DNA from: Cellulomonas aerilata
GTDB lineage: Bacteria; Actinomycetota; Actinomycetes; Actinomycetales; Cellulomonadaceae
NCBI RefSeq assembly: GCF_007991755.1
Contig: NZ_BJYY01000012.1
Coordinates: forward strand, 124,001-188,000
Direction of reading: 5' to 3'
Length of the DNA stretch: 64,000 nt
Of this stretch, positions 1-64,000 are shown one piece after another. Under the pieces are notes generated by a model. The model ran no database searches. It was not told the DNA's origin and saw only the letters and a program-made list of their open reading frames with translations. Position numbers and translations under genes: made by a program. Position 1 is the stretch's first letter; the number at the start of each line of letters is the position of its first letter.

Positions 1-953
1 GCGGCGTGGGCGAGATCTTCGCCGGCGCACCGCCGGAGCTGACCCGGTCGATCTCGCTGCAGCAGACCCTGCAGCTCGTCCGGGTCGCCGTCGACGTCGT
101 GGAGGAGAACAGCGACCAGCTCGCGGCGCCGGGAGACGAGCGGGACCTGCGCGAGGCCGTGCTGCGCTACTCGCGCGAGGTCGCGTTCTCCGCGGCCGAG
201 GTCTACGCCCGCGCAGCCGAGGTGCGCGGCGCGTGGGACGCACGCCTGGAGGCGCTGGTCGTCGACGCGCTGGTCCGCGGGGAGGCGGACGACTCGCTGC
301 GGTCGCGGGTCGCGGCGCTGGGCTGGTCCGGACGCGGGTCGACGCTGGTCATGGTGGGGACCTCCACGTCCCCGCTGGACGACGTGCGGGCCTCCGACCT
401 GCGCCGGGCCACCCGCCGGGCCGCCGACGACGCCCTCGTCGGCATCCAGGGCGACCGGCTCGTCGTCTTCCTGGGCGGCGAGGGGGACCTGCGGGCCGCC
501 GCGACCAGCCTGCTCCCCCGGTTCGGCCCCGGCCCGGTGGTGGTCGGTCCCCTGGTGCAGGGCCTGGAGGACTCCGCCCGGTCGGCGCGCGCCGCGCTGG
601 CCGGCCTGCTGGCCGCGCCCGCCTGGGAGCAGGCGCCGCGACCCGTCGCGGCCGACGACCTGCTGCCCGAGCGCGTGCTCACCGGCGACGTGACCGCCCG
701 CCGGACGCTCATCGAGCAGGCGTACCGGCCGCTGCTGGCGAGCACCGGGTCCCTGCTGGACACGCTGTCCGCCTACCTCGGCACCGGGCGCTCGCTCGAG
801 GCGGCCGCCCGCACGCTCTACGTGCACCCCAACACGGTCCGGTACCGGCTTCGCAAGGTGGCCGAGGTGACCGGCTGGGACCCGCTGGACGCGCGCGAGT
901 CCTACGTCCTGCAGACCGCCCTGGCGCTCGGCCGGCTCGAGGTGACCTTGTAG
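1..953 (+). CDS. fasR: FasR-like PucR/CdaR-family transcriptional regulator (5' end outside window)
   Basis: The frame is already open at the first base, so the N-terminus is missing and about 317 residues remain; the GTG at position 6 is probably internal. The C-terminus carries the PucR-type helix-turn-helix (YVHPNTVRYRLRKV) typical of this family. In Streptomyces the regulator immediately upstream of fabD-fabH-acpP-fabF is FasR, an activator of that fatty acid synthase operon; the same order here supports the name. The middle part looks like the usual poorly conserved sensing region. It ends 78 bases before fabD and is probably its regulator; direct operon membership is inferred. Confidence 0.85.
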   Translation, partial: GVGEIFAGAPPELTRSISLQQTLQLVRVAVDVVEENSDQLAAPGDERDLREAVLRYSREVAFSAAEVYARAAEVRGAWDARLEALVVDALVRGEADDSLRSRVAALGWSGRGSTLVMVGTSTSPLDDVRASDLRRATRRAADDALVGIQGDRLVVFLGGEGDLRAAATSLLPRFGPGPVVVGPLVQGLEDSARSARAALAGLLAAPAWEQAPRPVAADDLLPERVLTGDVTARRTLIEQAYRPLLASTGSLLDTLSAYLGTGRSLEAAARTLYVHPNTVRYRLRKVAEVTGWDPLDARESYVLQTALALGRLEVTL

Positions 954-1031
954 CGTCCGGACAAAGCGCCCTCGGATCCTTCGTGCGGGTCGGCACGTCG
1001 GACCACCCGCCCGGTTCGGCACAGTGGACGG

Positions 1032-2030
1032 GTGCTCGTCGTCGCCTGCCCCGGCCAGGGGGCCCAGTCCCCCGGCATGCTCGCACCCTGGCTGGAGCTG
1101 CCCGGTGCGGCCGAGCTCCTCGGGACGTGGTCGGACGTGGTCGGCCAGGACCTGGTCGGGCACGGCACGACGTCGGACGCGGAGACGATCCGCGACACCG
1201 CCGTGGCCCAGCCGCTGCTCGTCGCGACCGCGCTGCTCACGGCCCGCGCGCTCCTCGCGGCCGGGACGGACCAGCGGCTCGACGAGGTCGACCTCGCGAC
1301 GTCCGGCGGTGTCGACGTCGCCGCGGGTCACTCCGTCGGCGAGTTCGGCGCTGCGGCGATCGCCGGGGTGCTGACCGACGCCGAGGCCCTGGCTCTGGTC
1401 GCCGTCCGCGGCGCGGCGATGGCGCGGGCTGCCGCAGCCACGCCGACGGGGATGAGCGCGATGCTCGGCGGCGACCCGGAGGAGGTCCTGGCCCGGCTGG
1501 CCGCCCTGGGGCTGACCGCGGCCAACGTCAACGGGGGCGGGCAGGTCGTCGCCGCGGGGACGCTGGAGGCGCTCGCCGAGCTGGCTGCCGCGCCGCCCGC
1601 CCGCACCCGCGTGGTGCCCCTGCAGGTGGCCGGCGCCTTCCACACCACGCACATGGCACCGGCGGTGGCCGAGCTGGCCGCCCAGGCCGCCACCGTGCAG
1701 GCGCGCGACCCGCGCACGGTCCTGCTGTCCAACGCCGACGGCACCCGCGTGACCTCCGGTGCGCAGGCCCTCGACCGGCTCGTGGCGCAGGTCGCCAACC
1801 CGGTCCGGTGGGACCTGTGCCAGACGACCCTGCAGGCCATGGGCGTCACGGGCCTGATCGAGGTGGCCCCGGCCGGAGTGCTCACCGGACTGGCCCGACG
1901 TACGCTTCCGGGGGTCGAGACGGTCGCCGTGAAGACGCCCGCCGACCTCGGCACGGCCCGCGACCTCGTCGCCCGCCACGCGGGCGCGTCGCACGCCGCC
2001 ACCCCCGACCAGCAGAGGAACCCGTCGTGA
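1032..2030 (+). CDS. fabD: Malonyl-CoA:ACP transacylase FabD
   Basis: Cytosolic enzyme that moves malonyl groups from CoA to acyl carrier protein, feeding type II fatty acid synthesis. The protein is 332 residues, a normal length. It begins with the family hallmark PGQGAQ, has the nucleophile in GHSVGE (Ser101) and the catalytic His in GAFHTTHM (His204). Translation starts at GTG; no strong ribosome binding site is seen. The stop overlaps the fabH start in a GTGA, indicating translational coupling within one operon. Confidence 0.96.
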   Translation: MLVVACPGQGAQSPGMLAPWLELPGAAELLGTWSDVVGQDLVGHGTTSDAETIRDTAVAQPLLVATALLTARALLAAGTDQRLDEVDLATSGGVDVAAGHSVGEFGAAAIAGVLTDAEALALVAVRGAAMARAAAATPTGMSAMLGGDPEEVLARLAALGLTAANVNGGGQVVAAGTLEALAELAAAPPARTRVVPLQVAGAFHTTHMAPAVAELAAQAATVQARDPRTVLLSNADGTRVTSGAQALDRLVAQVANPVRWDLCQTTLQAMGVTGLIEVAPAGVLTGLARRTLPGVETVAVKTPADLGTARDLVARHAGASHAATPDQQRNPS

Positions 2031-3031
2031 CCCGACCGACCTTGACCCAGGCGACCGGCCCGGCGCACACCCGGATCCTGGGCCTGGGCGCCGCCCGCGG
2101 TGAGCTCACCGTCACCAACGACGAGCTCGTGGGGCCGATCGACTCCTCCGACGAGTGGATCCGCCAGCGGACCGGGATCGTCACCCGTCGCCGCGCCGGC
2201 GCCGGCACGGACGTCCTGGACCTGGCGGAGATCGCCGCCAACGACGCGATCAAGAACGCCGGGCTGACCGGTGCGGACATCGACGCCGTCCTGCTGTCCA
2301 CGGTCACGTACTTCCACCAGACCCCGGCCGGCGCGGCGATCATCGCCGACCGCGTCGGTGCCACCCCGGCCGCCGCGTGGGACATCTCGGCCGCCTGCGC
2401 CGGCTACTGCTACGGGATCGGGCAGGCGGACGCCCTCGTCCGCGCCGGCACCGCCCGCAACGTGCTGGTCATCGGCGCGGAGAAGATGAGCGACTTCGTC
2501 GACCCGACCGACCGGAGCATCTCGTTCCTGCTCGGCGACGGCGCCGGGGCCGTGGTCGTCGGCGCGTCGGACACCCCCGGCATCGGCCCGACCGTGTGGG
2601 GCTCCGACGGCTCGCAGGCGCAGGCCATCCGCCAGACCCACTCGTGGCTGGACGTCCGTGACGGCGACGCCGGCTGGCCGACCCTGCGTCAGGAGGGGCC
2701 CACCGTCTTCAAGTGGGCCGGCTTCCAGATGGCGCCCGTCGCGCAGCAGGCGATGGCTGCCGCCGGCGTCGAGCCGGAGCAGATCGAGGCCTTCATCCCC
2801 CACCAGGCGAACATGCGGATCATCGACCAGATGATCAAGCAGCTGAAGCTGCCGGAGTCCGTCGTGGTCGGTCGGGACATCGCCGACACCGGGAACACCT
2901 CCGCGGCGTCGATCCCGCTCGCCACCGAGCGGCTCCTGCGCGAGGGCCAGGTGGACAGCGGCGCGCTGGCCCTGCAGATCGGCTTCGGGGCGGGTCTGGT
3001 CTACGCGGCGCAGGTCGTCGTCCTGCCCTGA
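2027..3031 (+). CDS. fabH: Beta-ketoacyl-ACP synthase III FabH
   Basis: Starts chain building by condensing an acyl-CoA primer with malonyl-ACP. The product is 334 residues. The catalytic triad is visible: Cys124 in ISAACAG, the His in the IPHQANMRI segment and the Asn in DTGNTSAAS. The GTG start shares bases with the fabD stop. In Gram-positive actinobacteria FabH often prefers branched primers, but the sequence alone does not show primer choice here. Confidence 0.96.
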   Translation: MTRPTLTQATGPAHTRILGLGAARGELTVTNDELVGPIDSSDEWIRQRTGIVTRRRAGAGTDVLDLAEIAANDAIKNAGLTGADIDAVLLSTVTYFHQTPAGAAIIADRVGATPAAAWDISAACAGYCYGIGQADALVRAGTARNVLVIGAEKMSDFVDPTDRSISFLLGDGAGAVVVGASDTPGIGPTVWGSDGSQAQAIRQTHSWLDVRDGDAGWPTLRQEGPTVFKWAGFQMAPVAQQAMAAAGVEPEQIEAFIPHQANMRIIDQMIKQLKLPESVVVGRDIADTGNTSAASIPLATERLLREGQVDSGALALQIGFGAGLVYAAQVVVLP

Positions 3032-3083
3032 CACACTTCACCCCGTTCGAGACCAGCTCGACCCCAACAAGAGGAGACACCCC

Positions 3084-3332
3084 ATGGCGCACAGCGAGCA
3101 GGAAGTCCTGGCCGGTCTGGCCGAGATCGTCAGCGAGGAGACCGGCCTTCCGACCGACTCCGTCCTGCCCGACAAGTCCTTCACCGACGACCTGGACATC
3201 GACTCCCTGTCGATGATGACGATCGTCACGCTCGCCGAGGAGAAGTTCTCCGTGCGCATCCCCGACGACGAGGTCAAGAACCTCGCGACCGTCGGCGACG
3301 CCGTCTCCTTCATCACCAGCGCGCAGGCCTGA
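3084..3332 (+). CDS. acpP: Acyl carrier protein
   Basis: Small acidic protein of 82 residues that carries growing acyl chains on a phosphopantetheine arm. The attachment serine is Ser41 within DIDSLSM. Helix-rich, strongly negative composition matches the family. A clear AAGAGGAG-like ribosome binding site lies just before the ATG, better than those of the neighbouring fab genes, which fits the large amounts of carrier protein cells need. A strong hairpin follows the gene and may help set its separate expression level. Confidence 0.97.
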   Translation: MAHSEQEVLAGLAEIVSEETGLPTDSVLPDKSFTDDLDIDSLSMMTIVTLAEEKFSVRIPDDEVKNLATVGDAVSFITSAQA

Positions 3333-3360
3333 CGCCTCCGCACCCCGCACGGCCCCGCGA

Positions 3361-3393
3361 GCGGGCGCCCGCCCACCCTCGGCGGGCGCCCGC
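3361..3393 (+). terminator. Strong hairpin between acpP and fabF
   Basis: Perfect 13-bp arms (GCGGGCGCCCGCC and its complement) enclose a 7-base loop, without a following T-run. It sits inside the operon, 28 bases after the acpP stop and 33 bases before fabF. It could be a partial terminator or a 3' stabiliser of acpP mRNA; which one cannot be decided from sequence. Confidence 0.55.
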
Positions 3394-3426
3394 CGCACCC
3401 GCCCTTCCCGCCCAGGAGCCCCAGCC

Positions 3427-4671
3427 ATGAGCACCGAACCCGACGTCGTGATCACCGGTCTCGGCGCGACCACCCCGCTCGGCGGCGACGTCGCGAGCAC
3501 CTGGGACGCCGCGCTCGCCGGCAAGTCCGGCATCCGGACCCTCGACAACGACTGGGCGGACAGGTACGAGATACCGGTCCGCTTCGCCGGCACCCTGGCG
3601 CAGCCCGCGTCCGAGCGACTGTCCCGCCCGGAGACCAAGCGGATGGACCCGTCCGCGCAGTACGCGCTCGTCGCGGCGCGCGAGGCCTGGGCCGACGCCG
3701 GGGCGCCGGAGATCGACGGCGAGCGCCTCGGCGCCGTCGTCGCGTCCGGCATCGGCGGCATCTGGACGCTGCTCGACGGCTGGGACGTGGTGCGGGAGAA
3801 GGGCGCACGGCGCGTCCTGCCCATGACCGTCCCCATGCTCATGCCGAACTCCCCCGCCGCGAACGTCTCGATCGAGTTCGGTGCCCGGGCCGGCGTGCAC
3901 GCGCCGGTCTCCGCCTGCGCCTCCGGCGCCGAGGCGATCGCGTGGGGCGTCGGGATGATCCGCTCCGGCCGCGCCGACGTCGTCATCGCCGGCGGCACCG
4001 AGGCCGTCGTCCACCCCATGCCGATCTCCGCCTTCGCGGCGATGAAGGCGCTGTCGACCCGCAACGACGACCCCGCCGGGGCGTCGCGGCCGTACGACGT
4101 CACGCGCGACGGCTTCGTCATGAGCGAGGGTGCCGGCGTCGTCGTGCTGGAGAGCGCCGAGCACGCCCGCGCCCGCGGCGCGAAGGTCTACGGCCGGGTG
4201 GCCGGCTACGGGATGACCGGCGATGCGCACCACATCGCCGCGCCGGAGCCGACCGGCGTCGGGCAGACCACCGCCATGCGCTACGCGCTGCAGGACGCCG
4301 GCGTCACCCCGCACGACGTCGTGCACATCAACGCGCACGCCACGTCGACCTCCGTCGGCGACATGATCGAGGCCCGCGGCATCCGTGCCGTCTTCGGCAC
4401 GGACGCGGACCACATGCGCCTGTCGGCCACCAAGTCGATGACCGGGCACCTGCTCGGCGCGGCCGGGGCGCTGGAGTCCATCTTCAGCGTGCTGGCGCTG
4501 CGCGACCGGCTCGCTCCCCCGACCATCAACGTGTCCCAGCCGGACCCGGACCTCGACCTCGACCTGGTGCGCGACACGCCGCGGGAGCTGCCCCAGGGGC
4601 AGATCGCGGCGATCAACAACTCGTTCGGCTTCGGCGGCCACAACGTGGCCCTGGTGCTGACCAGCGCCTGA
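3427..4671 (+). CDS. fabF: Beta-ketoacyl-ACP synthase II FabF
   Basis: Elongating condensing enzyme of type II fatty acid synthesis, 414 residues. The active-site Cys164 lies in VSACASGAEA, and the two catalytic histidines in NAHATSTSVGD and KSMTGHLLGAAG. The ATG is preceded by CCCAGGAGCC as ribosome binding site. It is the last gene of the fab operon and is followed by a strong bidirectional terminator. The C-terminal NNSFGFGGHN motif is intact. Confidence 0.96.
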   Translation: MSTEPDVVITGLGATTPLGGDVASTWDAALAGKSGIRTLDNDWADRYEIPVRFAGTLAQPASERLSRPETKRMDPSAQYALVAAREAWADAGAPEIDGERLGAVVASGIGGIWTLLDGWDVVREKGARRVLPMTVPMLMPNSPAANVSIEFGARAGVHAPVSACASGAEAIAWGVGMIRSGRADVVIAGGTEAVVHPMPISAFAAMKALSTRNDDPAGASRPYDVTRDGFVMSEGAGVVVLESAEHARARGAKVYGRVAGYGMTGDAHHIAAPEPTGVGQTTAMRYALQDAGVTPHDVVHINAHATSTSVGDMIEARGIRAVFGTDADHMRLSATKSMTGHLLGAAGALESIFSVLALRDRLAPPTINVSQPDPDLDLDLVRDTPRELPQGQIAAINNSFGFGGHNVALVLTSA

Positions 4672-4690
4672 GGGGTCCTCGGCACGTACT

Positions 4691-4724
4691 GCGGCCCCGC
4701 ACCGGACGTCCGGTGCGGGGCCGC
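4691..4724. terminator. Bidirectional terminator between fabF and the DUF3145 gene
   Basis: A perfect 34-base palindrome (17-base arms centred on GGAC/GTCC) lies between two converging genes, 19 bases after the fabF stop and 20 bases before the end of the DUF3145 gene. This stem can end transcription from both sides. Confidence 0.85.
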
Positions 4725-4744
4725 GGTGCATGCGAGGCGGGCGC

Positions 4745-5245
4745 TCAGCCGACCCGGTGCAGCCACCGCACCGGCGCCCCGGCGCCGGCGTACCGGAACG
4801 GCTCGAGCTCGTCGTCCCACGCCTGGCCCAGCGCGAGGTGAAGCTCCACCTGCAGGCGGGCCGGGTCGCCCACGTGCTGCAGCGCGGCGCGGATGCGGTC
4901 CTCGGGCACGACGACGTTGCCGTGCACGTCGGTCGCCGCGTGGAAGATGCCCAGCTCGGGGGTGTGGCTCCAGCGGGAGCCGTCGGCCCCGTGGCTGGCC
5001 TCCTCGGTGACCTCGTAGCGCAGGTGCGCCCAGCCGCGCAGGGCGGACGTCAGCCGTGAGCCGGTCCCCTGAGGGCCCTGCCACGAGTGCTCCGCCCGGT
5101 ACATCCCGGGCGCGGCAGGCTGCTCGATCCAGTCCAGCGACACGCGTGTGCCGAGCACGCTGCCCGCCGCCCACTCGACGTGCGGGCACAGCGCGCGCGG
5201 CGACGAGTGCACGAAAAGTACGCCGCGGGTGATGGCACCAGCCAT
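4745..5245 (-). CDS. DUF3145 family protein
   Basis: A 166-residue soluble protein recognised as DUF3145, a family restricted to actinobacteria and commonly found directly beside the fab cluster (SCO2391 position in Streptomyces). The start MAGAITRGVLFVHSSP and a conserved tryptophan-rich C-terminus (AWDDELEPFRY) are typical. An AGGAGGA ribosome binding site precedes the ATG. Function is unknown; the conserved location only suggests a link to lipid synthesis. Confidence 0.9.
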   Translation of the reverse strand: MAGAITRGVLFVHSSPRALCPHVEWAAGSVLGTRVSLDWIEQPAAPGMYRAEHSWQGPQGTGSRLTSALRGWAHLRYEVTEEASHGADGSRWSHTPELGIFHAATDVHGNVVVPEDRIRAALQHVGDPARLQVELHLALGQAWDDELEPFRYAGAGAPVRWLHRVG

Positions 5246-5400
5246 GTCGTTCCTCCTGTCGGGTCGAGGTTCGTCTTCCCCAACGACCTCATCCCGAACC
5301 GGGAGGTGTGCACGGTGTTCGCGGCGTGCTGCGCGTCATCATGCCCTACGCGCCGCGGGCGGCGCCAACGCGCGCCCGCCACGGTCGGGTGACAGGGGCC

Positions 5401-5886
5401 CTACAGCTGCTCGCGGACGGCGCGCATGGCCTTCTTGCGGACCGACCGCTCGAGGCGGTCCAGGTAGAGCATCCCGTCGAGGTGGTCCACCTCGTGCTGC
5501 AGGCAGCGGGCCATGAGCTCGGTGCCCTCCACGACGACCTCGTGACCGTCCAGGTCGGTCCCCACCACCCGGGCGTACCAGGCGCGCTTGGTCGGGAACC
5601 ACAGGCCGGGCACCGACAGGCACCCCTCGTCGCCGTCCTGGTAGTCCTCGGACAGCTCGACGATGGTCGGGTTGAGCACGTAGCCCACCTCGTCGTCGAT
5701 GTTCCAGGAGAAGGCGCGCAGCCCGACGCCGATCTGGTTGGCCGCCAGACCCGCACGCCCCTCGGTGTCGACCGTCTCGACGAGGTCGGCGACGAGGGAC
5801 CGGACGCGGTCGTCGACCTGGGTGATCGGCTCGCACGGTGTGCGCAGGACGGGGTCGCCGACGGTCCGGATCTCTCTCATCGCCAT
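5401..5886 (-). CDS. def: Peptide deformylase
   Basis: Removes the N-formyl group from new proteins in the cytosol, using a bound metal. With the start at [14 protein letters not shown] the protein is 161 residues. All three family motifs are present: GLAANQ (residues 46-51), EGCLS (87-91, metal-binding Cys89) and HEVDH (131-135, two metal-binding His and catalytic Glu132). The frame continues open upstream of this start, but that extension shows no conserved content, so the shorter start was chosen. A second Met two codons in is equally possible. Confidence 0.95.
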
Positions 5887-5998
5887 GGCGTCGATCCTGC
5901 CATGGCAGCGTGGACCGTCCGGCGCCACGACGGCACCGCCGGACGACGACGGTGCGTCGTCCGGCGGTGCTCGCCGGCGGGTGCCGGACGGCGGGCCG

Positions 5999-6235
5999 TC
6001 AGGCCTGCGGGTCGCGCTGCTCCGGGACCCCGGTGAGCAGCGTGCGGACCTCGTCCTCGTGGAAGCGGCGGTGGCCACCGAGCGTGCGGATGGCGGAGAT
6101 CTTCCCCGCCTTCGCCCAGCGCGTCACCGTCTTGGGGTCCACCCGGAACAGCGTGGCGACCTCGGACGGCGTGAGCAGGGATCCGGACGCACTCGGGTCC
6201 TGCCCCGGGGACCGGGGGGTGAGGGGCATGGTCAT
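5999..6235 (-). CDS. bldC: BldC-like MerR-type DNA-binding protein
   Basis: A 78-residue protein made almost entirely of one winged helix-turn-helix (residues about 21-68), with the stretch [16 protein letters not shown] and TLGGHRR that mark BldC. In Streptomyces BldC delays entry into development by binding direct repeats cooperatively; in non-sporulating actinobacteria its targets are less clear. The start is preceded by AGGAG about 10 bases away. The 5' leader of roughly 100 bases folds into a candidate c-di-GMP-I riboswitch whose closing stem contains part of this ribosome binding site, so translation may respond to c-di-GMP. Confidence 0.9.
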
Positions 6236-6247
6236 CGCTGTGCTTCT

Positions 6248-6335
6248 CCTGTCGTTCGGTGGCTCGGCTGACCGTCGAGGGTCCCGTGGCTGTGCGTCCC
6301 CGGCTCGCACCGGGTTTGCCGTTGTCGCTGACAGG
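6248..6335 (-). promoter_or_regulatory. Candidate c-di-GMP-I (GEMM) riboswitch upstream of bldC
   Basis: Read on the minus strand, the leader has the GEMM core in order: GGCAAACC, a hairpin CCGGU/GCCGG capped by a GCGA (GNRA) tetraloop, GGGACGCACAGCC, then a second arm ending GGUCAGCC...CCACCG. This parallels the Vc2 aptamer, including the G, A and C expected at ligand positions 20, 47 and 92; one A of the usual GCAAAGCC is a C. The ends pair as CCUGUC (6335-6330) with GACAGG (6253-6248), and the last bases of that stem belong to the AGGAG ribosome binding site at 6250-6246. Closing the stem should therefore hinder translation of bldC. Family assignment is by eye. Confidence 0.7.
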
Positions 6336-6600
6336 GACATCATCGGCCGAAGACGGACATTTGTGCGGCAACGCGCGGACGACTGGGCCGAATGGGTCGA
6401 TCCGGACGCCGACGTCCCTTTCGGCAGGTCGGGGCGGGGCGCCGGCAGAGGCCCGGGCACGGGCCTCGGTGTCCCGACGCCGGACCGGATCCGCACGCGG
6501 AGAGCCGACCGAAAGGGGTGCCGCGCAGGTAAAGAGTGTCCTAAGATGGCGTCAACGCCCAGGCGCGAGCGGGGCGCGGCGGGCTTCGAACCGCCGGACG

Positions 6601-6635
6601 AGGGGCGCCTCACCCTGTGCGGGTGAGGCGCCCCT
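6601..6635 (+). terminator. Orphan intrinsic terminator-like hairpin
   Basis: Perfect 15-bp arms with a 5-base loop (TGTGC), followed by TTC. No protein gene lies upstream on the same strand: bldC reads away from it. It either ends a short untranslated RNA starting near 6555 (a TAAGAT box lies at 6542-6547) or regulates the small ORF downstream. Confidence 0.6.
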
Positions 6636-6711
6636 TCACCTGTCCCTAGGCGGCTCCGTCGCGGCGGTCCTACGGTGGCTGGACCACCACTCGACCGAGG
6701 AGAGCAGTGCG

Positions 6712-6858
6712 ATGACGCAGCCTGACGAGACCCCCGACTCCCTGGTGCCGGAGGCCGACGAGAACCTCCAGGACGAGGAGCTCGCGCCCGAGGAGACGAG
6801 CCGCGACCTGCCGAGCATCGGCACGGACAGCGACCCGGCCAGCTTCCTGCGGGGCTAG
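6712..6858 (+). CDS. Small acidic hypothetical protein
   Basis: A 48-residue, strongly acidic, probably disordered protein (MTQPDETPDSLVPEADEN at its start) without any recognised domain. A GAGGAG ribosome binding site precedes the ATG by 10 bases and a TACGGT box at 6671-6676 could be its -10 element, which together make it more convincing than chance. It lies alone between an orphan hairpin and a tRNA gene. No function can be proposed. Confidence 0.55.
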   Translation: MTQPDETPDSLVPEADENLQDEELAPEETSRDLPSIGTDSDPASFLRG

Positions 6859-6988
6859 CACGCGGACGAGCTCGCCCGGCGGGTGGGACGGCGCCGCTGA
6901 GGCGCCGTGGGTGCCCGTCGGCGACCGGCCGCACGCGGTCCGCGGTGCGTGCGGGCACGGCGGACCCGACCGGTAGCCTGGCCTGCGC

Positions 6989-7062
6989 GGGCCAGTAGCT
7001 CAGCCGGTCAGAGCAGCGGACTCATAATCCGTCGGTCGTGGGTTCAAGCCCCACCTGGCCCA
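6989..7062 (+). tRNA. tRNA with CAU anticodon (elongator Met or Ile2)
   Basis: A full cloverleaf: acceptor arm GGGCCAG/CTGGCCC, D-arm GCTC...GAGC, anticodon stem GCGGA/TCCGT with loop CTCATAA, and T-arm GTGGG/CCCAC with TTCAAGC. The 3' CCA is not encoded. A CAU anticodon is used by elongator methionine tRNA and by the isoleucine tRNA whose C34 becomes lysidine; the GGGC-type acceptor leans to Ile2, but sequence comparison is needed. A TAGCCT -10 box lies at 6974-6979. Confidence 0.95.
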
Positions 7063-7143
7063 CCCGCACGGCGTGCTCCGTGTGCCGCTGGACCGGGCGC
7101 GAGGGTCATCGCCGGGAGGTCCCGGGGCGAGCTCCCACGCCGG

Positions 7144-7326
7144 GCGCCTGATACCCGCCGAGCCGCCGCCCCGCTCCAGCGTCCGCGCCAGCACGGACCG
7201 GGCCGCCTTCCGGCCGAGGTCCATGGCCGGCTGGTGGACGTCGACAGAGCCGGCTGGCACCGCAGCGTCCAGACCCTGCCGTCCAAGCCGACGATGCCTA
7301 CGTCGTCCGGAACCCTGTGCGCCTAC
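7144..7326 (-). pseudogene. Remnant of a LacI-family regulator (C-terminal part)
   Basis: Between about 7186 and 7322 the DNA closely resembles the 3' part of the intact lacI-type gene at 9408-10430 (its 9483-9618 stretch). Both encode the segment LRCQPALST followed by QPAMDLGRKAA. In the remnant one base is missing where the intact gene has GTGCACCGTCGACAG, so the two halves are in different frames, and the DNA-binding domain is absent. It lies directly after the tRNA gene. It is a dead copy left by duplication or recombination. Confidence 0.75.
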
Positions 7327-7381
7327 GTCCCGGCGTCCCGGCGTCCCGGCGTCCCGGCGTCTCTGCGTCTCGGCGTCTCTG
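7326..7381. repeat. 8-bp tandem repeat (CGTCCCGG)
   Basis: Four perfect copies of CGTCCCGG are followed by three degenerate copies (CGTCTCTG, CGTCTCGG, CGTCTCTG). The unit is not a multiple of three and no gene crosses it. It lies between the lacI remnant and the TetR gene, and looks like slippage expansion. Confidence 0.8.
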
Positions 7382-7429
7382 TGTCCGGCACAGCGTGCCC
7401 ACGGCGGGTCGTCGCCGTCTGCCGACGCC

Positions 7430-8017
7430 CTACGGGCGACGGTGCAGCGTTGCGGTCAGCGTCGCGGCCAGGTGAGTTTGGGCGGCGGCGGTGGTCAGCC
7501 GTCCCAGCCGGACACCGTCCGCGGCGCCCACCATCAACCAGGTCAACATCGTCAGCACCCACTCAGGGTCCACCTCGACCCGGAAGTCCCCGCTCTCCTG
7601 ACCTCGGCGCACCAACCGACGCAGCGACTCCTCCGTCGCCGCCGTCTGCTCCAGCAGCGCGGCCTCCACGTGCTCCTGCAGCGGCTGCAGACCGAGCAGT
7701 CCCACGACGGCCGCCAACCTCCCCAGGCCCTCGACCACGCGCTCCAGAGCCTGCACCGGGGAACCGTCGTCCGGCGCAGCGTCCTGCACCGCACGCACGA
7801 ACGCCTCCGCCGCCGCCTGGCACAGCTCGGCGACGAGCGCAGCACGGGAGGGGAAGCGCCGGAACAGCGTGGCCCGGCTGATCCCGGCTGCGGCAGCCAG
7901 CTCGGGCATCGAGGCAGCCGGCGCCAGGGCGAGGTGCCGCGCGACCGACGCGGCCACCGGATCCGCGAAGAACTCGCCTGCGGAAGCGGACGGGTGGGGC
8001 GACGAGGGAGCGGGCAT
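7430..8017 (-). CDS. TetR-family transcriptional regulator
   Basis: A 195-residue regulator with the TetR-type helix-turn-helix at residues about 38-64 (MPELAAAAGISRATLFRRF), followed by an all-helical C-terminal ligand domain. It is divergent from the GAP-family membrane protein gene, 53 bases away. An inverted repeat TGAGACG-CTCG-CGTCTCA lies between them and is the likely operator, so it probably represses both its own gene and the membrane protein. The ligand is unknown. Confidence 0.88.
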   Translation of the reverse strand: MPAPSSPHPSASAGEFFADPVAASVARHLALAPAASMPELAAAAGISRATLFRRFPSRAALVAELCQAAAEAFVRAVQDAAPDDGSPVQALERVVEGLGRLAAVVGLLGLQPLQEHVEAALLEQTAATEESLRRLVRRGQESGDFRVEVDPEWVLTMLTWLMVGAADGVRLGRLTTAAAQTHLAATLTATLHRRP

Positions 8018-8033
8018 CCCCTGAGCGTACGAG

Positions 8034-8070
8034 TGAGACGCTCGCGTCTCAAATCAGTTAGCATCGTCTC
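8034..8070 (+). promoter_or_regulatory. TetR operator and leaderless promoter of the GAP-family gene
   Basis: The 18-base inverted repeat TGAGACG-CTCG-CGTCTCA spans 8034-8051, and a third half-site CGTCTCA is at 8065-8071. A TAGCAT -10 box at 8059-8064 sits exactly 6 bases before the ATG at 8071, so the message is expected to start at the start codon. The inverted repeat covers the -35 area, as a repressor site would. Confidence 0.65.
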
Positions 8071-8739
8071 ATGCTGACCGTTTCCCTGATGTGGGCCATC
8101 GCCGGGCTCGCGGCCCTGGACTCCCTCAACCCGGCCACGATCGCCGGGGTCACGCTCATCCTGCTGGCCCCGATGCGCCGACCCGGCGTCACCGCCCTGG
8201 CGTACGTCATGGGCGCCGGCGTCATCGTCTGGACGGTCGGAGCCGGTCTGCTCGTGGGCAGCGCCCAGGTGGGCGAGGCCGTCGCAGGGGCCTCGACCTG
8301 GGTGCGCCGAGGGGCTCTGCTGCTGGCCGCGGTCATCCTGACGATCAGCGCCGTGCGCAGACTCAGCCCCCGCACGCGGGCTGCGGTCGTCCTGCCAACG
8401 TGGTTCGGGCCCTGGACCGCGGCCCCTCTCGGTGTGCTGGTCACCGCTGCGGACCTGCCCAACGCCTTCCCCTACCTGCTGGCGATCGAGCGCCTCAGCG
8501 CCGCCGCCGTACCCACCGGCGCAGGCCTTGCCGTGCTGGCCGGCTACTCGCTCGTGTACTGCCTCCCCTGCCTTCTACTGCTGGCTGCGGGTTCGGTCTG
8601 GCGTGACCGCATCACCTCCCGCCTGCAGCGGGTGTACCTCCGCTTCGGCGGTGAGCGCGTGCAACCCCGCTCCGTGCGCGCCTCGGTCGGCCTGCTGGTG
8701 CTGGCCACCGTCGTCACCGTGCTCGCGTTCGCACTCTGA
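8071..8739 (+). CDS. GAP-family (sulfolipid-1-addressing-like) integral membrane protein
   Basis: A 222-residue protein with about six hydrophobic segments, opening with the family-like stretch AALDSLNPATIAGVTLILL. The fold resembles the LysE/Sap transporters; mycobacterial relatives help place sulfolipid or peptidoglycolipid at the surface. Here, with a divergent TetR regulator and no lipid genes nearby, a small-molecule exporter is equally likely. There is no ribosome binding site; the -10 box position implies leaderless translation. Confidence 0.75.
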   Translation: MLTVSLMWAIAGLAALDSLNPATIAGVTLILLAPMRRPGVTALAYVMGAGVIVWTVGAGLLVGSAQVGEAVAGASTWVRRGALLLAAVILTISAVRRLSPRTRAAVVLPTWFGPWTAAPLGVLVTAADLPNAFPYLLAIERLSAAAVPTGAGLAVLAGYSLVYCLPCLLLLAAGSVWRDRITSRLQRVYLRFGGERVQPRSVRASVGLLVLATVVTVLAFAL

Positions 8740-9064
8740 CCGCCCACGCAGTGGACTCGCTCCGCGACCTCCGACGCCGGCACCAGCGGCGGGAACGCTG
8801 CGCTCCTGGCTCGACGACGACTCGAGCGGCTGGAGGGTCCCGGCGTCCGCCTGAGCCATGGACGGGCACGACCGCGCCCGCGGACGGGTGAGGATGCTCG
8901 ACGGTGCCCTCGAGGGCGGCACGGCGGACGGGATGCTTCCCGTGCAGCAGTGGCAGCCCATCGTCATGCGTCGCGTCCGCTGACGGACCGTGGCGCTGAC
9001 GTCGCGCCGCGAGGCGGTACGCCCCGCCCTTCCGTGCGCGTGACGCCAGGCCTACGTTCCCTCC
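8740..9064. other. Gene-poor stretch
   Basis: About 325 bases without a gene I can support. A short open frame around 8858-8983 has no ribosome binding site or recognisable content. The region belongs to the patchy stretch between the tRNA and the lacI gene and may hold decayed sequence. Confidence 0.4.
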
Positions 9065-9196
9065 ATGAGCCACGACGCTCGCCGCTCGTTCCGTAGCCGT
9101 GCCACCGCGGCACTTCGCTCCGAGGCCCTGGTCTGGGCCGTCGTCCTCGGGTGCGTGTCAGCCCTCGCCGCTGTCTCCGGGGCGGTCGGCGACTGA
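9065..9196 (+). CDS. Possible small membrane peptide
   Basis: A 43-residue frame with a basic N-terminus (SHDARRSFRSRAT) and one hydrophobic helix (ALVWAVVLGCVSALAAVSGAV). A TACGTT box at 9053-9058 is spaced 6 bases from the ATG, the same leaderless arrangement as for the GAP-family gene, which is the main reason to list it. No homologous family is recognised. The 211 bases that follow up to the lacI stop hold nothing else I recognise. Confidence 0.4.
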   Translation: MSHDARRSFRSRATAALRSEALVWAVVLGCVSALAAVSGAVGD

Positions 9197-9407
9197 GGGA
9201 GGCCGCGACCGACCCGACGTCGAGCGCGCCGACCGCACGTCCGGCGTCCGCTCCATGCCGCGGTCCGGTCCGTCGACCGCGGCTGCTGCGCGCGGCGCGC
9301 GGTCCGTCGAGCGGACGGGTGGTGACTGCCGCTCCGGTGTCGGGCTGACCACGACGCCCGGGTGCCGCCCCGGCGGCCTCCTGCTCGCACGCGGGCCGGG
9401 ACGCGGC

Positions 9408-10430
9408 CTAGGCGGACGCCCGCCACACGACGTGGGTGTCGAGCATGACGCCCTCGAGCTGGGGCGCGCCTCCGTGCATCTGCGCAAGCACGGACTCGGC
9501 GGCCTTCCGGCCGAGGTCCATGGCCGGCTGGTGCACCGTCGACAGGGCCGGCTGGCAGCGCAGCGCCCAGACGCTGTCGTCGAAGCCGACGATGCCGACG
9601 TCGTCCGGGACCCGGCGCCCGGCGTCGCGGATCGCGTCCAGGGCGCCGGCCGCGACCACGTCCGACGCGGCGAACACGCCGTCCAGCGTCGGCTCGCGCT
9701 CGAGGAGCTCGCGCATGGCGTCGCGGCCGGCGCCGTACGCGTAGAGCGGCCGCTCCACGACCAGGCGCGGGTCGAAGCGGTCGCCCAGGGCGGCACGGAA
9801 CCCGGCCAGCCGGTCGGCCCCGGAGTCGCGGTCGAGCGCGGCCGCGACCATGCCGACCCGTGACCGGCCGGTGGCGAGGAGCCGCTCGGTGATCGCCTGC
9901 GCGGCCGCGCGGTTGTCGATCCCGACGAAGGGCACCGGTGGCATGCCGGGCGGTCGCCCCACCACGGCGGCCGGGATGCCCAGCCGGGCGACGGCGGCCA
10001 GCAGCGGGTCGTCACGGCGGGCGGACACGATGACGACCCCGTCGACGAAGCCACCGCCGAGGTACCGCACCACCCGCCGGCTGTCCCGCTCGGAGTCGAT
10101 CACCAGGCTGACCATCTGGTGGTCCGCGGCGGACAGCGCGGCGTTGGCCCCGAGCAGGATGGACCCGATGTTCGGGTCCTCCAGGAACAGCGAGTGCGGC
10201 TCGTGGACCACGACGCCCACGGCCTGCGACCGGCGGCGCGCCAGGTTGCGGGCCGCCGCGTTCGGCACGTAGCCCACCTTCGCGACCGCGCGCTCGATCG
10301 CCGTGCGGGCCTCGGCCGACACGTACGGCTCGCCGTTGAGGACGCGCGACACCGTGCCGCGCGAGACCCCCGCCTCCAGGGCGACGTCGCGGATGGTGGC
10401 CCGCCGGGGCGGGGTCGCAGGGAGCGGCAT
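9408..10430 (-). CDS. LacI-family regulator of the galactoside locus
   Basis: A 340-residue repressor-type protein. The N-terminal DNA-binding domain (residues about 11-32, TIRDVALEAGVSRGTVSRVL) with the hinge PNAAARNLARRRSQ is followed by a periplasmic-binding-protein-like sugar domain. It is divergent from the beta-galactosidase gene. Two identical palindromic sites with a central C-G step in the shared region are the natural candidates for its operators. The inducer is probably a galactoside or galactose; this is inferred from neighbours. Confidence 0.92.
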   Translation of the reverse strand: MPLPATPPRRATIRDVALEAGVSRGTVSRVLNGEPYVSAEARTAIERAVAKVGYVPNAAARNLARRRSQAVGVVVHEPHSLFLEDPNIGSILLGANAALSAADHQMVSLVIDSERDSRRVVRYLGGGFVDGVVIVSARRDDPLLAAVARLGIPAAVVGRPPGMPPVPFVGIDNRAAAQAITERLLATGRSRVGMVAAALDRDSGADRLAGFRAALGDRFDPRLVVERPLYAYGAGRDAMRELLEREPTLDGVFAASDVVAAGALDAIRDAGRRVPDDVGIVGFDDSVWALRCQPALSTVHQPAMDLGRKAAESVLAQMHGGAPQLEGVMLDTHVVWRASA

Positions 10431-10475
10431 GCGTGGATGCTAACCGCTCCCCCGGCACCCGCCGCGGGTCGACCT

Positions 10476-10504
10476 TTGACACGGACTGGTCTCGCTTTTA
10501 CTCT
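10476..10504 (+). promoter_or_regulatory. Consensus sigma-70-type promoter of the galactoside operon
   Basis: A perfect TTGACA (10476-10481) and TACTCT (10499-10504) separated by 17 bases, unusually close to consensus for such a GC-rich genome. The first operator copy overlaps the end of the -10 box, so a bound repressor would block initiation. Confidence 0.85.
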
Positions 10505-10564
10505 GTGACCGGTCCCAGAGTTCGTCGCCCCTCTGCTGATCATCGGTCTGTGACCGGTCCCAGA
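10502..10564 (+). promoter_or_regulatory. Two identical 18-bp operators (probable LacI-family binding sites)
   Basis: TCTGTGACCGGTCCCAGA occurs at 10502-10519 and again, unchanged, at 10547-10564. It is a near-palindrome (TCTGnGACCGGTCnCAGA) with the central C-G step seen in LacI-family operators. Centres are 45 bp apart. One copy overlaps the -10 box and the other lies in the leader before the ribosome binding site. Confidence 0.8.
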
Positions 10565-10596
10565 TCGGGCGGCGAGCCTTCGCGCAAAGGAGCGAG

Positions 10597-12627
10597 ATGA
10601 CGTCGTCCGCACGTCCCGACGTGACCACGGGGTCCGGTCGGGCCGGCCTGACCGGTCGCCTCTACCTCGGCTGCGACTACAACCCCGAGCAGTGGGATCC
10701 CGCCGTCTGGCGCGAGGACGTGGCGCTCATGCGCGAGGCCGGCGTCTCGCTCGTCGCGGTGAACGTCTTCGGCTGGTCGGACGTCGAGCCCGCCGCCGGG
10801 CGCTACGACTTCTCCCGGCTGGACGCGGTGCTGGACCTGCTCCACGACCACGGCATCCGCGCGAACCTCGGCACCGGGACGTCGTCCCCGCCGCCGTGGC
10901 TCAGCGCGGCGCACCCGGAGATCCTGCCAGTGATGGCCGACGGGACCACGCGCTACCCCGGCGGCCGCCAGGCGTGGTGCCCGAGCTCGGCGGTCTTCCG
11001 CCGTCATGCGCTCGCCCTGGTCGAGCAGGTCGCCCGGCGGTACGGCTCGCACCCCGCCGTCGCGCTGTGGCACGTGTCGAACGAGCTGGGGTGCCACAAC
11101 GCGCACTGCTTCTGCGACGAGTCGGCGGCCGCGTTCCGCCGCTGGCTCGAGCGGCGCCACGGCACGCTGGACCGCCTCAACACCGCGTGGGGCACGTCCT
11201 TCTGGAGCCAGCGCTACACCGCGTGGGACGAGGTGCTGCCGCCGCGCCTGACGATCTCCACCCCCAACCCGGCGCAGGTCGTGGACTTCCACCGCTTCAG
11301 CTCCGACGAGCTGCTGGGGCACCTGCAGGCCGAGACCGAGGTGCTGCGCCGGCACAGCGCCGTGCCGGTGACCACCAACTTCATGGTCACCGCGCACCAG
11401 CGCGAGATGGACTACTGGGACTGGGCCCCGCACGTCGACGTCGTCGCGCAGGACCACTACCTCGACCGGCGCCTGCCCGACCCCGAGGCCGAGCTGTCGT
11501 TCACCGCGGACACCACGCGCGGGCTCGCCGGTGGCGGTCCGTGGGTCCTCATGGAGCACTCGACCAGCGCCGTCAACTGGCAGCCGGTCAACGTGGCCAA
11601 GGTGCCCGGCCAGATGCTGCGCAACGCCCTCACCCACCTGGCGCGCGGGGCGGACGGGCTCTGCTTCTTCCAGTGGCGTGCCTCGGCCCAGGGTGCGGAG
11701 AAGTTCCACTCCGCGCTCGTGCCGCACGCCGGCACCGACTCGCGGGTCTGGCGCGAGGTGCTCGAGCTCGGCCGGACCGTCGAGTCCCTGCAGGAGGTCA
11801 CCGGCACGCGGGTGCAGGCCGACGTCGCCCTGGTCTACGGCTGGGAGGCGTGGTGGGCGGCGGACGGCGAGGGCCGGCCCTCGACCGAGGTGCGGTACCT
11901 CGAGCAGGTGCACGCCGCCTACGGCGCCCTGCGTGCCGCGGGTCTGACGGTCGACGTCGTGCCGCCCGGGCGGGACCTGGCCGGGTACCGCCTCGTCGTC
12001 GTCCCCGAGCTGTACCTCGTGTCCGACGACGACGCCGCGGTGATCTCGCGGTACGTCGCGGACGGCGGCCACGCGCTCGTGACGTTCTTCAGCGGCATCG
12101 TCGACGAGGACGACCGGGTCCGCCTCGGCGGCTACCCGGGGGCGTTCCGCGAGATGCTCGGAGTCGTCACCGAGGAGTTCCACCCGCTGCTGCCCGGCCA
12201 CCAGGTCCGGCTGGACGACGGCACCGCCGGGCGCCTGTGGGTCGAGGACCTGCGCACCGTGGGCGCGAAGGCCGTGCGCAGCGCCGTCGACGGCCCGCTG
12301 CCCGGGGTCCCGGTCGTCACCCGCAACGAGCACGGCGCCGGCTCCGCCTGGTACGTGGCCACCGCGCTCGACCCCGACGCCTACGCGGCCCTGATCGGTG
12401 AGGTCGCGGTCGCCGCGGGCGCGCGGGTCGAGCCCGGCGCCGGTCCGCTGGTCGAGGTGGTCCGCCGGACCGGCCAGGGCCGCACCTACGTGTTCGTCAT
12501 CAACCACTCGACCGCCCCGGTCGACGTGCCCGTCGTGGGGCACGAGCTGATCCGGGGCGAGCGAACCACAGGCCTGCGCGTGCCCCCCGGGGCCGTCCGC
12601 GTGGTCCGCGAGGAGGAGGACCAGTGA
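10597..12627 (+). CDS. Beta-galactosidase, glycoside hydrolase family 42
   Basis: A 676-residue enzyme without signal peptide, so cytosolic, that cuts beta-galactosides taken up by the neighbouring transporter. The opening GCDYNPEQWDPAVW is typical of GH42. The acid/base is Glu163 in HVSNELGCHN, and the nucleophile Glu320 in VLMEHSTSAVNWQ. A zinc-type cysteine cluster (CHNAHCFCDE) follows the acid/base as in many GH42 proteins. AAAGGAG precedes the ATG. Its stop overlaps the first permease start, so the operon continues. Confidence 0.93.
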   Translation: MTSSARPDVTTGSGRAGLTGRLYLGCDYNPEQWDPAVWREDVALMREAGVSLVAVNVFGWSDVEPAAGRYDFSRLDAVLDLLHDHGIRANLGTGTSSPPPWLSAAHPEILPVMADGTTRYPGGRQAWCPSSAVFRRHALALVEQVARRYGSHPAVALWHVSNELGCHNAHCFCDESAAAFRRWLERRHGTLDRLNTAWGTSFWSQRYTAWDEVLPPRLTISTPNPAQVVDFHRFSSDELLGHLQAETEVLRRHSAVPVTTNFMVTAHQREMDYWDWAPHVDVVAQDHYLDRRLPDPEAELSFTADTTRGLAGGGPWVLMEHSTSAVNWQPVNVAKVPGQMLRNALTHLARGADGLCFFQWRASAQGAEKFHSALVPHAGTDSRVWREVLELGRTVESLQEVTGTRVQADVALVYGWEAWWAADGEGRPSTEVRYLEQVHAAYGALRAAGLTVDVVPPGRDLAGYRLVVVPELYLVSDDDAAVISRYVADGGHALVTFFSGIVDEDDRVRLGGYPGAFREMLGVVTEEFHPLLPGHQVRLDDGTAGRLWVEDLRTVGAKAVRSAVDGPLPGVPVVTRNEHGAGSAWYVATALDPDAYAALIGEVAVAAGARVEPGAGPLVEVVRRTGQGRTYVFVINHSTAPVDVPVVGHELIRGERTTGLRVPPGAVRVVREEEDQ

Positions 12628-13526
12628 GCTCAGCCGCCCTGCCCGGTCGTCGCCGGGTGTCACGCGTGGCGCACAAGCGCGCCATCGCCGTCTTCGTCGC
12701 GCCGTTCGCGGCGCTGTTCACGCTGTTCTACCTGCTCCCGATCGCCTACGCGGTGTTCCAGTCGACCCGCGTGGTCGAGCGGGAGGGGACGTTCGGGCCG
12801 CCCCGCGAGGTGTTCGGCGGCCTCACCCAGTACGCGCAGGCGCTCCAGAGCAGCCCGTTCTGGGACTCCATCGGCCGCGTGCTCCTGTTCGGCATCGTCC
12901 AGGTGCCCGTCATGCTGGCGCTGGCGCTGGTGTTCGCGCTGCTGCTGGACTCCCCGCTGGTCCGCGGCCGGCGCTTCTTCCGGCTGGCGTTCTTCGTCCC
13001 CTACGCGGTCCCCGGTGTCATCGCCGCGATCATGTGGGGCTTCCTGTACTCGCCGAACCTCTCGCCGTTCCGGCCCCTGACGCAGTCGGTGGACCTGCTG
13101 TCCGCCGAGCTCGTCCTGTGGGCCATGGCCAACGTCGTGACCTGGGTCTTCGTCGGCTACAACATGCTGATCATCTACTCCTCGCTGCTGGCCATCCCGG
13201 CCGAGGTCTACGAGGCGGCGCGGCTCGACGGCGCGTCGCAGGTCCGCATCGCGTGGTCGATCAAGATCCCGCTGGTCATGCCGGCCATCATCCTCACCGC
13301 GATCTTCTCGATCATCGGGACGCTGCAGCTGCTCGCCGAGCCGCAGGTCTTCCGGACCTTCTCCTCCGCGGTGACCAGCACGTTCACGCCGAACCTGCTC
13401 GTGTACTCGACCGCGTCGGTCCCCAACGTCCCGCTCGCGGCCGCGTTCTCCGTGCTGCTCGCGCTGGCGACGTTCGTCCTGTCCTTCACCTTCCTCAAGG
13501 TGACCCAGCGGAAGGCCTTCCAGTGA
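12624..13526 (+). CDS. ABC sugar transporter permease (MalF-type)
   Basis: A 300-residue membrane protein with about six helices and the EAA loop EVYEAARLDGASQVRIAWSI that contacts the ATPase. It belongs to the carbohydrate uptake group CUT1. It overlaps the beta-galactosidase stop and the second permease start by four bases each. Substrate is probably a galacto-oligosaccharide, judging by the two galactosidases around it. Confidence 0.92.
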   Translation: MSSAALPGRRRVSRVAHKRAIAVFVAPFAALFTLFYLLPIAYAVFQSTRVVEREGTFGPPREVFGGLTQYAQALQSSPFWDSIGRVLLFGIVQVPVMLALALVFALLLDSPLVRGRRFFRLAFFVPYAVPGVIAAIMWGFLYSPNLSPFRPLTQSVDLLSAELVLWAMANVVTWVFVGYNMLIIYSSLLAIPAEVYEAARLDGASQVRIAWSIKIPLVMPAIILTAIFSIIGTLQLLAEPQVFRTFSSAVTSTFTPNLLVYSTASVPNVPLAAAFSVLLALATFVLSFTFLKVTQRKAFQ

Positions 13527-14491
13527 CCGCGCCCACGACCGGCACGTCCACGACCGGCAGGTCCACGAACGGCGGCGCCGTGCCGGACCTCGCGGGCCCC
13601 GGCTCGTCCGGAACCGCCCGGCGCACGCCGGACCGCCGGTCCGGGTCCGGGCCGCAGGAGAGCCGCGTCTCGCGCACGGTCGCCATGACGGTCATGGTCG
13701 TCTTCACCGTCTACTTCCTCGTCCCCATCTGGTGGCTGCTCGTCGCGGCCACCAAGGCACGTGGCGACCTGACGACGACCAACGCCCTGTGGTTCAGCGA
13801 CATGAACCTGCTGGAGAACCTCGCGGCCACCACCGGGTACGGCGGCGGCGTCCTGCCGCGGTGGCTGCTCAACAGCGTCCTGTACGCCGGCGGCGGCGCC
13901 CTGCTGGGCACCCTGCTGGCCGGCATGTGCGGCTACGCGCTCGCGAAGTACCGCTTCCCCGGGCGTGAGCTGGTCTTCAACGTCGTCCTCGGCGGCGTCC
14001 TGGTGCCCGCGACGGCGCTCGCGCTGCCGCTGTTCCTGCTCTTCAGCCAGATCAACGCCACGAACACGTTCTGGTCGGTGTTCCTGCCGAGCATCGTCAG
14101 CCCGTTCGGGGTGTACCTGACCCGCATCTTCGCGGCGTCGGCCGTGCCGGAGGAGCTGCTCGAGGCGGCCCGCCTGGACGGCTCCGGCGAGGTGCGCACG
14201 TTCTTCACGGTCGCCGTCCGGCTCATGTTCCCGGCCCTGGTCACCGTGTTCCTGTTCCAGTTCGTCGCGATCTGGAACAACTTCTTCCTGCCGCTGATCA
14301 TGCTGCGCGACGAGGCCCTCTTCCCCGTGACGCTCGGTCTCTACAACTGGAACACCCAGGTGAACCAGGTCCCCGAGCTGCGCCTGTACGTGCTCACCGG
14401 CGCCCTGCTGTCGATCGTCCCGCTCATCGTCGTCTTCCTGCTGCTGCAGCGCTTCTGGCGCGGCGGCCTGGGGTCCGGCGCGCTCAAGTGA
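13523..14491 (+). CDS. ABC sugar transporter permease (MalG-type)
   Basis: A 322-residue partner permease with about six helices and the EAA loop ELLEAARLDGSGEVRTFF. The first 50 residues before the first helix are low-complexity, rich in Thr, Gly, Ser and Pro, longer than usual for the family; a later start is possible but the GTG that overlaps the previous stop gives the tightest coupling. No ATPase gene accompanies the pair. Confidence 0.9.
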   Translation: MTAPTTGTSTTGRSTNGGAVPDLAGPGSSGTARRTPDRRSGSGPQESRVSRTVAMTVMVVFTVYFLVPIWWLLVAATKARGDLTTTNALWFSDMNLLENLAATTGYGGGVLPRWLLNSVLYAGGGALLGTLLAGMCGYALAKYRFPGRELVFNVVLGGVLVPATALALPLFLLFSQINATNTFWSVFLPSIVSPFGVYLTRIFAASAVPEELLEAARLDGSGEVRTFFTVAVRLMFPALVTVFLFQFVAIWNNFFLPLIMLRDEALFPVTLGLYNWNTQVNQVPELRLYVLTGALLSIVPLIVVFLLLQRFWRGGLGSGALK

Positions 14492-14559
14492 CCCCGCGCA
14501 CCCGGACCCTGCTCCCCCACGTCCCGACCTCTCCCTCACCCACCTCTGGAAGGACCACC

Positions 14560-15900
14560 ATGCGCACCACCACCCGAGCGGTCAGCGTCGCCCTGCTCGC
14601 GCTGACCGCCCTGACCGCCTGCTCGTCCGGCGCGGACGACGGCGCGGCCGGCGCCGGCGACACGGCCTCCGGCGGGGCCTGCGAGCCCGCCGGCGAGCCG
14701 GTCACGCTGACCTACACCACCTGGATCCCGGGCATCGAGGACGTCGTCGCGACGTGGAACGAGGCCAACCCGGACATCCAGGTCGAGGTCCAGACCGGCC
14801 CGAACGGCAACGGCGGGACCTACCAGAACTTCTTCAACCAGCTCGAGGCCGGCAACGCGCCCGACCTGGGCCAGATCGAGTACGACGCCCTGCCGAACTT
14901 CCGCGTGCAGGACGGCCTCGTCGACCTGGGCGCGTGCGAGGAGGTCGTCGCCGCGAAGGACCAGTTCGTGGACTGGACGTGGCAGCAGGTGCAGCTCGGC
15001 GAGGAGGACTCCGTCTACGCCATCCCGCAGGACGCGGGCCCCATGGCGCTGTTCTACCGGGCCGACCTGTTCGAGCAGAACAACATCCCGGTGCCCACCA
15101 CGTGGGAGGAGTTCGCCACCGCGGCCGAGCAGGTCCGCGCGGCGGGCGGCTACATCACCAACTTCTCGCAGGCGGACATCAACCAGTTCGCGGGTCTGGT
15201 GTGGCAGGCCGGCGGGTCCTGGTTCGAGAACGACGGCGAGCAGTGGACCGTGGACCTGACCAACGAGGAGTCGGTCAAGGTCGCGAGCTTCTGGGACGAC
15301 CTGATCGAGCGCGACCTCGTCTCCACCTACCCGGGCTGGACCACGGAGTGGGACAACGCCTACAACTCCGGTGAGGTCTGGACCTGGAACTCTGCGGTGT
15401 GGGGCGCGAACTCCATCGCGACCGGTGCGCCGGACACCGCCGGCAGGTGGGCCGTGGCTCCGTCCCCGCAGTGGGAGGACGGCGACGCGTCCGCCGGCAA
15501 CTGGGGCGGCTCCACGACGGCGGTCTTCCAGGGCACCGAGCACCCGTACGAGGCGGCGAAGTTCGCCCTGTGGCTCAACACCTCCGAGGAGGCGCTGACC
15601 GCGCTCATCGAGGCGGCCAACCTCTACCCGGCGACCACCGACGGCGCGCAGCTCCCGGCCCTCGCCGAGGGCGTGGAGTTCTACGGCGGGCAGCCGATCT
15701 ACGACGTCTTCGCCGAGGCCAGCGAGCAGGTGTCGCCCGACTTCGTGTGGGGTCCGACGATGACGCAGGTCTACAACGACGTCTCCGACGGCTTCTCCCA
15801 GGCGATCACCGGTGGCGGGACGCTGACCGAGGCACTCGAGTCGGCCGAGGGCACCACGGTGTCCGCGCTCGAGGCGCAGGCCATCCCCGTCGCCAAGTGA
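14560..15900 (+). CDS. Sugar-binding lipoprotein of the ABC transporter
   Basis: A 446-residue extracellular solute-binding protein of the CUT1 type. It has a lipoprotein signal with the lipobox LTAC and lipidated Cys21, followed by a short flexible linker. AAGGA stands before the ATG; the frame stays open upstream but without signal-peptide features. It delivers substrate to the two permeases. Being last in the transporter gene set is somewhat unusual, since binding proteins often come first. Confidence 0.93.
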   Translation: MRTTTRAVSVALLALTALTACSSGADDGAAGAGDTASGGACEPAGEPVTLTYTTWIPGIEDVVATWNEANPDIQVEVQTGPNGNGGTYQNFFNQLEAGNAPDLGQIEYDALPNFRVQDGLVDLGACEEVVAAKDQFVDWTWQQVQLGEEDSVYAIPQDAGPMALFYRADLFEQNNIPVPTTWEEFATAAEQVRAAGGYITNFSQADINQFAGLVWQAGGSWFENDGEQWTVDLTNEESVKVASFWDDLIERDLVSTYPGWTTEWDNAYNSGEVWTWNSAVWGANSIATGAPDTAGRWAVAPSPQWEDGDASAGNWGGSTTAVFQGTEHPYEAAKFALWLNTSEEALTALIEAANLYPATTDGAQLPALAEGVEFYGGQPIYDVFAEASEQVSPDFVWGPTMTQVYNDVSDGFSQAITGGGTLTEALESAEGTTVSALEAQAIPVAK

Positions 15901-15999
15901 CCCTGCGCCGTCCCGGCCCTCCGCGCTGACGGCAGGATCGAGGCGTCGCGTCGTCGCACGACCGCACGCCCCGCACGACCCGTACGACCCGTAGGGCCG

Positions 16000-16038
16000 G
16001 GCGCGGGCGTCGACCATCCCCCGGTCGGCGCCCGCGCC
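16000..16038 (+). terminator. Terminator after the transporter genes
   Basis: A 16-bp stem (one G-U pair) with a 7-base loop lies 99 bases after the binding-protein stop and 66 bases before the alpha-galactosidase start. It probably separates most transcripts of the operon from the alpha-galactosidase gene. In the remaining 66 bases GACCGG and CCCCAG near 16083-16094 faintly resemble the upstream operators. Confidence 0.65.
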
Positions 16039-16104
16039 GTCCTGCGCCCCCTCGTCCGACCTCCGTCGCGCACCCGACCGCAGACCGGCCCCAGCCCCGG
16101 GAGA

Positions 16105-18357
16105 ATGACCGTGACCCACGCAGCCCCGTCCGTCCTCGCCCTGCGTGCCGGCGGTGTCGGTCTCGTCCTGGACGCGTCGGGCCCCGGGCTGCCGAGCGTC
16201 CTGCACTGGGGCCCGGACCTGGGCCCGCTCGACGACGCCGCTCTCGACGGCCTGCGTGCGGCGTCCGTGCCGCCGCAGATCGGGAACGGTCCCGACGTCC
16301 CGGTCACCGTGTCGCTCGTCCCGGAGGGCAGCACGGGCTTCACCGGGACACCCGGTCTGACCGGTCACCGTGCCGGCGGGGCGGCGTGGTCCACGGCGTT
16401 CCGCCTGCGGTCGGTGGCCGTGCACCCGCTCGGCGCACCCGAGGCCGACCTCGTCGCCACGCACGACCGCTCCCCGGCCGGCTCACCGGACAGCCCGGCG
16501 ACGTCGTCCCGCGACGACGCGGCCCACGGCGGGACCGGCGGCCGGGTGGTCGCCGAGGCCACGGACGACGAGGCCGGGCTGGACCTGAGCCTCGAGGTCG
16601 AGCTGCTCGCGTCCGGCCTGCTCCGTACGCGTGCGACGGTCACCAACCGCGGCCCCGGTGACTACGACCTCGACGGCCTCGGCCTGGCGCTTCCGGTCCC
16701 GCCGGCGGCCACCGAGGTCCTGGACCTGGCCGGGCGCTGGGCGAAGGAGCGGGTGCCGCAGCGACGCCCGCTGACCGTGGGGACCCACCTGCGCGAGGGC
16801 CGACGCGGCCGGACCGGTGCCGACGCCGCGACCGTGCTCGTCGCCGGCGAGGAGGGCTTCGGGTTCGCCCGCGGGCAGGTGTGGGGCGTGCACGTCGCGT
16901 GGAGCGGGAACCACCGCGCCTACGCCGAGCGCGTCTACTCCGGCGAGCGGCTGCTCGGCGGCGGCGAGCTGCTCCTGCCGGGCGAGGTGTCCCTCGAGCC
17001 GGGCGGGTCGTACGCGTCGCCCTGGCTGTACGGGTCCACGGCCGAGGGCCTGGACGCTCTCGCCGCCCGGTTCTACGACCATCTGCGAGCACGCCCGGCA
17101 CACCCGCGCACGCCCCGCCCGGTCGTCCTCAACGTGTGGGAGGCCGTGTACTTCGACCACGACGCGACCCGCCTGCGGGACCTGGCCACGACCGCCGCCG
17201 AGGTGGGCGTCGAGCGCTTCGTCCTGGACGACGGCTGGTTCCGCGGGCGCCGCGACGACACCGCGGGCCTGGGTGACTGGTTCGTCGACGAGGAGGTCTG
17301 GCCCGACGGCCTGCGCCCGCTCGCCGACCACGTGCACGCCCTCGGGATGAGCTTCGGGCTGTGGTTCGAGCCGGAGATGGTCAACCCCGACTCCGACCTG
17401 GCGCGGGCCCACCCCGACTGGCTGCTCCAGGTCCCCGGCCGGCTGCCCGTGCCGTCCCGCAGCCAGCAGGTCCTCGACGTCGCGAACCCCGACGTCCACG
17501 CCTACCTGCTGGACCGGATCGTGACCGTCGTGCGGGACAACGCCGTCGACTACGTCAAGTGGGACCACAACCGCGACCTCGTCGACGCCGGCGCGCCGCC
17601 GACCGGTGCGGCCCGGGTCCACGCCCAGACGCTCGCCGTCTACCGGCTGCTGGACGCCGTCCGGGCCGCCTGCCCGGGCGTCGAGATCGAGTCGTGCTCC
17701 TCCGGTGGCGCCCGGGTCGACCTGGAGATCCTCGAGCGCACGGACCGGGTGTGGGCGTCGGACTGCATCGACGCCCACGACCGGCAGCACATCCAGCGGT
17801 GGACCGCGCAGCTCCTGCCGCCGGAGCTGGTCGGCAGCCACGTCGGCTCGGGCCGCGCGCACACCACCGGACGGTCGCACGACCTGTCCTTCCGGGCGGG
17901 CACGGCCCTGTTCGGGCACTTCGGCATCGAGTGGGACCTCACCCGGGCGACCCCCGCGGAGCGGGCCGAGCTCGCGGGGTGGGTCGGCGCCTACCGGACC
18001 CACCGGGCGCTGGTCCACACCGGCCGGACGGTCCGGGCGGACCTCGCCGACGGCGCCGTGTGGCTGCACGGCGTGGTCGGGCCCGGGGCGGACGAGGCCC
18101 TGTACGCGGTCGTGGTCCTCGACCGACCGGTGACCTGGCCGCCCGGACGCCTCGTGCTGCCCGGCCTGCGGCCCGACCGCACCTACGCCGTCACGCCGGT
18201 GCTGCCGGGGACCGTGAGCACCGACCCGCGGGTGGTGCCCCCGTGGTGGCCGGGACCGGTGGTCCTGCCGGGGTCCGTCCTGGTCGGCGCCGGCCTGCAG
18301 GTCCCGGCGCTCGACCCCGACCACGCCGCCCTGCTGCACGTCCGGGCGACGGGCTGA
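16105..18357 (+). CDS. Alpha-galactosidase, glycoside hydrolase family 36
   Basis: A 750-residue cytosolic enzyme that removes terminal alpha-galactose, for example from raffinose-type sugars or melibiose. The nucleophile is Asp487 in YVKWDHNRD, and the acid/base Asp553 in VWASDCIDAHDRQ. The segment GLWFEPEMVNPDSDL and GSHVGSGRAHTTGR are GH36 hallmarks. A GTG two codons after the annotated ATG has better spacing from GGGAGA and may be the true start. Residues about 120-150 form an Asp/Gly-rich insertion. Confidence 0.92.
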   Translation: MTVTHAAPSVLALRAGGVGLVLDASGPGLPSVLHWGPDLGPLDDAALDGLRAASVPPQIGNGPDVPVTVSLVPEGSTGFTGTPGLTGHRAGGAAWSTAFRLRSVAVHPLGAPEADLVATHDRSPAGSPDSPATSSRDDAAHGGTGGRVVAEATDDEAGLDLSLEVELLASGLLRTRATVTNRGPGDYDLDGLGLALPVPPAATEVLDLAGRWAKERVPQRRPLTVGTHLREGRRGRTGADAATVLVAGEEGFGFARGQVWGVHVAWSGNHRAYAERVYSGERLLGGGELLLPGEVSLEPGGSYASPWLYGSTAEGLDALAARFYDHLRARPAHPRTPRPVVLNVWEAVYFDHDATRLRDLATTAAEVGVERFVLDDGWFRGRRDDTAGLGDWFVDEEVWPDGLRPLADHVHALGMSFGLWFEPEMVNPDSDLARAHPDWLLQVPGRLPVPSRSQQVLDVANPDVHAYLLDRIVTVVRDNAVDYVKWDHNRDLVDAGAPPTGAARVHAQTLAVYRLLDAVRAACPGVEIESCSSGGARVDLEILERTDRVWASDCIDAHDRQHIQRWTAQLLPPELVGSHVGSGRAHTTGRSHDLSFRAGTALFGHFGIEWDLTRATPAERAELAGWVGAYRTHRALVHTGRTVRADLADGAVWLHGVVGPGADEALYAVVVLDRPVTWPPGRLVLPGLRPDRTYAVTPVLPGTVSTDPRVVPPWWPGPVVLPGSVLVGAGLQVPALDPDHAALLHVRATG

Positions 18358-18480
18358 CCGCGTCGGCCCGGCACCGGCCCCCCGCCGGGGAACCCGTGCC
18401 TTGCCACCGGCGGCGACCCGGGTCGATCCTCGGAGGACCTGTCGCCCGGCGTCGGGCGGCATCCGGACCCGGGGGGCGCC

Positions 18481-19524
18481 ATGTCCGCGTACCGCACCAC
18501 CGCCCGTCGCCGCGGGGCCCGCGTCGCGCGACGGCTCCTCGCCGGTCTGGCCGCCGCCACCGCCGTGGTGGCCGGCCTCGCGGCCTCACCCGCCGTCGCC
18601 GCCGAGCCGGCGCGGGGGCGCTGCGACCCGCTCATCGCCTACCGCGAGGGCTTCCCCATCGGCAGGGACTCGAAGGTCATGGGTGTCCCTGGGTCCGGCG
18701 GCGAGCCGCACGCCCTCTACGACGGCCCGCTGTCCGAGCTGGACCCGGACTGGTCGCCGGACGGCCGCCTGCTGGTGTTCGCGACGCGCCTCAACCTGGA
18801 CGGCGTCGTCTCCGAGCGCGGCCTGGACGTCGTGGACGTCACCACCGGCGAGGTGCGCACGGTGCTGCGCCAGGAGTCCTTCACCCGCTTCCCGGAGTGG
18901 TCCCCGCGCGGGCGGGAGATCGCGTACGTCAGCGCCGAGGGCGGCCGCGGACCGCTCACCGCCGTCCGGGTGGTGCGCTCCGACGGAACCCGGGACCGGC
19001 TCGTCGTCGCCGTGCCCGAGGGCGAGGTCGTCCAGGACCTGGCCTGGGAGCCCCACGGCCGCACCCTCTGGATCACCTCGCGCGTCGGGGAGACCCAGTG
19101 GCGGCTGCGGTCGGTCGACCTGAGGACCGGAGAGCTGCAGCCCCTGGACAGCACCCGTGGTCTGGGGTACCCCCGGTTCGCGCACGGTCGGCGGCTCGTC
19201 GTCGAGGCCGACGAGGTCGGGCCCGACGGACGCTCGCACGCCAGCCTCTACGTCACCGACCGCAGGACCCTCCAGCCGCTCGTGCGTCTCTTCGGCGTGG
19301 CCGACGACCAGTGGAGCCCGGCCCTGGCGCCCGACGGCGACGAGGTCGCGTACCTCAGGGCGTTCGGGCACCCCACGGCGCCGCACGCGCTGGAGGTCCT
19401 GTCGCTGCGGGACGCCACGGTCCGCCCGCTCGTCGGGCCGATCCTCGGGGACACCCAGCCCATGGAGCGGGAGGGTCTGAGCTGGCAGCCGAAGGGGCGG
19501 TGCGTGGCGGGGTTCCCGTACTGA
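18481..19524 (+). CDS. Secreted PD40/TolB-type beta-propeller protein
   Basis: A 347-residue protein with a twin-arginine-like or Sec signal (arginine-rich start, hydrophobic stretch, cleavage likely after ASPAVAAEP). It contains repeated PD40-like blades, seen as DPDWSPDGRLLVF, FPEWSPRGREIAYV, DLAWEPHGRTLW and SPALAPDGDEVAYL. The family binds proteins or sugars rather than acting as an enzyme. It stands alone after the alpha-galactosidase gene, and a link to sugar use is only positional. Confidence 0.75.
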   Translation: MSAYRTTARRRGARVARRLLAGLAAATAVVAGLAASPAVAAEPARGRCDPLIAYREGFPIGRDSKVMGVPGSGGEPHALYDGPLSELDPDWSPDGRLLVFATRLNLDGVVSERGLDVVDVTTGEVRTVLRQESFTRFPEWSPRGREIAYVSAEGGRGPLTAVRVVRSDGTRDRLVVAVPEGEVVQDLAWEPHGRTLWITSRVGETQWRLRSVDLRTGELQPLDSTRGLGYPRFAHGRRLVVEADEVGPDGRSHASLYVTDRRTLQPLVRLFGVADDQWSPALAPDGDEVAYLRAFGHPTAPHALEVLSLRDATVRPLVGPILGDTQPMEREGLSWQPKGRCVAGFPY

Positions 19525-19620
19525 CCGCCCTCGTCCGCCCGCGGCCTTCCTCGAATCGATCCACGGAGCGTTGACTCGAGATCCGGGCACGCCGCCCGGT
19601 GGGCACCGGAGGAGGTCGTC

Positions 19621-19929
19621 ATGGTCTACGGCATCGTCACGAACGTCGCTGCCCCCCCTGCGATGTACGACGCGCTGCACGCCGAGGTCGTCCGGCGGGG
19701 TGGTGACACGGCCGGCGCGCTGATCCTCCACCTCGGGCGGGCGACGGCGACGGGCTTCCAGGTGGTCGAGGTGTGGCGGTCCGCCCAGGACTTCCAGCGC
19801 TACACGCGGGAGATCGTCATGCCGGCGATGGTCGAGCTGTTCGGGCCCGAGGCCGCGGCGGCGCCTCCCGACCTGGAGGAGTTCGAGGTCCGCGGCCTGG
19901 TGCTGGGGGACGACCGCGTCGTGGTCTGA
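19621..19929 (+). CDS. Small dimeric alpha/beta-barrel-like hypothetical protein
   Basis: A 102-residue soluble protein whose layout (MVYGIVTNVAAPPAMYDALHA, then HLGRATATGFQVVEVW and a later VMPAM) matches antibiotic-monooxygenase-like or stress-responsive barrel proteins with a ferredoxin-like fold. GGAGGAGG before the ATG is a strong ribosome binding site. No catalytic residues are evident, and the role is unknown. Confidence 0.7.
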   Translation: MVYGIVTNVAAPPAMYDALHAEVVRRGGDTAGALILHLGRATATGFQVVEVWRSAQDFQRYTREIVMPAMVELFGPEAAAAPPDLEEFEVRGLVLGDDRVVV

Positions 19930-19941
19930 CCGACCCGCCCG

Positions 19942-19980
19942 TGCGTGCCCGACGGTCGGCGGCCTGACGTCCGGCACGCA
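19942..19980 (+). terminator. Weak terminator-like hairpin
   Basis: Arms TGCGTGCC and GGCACGCA, extended by GAC/GTC after one mismatch, enclose a long loop shortly after the preceding stop. Modest support only. Confidence 0.35.
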
Positions 19981-20064
19981 CCCGGTGGACCGACCGAGGA
20001 CGATGGGACCGGATCGACCCGCCCACCGGTGCATCGGCGCGGCCCGGGGTTACGCTCGCTGGCG

Positions 20065-21450
20065 ATGATGCGTCCAGCAGCGGCTACCGTCGGCGAGCTC
20101 CGGGCCTCCGGGCACGTCCTGACGACGGTGCGTGCCGAGATCCGTGACAACCTCCTCTCCGCGCTGCGTGACGGGCGCGACCCGTGGCCGGGCATCCACG
20201 GCTTCGAGGCCACCGTCATCCCCCAGCTCGAGCGCGCCCTGCTCGCCGGGCACGACATCGTGCTGCTGGGCGAGCGCGGGCAGGGCAAGACCCGCCTGCT
20301 GCGGACCCTGGCCGGCCTGCTCGACGAGTGGTCCCCGGTCATCGAGGGGTCCGAGATCGGTGAGCACCCCTACGAGCCGCTGACGACCGCGAGCCGGCGG
20401 CGTGCCGCCGAGCTGGGCGACGACCTGCCGGTGACCTGGCGCCACCGCGACGAGCGGTACGTCGAGAAGCTCGCCACGCCGGACACGAGCGTGGCCGACC
20501 TCATCGGGGACGTCGACCCGATGAAGGTGGCCGAGGGCCGCGCGCTGGGCGACCCGGAGACGATCCACTTCGGTCTCGTCCCGCGCAGCCACCGCGGCAT
20601 CGTCGCGATCAACGAGCTGCCCGACCTCGCCGAGCGCATCCAGGTCGCGATGCTCAACGTGATGGAGGAGCGCGACATCCAGATCCGCGGATACGTCCTG
20701 CGCCTGCCGCTCGACGTGCTCGTGGTCGCCAGCGCGAACCCCGAGGACTACACGAACCGGGGGCGGATCATCACCCCGCTCAAGGACCGGTTCGGCGCCG
20801 AGATCCGCACGCACTACCCCACGACGCTCGCCGACGAGGTCGCCGTCATCCGCCAGGAGGCGGCGCTGGTCGCGGACGTACCGGACCACCTCGTCGAGAT
20901 CCTCGCGCGGTTCGCCCGCGCCCTGCGCGAGTCGAGCGCCGTCGACCAGCGCAGCGGCGTCAGCGCCCGGTTCGCCATCGCCGGCGCCGAGACCATCGCG
21001 GCCGCCGCGCTGCACCGGGCCGCACGCCAGGGCGAGGAGCACGCCGTCGCCCGGCCGGTCGACCTGGAGTCGGCGGTCGACGTCCTCGCGGGCAAGATCC
21101 AGTTCGAGTCCGGTGAGGAGGGCCGCGAGGACGAGGTCCTCGACCACCTGCTGCGCACCGCCACGGCGGAGACCGTCCGCGCGCACCTGCGCGGTGTCGA
21201 CCTCGGGATCCTGGTGTCGGCCATCCAGAGCGGGACCCTGGTGACCACCGGCGAGCAGGTGACCGCGCGGCAGGTGCTCGCCGGGCTGCCGGCGCTCGGC
21301 GAGTCCGAGCTGTACGACACCGTCTGCGAGCGCCTCGGGGCGACGAACGAGGGTCAGCGGGCGGGTGCGATCGAGCTCGCCCTGGAGGGCCTGTACCTGG
21401 CGCGGCGGGTGAGCAAGGAGACCGGGGACGGCGAGACGGTCTATGGCTAG
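20065..21450 (+). CDS. MoxR/magnesium-chelatase-like AAA+ ATPase (Rv0958-like)
   Basis: A 461-residue AAA+ ATPase. Walker A is GERGQGKT (residues 69-76), and the Walker B-like GIVAINELPDL and sensor region SANPEDYTNRGRIITPLKDRF are present. It pairs with the next gene, a VWA protein, with overlapping reading frames. The same pair exists in Mycobacterium tuberculosis as Rv0958-Rv0959, labelled magnesium chelatase there, but no chlorophyll-type pathway exists here. Such pairs act as metal- or complex-loading chaperones. A TACGCT box at 20051-20056 near the ATG suggests a very short or absent leader. Confidence 0.85.
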   Translation: MMRPAAATVGELRASGHVLTTVRAEIRDNLLSALRDGRDPWPGIHGFEATVIPQLERALLAGHDIVLLGERGQGKTRLLRTLAGLLDEWSPVIEGSEIGEHPYEPLTTASRRRAAELGDDLPVTWRHRDERYVEKLATPDTSVADLIGDVDPMKVAEGRALGDPETIHFGLVPRSHRGIVAINELPDLAERIQVAMLNVMEERDIQIRGYVLRLPLDVLVVASANPEDYTNRGRIITPLKDRFGAEIRTHYPTTLADEVAVIRQEAALVADVPDHLVEILARFARALRESSAVDQRSGVSARFAIAGAETIAAAALHRAARQGEEHAVARPVDLESAVDVLAGKIQFESGEEGREDEVLDHLLRTATAETVRAHLRGVDLGILVSAIQSGTLVTTGEQVTARQVLAGLPALGESELYDTVCERLGATNEGQRAGAIELALEGLYLARRVSKETGDGETVYG

Positions 21451-23470
21451 GGCCAACCGGCGCCTCACGCGCCGGTCCCGTTACACCCCGTACTCCGGCG
21501 GGCCGGACCCGCTGGCCCCGCCGGTGGATCTCACCGAGGCGCTCGACGCGATCGGCGAGGACGTCATGGCCGGCTCGTCCCCGGAGCGGGCGATGCGCGA
21601 GCTCCTGCGTCGCGGCGGCCGGCAAGGGCCCGGCCTGGACGACCTGGCACGGCGGGTGGCCGAGCGGCGGCGGGAGCTGACGCGCCGGCACAACCTGGAC
21701 GGCACCCTTCAGGAGGTCCAGCAGCTGCTGGACCGGGCGGTGCTGGCCGAGCGCAAGCAGCTCGTACGGGACGTCGACCTGGACGACGGCGACCGGGCCC
21801 TGGCCCAGATGCAGCTCGACAACCTCCCGTCCTCCCCCGCCGCCGCCGTCACCGAGCTGAACGACTACCCGTGGCGCAGCGCCGAGGCCCGGCAGGACTT
21901 CGAGCGGATCAAGGACCTGCTGGGGCGCGAGCTGCTGGACCAGCGCTTCGCCGGCATGAAGCAGGCGCTGGAGAACGCGTCCGACGCCGACCGGGCCGCC
22001 CTGGACGAGATGCTCACCGACCTCGACGAGCTGCTCGAGGCGCACCGGGACGGCACCGGCACGCAGGAGCAGTTCGACGACTTCATGGCCCGGCACGGGG
22101 ACCACTTCCCCGAGCGCCCCGGGACGATCGACGAGCTCCTGGACTCCCTGGCCCAGCGCGCCGCCGCCGCGCAACGGCTGCGCAACTCGCTGTCCGCCGA
22201 GCAGCGCGCCGAGCTGGACGCCCTGGCGCAGCAGGCGTTCGGCTCGCCGGCGCTGATGGAGTCGCTCGGGCGGCTGGACGAGACCCTGCGCTCGCTGCGC
22301 CCGGGAGAGGACTGGGGCGGCTCGGAGCGGATGGACGGCGGGACCGGACTGGGTCTGGGTGACGGCACCGGCGTCCTGCAGGACCTCGCCGACCTGGACG
22401 CGCTGGCGGAGCAGCTCTCCCAGTCCTACGACGGGTCGCGCCTGGACGACCTGGACCTGGACCGGCTCGCCCGTCAGCTCGGCCCCGAGGCGGCCGTCGA
22501 CGCCCGCACGCTCCAACGGCTGGAGCGGGCGCTGCGTGACTCCGGGACGCTGCGGCGCGCCTCCGACGGCGCCCTCGCCCTGACGCCGAAGGCGATGCGC
22601 CAGCTCGGGCAGAGCCTGCTGCGCGCCGTCGCGGACACCGTCTCACCACGTCAGGGCGGGCACGACGTGCGACGGTCCGGCGCGGCCGGCGAGCCGTCCG
22701 GGTCGACGCGGGCCTGGGCGTTCGGCGACGTCGAGCCGTGGGACGTGACCCGGACCATCACCAATGCCCTGACGCGCCGGGCCGCCGAGGGCGGGACCGG
22801 TGCCCGGGTGGCGATCGGCATCGGCGACGTCGAGGTGCAGGAGACCGAGGCCCGCACCCGGGCGTGCGTCGCGCTGCTGGTCGACACGTCGTTCTCGATG
22901 GCGATGGAGGGACGCTGGGTGCCGATGAAGCGCACCGCGCTGGCCCTGCACACCCTGGTCACCAGCCGCTTCCGGGGCGACGACCTGCAGCTCGTCGCGT
23001 TCGGGCGCACCGCGTCGGTCATGGAGATCGAGCAGCTCGTCGGGCTCGACGCGCAGTGGGACAAGGGCACGAACCTGCACCACGCGCTGCTGCTGGCCAA
23101 CCGGCACTTCCGCCGGCACCCCGGCGCCCAGCCCGTGCTGCTCGTCGTGACCGACGGGGAGCCGACGTCCCACCTCGAGGCCGGCGGCGAGGCCTGGTTC
23201 GACTACCCGCCCGCGCCGCTGACCGTGGCCCTCACGGTGCGCGAGCTCGAGGTCTCGATGCGGCTGGGCGCGCGCACGACGTTCTTCCGGCTGGGCCGGG
23301 ACCCGGGCCTGGCCCGGTTCGTGGACTCGATGGCCGCACGCGTCGGCGGCTCGGTGGTCGCCCCGGACGTCGACGACCTGAGCTCCGCGGTCATCGGCTC
23401 GTACCTGGGCTCGCGGCGCAACGGCGCCTTCGGTGCCTGGGGCGCGGACGACGAGCCGTTCCGCCTCTAG
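21443..23470 (+). CDS. VWA-domain protein partnered with the AAA+ ATPase (Rv0959-like)
   Basis: A 675-residue protein with a long helical, charged N-terminal part (about 450 residues) and a C-terminal von Willebrand A domain. The metal-ion-dependent adhesion site is complete: DTSFS at residues 481-485, then the TD of VVTDGEPTS. In AAA+/VWA systems the VWA partner recruits the substrate while the ATPase remodels it. The 8-base overlap with the upstream gene indicates fixed stoichiometry. Confidence 0.85.
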   Translation: MARANRRLTRRSRYTPYSGGPDPLAPPVDLTEALDAIGEDVMAGSSPERAMRELLRRGGRQGPGLDDLARRVAERRRELTRRHNLDGTLQEVQQLLDRAVLAERKQLVRDVDLDDGDRALAQMQLDNLPSSPAAAVTELNDYPWRSAEARQDFERIKDLLGRELLDQRFAGMKQALENASDADRAALDEMLTDLDELLEAHRDGTGTQEQFDDFMARHGDHFPERPGTIDELLDSLAQRAAAAQRLRNSLSAEQRAELDALAQQAFGSPALMESLGRLDETLRSLRPGEDWGGSERMDGGTGLGLGDGTGVLQDLADLDALAEQLSQSYDGSRLDDLDLDRLARQLGPEAAVDARTLQRLERALRDSGTLRRASDGALALTPKAMRQLGQSLLRAVADTVSPRQGGHDVRRSGAAGEPSGSTRAWAFGDVEPWDVTRTITNALTRRAAEGGTGARVAIGIGDVEVQETEARTRACVALLVDTSFSMAMEGRWVPMKRTALALHTLVTSRFRGDDLQLVAFGRTASVMEIEQLVGLDAQWDKGTNLHHALLLANRHFRRHPGAQPVLLVVTDGEPTSHLEAGGEAWFDYPPAPLTVALTVRELEVSMRLGARTTFFRLGRDPGLARFVDSMAARVGGSVVAPDVDDLSSAVIGSYLGSRRNGAFGAWGADDEPFRL

Positions 23471-23542
23471 GACGTCGTCGGCGGCCGCGGGCGGCTGCCA
23501 CTGGCGGCCGGCGGCTCGTGCCGTGCCGTTCCGGGGCGGGGC

Positions 23543-24316
23543 TCAGAACAGCGGCCAGGGCATGGCCGGCATGTCGCCCTCGTGGTCCGGGAAGCGTCCC
23601 TCGCCGAGCAGCCGGCCGCACCGGGCGGCCAATGCGTCCAGCTCGGGCTCGCTGAGCAGCTCGGCGAGCCCGCGGCCGAGGTCCCCGTCCAGGCCGGCCC
23701 TGACGCGGTCGACGCCGGCCAGCTCGTCCGGGTCGAGCCGCTCGCCGAGCCACCCCCACAGCACCGTGCGGAGCTTGGGCTCGACGTGGAACGTGACCCC
23801 GTGGTCGACGCCGTGGCGGTGCCCGTCCGGCATGGGCAGGACGTGGCCGCCCTTGCGGTCGGCGTTGTTGACCAGGACGTCGAACACCGCCATCCGCCGC
23901 AGCACGGCGGAGTCCTCGTGGACGAGCGCCACCCGCTGCCCGCTCTCGTCGCTGCCGTGGAAGACGGTGCGCCAGCCGTCCCGCGGCACGTCGTGCGCCG
24001 GCACGACGTCGACGGGGTCCTGCTCCGGGTCGGGCGTCCGCCACAGCTGCACCATGCCCGGGCCGAGCGGCCCGTCCCGCAGCCAGGTGCGCGGCACCAC
24101 GTCCCAGCCGAGGGCCTCGGAGACCCGGTAGGCCGCGACCTCGCGGTGCGCGAGCGTCCCGTCCGGGAAGTCCCACAGCGGCCGCTCACCCGCGACGGGC
24201 TTGTAGACGACGGCGACCTCGCCGATCGCGGCCAGGAACGTCGCGTTGGACGCGACCCGGATCCGCCCGGTGACCCGGAGCCCGTCGCCGTCGAGGTCGA
24301 GGTCAGCAGCCGTCAC
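23543..24316 (-). CDS. SCO1664-family protein (phosphatidylinositol-kinase-like fold)
   Basis: A 257-residue protein recognised as the SCO1664 family, distantly related to PI3/PI4-type kinases. Features are VVYKPVAGERPLWDFPDGTL (ATP-lysine region), DVLVNNADRKGGHVL (catalytic-loop-like) and VDHGVTFHVEPKLRTVLWG (metal-binding-like D-H-G). It is the third gene of a minus-strand run phosphatase - DUF3090 - SCO1664, a conserved actinobacterial group that in Streptomyces precedes mshC. mshC itself does not follow here; the VWA gene converges instead. Substrate is unknown. Confidence 0.85.
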   Translation of the reverse strand: MTAADLDLDGDGLRVTGRIRVASNATFLAAIGEVAVVYKPVAGERPLWDFPDGTLAHREVAAYRVSEALGWDVVPRTWLRDGPLGPGMVQLWRTPDPEQDPVDVVPAHDVPRDGWRTVFHGSDESGQRVALVHEDSAVLRRMAVFDVLVNNADRKGGHVLPMPDGHRHGVDHGVTFHVEPKLRTVLWGWLGERLDPDELAGVDRVRAGLDGDLGRGLAELLSEPELDALAARCGRLLGEGRFPDHEGDMPAMPWPLF

Positions 24317-24322
24317 CGGAGG

Positions 24323-24880
24323 TCACACGCCGTCGGTCGGCGCGCAGACGTGGCCGTCCTCGTCGACCGGCTGCCCGCAGATCGGGCACGGCGGCCGGCC
24401 GGACCGGACCACCCGCCGGGTGCGCTGCACGAAGGCCCGGGCCGTCCCGACCGGTATCCGCACGAGCAGCACCTCGCTCGGCTCCTCGGGGTCGGGCTCC
24501 GCCCCGGACCCGTCGTCGTCGGCCGCCTCCACCCAGGGGTAGGCCTCGATGATCACCTGCGCCGTGGAGGGGTCCCAGCCCAGCCGCATCAGACCGGCGC
24601 GGAACTGCTCCTCGACCGGCTGGTCGAGAGGGTCGTCGTCGATGAGCTCGAGCGGGGTGTCGTCGGGGACGCTCACGCGGGTGCTCTCGTCGACGGTCAG
24701 CTCGTGCAGGAGCTCGTCGATCCTCTCCGCGAGCAGTGCGGACTGCTCCTTCTCCAGCGCGACGCTGGTGGACCGGGCACCGGTGCGCGCCTGCAGGTAG
24801 AAGGTCCGGGACCCCGGGCGACCGACGGTGCCGACCACGACGCGGTCCGGCCAGTCGAACTCATGGACGACGGTGGGCAT
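24323..24880 (-). CDS. DUF3090 family protein
   Basis: A 185-residue protein of family DUF3090, starting VVHEFDWPDRVVVGTVG. The C-terminus has a CPICGQP...HVC cysteine set that likely binds zinc. It lies 6 bases upstream of the SCO1664-type gene and 9 bases downstream of the phosphatase gene, so the three are co-transcribed. Family function is not established. Confidence 0.88.
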   Translation of the reverse strand: MPTVVHEFDWPDRVVVGTVGRPGSRTFYLQARTGARSTSVALEKEQSALLAERIDELLHELTVDESTRVSVPDDTPLELIDDDPLDQPVEEQFRAGLMRLGWDPSTAQVIIEAYPWVEAADDDGSGAEPDPEEPSEVLLVRIPVGTARAFVQRTRRVVRSGRPPCPICGQPVDEDGHVCAPTDGV

Positions 24881-24889
24881 GGCCCCACT

Positions 24890-25606
24890 CTAGGGACGAG
24901 CGCCGTCCGCGGGCACGACCGGCGCGGGCCCGGCCCCACCGCCGACCACGGCGTCACCGACCGGCCCGGCGGAGCGCAGCCACGAGAGGTCACCGGACTC
25001 GGTGTTCGTCGCGACCACGTCCGGCCGGGCCGTCCCGTACCGCACGATCGACACCGACGCGGGGCTCACGTTGAGGCGCTGGAACAGATCGAGGTGCATG
25101 CCCAGCGCGTCGGCGAGCACGGCCTTGATGATGTCGCCGTGCGTGACCGCCGCCCAGACGGCGCCCGCCCCGTGCTGCGCCTCGACCGCCGCGTCGTGGC
25201 GGCGGACCGCCGCGACCGCCCGGGCGTGCATGGCCGCCAGCGACTCGCCGCCCGGGAAGCGCGCCGCGGACGGCTGGGTCTGCACCACCGACCACAGCGG
25301 CTCCTGGGCGAGCTCACGCAGGGGCCGTCCCTGCCACTGGCCGTAGTCGCACTCGGTCAGGGCGCTGTCCACCAGCGACACGGGCGAGCCGGCCTGCCGC
25401 TCGAGGACGACCCGCGACGTCTGCCGGCACCGCTCCAGGGGGCTGGACACCACCGCGACCAGCGGCACGACGGCGAGCCGTTCGGCGGTGCGCACGGCCT
25501 GGGCGCGCCCGACGTCGTCGAGCCGGACGCCGGCGGCCCGCCCGGCGAGGACGCCGGAGGCGTTGGCGGTGGTGCGCCCGTGCCGGACGAGGAGGACGGT
25601 GGCCAT
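24890..25606 (-). CDS. Histidine phosphatase family protein (MSMEG_4193-like)
   Basis: A 238-residue member of the phosphoglycerate-mutase-like superfamily. The phospho-accepting histidine is in LLVRHGRTTAN near the N-terminus, the second histidine in VTHGDIIKAVLAD, and conserved arginines in SSPLERCRQTS. It is the first gene of the phosphatase-DUF3090-SCO1664 group, whose conserved order suggests one process. The C-terminal 30 residues are Gly/Ala/Pro-rich tail. Physiological substrate unknown. Confidence 0.85.
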   Translation of the reverse strand: MATVLLVRHGRTTANASGVLAGRAAGVRLDDVGRAQAVRTAERLAVVPLVAVVSSPLERCRQTSRVVLERQAGSPVSLVDSALTECDYGQWQGRPLRELAQEPLWSVVQTQPSAARFPGGESLAAMHARAVAAVRRHDAAVEAQHGAGAVWAAVTHGDIIKAVLADALGMHLDLFQRLNVSPASVSIVRYGTARPDVVATNTESGDLSWLRSAGPVGDAVVGGGAGPAPVVPADGARP

Positions 25607-25693
25607 GCCGGGAGCCTAGGCACCCGCGGCGCACCCGGCGCACGACGGCGCCGGCACCGCCGGCACCGACGGCACCGACGGCCCTGACGGGAG

Positions 25694-26182
25694 CTACCCG
25701 CTGACCGAGGCCGGCGCGGGCAGGATCGCCCAGACGTGCTTCTCCGTCCCCTTCGCGTACCACCCGACGTCGTACGCCAGCCGCTGCGCGATCTGCAGCC
25801 CCAGGCCGCCCTGACCCTCCGGGCGCCCGACGGCGACGTAGGGCGCGGTTCCTGCCGCGTGGTCCGTCACGTCGAGGAGGTACGAGGACCCTTCGCGCAG
25901 CAGCCGCACGACGGTGGGCGGGTAGGCGTACTTCAGAGCGTTGGTCGCGAGCTCGGACGCGATCAGCACCATGTTCTCCGCGGCCTCGTCCAGGCTGCTC
26001 GGGACGGAATCTCCCCCGGCGATCGCGGTCATGAGAGCCGACCGCAGGGCGGACAGCTGCTCCGGTGAGTCCAGGACCCACGCGCGCTCCAGCACGTAGG
26101 TCTCCGGTGGATGGGCCGCCTCCAGGGGCGCAGCCCCCGTGGCGCCGTCGGTCCGCAGCTGGTCGGTCAGGTCCATGGCCAT
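25694..26182 (-). CDS. RsbW/SpoIIAB-type ATP-binding protein, copy 1
   Basis: A 162-residue GHKL ATPase of the kind that acts as anti-sigma or anti-anti-sigma kinase. The N-box is MVLIASELATNALKYA and the glycine-rich G-box QGGLGLQIAQRL. A paralogue at 54748-55230 shares long matching stretches (SELATNALK, YLLDV.DH, GLQIA.RLA.DVGWY). There is no sigma factor gene beside it. It is divergent from the NCS1 permease gene, and a TAGCGT box lies about 35 bases upstream of the start. Confidence 0.85.
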   Translation of the reverse strand: MAMDLTDQLRTDGATGAAPLEAAHPPETYVLERAWVLDSPEQLSALRSALMTAIAGGDSVPSSLDEAAENMVLIASELATNALKYAYPPTVVRLLREGSSYLLDVTDHAAGTAPYVAVGRPEGQGGLGLQIAQRLAYDVGWYAKGTEKHVWAILPAPASVSG

Positions 26183-26291
26183 CTCCCCCTCGCACGCGGA
26201 CAGGACGATCGACCCACGCTAACCCCGCCCCTCCGTCTGCCGGTGGCGTTCGGATGGCGGGATCGAGGCGCTGTGGGAAACTTCGCCGGAT

Positions 26292-26326
26292 CCGTGGGCA
26301 GCACCCACACCATCCGCGGCCCACGG
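26292..26326 (+). promoter_or_regulatory. Leader with two mutually exclusive hairpins before the NCS1 permease gene
   Basis: GTGGG (26294-26298) can pair with CCCAC (26304-26308), or as part of CCGTGGGC (26292-26299) with GCCCACGG (26319-26326). The two structures cannot form together. No known riboswitch core is recognised. Confidence 0.35.
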
Positions 26327-26359
26327 CGACGGGCTCGCGTCCCGAAGGGCGGTCCATCG

Positions 26360-27853
26360 ATGGCGCAGCAGTCGACCCACGGCGAGGCGGGCACCGCCCG
26401 CGAGGTCCCGGGGCCGCGGGCGGTGTCGGTCGAGACCAACGGCATCAACGTCATCGACGAGAGCGAGCGGCGCGGCTCGCCCCGCCAGCTGTTCTGGCCG
26501 TGGTTCGGCGCGAACGTCAGCGTCCTGGGCCTGGCCTACGGCTCCTTCGTCCTGGGCTTCGGGATCTCCTTCGGGCAGGCCCTGGTCGCCGGCGTGGTCG
26601 GGATCGTCGTGTCCTTCCTGCTCTGCGGGCTCGTCGCGGTCGCCGGCAAGCGGGGCTCCGCGCCGACCCTGGTGCTGAGCCGGGCGGCGTTCGGGGTCGA
26701 CGGCAACCGGGTCCCCTCCGTGCTGTCGTGGGTCCTGACGGTGGGCTGGGAGACCGTGCTGGTGTCCCTGGCGACCCTGGCGACGTCCACCGTGTTCACC
26801 CAGCTCGGCTGGGGCGGCGGGACGGCCACCAAGGTCGTCGCCCTGCTCGTGGTCGCCGCCCTCGTGGTGGCGGGCGGCGTCCTCGGGTTCGACCTCATCA
26901 TGCGGATGCAGGCGGTCATCACGGTGGTGACCGCCGTCCTGACGGTCGTCTACATCGCTCTGGTGGCACCCGAGATCGACTGGTCGTCGGTCGCCTCGGT
27001 GCCGGCCGGCTCGGCTGCCGCACTGATCGGTGCGCTGATCTTCGTGATGACCGGCTACGGCTTCGGGTGGGTCAACGCCGCCGCCGACTACTCCCGCTAC
27101 CTGCCGCGCAGCGCCTCGACCCGCGGGGTGATCGGGTGGACGACCTTCGGCGGAGCGCTCGCGCCGGTCATCCTCCTGGTCACCGGCCTGCTGCTGGCCG
27201 GGTCGGACGCCGACCTGTCGGCGGCGATCGGCGCGGACCCCATCGGCGCCCTGGGGACGATCCTGCCGACCTGGTTCCTCGTGCCGTTCATCCTCGTGGT
27301 CGTCCTCGGCCTGATCGGCGGGGCGCTGCTGGACATCTACTCCTCCGGCCTGTCGCTGCTGGCGGCCGGCGTCCGGGTCCCCCGCCCGGTCGCGGCGACG
27401 ATCGACGGGGCGCTCATGGTCGCGGGCACCGTGTTCGTCGTCTTCGTCGCCGACGACTTCATCGGGCCGTTCCAGGGGTTCCTCATCACCCTCGGGGTGC
27501 CCATCGCCGCCTGGTGCGGCATCGTCCTGGCGGACCTCGCGCTGCGCCGGCGCGACTACGCGGAGGCGGACCTGTTCGACCCCCGCGGCCGTTACGGCAG
27601 CGTGCAGGCCGTGCCGCTCGCCCTGCTCGTGCTGGGCACGGTCGTCGGGTGGGGGCTGGTGACGAACACCTTCGCGGGCTGGCTGGACTGGCAGGGCTAC
27701 CTGCTCGGCGCCGTCGGCCTGGGCGGCCGGGACGGCGCCTGGGCGTTCGCCAACCTCGGCGTCCTGGCGGCGTTCCTCATCGGTCTCCTGGGCACGCTGG
27801 CGCTGCGCCGTCGGGCCATCCGGGCGCAGGAGAGCGCGGGGGCGACCCCGTGA
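26360..27853 (+). CDS. NCS1-family purine/cytosine-type permease
   Basis: A 497-residue permease with about twelve hydrophobic segments. The stretch AVSVETNGINVIDESERRGSP before the first helix and the core TGYGFGWVNAAADYSRYLPR are typical for NCS1 transporters of nucleobases, allantoin, hydantoins or related amides. The next gene, overlapping by GTGA, encodes a cysteine hydrolase, suggesting import and then hydrolysis of an amide-type nitrogen source. The start is set by the ATG near the family N-terminus; the frame stays open upstream. Confidence 0.9.
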   Translation: MAQQSTHGEAGTAREVPGPRAVSVETNGINVIDESERRGSPRQLFWPWFGANVSVLGLAYGSFVLGFGISFGQALVAGVVGIVVSFLLCGLVAVAGKRGSAPTLVLSRAAFGVDGNRVPSVLSWVLTVGWETVLVSLATLATSTVFTQLGWGGGTATKVVALLVVAALVVAGGVLGFDLIMRMQAVITVVTAVLTVVYIALVAPEIDWSSVASVPAGSAAALIGALIFVMTGYGFGWVNAAADYSRYLPRSASTRGVIGWTTFGGALAPVILLVTGLLLAGSDADLSAAIGADPIGALGTILPTWFLVPFILVVVLGLIGGALLDIYSSGLSLLAAGVRVPRPVAATIDGALMVAGTVFVVFVADDFIGPFQGFLITLGVPIAAWCGIVLADLALRRRDYAEADLFDPRGRYGSVQAVPLALLVLGTVVGWGLVTNTFAGWLDWQGYLLGAVGLGGRDGAWAFANLGVLAAFLIGLLGTLALRRRAIRAQESAGATP

Positions 27854-28470
27854 CGCACGACGCCGGGACCCACGGCGCGGTCCCCGGCGACGCGGGGGCC
27901 CGGGCAGCCGGCCCCCCGGGCGCGGGCGCTCCCGGCACCGCGGGGTGGCTGGTCGTCGTCGACCTCCAGCACGTCTTCGGGGACTCCGCGTCGCCCTGGG
28001 CGGCGCCGCGGTTCGACGAGGTCCTCCCCCGGGTCCGCGAGCTCGCCGCCGCGTACGGCCCCCGCGTGGTGTGGACCCGGTTCGTGGCGCCGCGGGTCCC
28101 GGTCGGCGCCTGGGTGGAGTACTACGCGCAGTTCCCCTTCGCCCTCCAGCCGCCCGACGCGCCGCTCTACGGACTGGTCGAGGACCCCGGCGCCCACCCG
28201 GTGGTCACCGCGACGACGTTCGGCAAGTGGGGGCCCGACCTGGCCGCGGTCGTCGGGGACGGCCCCCTGACCGTGGTCGGGGTGGCGACGGACTGCTGCG
28301 TCATCTCCACGGTGCTCGCCGCCGCCGACGCGGGCGTCCCGGTGCGGGTGGTGACCGATGCCTGTGCCGGGTCGGGCGACGAGGACCAGGAGCGGGCGCT
28401 GCGCGTCATGGGCCTGTACGCGCCGCTGGTGGAGCTGACGACATCGGCGCAGGTGCTGGCCGGGCACTGA
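27850..28470 (+). CDS. Isochorismatase-like cysteine hydrolase
   Basis: A 206-residue hydrolase. The family triad is visible as Asp in VVVDLQHVF, Lys in TTFGKWGPDL and the nucleophile Cys in VATDCCVISTVL. Family members split amides such as nicotinamide, ureidoacrylate, N-carbamoyl compounds or isochorismate. Coupling to the NCS1 permease makes an imported ureide or amide more likely. The first 30 residues are a Gly/Ala/Pro-rich extension lacking conservation. Confidence 0.88.
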   Translation: MTHDAGTHGAVPGDAGARAAGPPGAGAPGTAGWLVVVDLQHVFGDSASPWAAPRFDEVLPRVRELAAAYGPRVVWTRFVAPRVPVGAWVEYYAQFPFALQPPDAPLYGLVEDPGAHPVVTATTFGKWGPDLAAVVGDGPLTVVGVATDCCVISTVLAAADAGVPVRVVTDACAGSGDEDQERALRVMGLYAPLVELTTSAQVLAGH

Positions 28471-28576
28471 CACCCGTCCTGGCCGTCCGTGACCACGCCG
28501 CCGGGCCGCTGGACGGCGAAGCCGGGGCCTCGGCGGTGCCGGCCGAGGGGCCTGCCGCGGTGGCCAAGCGCTGGGG

Positions 28577-28780
28577 TCAGGTGCGACGGATCTCGATCGT
28601 CGCGAACGCGGCCTCGTAGTGCTCGGCGTCGACGGCGACGGCATGGAGCAGCGGCATGTAGGCGGCCGCCTCGGCGCGCAGCATCGTGTCCGTCGTGAAG
28701 TCGTGGCCGTCGCGGTAGTGGTAGACGAGCTTCACGTGGTCGCTGGGCTGTGGTGCGCCCGAGCTCTGCGTCATGGTCAT
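28577..28780 (-). CDS. Small hypothetical protein
   Basis: A 67-residue soluble protein (MTMTQSSGAPQPSDHVKLVY at its start) with a compact, balanced composition and a well-placed GGGAGG ribosome binding site eight bases before the ATG. It converges with the cysteine hydrolase gene. No family recognised; the C-terminal YEAAFATIEIRRT suggests a beta strand end. The 272 bases upstream carry only the hairpin that ends the next minus-strand gene. Confidence 0.6.
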   Translation of the reverse strand: MTMTQSSGAPQPSDHVKLVYHYRDGHDFTTDTMLRAEAAAYMPLLHAVAVDAEHYEAAFATIEIRRT

Positions 28781-29025
28781 CCCGCACACCTCCCTCGGTG
28801 TCGCGCCGCCCCGCTACCTGCCTTACCGGTCCGACGCCGTCACAGGTTCAGTCAACGCCCGGGACCGCCCGACTCGCGGGCGGCGCGCCGGTCGAGTCCC
28901 TGCCCGTGGTTCGTCGCCGGAGCGAGCTCGGATGGCTCGCGGCGCCGATGTCGTCGACACGGTGCCGGTCGGGCGACCGGCGTCCCCGGCGGCCGTCCGC
29001 GACGTGTGGACGCGCGCTCGTCCGG

Positions 29026-29045
29026 GCCGCCCGGGGTCGGGCGGC
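29026..29045 (-). terminator. Terminator of the quinone-reductase-like gene
   Basis: GCCGCCCG and CGGGCGGC form an 8-bp stem with a 4-base loop, seven bases after the stop codon on the minus strand. Confidence 0.6.
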
Positions 29046-29052
29046 AGCGGGT

Positions 29053-29424
29053 CTAGCCGACGTCGACCGGGGTGATCTCGATGAGCGGGCTCTGCGCCAT
29101 CATCAGCGCGACGTCGCGGCGGTTCCAGCGGCGGGCCGCCGCCTCGATGAACGGACGCCGCTCGGCCGGGTCCTCGATGACGCGGGCGAGGGCCGGCACG
29201 TCCGCGACGGCGTGCCGCGAGAGGTGCACCGTGACGTGCGGGTCGGCGCCGACGTTCAGCAGCCACGCGCGCTGGTGCGGGGACGGCATCCCGGAGACGA
29301 ACAGGCGGCCGTCGAGCTCGTGCAGGAAGACCTCGACGCGCCGCGGCTGCGCGCTCCGGCGGCCCGTGGTGGTGAGCTCCACCACCTGGCTGCGGTGCAG
29401 CGCCTCGGCGAGCGACGGGTCCAT
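29053..29424 (-). CDS. Nitroreductase/quinone-reductase family protein (DUF385-like)
   Basis: A 123-residue protein with the split-barrel pattern of the deazaflavin-dependent nitroreductase family: TTTGRRSAQPRRVEVFLHEL, then FVSGMPSPHQRAWLLNVGADP and HVTVHLSRHAVAD. Members bind F420 or FMN and reduce quinones or nitro compounds. GGAGG precedes the ATG. It stands alone, followed by a terminator; cofactor choice cannot be read from sequence. Confidence 0.8.
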   Translation of the reverse strand: MDPSLAEALHRSQVVELTTTGRRSAQPRRVEVFLHELDGRLFVSGMPSPHQRAWLLNVGADPHVTVHLSRHAVADVPALARVIEDPAERRPFIEAAARRWNRRDVALMMAQSPLIEITPVDVG

Positions 29425-29561
29425 GGCGACCTCCGGACCCCACTGTCCATCGCGCCGGACCGCCGTCGCAACGCCCGCGCCGCGCCACCGTGCCGGGCCG
29501 GGTCGCGCCGGTCGCGGCCCGACGGCGCCCGGCCGGCCCGGCATCGCCGGGCCGGGCGCGC

Positions 29562-30074
29562 TCAGCCGGTGCGGCGCTCGCCGCGCCCGACCGGACCGAC
29601 CGCCTTCGTGTAGCGGCGGGTCGGGACCAGGATCGTCGAGCCGCCGCTGGTGAACGCGGGGTTGTCGTACGGCCCGGAGTCGGACCACCCCTGGCGCTCG
29701 TAGAACCGCCTCGCCCGCGCGTTCCCGGGGACGACCGCGAGCCACGCCGTCGTCCAGGCACGGCCGATCTCCGCCTCGCCGTGCGACAGGAGCTGCGCCG
29801 CGACGCCGGTCCCCCGCGCCGGCGCGTCGACGTAGAGCTGCTCGACGGCGTCCCGGTGCGTCACCACGAAGCCGACCACCACGCCGTCGACGGTGGCGAC
29901 CGTGGTGGTCGCGAGCCGGACGGGGACCCGGCCGAGCAGGTGGTCGAGCTCGCGGTGCTGCGGGAGCTCGGCGGGGACGTGGCCGAGGTGGCCGTCCCCC
30001 CACGAGCGGTGCCAGACGGCGGCGATCGCCTCGACGTCGTCGCGCCCGGCCGGGCGCAGGACCGGCTGGGTCAT
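29562..30074 (-). CDS. GNAT-family N-acetyltransferase
   Basis: A 170-residue acetyltransferase. The acetyl-CoA pyrophosphate loop is in QLYVDAPARGTGVAAQLL and the later core motif in AVVPGNARARRFYERQGW. The substrate is not predictable. The chosen start MTQPVLRPAGRDDVE begins the first strand of the fold directly; the frame is open a little further upstream. Confidence 0.88.
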   Translation of the reverse strand: MTQPVLRPAGRDDVEAIAAVWHRSWGDGHLGHVPAELPQHRELDHLLGRVPVRLATTTVATVDGVVVGFVVTHRDAVEQLYVDAPARGTGVAAQLLSHGEAEIGRAWTTAWLAVVPGNARARRFYERQGWSDSGPYDNPAFTSGGSTILVPTRRYTKAVGPVGRGERRTG

Positions 30075-30124
30075 CTCCGCCTCCCCCGCTCCCCGGTGGT
30101 CGTGGACCGTCGCGACCCTACGGT

Positions 30125-30163
30125 CCGCGGCCGACGACGGCACGTCGCCGTCGTCGGCCGCGG
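30125..30163 (-). terminator. Terminator of the phytase-like/GDPD gene
   Basis: A perfect 17-bp stem with a 5-base loop (ACGTC) lies 19 bases after the stop codon on the minus strand. It is one of the strongest hairpins in the window. Confidence 0.85.
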
Positions 30164-30182
30164 GAGCCTCAGCAAGGACGCC

Positions 30183-32432
30183 CTACCCGACCACGGCCAC
30201 CGCCACGTCCGGGTGGTCGCTGAACAGCCCGTCCATGCCGGCGGCGACGAAGATCCGGATCTCGGCCGCCAGGTCCCCGGGGGCGTTGGGGTCCGCGCTG
30301 CTGCGCAGCTCGGCCGGGAGGAACTGGTTCTCCAGGCGGAACGTCCAGCCGTGCACGACGAGCCCGGCGTCGTGCGCGTCGGCGATCACCGAGGTCGGCG
30401 CACCGAGCGTGTTCTCCGGCGTGCGCGGGATCATGATGTTCTTGCACAGCCCGACGCCGTCCGCGTAGCCGGCGATCTCCTGCAGGCCCGCGGGGGTGAC
30501 CAGGTCGGCGTACGTGCGGGGGTCGCCCGCCGCGACGAGGTCGTAGGGCGCCCCGGCGCAGTCGACGAGCTGCGCGATGTCGACGTCGACGAGCGCGTCG
30601 AGCTCACGCAGGTTGCCGGTCTCGAAGCTCTGGAGGATCACCGGGTCGCGGCGGTCGGCCAGGTCGTTCGCCTCGAGGGCGGCGACCACCTTCTCCTCCA
30701 TGGACAGGCCGATCGAGTCGAAGTACGTGGGGTGCTTCGTCTCGGGGTAGACGCCGACCTGCTCGCCGTCGCACGTGGTCGAGCGGCGGGCGAGGTCGAG
30801 GACCTCCTCGAAGGTCGGGACCTCGTAGAGCCCGTCGAAGGTCGCGCTGCCCGGGCGCGCCTCGGGCAGCCGCTCCACCGCTCGCAGCGTGCGCAGCTCC
30901 GCGAGCGTGAAGTCCTCGGTGAACCAGGCGTCGGCGTGCTCCTCGCCGTCGATGACCTTGGTCGTCCTGCGGTCGGCGAACTCGGGCCGGGTCGCGACGT
31001 CGGTGGTGCCGGTGATGTCGTTCTCGTGCCGGGACACCAGCACGCCGTCCTTGGTGGACACCAGGTCCGGCTCGATGAAGTCGGCGCACTGCAGGATCGC
31101 CGTCTCGTAGGCCGCGAGGGTGTGCTCCGGCCGGTACCCCGAGGCTCCGCGGTGACCCACCACCGTCACCTCGCCGACGGGCACCCGCACCTTGCGCAGG
31201 TCCACCAGGGCGATCTCGGTGTCGTCCGGGGTGCCGGGGACCCGGGCGGCGTTGCCGGGGAAGTTGTTGTCGTTGGCGATCAGCAGGCGGCCGTCGCGCA
31301 GCTGCACGACCGTCTCGAACGACTGCACCGGCAGCGAGAAGGGGTCACCGGTGCCGTACCCGTCGCCCGCGGCGAGGTCGTCCGGGTTGGCGATCCTCAG
31401 CGCGTCCAGCACGAGCGTCTTGGTCAGGTGCCCGTCGGGGTCGGTGCGGCGCAGGTCGACCCGGTAGACGCGCTTGGTGACCGACGCGGCACCCTCGAAG
31501 TTGTCCCGCTCGACGACGAGCAGCTCGTGCCTGCCGGTCATGAACGCGTCGCCGACGACGTTGTCGTCCCGGTCGACCTCGTAGTCCCAGGTCCGGCCGG
31601 TGTACTGCCCGGCGCGGGTGTCGAACTCGTGGATGACGCGACGCCGGCGGTCGGGGTCGCCGACGAGCGCCCCCTCGACGATCGGGTACAGCAGGCGCCC
31701 GCCACGTGCCGCGCCCATCGCCTCGAAGCCGCGGCTGGACCCGACGGTCGCCGCCTGGCCGGGGGGCAGGGTCGGGTTCTGCGGCGACGTGACGCCGGCC
31801 AGCGGCACGGGGGGCGCGAGCACCACGCCGTCGGCGTCCACGTGCAGCAGGAAGGGGCCGAACTCCTCACCGATCCAGAACGTGCCGTCGTCGGCGAGCA
31901 CGACGGACTCGATGTCGAAGTCCGCCCCGGTCAGCAGCCGGTCGGGGGTGCCGGCGTTGACGATCGGGAAGGGGACGTGCCGGTCCGGGTCCCGCAGGGA
32001 GATGAAGCCCTCGACGGCGATCTCGCCGGACCCACCGTCCGCCGTCCGCCAGTCCGGCGTGATCCGGTAGAGGCGCAGCAGGAAGTCGGCCGAGTTCTCC
32101 TTGGTGCCGAAGCCGTTGTCGGGCATCGCCCAGAAGGTCCCGTCGCCGGCGTCGACGACCCCGGAGAAGCCCGGGACCACCTGCCCGGGGAACGGTCCCG
32201 TGCGTCCGTTGGCCGGGGTGGCTCGCGCGCCGGACGGCGGCCCGGGGGCGAGGAAGTCCGCGGAGAGCGTGGCCCGTGCCACCAGGGTCGGCTGCACGAC
32301 GGTGTTCGTGCGGCCCGGGTGCCCGGCCGGGGCCAGGTCCACCTCTCGGGTCGCGGCTCCGGCGGTGGCCGGCACGAGCAGGACGGCGGCCACGGTCGCC
32401 ACCAGGACTGAGGACATCGCTGTGCGTCTCAT
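30183..32432 (-). CDS. Secreted two-domain protein: phytase-like esterase domain plus glycerophosphodiester phosphodiesterase
   Basis: A 749-residue exported protein with a Sec signal (VLVATVAAVLLVPATAGAA). The first half (to about residue 410) is the esterase-like/phytase-like beta-propeller family (WAMPDNGFGTKENSADF, FDIESVVLADDGTFWIGEE, RGFEAMG). The second half is a glycerophosphodiester phosphodiesterase barrel: VVGHRGASGYRPEHTL, FIEPDLVSTKDG with the catalytic H-R and E-x-D residues, and GLFSDHPDVA at the end. The combination fits extracellular release of phosphate and glycerol from phosphodiesters. An alternative start five codons later is possible. Confidence 0.88.
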   Translation of the reverse strand: MRRTAMSSVLVATVAAVLLVPATAGAATREVDLAPAGHPGRTNTVVQPTLVARATLSADFLAPGPPSGARATPANGRTGPFPGQVVPGFSGVVDAGDGTFWAMPDNGFGTKENSADFLLRLYRITPDWRTADGGSGEIAVEGFISLRDPDRHVPFPIVNAGTPDRLLTGADFDIESVVLADDGTFWIGEEFGPFLLHVDADGVVLAPPVPLAGVTSPQNPTLPPGQAATVGSSRGFEAMGAARGGRLLYPIVEGALVGDPDRRRRVIHEFDTRAGQYTGRTWDYEVDRDDNVVGDAFMTGRHELLVVERDNFEGAASVTKRVYRVDLRRTDPDGHLTKTLVLDALRIANPDDLAAGDGYGTGDPFSLPVQSFETVVQLRDGRLLIANDNNFPGNAARVPGTPDDTEIALVDLRKVRVPVGEVTVVGHRGASGYRPEHTLAAYETAILQCADFIEPDLVSTKDGVLVSRHENDITGTTDVATRPEFADRRTTKVIDGEEHADAWFTEDFTLAELRTLRAVERLPEARPGSATFDGLYEVPTFEEVLDLARRSTTCDGEQVGVYPETKHPTYFDSIGLSMEEKVVAALEANDLADRRDPVILQSFETGNLRELDALVDVDIAQLVDCAGAPYDLVAAGDPRTYADLVTPAGLQEIAGYADGVGLCKNIMIPRTPENTLGAPTSVIADAHDAGLVVHGWTFRLENQFLPAELRSSADPNAPGDLAAEIRIFVAAGMDGLFSDHPDVAVAVVG

Positions 32433-32512
32433 GGACCCAGTGAAGGGGGCTCGCGCCCTCGTCCACCAGACCCACTTCACGACGGGCAGGTGAGCGTCCG
32501 GTGAACCGGGCG

Positions 32513-32580
32513 CCCACGGCGCGCGCCGGTCGGGACGTCCGACGGGCCCACGGCGCTCGCCGGTCGGGACGTCCGACGGG
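32513..32580. repeat. 34-bp direct repeat, two copies
   Basis: Two adjacent 34-base copies (32513-32546 and 32547-32580) differ at one position. Each contains GGACGTCC. They lie in the divergent region between the phytase-like/GDPD gene and the TSUP exporter gene, so they could hold paired binding sites. Confidence 0.8.
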
Positions 32581-32639
32581 CCGGCGGGCCCCGCCCGGGT
32601 CAGACTGCGGGGACGCACGTCCGCCCGCACGAGGAGACC

Positions 32640-33500
32640 ATGAGCCAGCCGACGCCCCGCCCGTCACCACCCGGCGGCAGCACCGAGGCCGCCGGGCCGG
32701 CACCCGCCCGTCCCGCGCGGACCCCCTGGACCACCCGGACGTGGGTCGTCCTCGCGCTGGTGGGTGCGGTGGGCGGGCTCCTGTCGGGGGCGTTCGGCGT
32801 CGGGGGCGGCATCATCATGGTGCCGCTGCTGCTGACCTTCGCGGGCATGGACCAGCGGCGCGCGGCGACGACCTCCCTCGCCGCGATCATCCCCACCGCC
32901 GTGGCGGGTGGGGCGACCTACCTGGCGAACGGTGAGATCGACGTCCCCGTCGCCGCGCTCGTCGCCTTCGGCGGCATCGTCGGCTCGTACGTCGGCGCCC
33001 GGGTGCTGCGCCGCATCTCGCTGGGGTGGCTGCGCTGGTCGTTCGTGGCCCTGCTGCTGGGGGTCGCCGCTCGTCTGCTGCTCATCGCACCCGAGCGCGG
33101 CGTCGAGGTCGACATCGACGCGCGGGTCGCGCTCGCCCTCGTCGGCACCGGGCTGGTCATGGGGGTCGCGTCCGGACTGTTCGGCATCGGCGGCGGCGTC
33201 TTCCTGGTCCCGATCCTCATCTCCGTGTTCGGCGCGAGCGACCTCTCCGCGAAGGGCACGTCCCTGCTGGTGGTGCTCGCGACGTCGGTCGTCGGCACGG
33301 TCACGAACCTGCGCGGCGGCATGGTGGACCTGCGGGCCGGCGCCGTCGTGGGCCTCGCCGCGACCCTGACGTCGTTCGCCGGGGTGGCGTTGGCGTTCGC
33401 GCTGCCGCCGCGCCTGTCGGGAGTCCTGTTCGCCGTCCTGCTGGTGTTCTCCGCGGTCCAGATCGCGCTCCGCGCACGGCGCGCGCGACGGGCGGCGTGA
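32640..33500 (+). CDS. TauE/SafE (TSUP) family anion exporter
   Basis: A 286-residue membrane protein with about eight hydrophobic segments and the duplicated TSUP motif, GGLLSGAFGVGGGIIMVPLL in the first half and GVASGLFGIGGGVFLVPIL in the second. Relatives move sulfite, sulfonates or other sulfur or organic anions. The Pro/Ala-rich first 25 residues are cytosolic tail. No sulfur genes lie nearby, although molybdenum cofactor genes follow. Confidence 0.88.
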   Translation: MSQPTPRPSPPGGSTEAAGPAPARPARTPWTTRTWVVLALVGAVGGLLSGAFGVGGGIIMVPLLLTFAGMDQRRAATTSLAAIIPTAVAGGATYLANGEIDVPVAALVAFGGIVGSYVGARVLRRISLGWLRWSFVALLLGVAARLLLIAPERGVEVDIDARVALALVGTGLVMGVASGLFGIGGGVFLVPILISVFGASDLSAKGTSLLVVLATSVVGTVTNLRGGMVDLRAGAVVGLAATLTSFAGVALAFALPPRLSGVLFAVLLVFSAVQIALRARRARRAA

Positions 33501-33621
33501 CGCCTGCCCGACGGGCGGCCGGTGGTGCACCGCGATCCGCGCGACCGTGCTTCCCCGGCATGACGGTCGAGCGGCCCAGTGCGTCCGGCACCGGGGACGA
33601 CGCGACGCCTACCCTGCGGGC

Positions 33622-33840
33622 ATGGAGGTCGTCATCCCCAGCGGGACGGGTCAGGTCGGTGGCGTGCTGCGGCGGGCTCCGGCGCAGCGCGGCGAGGTCA
33701 CGCTGCTGAGCCGGCGGCCGCGGCCGCTCGAGGACGGCGTCCGGCACGTGCGGCGCGCGTGGGGTGGCCGCCCCGGCGGGCGTCGACCCGCCGCGGACAC
33801 CGGCGAGCCCCGGCCCGGCGTGCCGAGCGGGTCGCGGTGA
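33622..33840 (+). pseudogene. Truncated NAD-dependent epimerase (TIGR01777-like) N-terminus
   Basis: A 72-residue frame starts MEVVIPSGTGQVGGVLRRA, the beginning of an NAD-binding fold as in TIGR01777/SDR39U1 epimerases, and reaches VTLLSRRPRPLEDGVRHVRR before losing resemblance. The rest of the usual 300-residue protein is gone. The promoter still looks good: TACCCT at 33610-33615, 6 bases before the ATG. The stop overlaps the moaB start by GTGA, so the remnant may serve as a translated leader for moaB-moaE. Confidence 0.6.
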
Positions 33841-34343
33841 CGACGCACGCGCACGCGCCCCGGACCGTGCGCTGCGCCGTCGTGGTGGTCTCCGACCGCT
33901 GCGCCCGTGGCGAGGCGGTGGACCGGTCCGGACCCGTCGCCCGCGAGCTGCTGGAGTCCGCCGGGCACCGCGTCGGCGACGTCGTGGTCGTGCCGGACGG
34001 CGAGGCGTCCGTGGCCGGCGCCCTGGCGCGGGTGCTCGCCGACGGCGTCCAGGTGGTTCTCACCAGCGGGGGCACCGGGATCTCGCCCCGCGACCTGACC
34101 CCGGAGGGCACCCGCCCCTTCCTCGACCGCGAGCTGCCGGGGGTCGCCGAGGCCCTGCGCCGTCGCGGCGCCGACGACGTCGCCACCGCCGTCCTGTCGC
34201 GCGGGCTCGCCGGCGTCACGGCCGACGGCGTGCTCGTCGTCAACCTGCCCGGCAGCCCGGACGGCGTGCGCAGCGGCGTCGAGGTCCTGCTGCCGCTGCT
34301 CGCGCACGTCGTCCACCAGGTCTCCGGCGGCGACCACCGGTGA
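33837..34343 (+). CDS. moaB: MoaB/MogA-family molybdopterin adenylyltransferase
   Basis: A 168-residue protein that activates molybdopterin by adenylation before molybdenum insertion. The conserved signature TSGGTGISPRDLTPEGT and the end VVNLPGSPDGVRSG are present. The GTG start overlaps the truncated epimerase frame, and its own stop overlaps moaE. It is on the opposite strand from moaC-moaD, converging with them. Confidence 0.92.
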   Translation: MTTHAHAPRTVRCAVVVVSDRCARGEAVDRSGPVARELLESAGHRVGDVVVVPDGEASVAGALARVLADGVQVVLTSGGTGISPRDLTPEGTRPFLDRELPGVAEALRRRGADDVATAVLSRGLAGVTADGVLVVNLPGSPDGVRSGVEVLLPLLAHVVHQVSGGDHR

Positions 34344-34756
34344 GCCTGCGCCAGGTGGTCGACGCCCCGCTGTCCGTCGAGCAGCACGTCGCCGCCGTCG
34401 ACGACCCGCGGGCCGGGGCGGTGGCCACGTTCGTCGGCCGGGTGCGCGACCACGACCCGTCGGTCACCGGCCGCGTCGTGGCCCTGGAGTACAGCGCCCA
34501 CCCAAACGCCGCGGCGGTGCTGGCGGACGTCGTCGGGCGGGTGGCCGGGCGGCCGGACGTGCTCGCGGTCGCGGCGAGCCACCGGGTGGGGCGGCTGGAG
34601 GTCGGCGAGGTCGCCATCGTGGTGACCGTCGCGACCGCGCACCGGGCCCTGGCGTTCGACGTCTGCCGCGAGCTGGTGGAGACCCTCAAGGCCGAGCTGC
34701 CGATCTGGAAGCGGGAGGTCCTCGCCGACGGCTCGCACGTGTGGGTGGGGATGTGA
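34340..34756 (+). CDS. moaE: Molybdopterin synthase catalytic subunit MoaE
   Basis: A 138-residue subunit that, with thiocarboxylated MoaD, puts dithiolene sulfur into precursor Z. Signatures are ATFVGRVRDHDP, LEYSAHPNAA, SHRVGRLEVGE and the catalytic lysines in LKAELPIWKRE. It starts at GTG within the moaB stop and ends 4 bases before the moaD stop on the other strand, so the two transcripts meet tail to tail. Confidence 0.95.
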   Translation: MSLRQVVDAPLSVEQHVAAVDDPRAGAVATFVGRVRDHDPSVTGRVVALEYSAHPNAAAVLADVVGRVAGRPDVLAVAASHRVGRLEVGEVAIVVTVATAHRALAFDVCRELVETLKAELPIWKREVLADGSHVWVGM

Positions 34757-34760
34757 CGGG

Positions 34761-35000
34761 TCAGCCTCCGGCGAACGGCGGCAGGACGTCGACCGTGACG
34801 CCGTCCTCGATCCTGCGGGAGTCCGCGTCCAGGCGGTGGCCCCCGGCCAGCAGCGAGCACCGGGTCAGGACGCGGTCCAGGGCTGCGCCGTGCGCGTCGA
34901 CCATCGCCGCGCGCAGCTCGCCCGCGGTCGCGGCGTCGAACGTCTCGGTGTCGACGCCCGCCGCCTCGGCCGCGGCCGCGAAGTAGCGCACCCGGATCAC
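34761..35000 (-). CDS. moaD: Molybdopterin synthase sulfur carrier MoaD
   Basis: A 79-residue ubiquitin-like protein ending in the required Gly-Gly (LPPFAGG), which carries the thiocarboxylate used by MoaE. The start is MIRVRYFAAAAEAAG, read from GTG, overlapping the moaC stop. It is encoded opposite to moaE although the two proteins form one complex. Confidence 0.93.
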   Translation of the reverse strand: MIRVRYFAAAAEAAGVDTETFDAATAGELRAAMVDAHGAALDRVLTRCSLLAGGHRLDADSRRIEDGVTVDVLPPFAGG

Positions 35001-35482
35001 GGCGTCTCCCCGCGCACCCAGTCGCCGGACCGGCCGCCGGACTTCGCCTCCAGCCGCACGTCGCGCACGGACGTCTCGCGGTCCATGCCCTTGACCATGT
35101 CCACCACGGCCAGCGCGGCGACGGACACCGCGGTCAGCGCCTCCATCTCCACCCCGGTGCGGTCCGCCGTGCGGACGGTGGCGCGGACCGCGACCCCGTC
35201 GTCGACCACCTGCAGGTCGACGGTCACCCCGTGGACGCCGATGACGTGGGCGAGCGGCAGCAGCTCGGCGGTGCGCTTGGCCGCGGCGATCCCGGCCACG
35301 CGCGCGACCGCGAGCACGTCGCCCTTGGGGACGTCGTCGGCGCGCAACGCGGCGACGACCGCGGCGCTGCACGCGACGTGGCCGGACGCGGTCGCCTCGC
35401 GCACCGTCGGCTGCTTGGCCGTGACGTCGACCATGCGCGCGCGGCCGGCGCCGTCCAGGTGGGTGAACTGCGAGGCGCTCAT
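34997..35482 (-). CDS. moaC: Cyclic pyranopterin monophosphate synthase MoaC
   Basis: A 161-residue enzyme completing the first step of molybdenum cofactor synthesis. Signatures: FTHLDGAGRARMVDVTAKQ, LLPLAHVIGVHGVTVD and GVEMEALTAVSVAALAVVDM followed by VKGMDRE with the catalytic lysine. The start MSASQFTHLDG was preferred over a slightly longer in-frame start because it fits family length. moaA is not in this window. Confidence 0.95.
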   Translation of the reverse strand: MSASQFTHLDGAGRARMVDVTAKQPTVREATASGHVACSAAVVAALRADDVPKGDVLAVARVAGIAAAKRTAELLPLAHVIGVHGVTVDLQVVDDGVAVRATVRTADRTGVEMEALTAVSVAALAVVDMVKGMDRETSVRDVRLEAKSGGRSGDWVRGETP

Positions 35483-35549
35483 GGGTCCGTCCTGTCGCGT
35501 GTCGGGCGGCCGCACGCTACCCGCACCCCGGCCTGCGGCACGGTCCGGC

Positions 35550-36773
35550 TCACCGGGTGGCCACCGGTCGGCGCCGGCCGAGGCGGGCGAGCACGGCGTG
35601 CACCACCAGGCCCCCGACCACGGCCACGCCCAGGTGCACGAACCCGCCGACGAGCCCCACGCCGAGCGCGACCGACCACGCCGACGCGCCGCGGACGTCC
35701 CGCAGCAGGCGCGCGTGGGCGACCGCCGCGACGACGAGCAGCCCGGCGAGGACCGGGAGCGGGAACGCGGGCAGCACCACGGCCAGGCTGCCGCCCGCGG
35801 CGAGGGCGGCCGCGACCAGGACGACCCCCAGGAGCGCCGGTGCCCGTCCGGTGCGGGCGCCGAACGCGTGGTGCGCGCTCATCCCGCCCGCGCCGTGGCA
35901 CACGGGCATGCCGCTGAGGCCCCCGGCCACCAGGTTGGCCGCTCCCAGCGTGCGGGCCAGCCGCCCGGGGGTCACGGCGGCGGCCCGCCCGGGGAAGAGC
36001 TGCCGTGCCGCGTCGGCGGGCGCCAGGCACGAGTTCGCGAAGGTCAGCGGGAGCTGGGGCAGCACGAGCAGGGTCGCGGCGGTCAGCAGCGTGCCGACGT
36101 CGAGGTGCGGGAGGTCCACCGGCGCCGGGCCGAGCGCCCAGCCGGTCCCGCTCGACCCCGCCGTGCCGGCGGCCCCGGGGACCGTGAGGACGACCGCGAC
36201 CGCCAGCGCCACCACGACCGCCACGAGCACGACCCGACGGCCCCGCACGAGCAGGACGGCGGCCACGGCCACCGTGCCGGCCACCAGCCACGGCGGGGGC
36301 AGCTGGTGCGTGAACAGCGGCGGCGGCTCGGTGGCCAGCCCCCACGCGATCCGCGCGAACGTCAGCGCCACCGCGAGCTGCACCCCGCGGATCACCGCGA
36401 CCGGGAAGACGCGGGCCACCCGGTCGAGCATCCCGGTCGACCCCAGCACCAGGAAGGTCACCCCCATGAGGAGTGCCCCCGCGGCGACGACGTCGGGTCC
36501 CGCACCGGCCGCGATCGCCGCGGCGCCGAAGGCCTTGAGCGGCTGGACCGCGACCGGCAGGCGGTACACCCGGGCGACGAGCAGGTACGTCAGGCCCGCG
36601 GGCAGCAGCACGGCGGTGGGCGACAGCCCGTTGGTGACCACGAGCGCGACCGCGATGGGCAGCAGGACCCCGAGGTCGGCGACCGCGCCGGACGCCTCGC
36701 GCCACCACGTGACCGGGCCCGCCGCCCCCTCGTCGAGGCCCGCGCTGGTCACACCCGCCGCCCGCGCCGTCAT
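35550..36773 (-). CDS. MOT1-type molybdate/sulfate transporter
   Basis: A 407-residue membrane protein with about ten helices, of the SulP-related MOT1 group. Two characteristic repeats are seen: ADLGVLLPIAVALVVTNGLSP near the start and PQLPLTFANSCLAPADAARQLFP later. Position upstream of moaC-moaD on the same strand, 67 bases away, argues for molybdate uptake feeding cofactor synthesis. No ModABC genes are present. An 18-base palindrome lies about 160 bases upstream. Confidence 0.88.
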   Translation of the reverse strand: MTARAAGVTSAGLDEGAAGPVTWWREASGAVADLGVLLPIAVALVVTNGLSPTAVLLPAGLTYLLVARVYRLPVAVQPLKAFGAAAIAAGAGPDVVAAGALLMGVTFLVLGSTGMLDRVARVFPVAVIRGVQLAVALTFARIAWGLATEPPPLFTHQLPPPWLVAGTVAVAAVLLVRGRRVVLVAVVVALAVAVVLTVPGAAGTAGSSGTGWALGPAPVDLPHLDVGTLLTAATLLVLPQLPLTFANSCLAPADAARQLFPGRAAAVTPGRLARTLGAANLVAGGLSGMPVCHGAGGMSAHHAFGARTGRAPALLGVVLVAAALAAGGSLAVVLPAFPLPVLAGLLVVAAVAHARLLRDVRGASAWSVALGVGLVGGFVHLGVAVVGGLVVHAVLARLGRRRPVATR

Positions 36774-36930
36774 GCGGACGGCCTCGGCGCCTCGCCCGGC
36801 GGCACGGTGCCGGGCACGCGCGCCCCGCCCGACCCCGGGCGGCGCGCGCGGCACGCACCCGGGTGGAGCGTCGGTGTGGTCCTGGCGAGCGTGGGCACTG
36901 CCGTCCTCCCGTGGCCGACCGGCGACGACG

Positions 36931-36948
36931 GTCACCGGCGCCGGTGAC
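36931..36948. promoter_or_regulatory. Perfect 18-bp palindrome upstream of the MOT1-type transporter
   Basis: GTCACCGGCGCCGGTGAC reads the same on both strands and is followed by a further TGTCAC at 36951-36956. It lies in a 329-base gap between the divergent transporter and MFS genes. It may be an operator for either gene or a hairpin in the transporter leader. The rest of the gap holds several smaller hairpins near the MFS side (GGCCGA-CGA-TCGGCC at 37047-37061). Confidence 0.5.
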
Positions 36949-37102
36949 ATTGTCACCCGCCCGGCACCCGTCCCGAAGGCTCCCCGCGCTCGCGCGTGGT
37001 CCGCGGCAACCACCGGGTGGACCGCGTTTGCACCACCCGGCCGGTGGGCCGACGATCGGCCGGTGCCGGGCTGCCGTCCGGACGACGGCGGCAGGGGGTG
37101 CG

Positions 37103-37159
37103 GTGGACGACTCGAGCAACGGGGTGCACGAGCCACCGGCGGCGCTGGTCGGCCGGTGA
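37103..37159 (+). CDS. Possible leader peptide upstream of the MFS pump
   Basis: An 18-codon frame (GTG start, VDDSSNGVHEPPAALVGR) has AGGGGG five bases before its start, and its TGA stop overlaps the GTG of the MFS gene. The frame lies right after two small hairpins. Arrangement fits translational coupling or attenuation; no stalling motif is recognised. Confidence 0.35.
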   Translation: MDDSSNGVHEPPAALVGR

Positions 37160-38406
37160 CGGGCGACGTCCCCGCTCCGACCGGCACGACGCCGTCCTCG
37201 GGTCCCAGCACCCCGGCCGCCCCCGCCCGACGGTCCGACGCCGTCGCCTCGCTCGCCGTGGCGGCGGTGGCGTTCGTCGTGGTGACCGGTGAGACCCTGC
37301 CGGTCGGGCTGATCAGCGACGTCGCCCGCGGGGTGGACGCGGACGAGAGCGAGGTCGGCCTGACCGTCGGCTGGTACGCGCTCGTCGCCGCGGTCAGCGC
37401 GGTCCCGCTCACCCGGCTCACCGCCCGGCTCGACCGCAGGACGGTCCTGGTGGGGTGCGCGCTGGTGTTCGCCGGGGGGCACGTGGTCGCGGCGCTGGCG
37501 ACCGACCTGTGGGTGCTGCTCGTGGGACGCAGCGTGGCCGCCCTGACCCACGGCATCTACTTCGCCGTCGCCACCCCCGCCGTCGTGCGGCTGGCGCGCC
37601 CGGAGGCCCGGGTGCGCGCCGGCGGGCAGGTCGCCGTCGGCGCCTCCGTCGCCCTGGTGCTCGGCACCCCGCTGGCCACGCTCCTGGGCCAGGCCGCCGG
37701 CTGGCGCATCGCGATGCTCGTCGTGGCCGCGGTCGCCACCGTCCTCGCCCTCGTGGTCGCGCGCCTGCTGGGTCCGCTGCCCGCGCTGCAGCGCAGCGGG
37801 CCACGGTCCGCGGACGGCGTGCTGGCGACCCTGCGCTCCCGGCCGCTCGCCGTCGTCATGGTGATCACCGTGGTGCTGGTCACCGGCCACTTCGCGCTGT
37901 TCACCTACGTCGCGCCGTACGCCGACGAGCGCCTGGGGGTGCACGGCGCGACGTTCTCCGTCGTCCTGCTGGTCTACGGCGGCGCCGCGGTCGTGGGCAG
38001 CACCCTGGCGGGTCGGGTCGCCGAGGCACGGCCGGTCGGCGGGGTCCGCGTCGGCGCCGTCGTCTTCACCCTGGCTTCGGCGGGGCTCTGGGTCGCGGCA
38101 CAGCTGGGGGCCCGGCCCGCCGGCGTCGTGCTCCTGGTGGTGTGGGGCGGGACGTTCTCGCTGCTGGCCGTGTCCACCGGCCTGGCGGTGCTGCGCCGGG
38201 TGCCCGGGACGCGGTCCGAGACGGCGTTCGCGGTGCACGGCATCGTGTTCCAGGCGGGCATCGTGGCCGGGTCGGCGCTCGGGTCCCTGGGCCACCGCAC
38301 CGGGCACCTCGCGCAGATCCCGTGGGTCACCGCCACCGCCGGTCTGCTGGTCCTCGCCCTGCTGCTGGGTGCGGGCCGGGCCTTCCGCGGTGGTCAGCCG
38401 ACCTGA
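37156..38406 (+). CDS. MFS transporter (DHA1-type drug or sugar efflux)
   Basis: A 416-residue protein with about twelve helices and the loop 2-3 motif (LTRLTARLDRRTVLVG). The segments VTGETLPVGLISDVA and GRSVAALTHGIYFAVATPAVV resemble the chloramphenicol/arabinose/purine efflux subgroup. The predicted start is GTG coupled to a short upstream frame; no independent ribosome binding site was found. No regulator gene is adjacent. Confidence 0.87.
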   Translation: MTGDVPAPTGTTPSSGPSTPAAPARRSDAVASLAVAAVAFVVVTGETLPVGLISDVARGVDADESEVGLTVGWYALVAAVSAVPLTRLTARLDRRTVLVGCALVFAGGHVVAALATDLWVLLVGRSVAALTHGIYFAVATPAVVRLARPEARVRAGGQVAVGASVALVLGTPLATLLGQAAGWRIAMLVVAAVATVLALVVARLLGPLPALQRSGPRSADGVLATLRSRPLAVVMVITVVLVTGHFALFTYVAPYADERLGVHGATFSVVLLVYGGAAVVGSTLAGRVAEARPVGGVRVGAVVFTLASAGLWVAAQLGARPAGVVLLVVWGGTFSLLAVSTGLAVLRRVPGTRSETAFAVHGIVFQAGIVAGSALGSLGHRTGHLAQIPWVTATAGLLVLALLLGAGRAFRGGQPT

Positions 38407-38523
38407 CCGGGGGGCCGGTCGAGCGGTTGGTCTTTGGTACTACGACCGGTGACGCGGTGGGGTCCGCGGGGTTCCAATGGTGCTCTTCGGGGGCGGTCCC
38501 CCGCTCAGGACGAGGAGATCACC

Positions 38524-38694
38524 ATGTGGGACATGTGGCGCGTGTGGGTCACGGACGAGGACATCCAGCAGGCGACGAACGCCTGGCTGTCGGCGGTCGA
38601 CGGCGGTGCGCCCCTGGAGCGGGTGGACGACCTGCGCGAGGAGCTGGGCCGCCTGTGGCGGGCCGGCGCCCAGCAGCTGACCGCCAGCGCCTGA
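38524..38694 (+). CDS. Small hypothetical protein
   Basis: A 56-residue soluble protein beginning MWDMWRVWVTDEDIQQATNA, with three tryptophans in the first eight residues, then a helical Leu/Glu/Arg-rich part. GAGGAG precedes the ATG by six bases. A hairpin CGGGGG-CGGT-CCCCCG sits just upstream of the binding site, and a terminator follows the stop. No family recognised. Confidence 0.6.
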   Translation: MWDMWRVWVTDEDIQQATNAWLSAVDGGAPLERVDDLREELGRLWRAGAQQLTASA

Positions 38695-38695
38695 C

Positions 38696-38738
38696 CGGTC
38701 GGGCAGGCGGCCGCGGCGACCGCGGCCAGGCCCGACCG
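38696..38738 (+). terminator. Terminator after the small Trp-rich gene
   Basis: Outer arms CGGTCGGG/CCCGACCG and inner arms GGCCGCGG/CCGCGGCC with a CGA loop stack into one long interrupted stem, starting at the stop codon. Confidence 0.75.
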
Positions 38739-38781
38739 ACGGCTCGACCGGTCGGCCCGCGTCGTGGCCCGATGGCCTGTC

Positions 38782-38832
38782 GCGGCGTCAGGACCCGTGC
38801 GGCGTCAGGACCCGACGCGGCGTCAGGACCCG
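38782..38832. repeat. 16-bp repeat, three copies, spanning the stop codon of the STAS gene
   Basis: GCGGCGTCAGGACCCG occurs at 38782, 38799 and 38817. The copy at 38817 contains the stop codon of the minus-strand STAS gene; the next copy lies 18 bases on, in frame, repeating Gly-Ser-stop, and the last 17 bases further, out of frame. Confidence 0.8.
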
Positions 38833-39176
38833 TCGAGCCAGGGCTGCGGGTCGCCGGGGCCGTGCACCTCGACGACGGACTCGACCGCGGCGAGCCGGAG
38901 CATCCGGCGCATCCGCTCCGGCACGTTCGCCAGCACCATGGACTGCGACACCGGCAGCATGCGCTGCGCGCCGAAGACGACCGACAGCCCCGCGGAGTCG
39001 AGGAACGTCACCTCGGCGAGGTCGACGACGACCTGGGGTCGCCCGGCCGCGACGGCGTCCTGCAGCGCCTGACGGAAGGCCGGCGCGCCGGAGACATCGA
39101 GCTCGCCGTGGGCGTGGACGACGACCGCCCGGTCGTGGACGGCCTGCGTGAACGACGTGGTCCTCTGGGCGGTCAT
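38823..39176 (-). CDS. STAS-domain anti-anti-sigma factor, copy A
   Basis: A 117-residue STAS protein of the SpoIIAA/RsbV type, with the phosphorylatable serine Ser61 in VTFLDSAGLSVVF. It would bind an RsbW-type kinase and free a sigma factor when unphosphorylated. The start overlaps the stop of the second STAS gene by ATGA. Two matching kinases are found elsewhere in the window (25694 and 54748) but not adjacent. Confidence 0.88.
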   Translation of the reverse strand: MTAQRTTSFTQAVHDRAVVVHAHGELDVSGAPAFRQALQDAVAAGRPQVVVDLAEVTFLDSAGLSVVFGAQRMLPVSQSMVLANVPERMRRMLRLAAVESVVEVHGPGDPQPWLDGS

Positions 39177-39541
39177 GGGACGTCCTCCTGGGCGTGGTCG
39201 TCGATCAGGGCGAGGTCGGGCACCACCTGGGCGACCGTACCCACCCCGGCCAGGGTGAGTACACGACGGATCCGCGAGTCGTCGGGGACGACGAGCCGCA
39301 GACGCTGCTGACGGTCCCCGAGCTGCCGCGCGAGGCGGTAGATCAGCCGAAGGCCGGTGCTGTCCAGGTAGGTCACCCCGGACAGGTCCAGGACGAGGCC
39401 GCGGGCGCGGTTGGACACCGACCGCTCCAGCCGTCGGCCCAGGTCCTCGACGTTCGACAGGTCGACCTCGCCGGTCATCCGGGCCACCGGCCACGCCGCG
39501 TCCTCGGTGTCCTCGGACACCTCCACCGCACCCACGGTCAT
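39173..39541 (-). CDS. STAS-domain anti-anti-sigma factor, copy B
   Basis: A 122-residue STAS protein, first gene of a two-gene operon with copy A. The regulatory serine is also at position 61, in VTYLDSTGLRLIY. The two copies are clearly related but diverged, so they may answer to different kinases or phosphatases. No sigma factor or PP2C phosphatase gene is nearby. Confidence 0.88.
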   Translation of the reverse strand: MTVGAVEVSEDTEDAAWPVARMTGEVDLSNVEDLGRRLERSVSNRARGLVLDLSGVTYLDSTGLRLIYRLARQLGDRQQRLRLVVPDDSRIRRVLTLAGVGTVAQVVPDLALIDDHAQEDVP

Positions 39542-39748
39542 GGCGGCACCTCCAGCTGGCGGAATTCGCGACGGGGGCCTGCTCGACGCTGCGAGCGGCC
39601 CCCGGTCTCATCATGGTGCCCAGGTGCCGCGCCGGGAACCGTCCCGGCCGCTGTTCACCCCGCCGAGGGCCTGACCACGGCGTCCGCGTGGGTGGGTCGG
39701 TCTAGCGTCGGCCCTGTCGGCATCGGGGCCCGGACGGCGGGAGTGGTC

Positions 39749-40618
39749 ATGAGATTCGGACTCGTCGGGACCTACGGCTCCGTCGCGCAGACCGTCCGGC
39801 TCGCGCAGGAGGCCGAGGCGCACGGCTGGGACGGCTTCTTCACCTGGGACGGCATCAGCGTGGGCCCGCTGGACACCTGGGACCCGTGGACGCTGCTCGG
39901 CGCCCTGGCGGTCAGCACGCAGCGGATCCGGCTCGGCGCGATGGTGTTCCCACTCGCGCGTCGGCGGCCGTGGAAGGTCGCGCGCGAGTCGCTCACGGTC
40001 GACCACCTGTCCGGTGGGCGGCTCGTCCTGCCGGTCGGTCTCGGCGCGGTGGACGACGGCGGCTTCGCCCGTGTGAGCGGCGAGGCAACCACCGCCCGCC
40101 AGCGCGCCGAGCGGCTCGACGACGCGCTGGCGATCCTCGAGCGCGCGTGGTCCGGCGAGGTGTTCTCGTACGCCGGCCACCACCACACGGTCACGGACCT
40201 GCAGTTCCTCCCCCGGCCCGTGCAGCGGCCCCGGGTGCCCGTGTGGCCCGTGGCGGCGTGGCCGAGCGAGCGTTCGATGGGCCGTGCGGCGCGGTGGGAC
40301 GGCGTCCTCCCGCAGAGCCGGACCTCGCGCGGCGCGCTGACCCCGGACGACATCCGGGCGCTGGTCGCCTGGGTGACGGACCGGCGGCGGGACCTGGCCG
40401 CCGAGGAGCCCGAGCGGCACCTGGGGCCGTTCGACGTGGTCGTCGAGGGCGTCCTGCCGTCCGGGACGTCGGCCGCCGCCGACCACGTCGCCGCGCTCGC
40501 CGACGCGGGCGCGACCTGGTGGGTCGAGTCGCGCTGGGACCCGTCCCGGGACACGCCGCAGGAGCTGCTCCGGGTCGCGCGGCAGGGACCCCCGCGGCTG
40601 GGTCCGGCGCCTGGGTGA
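39749..40618 (+). CDS. LLM-class flavin-dependent oxidoreductase
   Basis: A 289-residue luciferase-like TIM-barrel protein. Recognisable parts are MRFGLVGTYGS, AEAHGWDGFFTWDGI, RIRLGAMVFPLARRRPWKVARE and HLSGGRLVLPVGLGA. Relatives use FMNH2 or F420. GGCGGGAG acts as ribosome binding site. Position gives no hint of substrate; its neighbours are a STAS operon and a converging sugar-alcohol dehydrogenase. Confidence 0.88.
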   Translation: MRFGLVGTYGSVAQTVRLAQEAEAHGWDGFFTWDGISVGPLDTWDPWTLLGALAVSTQRIRLGAMVFPLARRRPWKVARESLTVDHLSGGRLVLPVGLGAVDDGGFARVSGEATTARQRAERLDDALAILERAWSGEVFSYAGHHHTVTDLQFLPRPVQRPRVPVWPVAAWPSERSMGRAARWDGVLPQSRTSRGALTPDDIRALVAWVTDRRRDLAAEEPERHLGPFDVVVEGVLPSGTSAAADHVAALADAGATWWVESRWDPSRDTPQELLRVARQGPPRLGPAPG

Positions 40619-40652
40619 GCGCCCGTGCCGCGGGGGGTGCGGGCGTGGCGTC

Positions 40653-40679
40653 CCGGAGGATGCGCCGCCGGGCCTCCGG
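40653..40679. terminator. Hairpin between converging genes
   Basis: CCGGAGG and CCTCCGG enclose a 13-base loop, 35 bases after the flavin oxidoreductase stop and 26 before the dehydrogenase end. Confidence 0.45.
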
Positions 40680-40717
40680 TCAGGCGTCCGGTCAGGCGGC
40701 CAGGTCAGGCGGTCAGG
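40678..40717. repeat. GGTCAGG short repeats over the 3' end of the mannitol dehydrogenase gene
   Basis: GGTCAGG occurs at 40678, 40690, 40703 and 40711, three of them as GGTCAGGCG. The dehydrogenase stop codon (40705-40707) lies within the third copy. Confidence 0.65.
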
Positions 40718-42102
40718 TCGCGCGTGCGCTCCAGGACGGCCGACCGCAGCCCGTCGTGGTCCGCGAGGTCCGGAGCGACGAGGCCGAGGACCGCCGCGAC
40801 CGACTCCTCGAGGGTCCCGGCGACCAGGGGCAGCACCTCGTCGGCGCGCGCGTCCTTGACCGGCGCACCGCTGCCGCGCAGGTGCAGCACCCACGCCGCC
40901 AGCACCCGGGCCGCCCCGGCCGGCACGCGGCCGGCGGCCAGCTCCGCACGCAGCGTCGGCACGATGCGGACCGGGACCTTCTGGGATCCGTCGGCCGCGA
41001 TCTGGGCCAGCGCGTGCCGGATCGCCGGGTTGCCGAACCGGTCCAGGAGGGCCGCGCGGTAGGCGGCCACGTCGGCGGGCGGCAGGCTCAGGTAGGCCAC
41101 GGCCTCGTCCCACCACTCCTCGACCCACCCGCGCAGCACCCGGTCCCCGACGGCCTCGGCGACCGTCTCGTGCCCGCGGATCGAGCCCGCGTAGGCGAGC
41201 AGCGTGTGGGCCCCGTTGAGCAGCCACAGCTTGCGCTGCTCGAACGGGCGGACGTCGTCCACGACCTGGGCACCGGCGGCGTCCCAGGCGGGGCGGCCGT
41301 AGGGGAACCGGCCCTCGATGACCCACTCGCTGAAGGGCTCCGTGGGCACGGGAGCGGCGTCGACGAGGCCGGTCGCGGCGAGCACGACGTCGCGGTGCTC
41401 GTCGGTCGTGGCCGGCGTGATCCGGTCGACCATCGTGGTGGCGAGCTCGACGTGCTCGGCGACCCAGGTCGCCAGCGTGGGGTCGACGGCGTCGACCAGG
41501 TCGGCGAGAACCGCGGCGAGGGCCGGCCCGTTGTCGGGCAGGTTGTCGCACGGCACGATCGTCAGCCCCCCGGCGCCGGCCGCGCGGCGGGCCAGGAGCC
41601 CGGCGACCAGGCGTCCCGGGGTCGTGCGCACCGGCGCACGCGGGTCGTCCCGCAGCGCGCCGACGTCGGCGGCGACGTCCTCCCGGCCGGCGTCCAGGCG
41701 CCCGTCCGGACCCAGCAGGTAGCCGGCCTCGGTCACGGTCACGGTCACCACCACGACGTCGGGCGAGGACAGGTACCCCAGCCATGCCGTGTGGTCGTCG
41801 GACCGGTGCACGGCGCTGATGCTGCCGATCACCTCGAGGTGGTCCCCGTCGGCGCCGCGCGTCACCAGCGTGTAGAGCCCGTCCTGCGGCTCGAGGGCGT
41901 CGGCCACCGCCGGGGAGCGGCCGGTGAAGGCGGCGATGCCCCACTCGGCGGCGTCCGGCGCCCGGTCGGTGTACCAGGCCTGGTGCGCGCGGAAGAAGTT
42001 GCCGACGCCGACGTGGACCACGCGCACGGGCGCCGCGGGGTGGCCCGGCGCGCTGGACCGGGACAGGCGCGGGGCGGTGGCAGGCGGCGGGGTGGTGGTC
42101 AC
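40705..42102 (-). CDS. Mannitol dehydrogenase family protein
   Basis: About 465 residues; a polyol-specific long-chain dehydrogenase that oxidises mannitol, other polyols or hexuronates with NAD. The N-terminal Rossmann motif is VVHVGVGNFFRAHQAWYTD, and the catalytic lysine region is EQRKLWLLNGAHTLLAY with the associated Asn and His. The GTG used here has GAGAGG eight bases upstream; an ATG 12 codons earlier is also in frame but lacks a binding site. It diverges from a LarA-like gene with a LacI-type palindrome between. Confidence 0.88.
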   Translation of the reverse strand: MTTTPPPATAPRLSRSSAPGHPAAPVRVVHVGVGNFFRAHQAWYTDRAPDAAEWGIAAFTGRSPAVADALEPQDGLYTLVTRGADGDHLEVIGSISAVHRSDDHTAWLGYLSSPDVVVVTVTVTEAGYLLGPDGRLDAGREDVAADVGALRDDPRAPVRTTPGRLVAGLLARRAAGAGGLTIVPCDNLPDNGPALAAVLADLVDAVDPTLATWVAEHVELATTMVDRITPATTDEHRDVVLAATGLVDAAPVPTEPFSEWVIEGRFPYGRPAWDAAGAQVVDDVRPFEQRKLWLLNGAHTLLAYAGSIRGHETVAEAVGDRVLRGWVEEWWDEAVAYLSLPPADVAAYRAALLDRFGNPAIRHALAQIAADGSQKVPVRIVPTLRAELAAGRVPAGAARVLAAWVLHLRGSGAPVKDARADEVLPLVAGTLEESVAAVLGLVAPDLADHDGLRSAVLERTRDLTA

Positions 42103-42214
42103 GGCGGGCGCCTCTCGGGTCACGTTGACGAGCGGCATGGTCGCCGCACGCGATGCCGGCGCCCGTCACGGGCGCGCGCGGCACCCCCGATCCTGCGCGG
42201 CTGGACGCCGGGCG

Positions 42215-42226
42215 GCAAACGCTTGC
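42215..42226. promoter_or_regulatory. LacI/GalR-type operator-like palindrome
   Basis: GCAAACGCTTGC, a near-palindrome with a central C-G step typical of LacI-family or catabolite operators, lies between the divergent dehydrogenase and LarA-like genes. Further TTGC half-sites follow at about 42233 and 42246. No regulator gene is adjacent. Confidence 0.5.
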
Positions 42227-42281
42227 TGCCTGTTGCCCCGGTCGGTTGCCCGGGTCCGTCGGCGCGGGGCAAGGTGGGGCC

Positions 42282-43577
<1,296 letters not shown>

Positions 43578-43595
43578 GCAGCCGCCGTCGGCAGA

Positions 43596-43610
43596 TCTGC
43601 CGAGGGCAGC
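43596..43610 (+). promoter_or_regulatory. PopR-type activator box upstream of the clpP pair
   Basis: TCTGCC-GAG-GGCAGC matches the PopR site reported for Streptomyces lividans (TCTGCC-N3-GGCAGA) at 11 of 12 positions. An additional GGCAGA half abuts it at 43590-43595. Its centre is 49 bases upstream of the clpP ATG, suitable for an activator beside the -35 box. A CAGGCT box at 43640-43645, 6 bases before the ATG, could be the -10. Confidence 0.65.
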
Positions 43611-43651
43611 GACGCCTGGTCCGGCGTCACCGGCGGACCCAGGCTGGCCGC

Positions 43652-44278
43652 ATGCCTCCTACCGAGACCCTCACCCGCCCCCTCGACGACGAGCTGGCGT
43701 CCCGCCTGCTCCACCAGCGGATCATCGTGCTGGGCACCGCCCTGGACGAGCACGTCGGCAACCGGCTCTGCGCGCAGCTGCTCCTGCTGTCCGCCGAGGA
43801 CCCGCGCAGCGACATCAACCTCTGGATCAACTCCCCCGGCGGGTCGGTACCCGCGATGCTCGCGATCCACGACGTCATGCGGATCATCCCCAACGACGTG
43901 AGCACGCTGGCGATGGGGCTGGCGTGCAGCGCCGGTCAGTTCCTGCTGTCGGCCGGCACCCCCGGCAAGCGGCTGTCGCTGGAGCACGCGCGGATCCTCA
44001 TGCACCAGGGCTCGGCCGGCCTGGGCGGCACCGCCGTGGACGTCGAGCTGCAGGCCGAGGACCTGCGCCACACCCGCGACACCGTCCTCGGGCTGATCTC
44101 GGCGCACACCGGCCAGCCCGTCGAGCGCATCCGCGAGGACTCCCTGCGTGACCGCTGGTACACCGCCGAGGAGGCCCGGGAGTACGGGTTCGTCGACCAC
44201 GTCGTGACCGACCTGCAGTCCGTGCGGCCGAGCCCCGCGGGTCGCGGCGGGTTCGGGACCGGGGCGGTGGCGCGATGA
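43652..44278 (+). CDS. ClpP-family serine protease subunit, first of a pair
   Basis: A 208-residue ClpP. The catalytic triad is Ser93 (GLACSAGQF), His118 (LMHQGSAG) and Asp167 (LRDRWYT). The segment around the serine differs from the usual GQAASMGA, as in the auxiliary ClpP3-type proteins of Streptomyces. It overlaps the second clpP by ATGA, and actinobacterial ClpPs normally form mixed rings. Its promoter carries a PopR-like box, so it is probably an inducible rather than housekeeping peptidase. Confidence 0.9.
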
Positions 44279-44868
44279 GCACCTACTCGATCCCCTACGT
44301 CGTGGAGCGGCGCGCCGGCACGGAGCGGACCGTCGACGTGTTCAGCCGGCTGCTCTCCGACCGGATCGTCTACCTCGGCACCGAGATCGACGAGGGCGTC
44401 GCGAACGTGCTGATCGCCCAGCTGCTCCACCTGGAGTCCGAGGACCCGGACCAGCCGATCGACCTCTACATCAACTCCCCCGGCGGCTCCGAGTCGGCGA
44501 TGCTCTCCGTCTACGACGCCGTGCAGTACGTGCGGTCCCCGGTCGCCACCACGTGCCTGGGTCAGGCGGCGTCGTCGGCGGCGGTCCTGCTCGCCGGCGG
44601 GGCGCCCGGACGGCGGGCGATGCTCGCGCACGGCCGGGTGGTGCTGCACCAGCCGTCCATGCGCGGGCAGGGTGCCATCCCCGACCTGATCCTCGCGGCG
44701 GACGAGCTCGTGCGCGTGCGCGGCCAGCTCGAGGACATCCTCAGCCGGCACACCGGCAAGGACGTCGCGACCCTGCGCCGGGACACCGACCGCGACCTCG
44801 TGCTGACCGCCGACGCCGCGGTGGCGTACGGCATCGTCGACCAGGTGCTGACGGCCCGGCCCAGGTAG
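44275..44868 (+). CDS. ClpP-family serine protease subunit, second of a pair
   Basis: A 197-residue ClpP with triad Ser100 ([10 protein letters not shown]), His125 (VLHQPSMRG) and Asp174 (DTDRDLVLT). It likely assembles with the first subunit into the two-ring barrel that works with a Clp ATPase; no ATPase gene is nearby. The gene ends 65 bases before a tandem repeat that covers the end of the convergent regulator gene. Confidence 0.93.
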
Positions 44869-44932
44869 CGGCAGCCGCGGAGGCGGGCGCGCCGCCGGTC
44901 CGGACGCCTGGACAGCCGGACAGCCGTCGGAC

Positions 44933-45007
44933 GGTGAGCCCTCAGGCGGTGAGCCCTCAGGCGGTGAGCCCTCAGGCGGCGAGCCCTCAGGCGGCGAGCC
45001 CTCAGGC
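44933..45007. repeat. 15-bp tandem repeat, five copies, carrying the Leu-Ala-Ala-stop codons of popR
   Basis: Five 15-base units (three GGTGAGCCCTCAGGC, two GGCGAGCCCTCAGGC) run head to tail and a partial sixth enters popR. Read on the minus strand in the popR frame, each unit is CTC-GCC-GCC-TGA-GGG (Leu-Ala-Ala-stop-Gly), or Leu-Thr-Ala-stop in the outer copies. The real popR stop lies in the first unit from that side. Confidence 0.9.
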
Positions 45008-45406
45008 GGCGAGCGCGACGACGTCGCGGCCGGCCGGCGTCCCGCGGCCCGCCACCCGCGCCATGCGTGCCGTCGCCGGGACCGTCTCGCCCACGGAGGC
45101 GCCCGACGGCGTGCTGGTCAGCGTGAGCGTCGGCGCCGCCCGGAGCTCGCCCGCGACGCCCTGCGCCAGGTCGAGCAGCGACAGCCCGAGCGCTGCGGTG
45201 ACGGCGGCGAGGATCTCCGAGGAGGCCTCCTTGCGCCCGCGCTCGACCTCCGACAGGTACTGCGGCGAGACACCGGCACGGAGCGCGACGTCGGTCAGCC
45301 GCAGCCCGGTCTGCGCACGTCGCCGGCGCAGCACCTGGCCGATCGCGCGTCGCCACGCCGCCCGGGCGTCGGCACGGTGGGGTCGCAGCACGTCCGCCGG
45401 CTCCAT
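45002..45406 (-). CDS. popR: PopR/ClgR-family activator of clpP genes
   Basis: A 134-residue regulator with a Cro/CI-type helix-turn-helix (residues about 25-80: TDVALRAGVSPQYLSEVERGRKEASSE in pieces matches ClgR/PopR). The C-terminus ends in ALAA. In Streptomyces lividans PopR activates clpP3-clpP4 and is itself degraded by ClpP through two terminal alanines, giving feedback; the same ending here supports the same role. The gene converges on the clpP pair. A TACGTT box 6 bases before the ATG indicates a leaderless message. Confidence 0.85.
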   Translation of the reverse strand: MEPADVLRPHRADARAAWRRAIGQVLRRRRAQTGLRLTDVALRAGVSPQYLSEVERGRKEASSEILAAVTAALGLSLLDLAQGVAGELRAAPTLTLTSTPSGASVGETVPATARMARVAGRGTPAGRDVVALAA

Positions 45407-45412
45407 GTGCCG

Positions 45413-45461
45413 AACGTATCCAGCGGCGCCGGGGGCCGGCCGGCGGTCCGCTGTGGGCAGA
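45413..45461 (-). promoter_or_regulatory. Promoter and PopR-type box of the popR gene
   Basis: TACGTT at 45418-45413 lies 6 bases before the start codon. Upstream, TCCGCT-GTG-GGCAGA (45447-45461) matches the PopR box at 10 of 12 positions. Its centre is 48 bases from the ATG, practically the same distance as in front of the clpP pair, suggesting autoactivation. Confidence 0.6.
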
Positions 45462-45488
45462 ACCGCCCGGCGGTGGGAGGGTGCGGGA

Positions 45489-45971
45489 ATGGACCCTCTG
45501 GGACCCGCGGACCTGTCCGACGCCACGGCGCTGCTGCGGGCGATCGAGCGCGGCCTGCCCGGGATCGTCTCCACGACCGACTCCGGTGACTGGTACGTGT
45601 TCTACGACCCGGACGGGGTCACCGTCCCGGAGAGCCGGTTCCCGTTCTGCACGCTCATGACCGGCGACCGGTACGACGCGGCGTCCGACCTCGACCGGGA
45701 CCCCCGCACCTACCGCGTCAACGTGGGGGTCACACGTGCGACGTACGAGGCGCTCCTGGGTCCGGCTCCCCGCGAGCCGGCCGGCATGCAGGTGCTGGAC
45801 ACCGGAGCCGACTACACGGCGACCGACACCGTCCTACCGCACCCGTTCTACGCCCCGCTGCACTGGGTCTGCGTGGTCGACCCGGGCGAGCGCACCGCGG
45901 CGGAGCTGGGCCGGCTGCTCCAGGAGGCGCACGGCCAGGCGGCGCGCAGGTACCGCCGCCGAGATCGCTAG
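45489..45971 (+). CDS. DUF6194 family protein
   Basis: A 160-residue soluble protein matching the DUF6194 pattern: WYVFYDPDG, RFPFCTLMTGDRYDAASDLDR, YRVNVGVTRATYEALLG and VLPHPFYAPLHWVCVVDPG. The fold is related to luciferase-like or MmcQ-type small proteins, function unknown. GGGAGGG upstream acts as ribosome binding site. Its promoter region abuts that of popR on the other strand. Confidence 0.8.
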   Translation: MDPLGPADLSDATALLRAIERGLPGIVSTTDSGDWYVFYDPDGVTVPESRFPFCTLMTGDRYDAASDLDRDPRTYRVNVGVTRATYEALLGPAPREPAGMQVLDTGADYTATDTVLPHPFYAPLHWVCVVDPGERTAAELGRLLQEAHGQAARRYRRRDR

Positions 45972-46082
45972 GCGCGCCGTACCGGCGCGTCGTGCCCGAC
46001 CGCAGGACGACGAACGCCCTGGCTGCCCGGGCCCGCGCGGGCCTAGCGTGGGGCAGGCGGTCCGGACCGGACGGAGGCACCG

Positions 46083-46853
46083 ATGTCATCCACCAGTCGT
46101 GTCCCGCCGCCCTCGCCGCCGCTCGTCCCGCCGCTCTCGGACGGCGTCCCGGACGGCGTCCGGGCGCAGGACGGCGTCGCAGCACCCGCTGCCGGCGGCA
46201 GCGCGGCTCCCGCGGTCCGCGCGCAGCTGCTCGCCACCGAGCACTGGAGCCTGCTGGCCACGCGCAGCACCACGTGGTCGGAGGTCATGAGCCGCATCTC
46301 GATCCACCTGACCGTGTCGTCGGCCGCGCTCGTGGTGCTCGCACTCGTGGCGCAGGCGACCGGCTTCGGCGGCCCCTTCCGCGTCCTGTCGATCGGGCTG
46401 GCGTCCGCCGTGCTGGTGCTCGGCACCCTGACCGGCATGCGCGTGATGAACGCCAGCAACGACGACGCCGCGCTCGTCCTGGGGATGAACCGACTGCGCG
46501 CCGCCTACCTCGAGATGGACCCGGGCCTGTCCCGCTACCTGGTCACCTCGGCGCACGACGACAAGGACGGCGTCATGGCGACCTACCTCATGGGGATGCC
46601 GCGCAGCATGCCGAGCCACGTCCTGGCGAGCACCGCCATGTTCATGAACGTGGTGAACTCGATCGTCGCCGGGACGCTCGGTGCGCTGGTGGCGTCGGCG
46701 GCCGGGGCACCGGTGGCCGCCGTCGCAGTCGTCGGTGCGGGCGCGGGGCTGGGGTACCTGGCCGGCGCGCTCGAGGTCGGCCGGCGCCTGTTCTCGGAGT
46801 CACCGGTCGCCGCGCGCTTCCCGACGCCGGCCGCCGGGCGTCCCGGCCCCTGA
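46083..46853 (+). CDS. Membrane protein of unknown function
   Basis: A 256-residue protein with a Pro/Ala-rich cytosolic start of about 45 residues, two hydrophobic helices (about 75-125), a middle charged region (DPGLSRYLVTSAHDDKDGVMATYLMG) and two more helices near the C-terminus. A TAGCGT -10 box lies 33 bases upstream of a GGAGG ribosome binding site. No family recognised. Confidence 0.65.
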   Translation: MSSTSRVPPPSPPLVPPLSDGVPDGVRAQDGVAAPAAGGSAAPAVRAQLLATEHWSLLATRSTTWSEVMSRISIHLTVSSAALVVLALVAQATGFGGPFRVLSIGLASAVLVLGTLTGMRVMNASNDDAALVLGMNRLRAAYLEMDPGLSRYLVTSAHDDKDGVMATYLMGMPRSMPSHVLASTAMFMNVVNSIVAGTLGALVASAAGAPVAAVAVVGAGAGLGYLAGALEVGRRLFSESPVAARFPTPAAGRPGP

Positions 46854-46878
46854 GGGGCGTGACGCCCGGCGGCGGTCG

Positions 46879-47814
46879 TCACGCCGTGCGCGCGCGCAGC
46901 CCCCGGATCGCCGCGGCGAAGCCGGCGGGGTCGGCCATGAAGCCGCCGTGGTCACCGGGGAAGCGCACCGGGGTGACGCCGAGCTCGGACGCCAGGGCCT
47001 CGGCCGACCGGGCGGCGACCTCCTGCCTGGACGCCTCGCCGACGGCGACCACCACCCCGCCTCGGGCGCGGAGCGCGTCGACGGGCGCCGTCCAGCGTGT
47101 GAACGGCCGCAGCATGCGCAGGAAGAAGACCTCGTCGTCGGCCGCCGGGTCGCCGGCCGCACCGTCGCCGGACGTCTCCGGGCCGGCGTCGTGCCCGGTG
47201 TCCGGGCCGGCGTCCGGCCCGCCGTCGTGCGGGGCGCCGGCGTCGTGCTCGGCGGTCGCGGCCGGCGTCCCGGGCCACGAGACGGGCGGCACGCCGTCCG
47301 GGCCGACCGGACCGTCGTGCATGACGAGCGAGACGAACCCGCCCCACGCCGCCCCGGACCCGGCAGCGCCGTACCTGGCCACGACGTCGTCGATCGCGGC
47401 GCGCACGTGCGCTGCGTCGGGGAGCAGCTCGGGGAGCGGCGGCTCGTGCGCGATCACCGTGCCGACCGACCCCGGGTGCCGGACCGCGAGCGCCAGCGCC
47501 GCGACGGCGCCGCCGCTGCTGCCGAACACGTCGGCCGGTCCACCGCCCACCGCCTCGACGATCGCCGCGAGGTCGTCCGCCTCGAGCTCGGGCGTCACGT
47601 CCTCCGCGCGGTCGGCGACGCTGCTGCGGCCGACCCCGCGCGGGTCGTAGGTGATCACGGTGTGCTCGTCCGCGAGCGCGTCGGCCAGGGGCCCGAAGGG
47701 GCCGCTGGTCATGGGCTGGCCGATCACCAGCAGGAGCGGCCCCGACCCGCGCACCTCGTAGTAGACGTCGGCGTCGGGCAGGTGGAGCCGGTGGCTCGTG
47801 GGCTGGTGCGTCAT
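46879..47814 (-). CDS. Alpha/beta hydrolase
   Basis: A 311-residue hydrolase. The nucleophile elbow is GSSGGAV, the oxyanion region LLVIGQPMTSGPFGPLA, and the catalytic His is in FPGDHGGFMADP. A Gly/Asp/Pro-rich insertion of about 50 residues (around residues 175-225) occupies the cap region, unusually low in complexity. Substrate unknown. Confidence 0.85.
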   Translation of the reverse strand: MTHQPTSHRLHLPDADVYYEVRGSGPLLLVIGQPMTSGPFGPLADALADEHTVITYDPRGVGRSSVADRAEDVTPELEADDLAAIVEAVGGGPADVFGSSGGAVAALALAVRHPGSVGTVIAHEPPLPELLPDAAHVRAAIDDVVARYGAAGSGAAWGGFVSLVMHDGPVGPDGVPPVSWPGTPAATAEHDAGAPHDGGPDAGPDTGHDAGPETSGDGAAGDPAADDEVFFLRMLRPFTRWTAPVDALRARGGVVVAVGEASRQEVAARSAEALASELGVTPVRFPGDHGGFMADPAGFAAAIRGLRARTA

Positions 47815-47871
47815 CGTGGGCCTTCCGTCGAATGCGGTCGTCGGCCGGTAGACCGTCCCGCCGGCGCCAAC

Positions 47872-48543
47872 TCATCCCTCCGGGCGCCGGGTTCGCCCGG
47901 CGGAGCGTCGCCACCACGGGGTCCGCTCGGTGGCCGGGCGGCTGGCCGGGTGGTCGGTGGCCGCTGCCGCGCGCACCCGGCGGCGCTCGCGCCACCGGTC
48001 CACCTCGCGGTCGACGTCCCGGGTGGGGGTGACCACCGGCGGACCGCCGAGCAGCTGCCGCCGGGCCTCGACGACCCGCGCGTTGAACTCCTCGAGGATC
48101 TCGCGGACCGCCTCCTCGCGGTGCTCGGCGTCGAGGCGGTCGTCGAGGGCGGCGTCGTCCTTGCGCAGCTGCAGCGCCTCGGGGAGCACGCCGGTGATCT
48201 GCTCACGCTCGATGAAGGCCTTGAGCCACCAGTCCGGGTCGTGGCGGCCGGTCAGCCCGGGGATCGGCTTGCCGGTGAGCGGCAGGTCGTCGAACTCCCC
48301 GCGCAGCATCGCCTGCCGGACCAGCTCGTCCGCGAACGCGCCCCGGGCTGCCATGGACGGCGGCCGTGGCCCGGGCGGTGCGGTCTCCTCCCCCGGGTCC
48401 GGCGACCCGCTGCCGGCGTCGGTGACGGTGTCGGCGTCGGCGCCGGCGTGGGCGTCACCCCTCGGCGGCCCGCCTGCGTCACGCTCCGCGAGCCGGTCGA
48501 GGCGGTACCGCACCGCCCGGCGGTGCGGGTCCTGCTCCTCCAT
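47872..48543 (-). CDS. DUF1992 (DnaJ-homologue subfamily C member 28-like) protein
   Basis: A 223-residue protein with the DUF1992 core FADELVRQAMLRGEFDDLPL then GKPIPGLTGRHDPDWWLKAF. The region before it is a low-complexity Asp/Gly/Pro linker. Function in bacteria is not known. The 308 bases upstream hold an 11-bp tandem repeat close to the start and no gene. Confidence 0.85.
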   Translation of the reverse strand: MEEQDPHRRAVRYRLDRLAERDAGGPPRGDAHAGADADTVTDAGSGSPDPGEETAPPGPRPPSMAARGAFADELVRQAMLRGEFDDLPLTGKPIPGLTGRHDPDWWLKAFIEREQITGVLPEALQLRKDDAALDDRLDAEHREEAVREILEEFNARVVEARRQLLGGPPVVTPTRDVDREVDRWRERRRVRAAAATDHPASRPATERTPWWRRSAGRTRRPEG

Positions 48544-48560
48544 CGCGCCCTCCGTGCCCG

Positions 48561-48604
48561 GTGCCTGCCCGGTGCCTGCCCGGTGCCTGCCCGGTGCCTG
48601 CCCG
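48561..48604. repeat. 11-bp tandem repeat, four copies
   Basis: Four perfect units GTGCCTGCCCG lie 18 to 61 bases upstream of the DUF1992 gene start, preceded by a partial copy. They occupy the place where its promoter or leader would be. The rest of the gap to 48851 shows nothing recognisable. Confidence 0.85.
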
Positions 48605-48851
48605 GGCGTGCCCCTGTGTGCTCGGTGCGTCCGGCCTGCGGTCCAGCGCGGTGCGACCGGTGCGCCGCTGTGCGGACCCGGCCGGGTCCGGACCCACGGT
48701 ACGACGCGCCGCCGACGCGGGCGGGCACGACGAGCGACAGCCCGAGCACGCAGCCTGCCACGCCTGGCGCGGACGGCGCGGACGGCGGCCGGACCTCGGA
48801 CAGCGGGCTGGTCCTCCTGGTGCGCTGACGGCCGCCCGGGCACCCGCCGGG

Positions 48852-49544
48852 TCAGCGCACCCGCAGCACCGCGTCCGCCCGTCGCGCCGTGGACGCGATG
48901 AGGTCCGCGTTGCGCTGGTCCGTCCCCAGCGCCCAGGCGCGGGCGGCGTCCGGCGCGCGCCCGAACGCCTCGTGCCGCCGGATGAGGCGGTCCTGGCGGA
49001 CCCCCTCCTCCGGCGCGAGGAACCACACCCGGTCGACGACCGCCCGTGCGCGCGGCCAGGCGTCCCGGTCGAGCAGCAGGTAGTTGCCCTCGGTGACCAC
49101 GAGCGGGACGTCCGGCGGGACCGGGATCGCCGACCCGATCGGCTCCTCGAGGTCGCGCCGGAACGTCGGCGCGTAGACCGTCTCCCCCGGGGTCGCCGCC
49201 TGCAGGCGCTCCAGGAGCGCGGCGTAGCCGGCGTCGTCGAACGTGTCGTGCGCGCCCTTGCGGTCCCGGCGGCCGAGGGCGTGCAGCACCACGTCCGCCA
49301 GGTGGAAGCCGTCCATCGGCACCAGGACCGCCGTCGTGGGGCCCAGTGCCTGGACGACCGCCTCGGCCACGGTGGACTTGCCGGCGCCCGGGGAGCCGGT
49401 CAGGCCGAGGATGCGACGTCGTCCCGGCGTCACCAGCGCCCGCGCGCGCTCGACCACCTGCTCGGTTGTGCAGTCCTCGATCTCCAGGCCCACGAGCGGG
49501 TCGCCGTCGAGCCCCCCGCGGCCGGTGGCCGGCTCAGCGCCCAC
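48852..49544 (-). CDS. P-loop nucleoside/pantothenate-type kinase family protein
   Basis: A 230-residue kinase with Walker A GLTGSPGAGKST, the substrate segment LVPMDGFHLAD and VTEGNYLLLDRDAWPRAR, matching the uridine-kinase/PanK-like or fructose-type family (FrcK/YggC-like). The GTG start is backed by GAGGAG eight bases upstream. Phosphoryl acceptor not predictable. Confidence 0.82.
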   Translation of the reverse strand: MGAEPATGRGGLDGDPLVGLEIEDCTTEQVVERARALVTPGRRRILGLTGSPGAGKSTVAEAVVQALGPTTAVLVPMDGFHLADVVLHALGRRDRKGAHDTFDDAGYAALLERLQAATPGETVYAPTFRRDLEEPIGSAIPVPPDVPLVVTEGNYLLLDRDAWPRARAVVDRVWFLAPEEGVRQDRLIRRHEAFGRAPDAARAWALGTDQRNADLIASTARRADAVLRVR

Positions 49545-49763
49545 CGGCCCGCTCCTCGTCCGTCGGCTCGACGGCGCCGGTCGCGAGCCCCACCACGTCG
49601 CACCTGGACCGCTCCCCCGGGCGCATCTGCGCGGACATGGCACTCCCCCGTGGTCCTCGCGAACCTCGTGCTCGCGTTCCTCACGCTAGCCCGGGGCCCG
49701 GGGCCCCGGCGCCAGTCGCCCGCCGCCGAGGTGGCCGGCACGGCCGCACCGGCGACGGCGCCG

Positions 49764-50955
49764 TCAGGCAAGGGCGAGGCGCTCCAGGAGCGTCACCGCA
49801 TCGGCCACCGGGGCGAGGCTCGCCATCTCCTGCGCCACCGCGCGAGCTGCGGCGCGGTGCGACGACCCCGCGAGCAACGTGGCGACGGCGTCCGGCAGGG
49901 CCTCGACGGCTGCCGGACCGCCCGCCAGGTGCACGCCCGCCCCGGCCGCCGCGACGTGCTCGGCGTTGATGCGCTGGTCGACCGAGAACAACGGCATCAC
50001 CACCTGCGGCACACCGGCCGCGAGCGCGGCCATCGTGGTGCCGTACCCACCGTGCGACGACAGCTGCGGCGTGCGGCATGACCCCGGCCTGGGGCCACCA
50101 CGCCTCGACCCGCGCGTTGCGAGGGACCGGGCCGAGGCCGGACCGGTCCGCCCCGCGACCCGTCGTGAGCAGCACGCGCACCGGCAGGTCCGCGAGCGCC
50201 GCCAGCACCGCCGGGTACAGGGGGGCGAGGCCGCCGAGACCGGCCGCGACGGACCCGAAGCTCACGTACACCAGCGGGTGGGACGGATCACCCCACGCCT
50301 CGGGGAGCGCGCCGTCCCGCGCGGTGAGCGCGGCGTCGCGGAACGGGTGCACCGGACCGCCCCCGATGGACGCCCGCGGCCGGGCGCCGTCCAGGGCCGC
50401 CGGGACGCAGGTGAGGGTCGGCACCGTCCGCATCGTCCGGGCCGCTGTGCCGTCGGGCAGCCCGACAAGCGCGTCGAGCTCGCGCAGGGGGGCGGCGAGC
50501 AGCGGCAGGAGCGTGTCCGTCATCGCGCTCATGCCGATCGCGACGACCGCCTGCGGGACGCCGGCCGTCGCGGCGGCGACCAGGGAACCCAGCTCGGCCG
50601 GCTCACGCAGCACCAGGTCGGGACGCCAGGCGTCGAGGATCCGCGCGAGCCCCGGCCAGGCCGCGTGCGCGTCCAGCCGTCCGAAGACGTCGGCGGTGAC
50701 GACCTCGTTCGCCTGCTCGAACGTCAGGGTCGGCAGGCGGGCGAAGACCGCCGCCATGCGGTCGGCGGGCGCGTCGGCGAAGGGACGGTGCTCGAACCCG
50801 GCCGAGGTCACGGCGCCGGCGAAGGACGCGGGCGCGGCCACCACCACCTGGTGACCCGCCACCTCGCACGCCCGCGCGAAGGGGACCAGGGGACCCAGAT
50901 AGCCCGAGCCCGCCGTCGTCGAAACCAGCACGCGCACCTCGCGTGATGGTGCCAC
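49764..50955 (-). pseudogene. MGT-type glycosyltransferase with a frameshift
   Basis: The first 300 residues are a normal GT1/MGT enzyme (VLVSTTAGSGYLGPLVPFAR, YVSFGSVAAG, VEAWWPQAGVMPHAAAVV). Then the expected SHGGYGTTMAALAAGVP motif continues in another frame, down to a proper stop at 49764. Near 50058 two bases appear to be missing (or one added). The unshifted frame runs on as meaningless sequence. Start is GTG, 3 bases after the VOC gene stop, so the two form an operon. It may be a true mutation or a sequencing error. Confidence 0.8.
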
Positions 50956-50958
50956 CGC

Positions 50959-51354
50959 CTAGAAGCGGTCGCCCGTCCGCCAGCTCATCTCCTGCAGCGT
51001 CAGGGTGTTGCCGTCCGGGTCGGCGAACCCGGCGTAGCGCACGCCGCCGCCCACGTCCTGCACGGGGCCGACGTCCACGCCGCGCTCGACGAGCACGGCC
51101 CGTGCCCGCTCGATGTCGTCCACCACGAGGTGCAGGGCCTTGACGGACCCGGGCGTGGCCTCGTCGTAGGCCGGCAGCCCAGACCCGAACCCGATGGAGC
51201 ACGCGGAGCCCGGTGGGGTCACCTGCACCACGCGCACCCCGTCGGCCGGCCGGACGTCGACGTCCTCGACGAACCCCAGACGCCCCACGTAGAAGTCCTT
51301 GGCGCGGTCGACGTCCGCCACGGGGATCGGCACCAGCTCGAGCTTCATGTCCAT
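50959..51354 (-). CDS. VOC-superfamily (glyoxalase/bleomycin-resistance-like) protein
   Basis: A 131-residue protein with the two-module VOC fold: [20 protein letters not shown], then [20 protein letters not shown] and [13 protein letters not shown] with metal-ligand-type residues. GAGGAG precedes MDMKLELV. It is the first gene of a two-gene operon with the glycosyltransferase; a macrolide-modifying or metabolite role is only a guess. Confidence 0.85.
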
Positions 51355-51380
51355 CGCGCACTCCTCGACGAGGGTCGGCC

Positions 51381-51402
51381 GTGCGGGTCGGCCGACCCGC
51401 AC
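51381..51402. promoter_or_regulatory. Perfect 22-bp palindrome in a divergent promoter region
   Basis: The 22 bases read identically on both strands (half-site GTGCGGGTCGG) and lie 27 bases upstream of the VOC gene start. The 331-base gap to the GH13 gene also holds a short hairpin near 51602-51620. Operator or cruciform; no regulator gene is adjacent. Confidence 0.55.
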
Positions 51403-51685
51403 CCGCCGTCGTCCGGTGCACTCGTACCTCGGCCTCCCGACGTCCTCGGCACCCGGCAGCGGCGGCGCACGCACGCTACCGCCCGGCACCGACACGCCCG
51501 ATGCGCTGGACCGCGCAGCCGACCACCCGCACCCCGCCGGACCTCAGCCGCGCACCTCGACGTCGCACGACGAGCCCGCGCGACCACCCCGAGGGACGCG
51601 GCCTCGCCTGGCGAGGCGAGGTCCCCGGGGCTGTGAAAGCCTGCGGGCACACCCGACGAGAGTGAACAGTGAGGACACGACGGTG

Positions 51686-53968
51686 ATGGACGAGCAGGGC
51701 GCGACCGGCGAGACGGTGGAGGCCACCGAGCACGAGGCGTCCGAGGTCACCTACGACGAGCAGAGGTTCCCCGCGCGGCCGCAGCGGCTGAGCCGGCGTC
51801 AGTCGCCGCGACCGCGCGCGCAGCTGCGCGGCAACGGTGTGCGACGGGTGTCGGACCCCCGGTCCGCGGACGGCTCCAACCCCGCGTACGTGCAGTGGCT
51901 GGTGGGCCAGTCCATGCTCGCCGACGCCGACGTGCTGAGCCGGCAGCTGTCCGGGCAGCCCAGCATGTGGCGCAACCCGTACGCCCGTCCGGACGCCCGT
52001 CGCGCGCTGCGGACGGCCTCGGTCTGGTTCACGGCATACCCCATCTCGCTGATCACGCGCCCGGAGGAGTCGTTCCTGGGCTCGCTCGGCGACGACGCCC
52101 TGTGGCAGGCGTTCCAGACGATCGGCATCGACGCGGTCCACACCGGTCCGGTCAAGCGCGCCGGCGGCATCACGGGCTGGCGCGAGACGCCCAGCGTCGA
52201 CGGGCACTTCGACCGGGTCAGCACGCACATCGACCCGCTGTTCGGCACCGAGGACGAGTTCCGGACCCTGACCGCGGTGGCCGACCACCACGGCGGCAGC
52301 GTCATCGACGACATCGTCCCCGGGCACACCGGCAAGGGCTCCGACTTCCGCCTCGCCGAGATGGCCTACGAGGACTACCCGGGCATCTACCACATGGTCG
52401 AGATCCCTCCGGAGGACTGGGACCTGCTCCCCGACGTCCCCGAGGGTGCCGACGCGGTCAACCTCGACGCGGTCACCGAGGCCAAGCTGGCCGAGCACGG
52501 CTACATCATCGGCGCGATGCAGCGCGTCATCTTCTACGCGCCGGGCGTCAAGGAGACCAACTGGAGCGCGACGGCGCCGGTGACCGGCGTCGACGGCACC
52601 CCGCGCCGGTGGGTCTACCTGCACTACTTCAAGCAGGGGCAGCCGTCGATCAACTGGCTGGACCCCACGTTCGCCGGGATGCGCCTGGTCATCGGGGACG
52701 CGCTGCACTCGCTCGGCGACCTCGGCAGCCACGCGCTGCGCCTGGACGCCAACGGCTTCCTCGGGGTGGAGAAGAGCGCCGAGGGGCTGCCGGCGTGGTC
52801 CGAGGGCCACCCGCTGTCGCACGCGGCGAACCACGTCATCGCCGGCATGGTCCGCAAGGTCGGGGGCTTCACGTTCCAGGAGCTCAACCTGACGATGGAG
52901 GACATCCGCGACACCGGGCGGGTGGGTGCGGACCTGTCCTACGACTTCGTCAACCGGCCCGCGTACCACCACGCGCTGGCCACCGGCAGCACCGAGTTCC
53001 TGCGCCTGACGCTGCGCACGTCCCTCGAGGTGGGCGTCGAGCCGGTGACGCTCGTGCACGCGCTGCAGAATCACGACGAGCTCACCTACGAGCTCGTGCA
53101 CTGGGCGACGCTGCACAGCGACGACGTCTACGTGTTCCGCGGCCAGGAGGTCACCGGCAGCGAGCTCGCGGAGACCATCCGCGCCGACCTCACCCGCCAC
53201 CTGACCGGCGAGGCCGCGGACTACAACCGCGTCTTCACCACCAACGGCATCGCCTGCACGACGGCGTCCGTCATCGCCGCCGTCCAGGGCCTGCGGACGC
53301 TGGACGAGATCGACGAGGACAGCGTCGGCAGCATCCGCCGGGCCCACCTGCTGCTGGCCATGTTCAACGCGTGGCAGCCCGGCGTCTTCGCCCTGTCCGG
53401 CTGGGACCTGCTCGGGATGCTGCCCGTGCCGGCCGACGAGGTCCGCGACCTCATCGAGACCGGGGACACGCGGTGGATCCACCGCGGAGCGCACGACCTC
53501 ATGGACGTCGCCCCCGAGCTGACCACGTCGTCGTCCGGCATGCCGCGGAGCCGGTCGCTGTACGGCTCCCTGCCGGCCCAGCTCGAGCAGGAGGACTCGT
53601 TCGCCAACGGGCTCCGGTCGGTCCTCGCGCTGCGCACCGAGCACGACATCGCGGTCGCCTCGCAGATCGACGTGCCCGACGTCGCCCACCCCGGGATGCT
53701 CGTCCTGGTGCACCGCCTGGACGGCGGCGACGCGACCCGCGAGGGCGCGCAGCTGCAGGTGACGGTGCTGAACTTCACCAGCGAGCCGATCGCCGGGACG
53801 GTGCACTCGTCGACGTTCGCACCGCGGATGTCGGTCGTGGACGCCGCCACGGGCGGCGAGATCGCCTTCGTCGACGACCTCCTGAGCTTCCCCATCTGGC
53901 TGGGCGCGTACGGCGGCGTGTTCCTCGTCCTCGCCGAGGACGAGCTGCACGGGGCGGGCCCCCGCTGA
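51686..53968 (+). CDS. GH13 alpha-amylase-superfamily enzyme (TreS-like)
   Basis: A 760-residue glucan-active enzyme. GH13 conserved regions are readable: [14 protein letters not shown] (I), [10 protein letters not shown] with nucleophile Asp354 (II), FQELNLT with acid/base Glu399 (III) and QNHDE with Asp464 (IV). The overall layout resembles trehalose-synthase-type or related isomerising subfamilies, but region I is divergent and the exact activity is uncertain. No signal peptide. GAGGA precedes the ATG; a GTG eight codons earlier is possible. A strong terminator follows. Confidence 0.85.
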
Positions 53969-53976
53969 CCCCGGCG

Positions 53977-54008
53977 GCGCGTCCCCGCCACGTCGGGGAC
54001 GCGCCGTC
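53977..54008. terminator. Terminator after the GH13 gene
   Basis: A perfect 13-bp stem (CGGCGCGTCCCCG and complement) with a 6-base loop lies eight bases after the stop, between converging genes. Confidence 0.85.
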
Positions 54009-54043
54009 CCGCCTCCGGGTCGGACGAGCCGTCGCCCGACGAC

Positions 54044-54566
54044 TCAGAGGCGGTAGGCCGTCTGGCCGTGCGGGTCCGGCGAAGACCAGGACCTTCGACG
54101 GGACCACGCGGTACACCCATGCGCCACCCTCGGTGCTGCCACCGGAGTCGCTCACCTCGAGGAACTCCTCGCCGCGGACCGCGAACCGCCAGTCGTCCCC
54201 GTACTTGGCGTACCAGGCGGCGGCCAGGGCCGTGAGCTCCTCGTGGTCGGTCACACGCACCGCGGTGCCCTCGACCACGGCGCCCGCGCCGCGGTCCCAG
54301 CCGCCGACGCCCAGCGTCCCGGCGGTCACCGCCACGTGCGGGTCGGCGTCGAGGTTCCGGCGCTTCTGCTCCAGCGGGCCGGTGCAGAAGGCGAAGGAGC
54401 CCTCGTGCCAGACGCCGACGAGCGGCACCGCGTGCGGACGCCCGTCGGCACGGACGGTGACGATCCAGTAGAGCGGCGACTGCGACAGCAGCCCCTCGAC
54501 GGCCGCCCAGGGCGGCGGCGTGGCGGACGCGTCCCCGTACCGGGGGTCGATCACTCCCGTGGTCAT
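54044..54566 (-). pseudogene. PPOX/split-barrel flavin-type protein with a late frameshift
   Basis: About 160 residues of a pyridoxamine-phosphate-oxidase-like fold: PLYWIVTVRADGRPHAVPLVG, FAFCTGPLEQKRRNLDADPHVAV and WRFAVRGEEFLEV. Near 54078 the frame slips by one base; in the other frame the protein would end with the family-typical DPHGQTAYRL and stop at 54044. Without the slip it would read on about 100 residues as low-complexity sequence through the GH13 terminator. Mutation or sequencing error; the enzyme may still fold. Start taken at MTTGVIDPRYG. Confidence 0.75.
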
Positions 54567-54747
54567 GCCGCGATCGACCGGCTCCGGCACGGCAACTCAT
54601 CGCCGGCCGGGCCCGCCCGGTCCGGCCGGCGGCGACGCCGTGCCGGCCGAAGACCTCCCCGCCCGGTGGCCGGACCACCGCCTGCACCGTTACGGTGCCA
54701 GCGCAGGCCGTCGTGGTCGAGCAACGACACGACGGTGGGAGGGTGCT

Positions 54748-55230
54748 GTGGAACGGGCCGCAGGGAATCTCCCGGGCGACGACGCACCCGGCATGGACGC
54801 CGGGTTGCCCACGGCCCGGCCCCCCCGTGGCTTCGTCCTGGTCCGGGAGTGGGTCATCGACACGACGCACGAGCTGTCGGTCCTGCGGGGAGGCCTGCAG
54901 GGAGAGCTCTCCGCCATCGGCGTACCCCTCCAGGAGATGCACTCGGTCGCGAACGACATGGTCCTGGTCGCCTCGGAGCTGGCCACGAACGCCCTCAAGC
55001 ACGGCGTCCCTCCCACGATCGTCCGACTCCTGCGCGAGCGGGAGACCTACCTGCTCGACGTCGCCGACCACGACGTGAGCACGACGCCGCGGATCGCCGG
55101 CGGCAGGGCAGCCGGGGAGGGCGGGTTCGGGCTGCAGATCGCCCGCCGCCTCGCCCTGGACGTCGGCTGGTACACCACCGAGACCACCAAGCACGTCTGG
55201 GCGCGTTTCCCGGTGTCCCTCCCGCGGTGA
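54748..55230 (+). CDS. RsbW/SpoIIAB-type ATP-binding protein, copy 2
   Basis: A 160-residue GHKL ATPase, paralogue of the gene at 25694. N-box MVLVASELATNALKHG and G-box EGGFGLQIARRLALDVGWY are intact. GGGAGGG lies five bases before the GTG start. It has no sigma factor beside it; its partners may be the two STAS proteins at 38.8-39.5 kb or others outside the window. Confidence 0.85.
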   Translation: MERAAGNLPGDDAPGMDAGLPTARPPRGFVLVREWVIDTTHELSVLRGGLQGELSAIGVPLQEMHSVANDMVLVASELATNALKHGVPPTIVRLLRERETYLLDVADHDVSTTPRIAGGRAAGEGGFGLQIARRLALDVGWYTTETTKHVWARFPVSLPR

Positions 55231-55339
55231 CGTCGGCACGGCGGCGGTCGGTGCGACCGGGCGCACCGTGACGCGTCCCACGCCGTCGTCCACCGATCCA
55301 CCCGCCTGAACCCCTGGACGAGCGCGCGGCCGTGCCGAT

Positions 55340-56029
55340 GTGGTCGACATGTCCGTCCTGGGAGCTTCGTCCACCCACCGCCGTCGGCTGATCGCCCTCG
55401 CGCTGGCGTCCGCGCTCACGGCCGGCGTCGCGGGTGCCGACCTCGTGTCCACCGCGAGCCAGGCCATCGCCGGGACCGCGCCGGGCACGACCACGGCGTC
55501 CGCCCGCACCCCGGCGAGCGCTCCCACCTCCGCCGGCGTGCCCGTGTCCGTGCCCGCCGACGTCCCGTTCCACCTCGACGTCGTGCCGGTGACGGTCACC
55601 GCCGACCCGGCCGCCGCCGGCACCGTGCAGGAGGTCGCCGCCGCGACGCTCGCCCAGCTCCCGGGATCGGGCGGGGTGGTCCTGACGTTCGACCGGCCCG
55701 AGCTCGCCGGGCACCTCGGCGGGGTGTTCATGAACCGACCCGGCGAGATCCTGGTCAGCGCCTCCCGGCTCACCGGCCGGCCCGGCCAGACGGCCGACGT
55801 CGTCCGGCACGAGATGGCCCACGTGTACCAGGCCCGCCTCGCCACCACGCGCGGGCTGCGCACGGTGAACGCGCGGATGGTCGAGCTGTTCGGTCCCAAC
55901 GGCCTGGAACGGGCCGCCGACTGCGTGGCGGTGGCCTTCGGTGCGACCTGGACCCAGTACCCGACCGACTGCGCCGGTCCGGAGCGGGTCGCCGCGGTGC
56001 AGGCGCTCATCGAGGGCCGGATGCCCTGA
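55340..56029 (+). CDS. Secreted putative zinc metallopeptidase-like protein
   Basis: A 229-residue protein with an N-terminal signal (LIALALASALTAGVAGA) and a Ser/Thr/Pro/Ala-rich linker to about residue 70. The globular part contains VVRHEMAHVYQARLA, an HExxH zinc motif, and a later conserved Asp-Cys region (ERAADCVAVAFG, PTDCAG) with two cysteines that may form a disulfide. No large protease family is certain. An ATG three codons later may be the true start; no ribosome binding site is obvious. Confidence 0.7.
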   Translation: MVDMSVLGASSTHRRRLIALALASALTAGVAGADLVSTASQAIAGTAPGTTTASARTPASAPTSAGVPVSVPADVPFHLDVVPVTVTADPAAAGTVQEVAAATLAQLPGSGGVVLTFDRPELAGHLGGVFMNRPGEILVSASRLTGRPGQTADVVRHEMAHVYQARLATTRGLRTVNARMVELFGPNGLERAADCVAVAFGATWTQYPTDCAGPERVAAVQALIEGRMP

Positions 56030-56058
56030 CGCCCGGGCCGGGTCCCCCCGTCGGCGCC

Positions 56059-56085
56059 ACCGGGCCCGGCTTCGGCGGGCCCGGT
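56059..56085 (+). terminator. Terminator after the metallopeptidase-like gene
   Basis: Ten-base arms ACCGGGCCCG and CGGGCCCGGT with a 7-base loop, 29 bases after the stop. Confidence 0.7.
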
Positions 56086-56219
56086 CCCGCCCACGCCCGA
56101 CTCCGCGGCGGGCGACAGCCGCGCGCGGCGGGCGATGACTTCCGCGCCCGCCCCCGGTCAGCACGTCGTCAGCACCACGCCCCGCGTGGTCCCCCGCTCG
56201 GCGACGACAGGACCCGGCT

Positions 56220-57701
56220 GTGCCCACCTCCGACAGCGCCTCGCCCCGCCTCGACCTGCGTCAGGGCACGCAGCGGGTGTTCGCCCACCTGCTCGCCAGC
56301 AACGCCGTGGTCGCCGTCATCAACTACACCGTCTGGTTCGCGGTGACGTTCTGGGTGTTCCTGGAGACGCGCTCGGTCTTCGCCACCGGCGCGATCGCGG
56401 GCGTCTTCGTGGTCGCCACGGCGGCGACGGGCATCTGGTTCGGGAGCCTCGTCGACAACCACGACAAGCGTCTGGTCATGCAGGGGTCGGCGCTGGCGTC
56501 GGGCGCGATCTACGCCGGGTGCCTGGCGCTGTACCTGCTGACCCCGGACGGCGCGTTCGCCGACGTCGGCTCGTGGCAGCTGTGGGTCTTCATCGTCCTG
56601 CTGATGACGGGCGTCATCGCCGGCAACCCCCGCACGATCGCGCTGCCCACGCTGGTGACGCTGCTCGTCCCGGAGGACCGCCGGGACCGCGCGAACGGCC
56701 TGGTCGGCACGGTCACCGGCGCGTCGATGCTGGTCACGTCGGTGATCAGCGGGGTGCTCGTCGCCGCCGGCGGCATGCTCTACGTGCTCCTGCTCGCTCT
56801 GCTCGTGCTCGCGATCTCCGTGGTGCACCTGGCGCGGGTCGACGTGCCGCAGACGCGCGTCGTCGCCGCGGTGCAGGCAGCGCCCGACGACGGCGGCACC
56901 GCGGACGCCGCGCCGGCGCGCGACCTCCCGGTGGCCGACGTCGGCGGCGTCGACCTGCGCGGTACCTGGCGCCTGGTCCGGGACGTCCCCGGGCTGGTGG
57001 CCCTCATCGCCTTCAGCTGCTTCAACAACTTCATCGGCGGGGCCTTCATGGCGCTCATGGACGCCTACGGTCTCTCGCTGGTGTCGGTGCAGGTGTGGGG
57101 CCTGCTGTGGGGCGGTCTCAGCGCGGTGATGATCGTGGGCGGGCTCCTCGTCGCCCGCCTCGGGCTGGGCAGCCGTCCGGTGCGGCTCCTGCTGCTCGTC
57201 AACGCGGCGGCGTGGACCGTGACGATGCTCTTCCCCCTGCTCGCGTCCGTCGTCACGCTCACCGTGGCCATGGCGGTCTTCATGGCGCTGATGCCCTTCG
57301 CCGAGGCGGCCGAGCAGACGGTGCTGCAGCGTGTGGTGCCGTACGAGCGCCAGGGCCGGGTGTTCGGGTTCGCGCAGAGCGTCGAGCAGTCCGCCGCCCC
57401 GGTGACGGCGTTCCTCGTCGGCCCCCTCACGCAGTTCGTCGTCGTGCCGTTCATGACCGACGGCACCGGTGCCGACGCGATCGGCAGCTGGTTCGGCACC
57501 GGCCAGGCGCGCGCGATCGCCCTCGTCTTCGTGGTCACGGGCCTGCTGGGGCTCCTGGCCACGCTCGTCGCCCTGCTGAGCCCGCAGTACCGCGCGCTGT
57601 CCGCCTCCTACGACCGGACCTGGCAGACCGGCACAGCCGACCAGGTGCACGTCGACGAGGTACCCGCCGACGCCGCCGTCGGCGAGGCACCGCACCGCTA
57701 G
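56220..57701 (+). CDS. MFS transporter
   Basis: A 493-residue membrane protein with about twelve helices and the MFS loop motif (FGSLVDNHDKRLVMQG). Segments NPRTIALPTLVTLLVPEDRRDRANGL and VVPYERQGRVFGFAQSVEQ resemble the MFS group that includes macrolide-type efflux proteins. The centre carries a long soluble loop of about 45 residues. Start is GTG; no strong ribosome binding site. It is followed 34 bases later by a VOC gene on the same strand. Confidence 0.88.
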   Translation: MPTSDSASPRLDLRQGTQRVFAHLLASNAVVAVINYTVWFAVTFWVFLETRSVFATGAIAGVFVVATAATGIWFGSLVDNHDKRLVMQGSALASGAIYAGCLALYLLTPDGAFADVGSWQLWVFIVLLMTGVIAGNPRTIALPTLVTLLVPEDRRDRANGLVGTVTGASMLVTSVISGVLVAAGGMLYVLLLALLVLAISVVHLARVDVPQTRVVAAVQAAPDDGGTADAAPARDLPVADVGGVDLRGTWRLVRDVPGLVALIAFSCFNNFIGGAFMALMDAYGLSLVSVQVWGLLWGGLSAVMIVGGLLVARLGLGSRPVRLLLLVNAAAWTVTMLFPLLASVVTLTVAMAVFMALMPFAEAAEQTVLQRVVPYERQGRVFGFAQSVEQSAAPVTAFLVGPLTQFVVVPFMTDGTGADAIGSWFGTGQARAIALVFVVTGLLGLLATLVALLSPQYRALSASYDRTWQTGTADQVHVDEVPADAAVGEAPHR

Positions 57702-57735
57702 GGCCACACCGCCCGCGAGCACAGGAGGACGCCCC

Positions 57736-58176
57736 ATGTCGCACCTGCGACGCTTCGACCACGTCGGCATCACCGTCGCGGACCTCGACACCGCGACGGC
57801 GTTCTTCACCGGGCTGGGGCTGGAGGTCGAGGGCCGGACTTTCGTCGAGGGCGAGTTCCTGGACACCGTCATCGGGATCCCCGGCTCCCGCACCGAGATC
57901 GTCGTGCTCAGGCCGCCGGACGGCGGGACGGCGGTGGAGCTGTCGCGATTCGTCCGGCCGGCGCACCAGCCCGGGTCACCCGCCGCCATGGCCACCGAGC
58001 TCGGGCTGCGCAACGTGGCCTTCGAGGTCGACGACATCGAGGCGGCCGTCGACCGGCTCGCGACGCAGGGCTACGGCCTGGTCGGGGGCATCGGCCGGTA
58101 CGAGGACGTGTGGCGCATGGCCTACGTGCGTGGGCCCGAGGGGATCATCGTGTCCCTCGCCGAGCGGATCGGCTGA
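57736..58176 (+). CDS. VOC-superfamily (glyoxalase-like) protein
   Basis: A 146-residue protein with FDHVGITVADLDTATAFFTGL in the first module, then LRNVAFEVDDIEAAVDRLATQ and YVRGPEGIIVSLAERIG in the second, where metal ligands His, Glu are placed as in the family. AGGAGG precedes the ATG, a strong site. It likely shares a transcript with the MFS transporter. Substrate unknown. Confidence 0.88.
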   Translation: MSHLRRFDHVGITVADLDTATAFFTGLGLEVEGRTFVEGEFLDTVIGIPGSRTEIVVLRPPDGGTAVELSRFVRPAHQPGSPAAMATELGLRNVAFEVDDIEAAVDRLATQGYGLVGGIGRYEDVWRMAYVRGPEGIIVSLAERIG

Positions 58177-58192
58177 CGCCGCGCCCCCGGGG

Positions 58193-58789
58193 TCATTCCC
58201 CCGCCGCACCGCCCGGCGGGCCGCTGAGCACGCTCGGGACGTACTCCAGGAGCTGCAGCCGCCCGTCGAACGTCCGGCTGGTGGCCAGCTCCAGGGCGAC
58301 GTCCGGCCAGCCGTCGTCGATGCGGTCCCGCCCGGTCGCGCCGGTGACGAAGGGGAAGACCACGACCCGGAACCGGTCGACGAGGCCGGCGACGAGCAGG
58401 CTCCGGCAGAGGGTGACGCTCCCCAGCGTGCGCATCGAGGTGCCCGCCTCCTTCATCGCCCGCACCTCGCTCGCCGGGTCGCCGCGCACCAGCCGCGTGT
58501 TGGCCCACGTCAGCGGCGGCTCGAGCGTGGAGGAGAAGACGACCTTCGACGACGCGGTGAGCTCGGCCATGGCGTCGTCCTCCACCTGCCCGGCCTCCGC
58601 GCTGCCGTGGGCGAACCCCGACATCAGCCGATAGGTGGTCGCCCCCATGAGGGTGGTGTGGTCGCGGTCGGGCACCCCCTCGAGCCAGGCCAGGTACTCG
58701 GGGACGTCGATCCCCCAGAACCCCGGCCAGCCCTCGGCGGCGCCGTACCCGTCAACCGAGGTGAGGAAGTCCACGAGCAGCTCAGCCAT
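58193..58789 (-). CDS. Dihydrofolate-reductase-family (RibD C-terminal-like) protein
   Basis: A 198-residue protein of the RibD/DHFR-like reductase group: DFLTSVDGYGAAEGWPG, TTLMGATTYRLMSGF, VVFSSTLEPPLTWANTRLV and LGSVTLCRSLLVAGLVDRF. NADPH-binding elements are as in the family. Commonly annotated as a pyrimidine-type or general reductase; real substrate unknown. Converges with the VOC gene. Confidence 0.88.
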   Translation of the reverse strand: MAELLVDFLTSVDGYGAAEGWPGFWGIDVPEYLAWLEGVPDRDHTTLMGATTYRLMSGFAHGSAEAGQVEDDAMAELTASSKVVFSSTLEPPLTWANTRLVRGDPASEVRAMKEAGTSMRTLGSVTLCRSLLVAGLVDRFRVVVFPFVTGATGRDRIDDGWPDVALELATSRTFDGRLQLLEYVPSVLSGPPGGAAGE

Positions 58790-58995
58790 CGTCGTCCCCT
58801 CACGTCCGGCACGGTGGTCGTCGGACCCGGGGCCGAGCGGGCACGCTCCGTCGCGGACGTCGCGGACGGCGAGGCGGTCGCCGTCGACCCCCGCGTCGAT
58901 CGTCGCACCGCTCCCGCGCCCGGCACAGAGGGTCGAGGTCGTCGCGCACCGTTCCCGTCGCGGTGAGGTGCTCCGCCGGCGAGGACGCGGCCCCG

Positions 58996-59826
58996 TCAGA
59001 CCAGCCCGAGCTCGGCGAACGCGGTCGCCAGGCCCTCGAGAGCGGGTCCGGGGGCGGTGCGGTCCGCGGCGGCCAGGACCCGCGGGTGAGCGCCCTCGAT
59101 CGCGACCCCCACGCCGGCGTGCGCGAGCATCTCCACGTCGTTCATGCCGTCGCCGAACGCGATGACGTCCCGGCGGTCGAAGCCCAGGTGCCGGGCGACG
59201 ACGTCGATCCCCGCGGCCTTGTGCACGCCGGCCAGGTACAGCTCACCCGCCGCCCGGGCCATGCCCGGCAGGGAGCTCGGCAGGGCCCCGACCTCCGGCC
59301 CGATCTCGGCCGCGAGCGCCGGGACCGGCACGGGCGAGTCGACGACCGTCACCTTGCCGAACGACGCACCGGTGAGCACGTCGGCGGTGCGCAGGGACTC
59401 GAGCACGTCGTCGGAGGCCCCGGGTTCGTCGGGGTCGTCCTGCTCCACGTGCGTGGTGAGCAGCTCCCGCAGCTGTGGCTCCGCACGGGACGGGCCGAGC
59501 AGGACGTCCGGGGCCTCCAGGACGTACACGACACCGTGCGAGTCGAGGACCCGCACCACCCGGTCCGCGAGCTCGCCGGGGAAGCGGATGTCCCTGAGCA
59601 CCACACCGCCGACCTCGACGTACCCGCCGGCCGCTGCCACGACCCCGTCGAAGCCGGCCTCGAGCAGGCGCGGCAGCACCATGCACCGGGGCCTGCCGGT
59701 GCACAGCAGGACGAGGTGGCCGTTCGCCCGGGCGGCACGCACCGCCGCCACGTGCCCGGCCGGGGCGATGCCGCGGTCCGCGTACGTGCCGTCGACATCG
59801 AGGAACACCGCACGTCGGGTCGCCAT
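58996..59826 (-). CDS. HAD-superfamily (Cof-type) phosphatase
   Basis: A 276-residue HAD hydrolase of the Cof/sugar-phosphatase subgroup. The catalytic aspartates are Asp10 and Asp12 in FLDVDGTYADRG, motif II threonine in LLCTGRPR, the lysine in AGVHKAAGIDV and the metal aspartates in IAFGDGMNDVEML. Start MATRRAVFLD is the usual family beginning; an ATG five codons earlier is possible. Upstream to 60104 about 280 bases hold no gene. Confidence 0.9.
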   Translation of the reverse strand: MATRRAVFLDVDGTYADRGIAPAGHVAAVRAARANGHLVLLCTGRPRCMVLPRLLEAGFDGVVAAAGGYVEVGGVVLRDIRFPGELADRVVRVLDSHGVVYVLEAPDVLLGPSRAEPQLRELLTTHVEQDDPDEPGASDDVLESLRTADVLTGASFGKVTVVDSPVPVPALAAEIGPEVGALPSSLPGMARAAGELYLAGVHKAAGIDVVARHLGFDRRDVIAFGDGMNDVEMLAHAGVGVAIEGAHPRVLAAADRTAPGPALEGLATAFAELGLV

Positions 59827-60104
59827 GCGGCCAATCCTCACCCGCGCGGCGACCCCTCACCGGTTCGCCCCGCCGGTTCGCCCTGCCGGGACCGGACCGG
59901 CCCGGGCACCGCAGGAGCCACCCCACAGCGTCGGCCGCCGCACTCGTCGCGCCCGTGACCACCGGGCGCGCGCCGGCGGTGCTCCGGGCCGCCCGGCGCG
60001 CCGGGTACGGCTCGCGGGGTCTCGCCATCGCCGCCACTCCCGCGTGGCGAACGCGGACGGACGCAGCGTGAGGCAGCCGCGCCGCAGCCCGCACGAGACC
60101 GGGC

Positions 60105-61478
60105 TCAGGGGCCTTCGACCGGCTCGATCCACGCGACGTACATGGAGCGGCCCGGCAGGGGGCGCACGTGCTCGATCAGGAACCGGCAGCGGATCTCGGT
60201 GCCGTCCGCGCGCAGCACGGGCAGAGTGAGGGGCACGCCCAGCGCATGGGCTTCACCGGTCGTCAGGTGGCGGGTGAACCCGGCGACGTGCGCCTCGCGC
60301 AGGGCCGGTGGGATCAGGGCGACGATCCGGCGGCCGACCAGGTCGTCGACGCGCCAGCCGACCACCCTCGCCAGCGGCTGACTGATCGCGACGATGCGAT
60401 TCGCGTCGTCCGCCACCACCACGTGGCGGTCGGAGTCGCGGACGGTCGCGGTGAACTCGTCCAGCTGGCCGGCGGCCTCCAGGTCGACCTCGGCGACGAA
60501 GCGCTCCTCGTCCGCACCCGTCCACGGTGCCGCCTGCACCCCGGCGAGCTGGGCCACGATCTGCTCGCACGCCCAGTCGCGCAGGGCGATCACCTCAGGC
60601 AGACCTGGCCGCGCCAGGAGGGCACCCGCCGAGGCGAGCGCCTCGGCGACGTCCAGCGCGTCCTGCAGCGCTGCCGCGTCGGACCCCGTGGTCGGCCCGA
60701 CCTGGATGTCGCAGTCGAACGGCTCGGGCACCGGGGGCAGCGAGCTGGGGTGACCGGACGGCAGGGTGGAGCGCACCTTCCCGGTCCGGCGCGCGCGCTC
60801 GATGGTCGCCGTGACGGCCGCGGAGATGATCGACCTGGCTCGGTCCGCTGCTGCCGTGTCCACGGTGACCTCGTGCTGGGTCCGGTAGAAGGCGAGCTCC
60901 CGCAGCAACGCGTCCTCGCGCTCCTGGGCGGTGAGCCACAGCAGCGGCGGGACCTGGCGCAGCGTCACGGTCCGCACACCGGGCCCCCGGGCGACGGCCG
61001 ACGGCCAGCCCTGGACGTCCCACCCGGAGGCGCCGGCGTCCTCGCCGTCCTCGGGGTCCGTGGTCGGCGCGCCACCGACGGTGAACCACATCGTCTTGCC
61101 GTCGGCGCTCACGTCGCTGATGCCGTGGGCGTCACTGACCATCGCGACCAGGGCCAGCCCGCGTCCGGTGGTGGCCTGCACGTCGTAGTGCCGCTGCTGC
61201 GGTGGTGCGGGGTTGAAGTCACGCACGGCGACCCGGACGTGGTCGTGCACCTCGACGGTCACCTCGACGTCCGTGTGCGCGTGCAGGAAGCCGTTCGTGA
61301 CCAGCTCCGTGCACGCCAGCTCCGCGGCCGCCAGGCAGTCCAGCCGGTCGGCGAGGCCCAGGACCTCACGCAGCAGCTCCCGCGCCCGCCGAGCACTCGA
61401 GGGCTCGGGGGGCAGCCGCAGGGTCCGGCGGAGGGTGCGCTGGTCATCGTCGGAGGCGGAGGCGAGCTGCGTGCTCAT
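60105..61478 (-). CDS. GHKL ATPase - PAS domain sensor protein
   Basis: A 457-residue soluble protein. The N-terminal part has an RsbW-like ATPase (AAAELACTELVTNGFLHAH N-box, TTGRGLALVAMVSDAHGI G-box). A middle helical segment of about 200 residues, with EVIALRDWACEQIVAQLAG, resembles a signalling coiled region. The C-terminal PAS domain (VRDSDRHVVVADDANRIVAIS, GWRVDDLVGRRIVALIPP) may bind a small ligand. The order ATPase first, PAS last is the reverse of a classical sensor kinase, and there is no phosphoacceptor H-box. Confidence 0.8.
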   Translation of the reverse strand: MSTQLASASDDDQRTLRRTLRLPPEPSSARRARELLREVLGLADRLDCLAAAELACTELVTNGFLHAHTDVEVTVEVHDHVRVAVRDFNPAPPQQRHYDVQATTGRGLALVAMVSDAHGISDVSADGKTMWFTVGGAPTTDPEDGEDAGASGWDVQGWPSAVARGPGVRTVTLRQVPPLLWLTAQEREDALLRELAFYRTQHEVTVDTAAADRARSIISAAVTATIERARRTGKVRSTLPSGHPSSLPPVPEPFDCDIQVGPTTGSDAAALQDALDVAEALASAGALLARPGLPEVIALRDWACEQIVAQLAGVQAAPWTGADEERFVAEVDLEAAGQLDEFTATVRDSDRHVVVADDANRIVAISQPLARVVGWRVDDLVGRRIVALIPPALREAHVAGFTRHLTTGEAHALGVPLTLPVLRADGTEIRCRFLIEHVRPLPGRSMYVAWIEPVEGP

Positions 61479-61668
61479 CGGTGTGCCGGCGGGATCGGAC
61501 GGACGATCCGCCTGGTCGTCATGGATCGCCGCCTCACCCGTCCGGTCACCGCAGCCGTCTCGCTCCGTCGCATCGGGCCATCGTGCCGCACGACAGCAGC
61601 GCCTCGCGCCGCGGCAGCGCCGCGAGGCCACGCTCCTCGCTCTCCGTGGGACGCCGCCGTCGTGCGGG

Positions 61669-62712
61669 TCAGGTCGGTGGGAACACGCGGACGGGCCCGA
61701 CGACGTCGAGGCCCACCCGTGCCCCGGGCGACGGCTGGGCCACCCCGGCCACGCGTGCGCGGATCCCGTGGTGCGTGGCGTCGTCGATCAGGTCCAGCTC
61801 CACGACGGCGTCGTGACCGAAGTAGGCGATGTCGAGGACCGTCGCGTCCACCCGGCCCGCGCCCGGTGGGGTGAGCCGGATCTGCTCCGGACGCAGCATG
61901 ACCTCCACCCGGCCGTGGGTCACGAAGCCCCGGACGGCCAGCGTGCCGAAGGTGCACACCACCTGCCCCGCGCCGGCGATGCCGGGCACCAGCACGGCGT
62001 CCCCCAGGAACGCGGCCACCTCCGCGTCCACCGGGTCGCCGTAGACGACCGGTGGCGCCGCCACCTGGCGGAACGTGCCGGCGCGCAGGACGGCGATCTC
62101 GTCGGCGAAGGACAGCGCCTCGGCCTGGTCGTGCGTCACGAGGATCGCCGTGGCCCCGCTGGCGCGCAGGGCTCGTGCGGTGGCGTCGCGGGTGGAGGCG
62201 CGCAGGGCGGTGTCGAGGGAGGAGAACGGCTCGTCGAGCAGGACGAGCTGCGGCCGTGGCGCCAGGGCTCGGGCGAGCGCGACCCGCTGCTGCTGGCCGC
62301 CCGACAGCTGGTCCGGTCGCCGTCCGCCGACGTCGTCGGACAGGCCCACCAGCCCCAGGAGCTCGCGCACGCGGTCCCGGTGCCGGCGCCGCGGCCACGG
62401 GAGCCCGAAGGCGATGTTGCCGGCGACGGACAGGTGGGGGAACAGCGCGCCCTCCTGGCGCACGTAGCCCACGGCCCGCTGCTCCGGGGGGACCCACGTG
62501 CCGGGCCCGGCGACGGTGCGGTCCCCGATGAGCACCTCGCCGGCGGTGGGGGCCAGGAAGCCGGCGACGACCCGGAGCAGGGTCGTCTTGCCGCTGCCCG
62601 AGCCGCCGAGCACCGCCGTCGTGGTGCCGGCCGCGACCATGAGGTCGACGCAGTCGAGCACCGGCATGCCGGGGTAGCCGGCCGTGACGCCGCGCAGCCG
62701 GACCGTGCTCAC
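61669..62712 (-). CDS. ABC transporter ATPase, FbpC/ThiQ-like
   Basis: A 347-residue ATPase with Walker [10 protein letters not shown], signature [16 protein letters not shown], Walker [11 protein letters not shown] and a C-terminal TOBE-like regulatory part ([15 protein letters not shown]). It couples to a large two-domain permease, overlapping it by GTGA. Family: ferric iron, thiamine or phosphonate importers; the FbpC-like C-terminus slightly favours iron. The binding protein gene must lie outside the window. Confidence 0.9.
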
Positions 62713-64000
62713 CGTGCCACCACGATCTGACGTCGCAGCAGCAGGGTCGCCGGCGCCGACAGCGCGATCATCGCCGCCGCGTACGGCGCGGCGCCGGCGT
62801 AGTCGAGCTCCGCCGCCGCGCGCCAGAACGCCAGCGCGAGGGTGTCGACGCCGGTGGGGGCCAGGAGCAGCGTCGCCGTGAGCTCCGTGCCGACCGCCAG
62901 GGCGACCAGGACGAGTCCGGCGAGGACGGACGGTGCGGCGAGCGGCAGGACCACCCGGACGAGCCGGGACGGCCCGCGGAGCCCGAGGGAGCGGGCGGCG
63001 TCGGACAGCTCGGTCGGCGACGCGGCCAGCCCGGCGCGCAGCGCGACCATCGAGCGCGGGATGAACCCGATCGCGTAGCCGACGACGAGCAGCCCGAGGG
63101 TCTGGTAGATCCCGGGTGCCCAGCGGACGGAGAGGGTCACCAGCGCCAGGCCCACGACGACACCCGGCAGGGCGCTCGCCACGAACGTCGCCCGCTCCAG
63201 CAGCAGGCTCGCGACCGTCCGCCGACGGCTGAGCAGCCAGGCCGCCGGCAGCGCCGCCACGAGCGTCGCGAGCGCCCCGAGGACGGCGAGCCCCACCGTG
63301 CTGACGACGACCGGGGCGACGTCCCCGGCCAGCGCGCCGAGCTCCGTGCGGCCGGCGACGAGCCACCGCACGACCGTGGCGACCGGCACGCCGACGGCGA
63401 GGACCACCACCACGAGCAGGAGCACCACGGCGGGGACGGTCCACGCGCCGAGCGGCACGGGCGTGCTCGGGCGCTGCGCCCCCGGCCCGATCCGGGACAC
63501 CCGTCGGCGCCCGCGCGCCACCACCTCGGCCGTCAGCATGAGCAGGCACAGCACCAGGAGCACCGAGGCGAGCAGGCTGCCGGACACGTCGCTGAAGCCG
63601 ATCGCGTACTGCTGCATGACGGCGGTGGTGAACGTCTGGAAGCGCATCATCTCCAGCACGCCGTACTCGGCCAGCAGGTGCAGCCCGACCAGGAGCGCCC
63701 CGCCGGTCAGCGCGGGCCGCAACCGGGGCAGGACGGTCCGGCGCATGGCGGCGGCCGGGGACAGACCCAGGGACCGCGCCGCCTCCTCGTCGCCGGGGTC
63801 CAGGACCCGCAGCATCGCGGCGGCCGGCAGGAACACGAAGGGGAAGTACGCGAGCGTCGTGACCAGGGCCGAGCCGGCGAAGCCGGTCATCGACGGCGCC
63901 ACGGACACCCAGGCGTACGCGCTCACGAACGCCGGGACCGCCAGCGGCGCCAGCAGCAGCGTGCGCCACAGGGCGGCCCCCGGCAGGGCGGTCCGCTCGA
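62709..64000 (-). CDS. ABC transporter permease, FbpB-like (5' end outside window)
   Basis: At least 430 residues of a two-module permease; the frame is still open at the right edge and reads RTALPGAALWRTLLLAPLAV, so the N-terminus is missing. Each module has an EAA-type loop (DEEAARSLGLSPAAAMRRTV and ELSDAARSLGLRGPSRLVRV) and about six helices. Double permeases of this size are typical for ferric iron (FbpB/SfuB) or thiamine (ThiP) importers. Confidence 0.9.
   Translation of the reverse strand, partial: ERTALPGAALWRTLLLAPLAVPAFVSAYAWVSVAPSMTGFAGSALVTTLAYFPFVFLPAAAMLRVLDPGDEEAARSLGLSPAAAMRRTVLPRLRPALTGGALLVGLHLLAEYGVLEMMRFQTFTTAVMQQYAIGFSDVSGSLLASVLLVLCLLMLTAEVVARGRRRVSRIGPGAQRPSTPVPLGAWTVPAVVLLLVVVVLAVGVPVATVVRWLVAGRTELGALAGDVAPVVVSTVGLAVLGALATLVAALPAAWLLSRRRTVASLLLERATFVASALPGVVVGLALVTLSVRWAPGIYQTLGLLVVGYAIGFIPRSMVALRAGLAASPTELSDAARSLGLRGPSRLVRVVLPLAAPSVLAGLVLVALAVGTELTATLLLAPTGVDTLALAFWRAAAELDYAGAAPYAAAMIALSAPATLLLRRQIVVAR

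Follow-up and report, generated by a model that had tools for sequence, protein, structure and literature searches.

A class I c-di-GMP riboswitch aptamer in the leader of a BldC paralog of Cellulomonadaceae, with predicted control of translation

BldC is without the domain with which classical MerR proteins bind effectors, according to PMC5859096, and how BldC-type proteins receive signals is therefore a natural question. A locus from a member of the Cellulomonadaceae raises it directly. In the window (the whole 64-kb stretch of DNA that was analysed) a first-pass annotation had placed a c-di-GMP-I (GEMM) riboswitch on the minus strand in front of a bldC-like gene, with a closing stem built from the ribosome binding site. 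Is this RNA a c-di-GMP aptamer, which gene does it precede, and how might it act?

The GEMM elements, the GNRA hairpin and the end pairing of that annotation were all recovered by reading the minus strand, in the order GGCAAACC (6320-6313), a hairpin with a GCGA loop (6314-6299), GGGACGCACAGCC (6300-6288), GGUCAGCC (6273-6266) and ACCG (6260-6257), with CCUGUC (6335-6330) facing GACAGG (6253-6248), which continues into AGGAG (6250-6246). The covariance model agreed, since cmscan of the whole 64-kb window matched the c-di-GMP-I aptamer model RF01051 at 6255..6330 (minus strand), scoring 48.1 bits (cut-off 35; E-value 2.6e-6). The aptamer starts 95 nt 5' of the BldC-family gene. The sister model RF03167 gave 55.8 bits (E-value 5.9e-13) in a cmscan of 6200-6400, which is below its own cut-off of 59. 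Four places in the 4.06-Mb genome score above the RF01051 cut-off (65.5, 62.5, 54.3 and 48.1 bits), the copy in the window being the weakest, and no match above this cut-off was found in any of 14 control genomes.

We aligned 50 distinct leaders by sequence with MAFFT, identical leaders having been merged, and took the structure from the match to the Rfam RF03167 model. Two loci with an unassignable 3' part or start (L042 and L099) were left out of this alignment and also when pairings and distances were counted. As the copy at L042 is degenerate, its omission slightly favours the riboswitch reading. Covariation bears out the proposed fold. Across the 50 leaders 97.0% of cells are paired, compared with 93.3% in shuffles, and 8 pairs show changes on both sides, compared with 2.6 in shuffles. 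None of 500 shuffles reached any of five covariation measures, and controls in which the structure was slid along the alignment gave only 21–42% paired. The stem P1, whose 5' strand GUC-A-GCG (6326..6332, minus strand) and 3' strand CG-AA-C-GAC (6251..6258, minus strand) were placed by covariation over the same leaders, is paired in 99.7% of cells and has two pairs changed on both sides, with GC/UA and CG/GC exchanges. The P2 hairpin with its GNRA loop GCGA (6294..6319, minus strand) is paired in 100% of cells and the P3 arm (6261..6291, minus strand) in 93.3%. One P3 pair occurs as AU, GC, GU and UA; another, 57-82, fails to form in 30 of the 50 leaders, and at the base pair of P3 the window has A-C.

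For the ligand pocket, we matched alignment columns ourselves to the position numbers in PMC3764141; by this matching the junction J2/3 of the window (6291..6293, minus strand) reads A47, C48 and A49. The ligand contacts G20, A47 and C92 (named as such in PMC4744006) are kept in 49, 50 and 49 of the 50 leaders, respectively, and all three are present in the window; C44 and G83 are each found in 50/50. Chance resemblance in GC-rich DNA is ruled out by the E-values, the conservation and the covariation. Since the RF01051 score exceeds its cut-off, the fold covaries and the pocket letters are kept, the leader of this gene is, as judged from its sequence, a class I c-di-GMP riboswitch aptamer of the ordinary type. 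Two outcomes had been named in the first-pass annotation as refuting it, a covariance-model score under threshold and missing covariation among relatives; both were put to the test, and it withstood both.

The one pocket-side exception in the window is position 48, a key conserved position according to PMC3764141, which is C here and A in 48 of the 50 leaders. In the same genus, the corresponding aptamer of L041 carries C at position 20 and that of L042 is altered in several places. Together with C48, these copies hint at relaxed constraint in the window's genus. It is thus conceivable, but in our judgement improbable, that the copy in the window is decaying and has lost its switching, though the copies of relatives switch. 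Its rank as the weakest of the four genome copies, its C48, the A-C at the base of P3 and the altered copies at L041 and L042 all fit such decay, but the score is still above the RF01051 cut-off, and G20, A47, C92, P1 and P2 are intact.

The sister model raises the related question of which ligand is sensed. An aptamer of a variant class for another cyclic dinucleotide, for example c-di-GMP-I-GGC or the c-AMP-GMP sensors, would be in keeping with the observation that RF03167 often outscores RF01051 in Cellulomonadaceae: it is the reported model at 12 of 12 re-scanned riboswitch loci (at 7 of them below its cut-off of 59), and it matches above cut-off in 114 of 221 genomes. However, position 47 is A in 50/50 leaders where the RF03167 consensus has G. 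The name GGC probably refers to positions 20, 47 and 92, and with 55.8 bits against a cut-off of 59 and no G at position 47 (taken as the defining position from the printed consensus) the window was not assigned to the c-di-GMP-I-GGC class. The c-AMP-GMP sensors have A at position 20. This A is absent from the window, which has G, as do 49/50 leaders, and the c-AMP-GMP variant was rejected as well. Moreover, none of the 116 Cellulomonadaceae genomes with the riboswitch lacks GGDEF proteins, and the window's genome has at least 15 (15 of 41 candidates scored). Another ligand is thus quite unlikely, and we retain c-di-GMP. Among 103 genomes in 18 riboswitch-free genera, GGDEF proteins were found in 51, with just one in 42 of these; eight riboswitch-free genomes have three or more (for example 11 in G202 and 8 in G220). 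Flagellin is encoded in 90 of the 116 riboswitch genomes compared with 29 of 105 others, and also occurs in ten riboswitch-free genera, so flagella are only partially tied to the riboswitch.

The gene behind the aptamer (5999..6235, minus strand; ATG at 6235-6233) encodes a 78-aa winged helix-turn-helix protein of the BldC family, as judged by the NCBI BldC model NF033787 (101.2 bits, cut-off 77), the Pfam families HTH_17 and MerR, and its position in a tree. The claim of a riboswitch before a bldC-like gene holds in so far as the aptamer lies directly 5' of a BldC-family gene, but this gene is a paralog and not bldC itself: in the same genome the bldC linked to purM (L068) lacks the riboswitch, and the riboswitch gene falls on a separate branch. 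We use BldC2 as our own label for the riboswitch-linked paralog. The BldC2 gene of the window adjoins def, not purM, whereas the riboswitch-free L068 is purM-linked, and we take a purM neighbourhood to be the mark of Streptomyces bldC. The next gene on the strand encodes peptide deformylase (5401..5886, minus strand, with the start codon assigned from the sequence; PF01327, 142.9 bits for 5401-5889); the same gene lies 3' of BldC2 at 5 loci of the window's genus and at many, not all, Cellulomonas loci.

In a tree of 70 BldC domains, the 44 riboswitch rows lie on one side of one branch with support 95/89. The tree is built on 61 columns and leaves many forks unresolved, and its bootstrap values are rough. 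The riboswitch state changes only once in 96% of 200 bootstrap trees, and none of 500 shuffles came as low. Streptomyces BldC groups with the riboswitch-free copies. Within the riboswitch branch there is also a third BldC type (L019, L021-L023, L032, L033, L037, L182 and L186), which likewise carries the riboswitch. By these comparisons the riboswitch-linked gene is a Cellulomonadaceae BldC paralog and not the Streptomyces-type bldC.

How widely does this arrangement occur? RF01051 matches are present in 116 of 221 Cellulomonadaceae genomes and 7 of 25 genera, and BldC in 217 of the 221. The riboswitch motif was found directly 5' of the best BldC match per genome in 30/30 genomes, a figure which describes the closest relatives of the query and is no estimate for the share of all BldC genes; cmscan of 8 of these 30 loci returned the aptamer in all. 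Among 20 further chosen loci the motif was present in 9 and absent in 11, and a purM motif lay 1.5–1.9 kb upstream at all 11 loci without it and at none of the 9 with it, a comparison for which the 1.5-kb flanks of the first 30 loci were too short. Six of the riboswitch-free BldC loci were also scanned with cmscan at high sensitivity, and none of the 6 showed an aptamer. By pattern, 12 of 80 named BldC loci carry the motif, and by cmscan 6 of 20 drawn from those 80 carry the aptamer, in both cases all in Cellulomonas or Actinotalea. In a sample of the whole order the riboswitch occurred in 39 of 396 genomes, 22 of them outside Cellulomonadaceae; at 13 loci fetched from outside the family no BldC motif was found, either in the 600 nt from the aptamer onward (10 loci) or in the whole locus (the other 3). 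The link between riboswitch and BldC thus seems, on this small sample, to be confined to Cellulomonadaceae, where the riboswitch is tied to one BldC paralog and is kept in several genera.

We now turn to how the aptamer might act on BldC2. The Shine-Dalgarno AGGAG (6246..6250, minus strand) lies directly 3' of P1, and CCU (6333..6335, minus strand) is able to pair with its AGG, but this pairing is not conserved. The first-pass annotation saw the closing stem as made from the ribosome binding site, but this did not survive as a conserved design, as the three pairs on the Shine-Dalgarno side are formed in 50% of cells in the 50 leaders. Real partners of the Shine-Dalgarno paired no better than shuffled ones (summed p 0.33–0.48 and contiguous p 0.09–0.10, for 43 distinct cases from 53 leaders), and we rejected Shine-Dalgarno bases inside P1 as a conserved feature. 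What is conserved is a 6-bp P1 and its distance from the Shine-Dalgarno core that follows: of 53 leaders, 26 have no nucleotide in between, 25 have one and 2 have four. From P1 to the ATG there are 11–17 nt across leaders and 15 nt in the window.

A hexamer search placed a −10-like GATGAT at 6339..6344 (minus strand), ending 6 nt before the GUC of P1 (6332-6330). In 51 of 51 distinct leaders the distance from the end of such a hexamer to the first G of P1 is 6–8 nt, a regularity that is partly built in, the hexamer being the best within an allowed 3–11 nt. The best-scoring hexamer pair, sought only a short way 5' of P1, adds a weak −35-like CGCACA (6362..6367, minus strand). When the window was scanned strictly for promoters, none was returned, either before the aptamer or elsewhere. 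Because of the −10-like hexamer 6–8 nt before P1, the transcript probably starts near 6332, and the CCU (6335-6333) may then lie upstream of the start and hence not be transcribed. Between the two hexamers of most BldC2 promoters, in several genera, there is also a TGTCC word (at about 6351-6360 in the window), which is perhaps the site of a second regulator.

Control is most likely exerted at the level of translation, because P1 and the ATG are only 15 nt apart and a scan for intrinsic terminators found no terminator-like site in 5900-6720. We infer a sequence of events which leads from ligand binding, on a transcript that starts near 6332, through the translational level to an OFF response. 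The class I riboswitch would form the 5' end of the BldC2 mRNA or lie close to it, and c-di-GMP bound in the three-way junction would stabilise P1. The stabilised P1, flush against the Shine-Dalgarno, would hinder loading of the 30S subunit and less BldC2 would be made; as c-di-GMP drops, P1 would open and BldC2 would be made. Translational control of BldC2 by c-di-GMP through a class I riboswitch, probably of the OFF type, is, on present sequence evidence, the explanation that we regard as best, with a probability of about 0.7.

The sign is the softer part of this proposal. OFF is suggested because a ligand-stabilised P1 flush against the Shine-Dalgarno should hinder initiation. In folding predictions with the aptamer enforced, the Shine-Dalgarno lost accessibility in 17 of 49 leaders and gained it in 8, the window being among the 8, with an unpaired fraction that rose from 0.50 to 1.00. 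The same riboswitch could therefore have the opposite sign, with c-di-GMP freeing the start region so that more BldC2 is made. In the ligand-free RNA, the 5' GUCA would pair with the UGAC at the start codon and the CC of ACCG with the GG of the Shine-Dalgarno, and the fold predicted for the window RNA from GUC onward does contain both sets of pairs. The minority of leaders in which the Shine-Dalgarno becomes freer shows that such release is not general, and the position of P1 argues for hindrance, so that we consider this opposite sign unlikely, although the least unlikely of the alternatives. We therefore keep the OFF switch, with modest confidence only, since the folding is undecided and the other riboswitch genes of the genome, with their secreted or surface-type products, suggest that ON would rather be expected for that layout.

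Of these three other genes, one lies among sugar-polymer genes and encodes a secreted protein with a PKD domain, one encodes a secreted protein of 419 aa and one is a 66-aa ORF. At the first of them (L005, about 4254-8632, C14 of the window's genome) the riboswitch lies 5' of the PKD-domain gene, and a related PKD-domain protein with no listed riboswitch is encoded next to it; the region also contains glycosyltransferase-like ORFs. Short ORFs of about 40–66 codons that end in (V/L)P-x-Q follow many riboswitches of the family (L008-L018, L020, L025-L031 and L034-L036, and in the window's genome L006 near 7064); to our knowledge they belong to no known family. The C-terminus of BldC proteins, VPxQR, is similar.

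Of 71 distinct riboswitch copies (L001-L099), 55 have the word TTCACCC or its complement GGGTGAA in the 300 nt upstream of the core; in 48 of the 71 it lies 55–100 nt upstream, near the promoter. Over all loci it occurs 117 times in 581 kb, or about 0.06 per 300 nt. It looks like the site of a shared regulator, and is absent from the window's own leader. In the window's genome TTTCACCCGNNYG occurs 7 times compared with once for its reversed control, in some cases near sugar-polymer genes. The BldC repeat given in PMC5859096 is AATTXXXX(C), to which TTTCACCCG bears no resemblance, and we did not take it for this published repeat. One might speculate, although we find it doubtful, that c-di-GMP sets the dose of BldC2, a paralog with no effector domain that stays under riboswitch control, through the RNA and that BldC2 itself then controls the genes behind the other riboswitches (those for exopolysaccharide-region proteins and small ORFs), so that the signal would act twice on one regulon, possibly with the conserved element TTTCACCCG as a shared operator.

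We found no description of riboswitch control of BldC by c-di-GMP in the open-access literature, although survey supplements and subscription papers may list such loci; apparently, a known riboswitch class here has an undescribed target, a BldC paralog. If our proposal is true, a conserved RNA sensor gives one branch of BldC proteins a c-di-GMP input, at the RNA level and for a Bld protein other than BldD, and a link between c-di-GMP and BldC-type proteins becomes directly testable outside Streptomyces.

The RNA resembles the Vc1 and Vc2 riboswitches of Vibrio cholerae and Cd1 of Clostridioides difficile in its fold, in G20, A47 and C92 and in the C44-G83 contact, and these riboswitches likewise control genes for a change of life style. 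It differs from them in that its target is a BldC paralog, in that there is no terminator and in that P1 abuts the Shine-Dalgarno in nearly every leader. Compared with the c-di-GMP-I-GGC RNAs of RF03167 the overall sequence is alike, with high scores in the family, but position 47 is A and not G. BldC2 shares with Streptomyces BldC the wHTH family NF033787 and a nearly identical DNA-binding core; unlike Streptomyces BldC, it lies on a separate paralogous branch, is not purM-linked and carries the riboswitch. BldD binds c-di-GMP as a protein, as PMC4151990 describes. The two systems would thus share a c-di-GMP input into an actinobacterial developmental regulator, whereas here it is the mRNA, and not the protein, that is predicted to bind the ligand.
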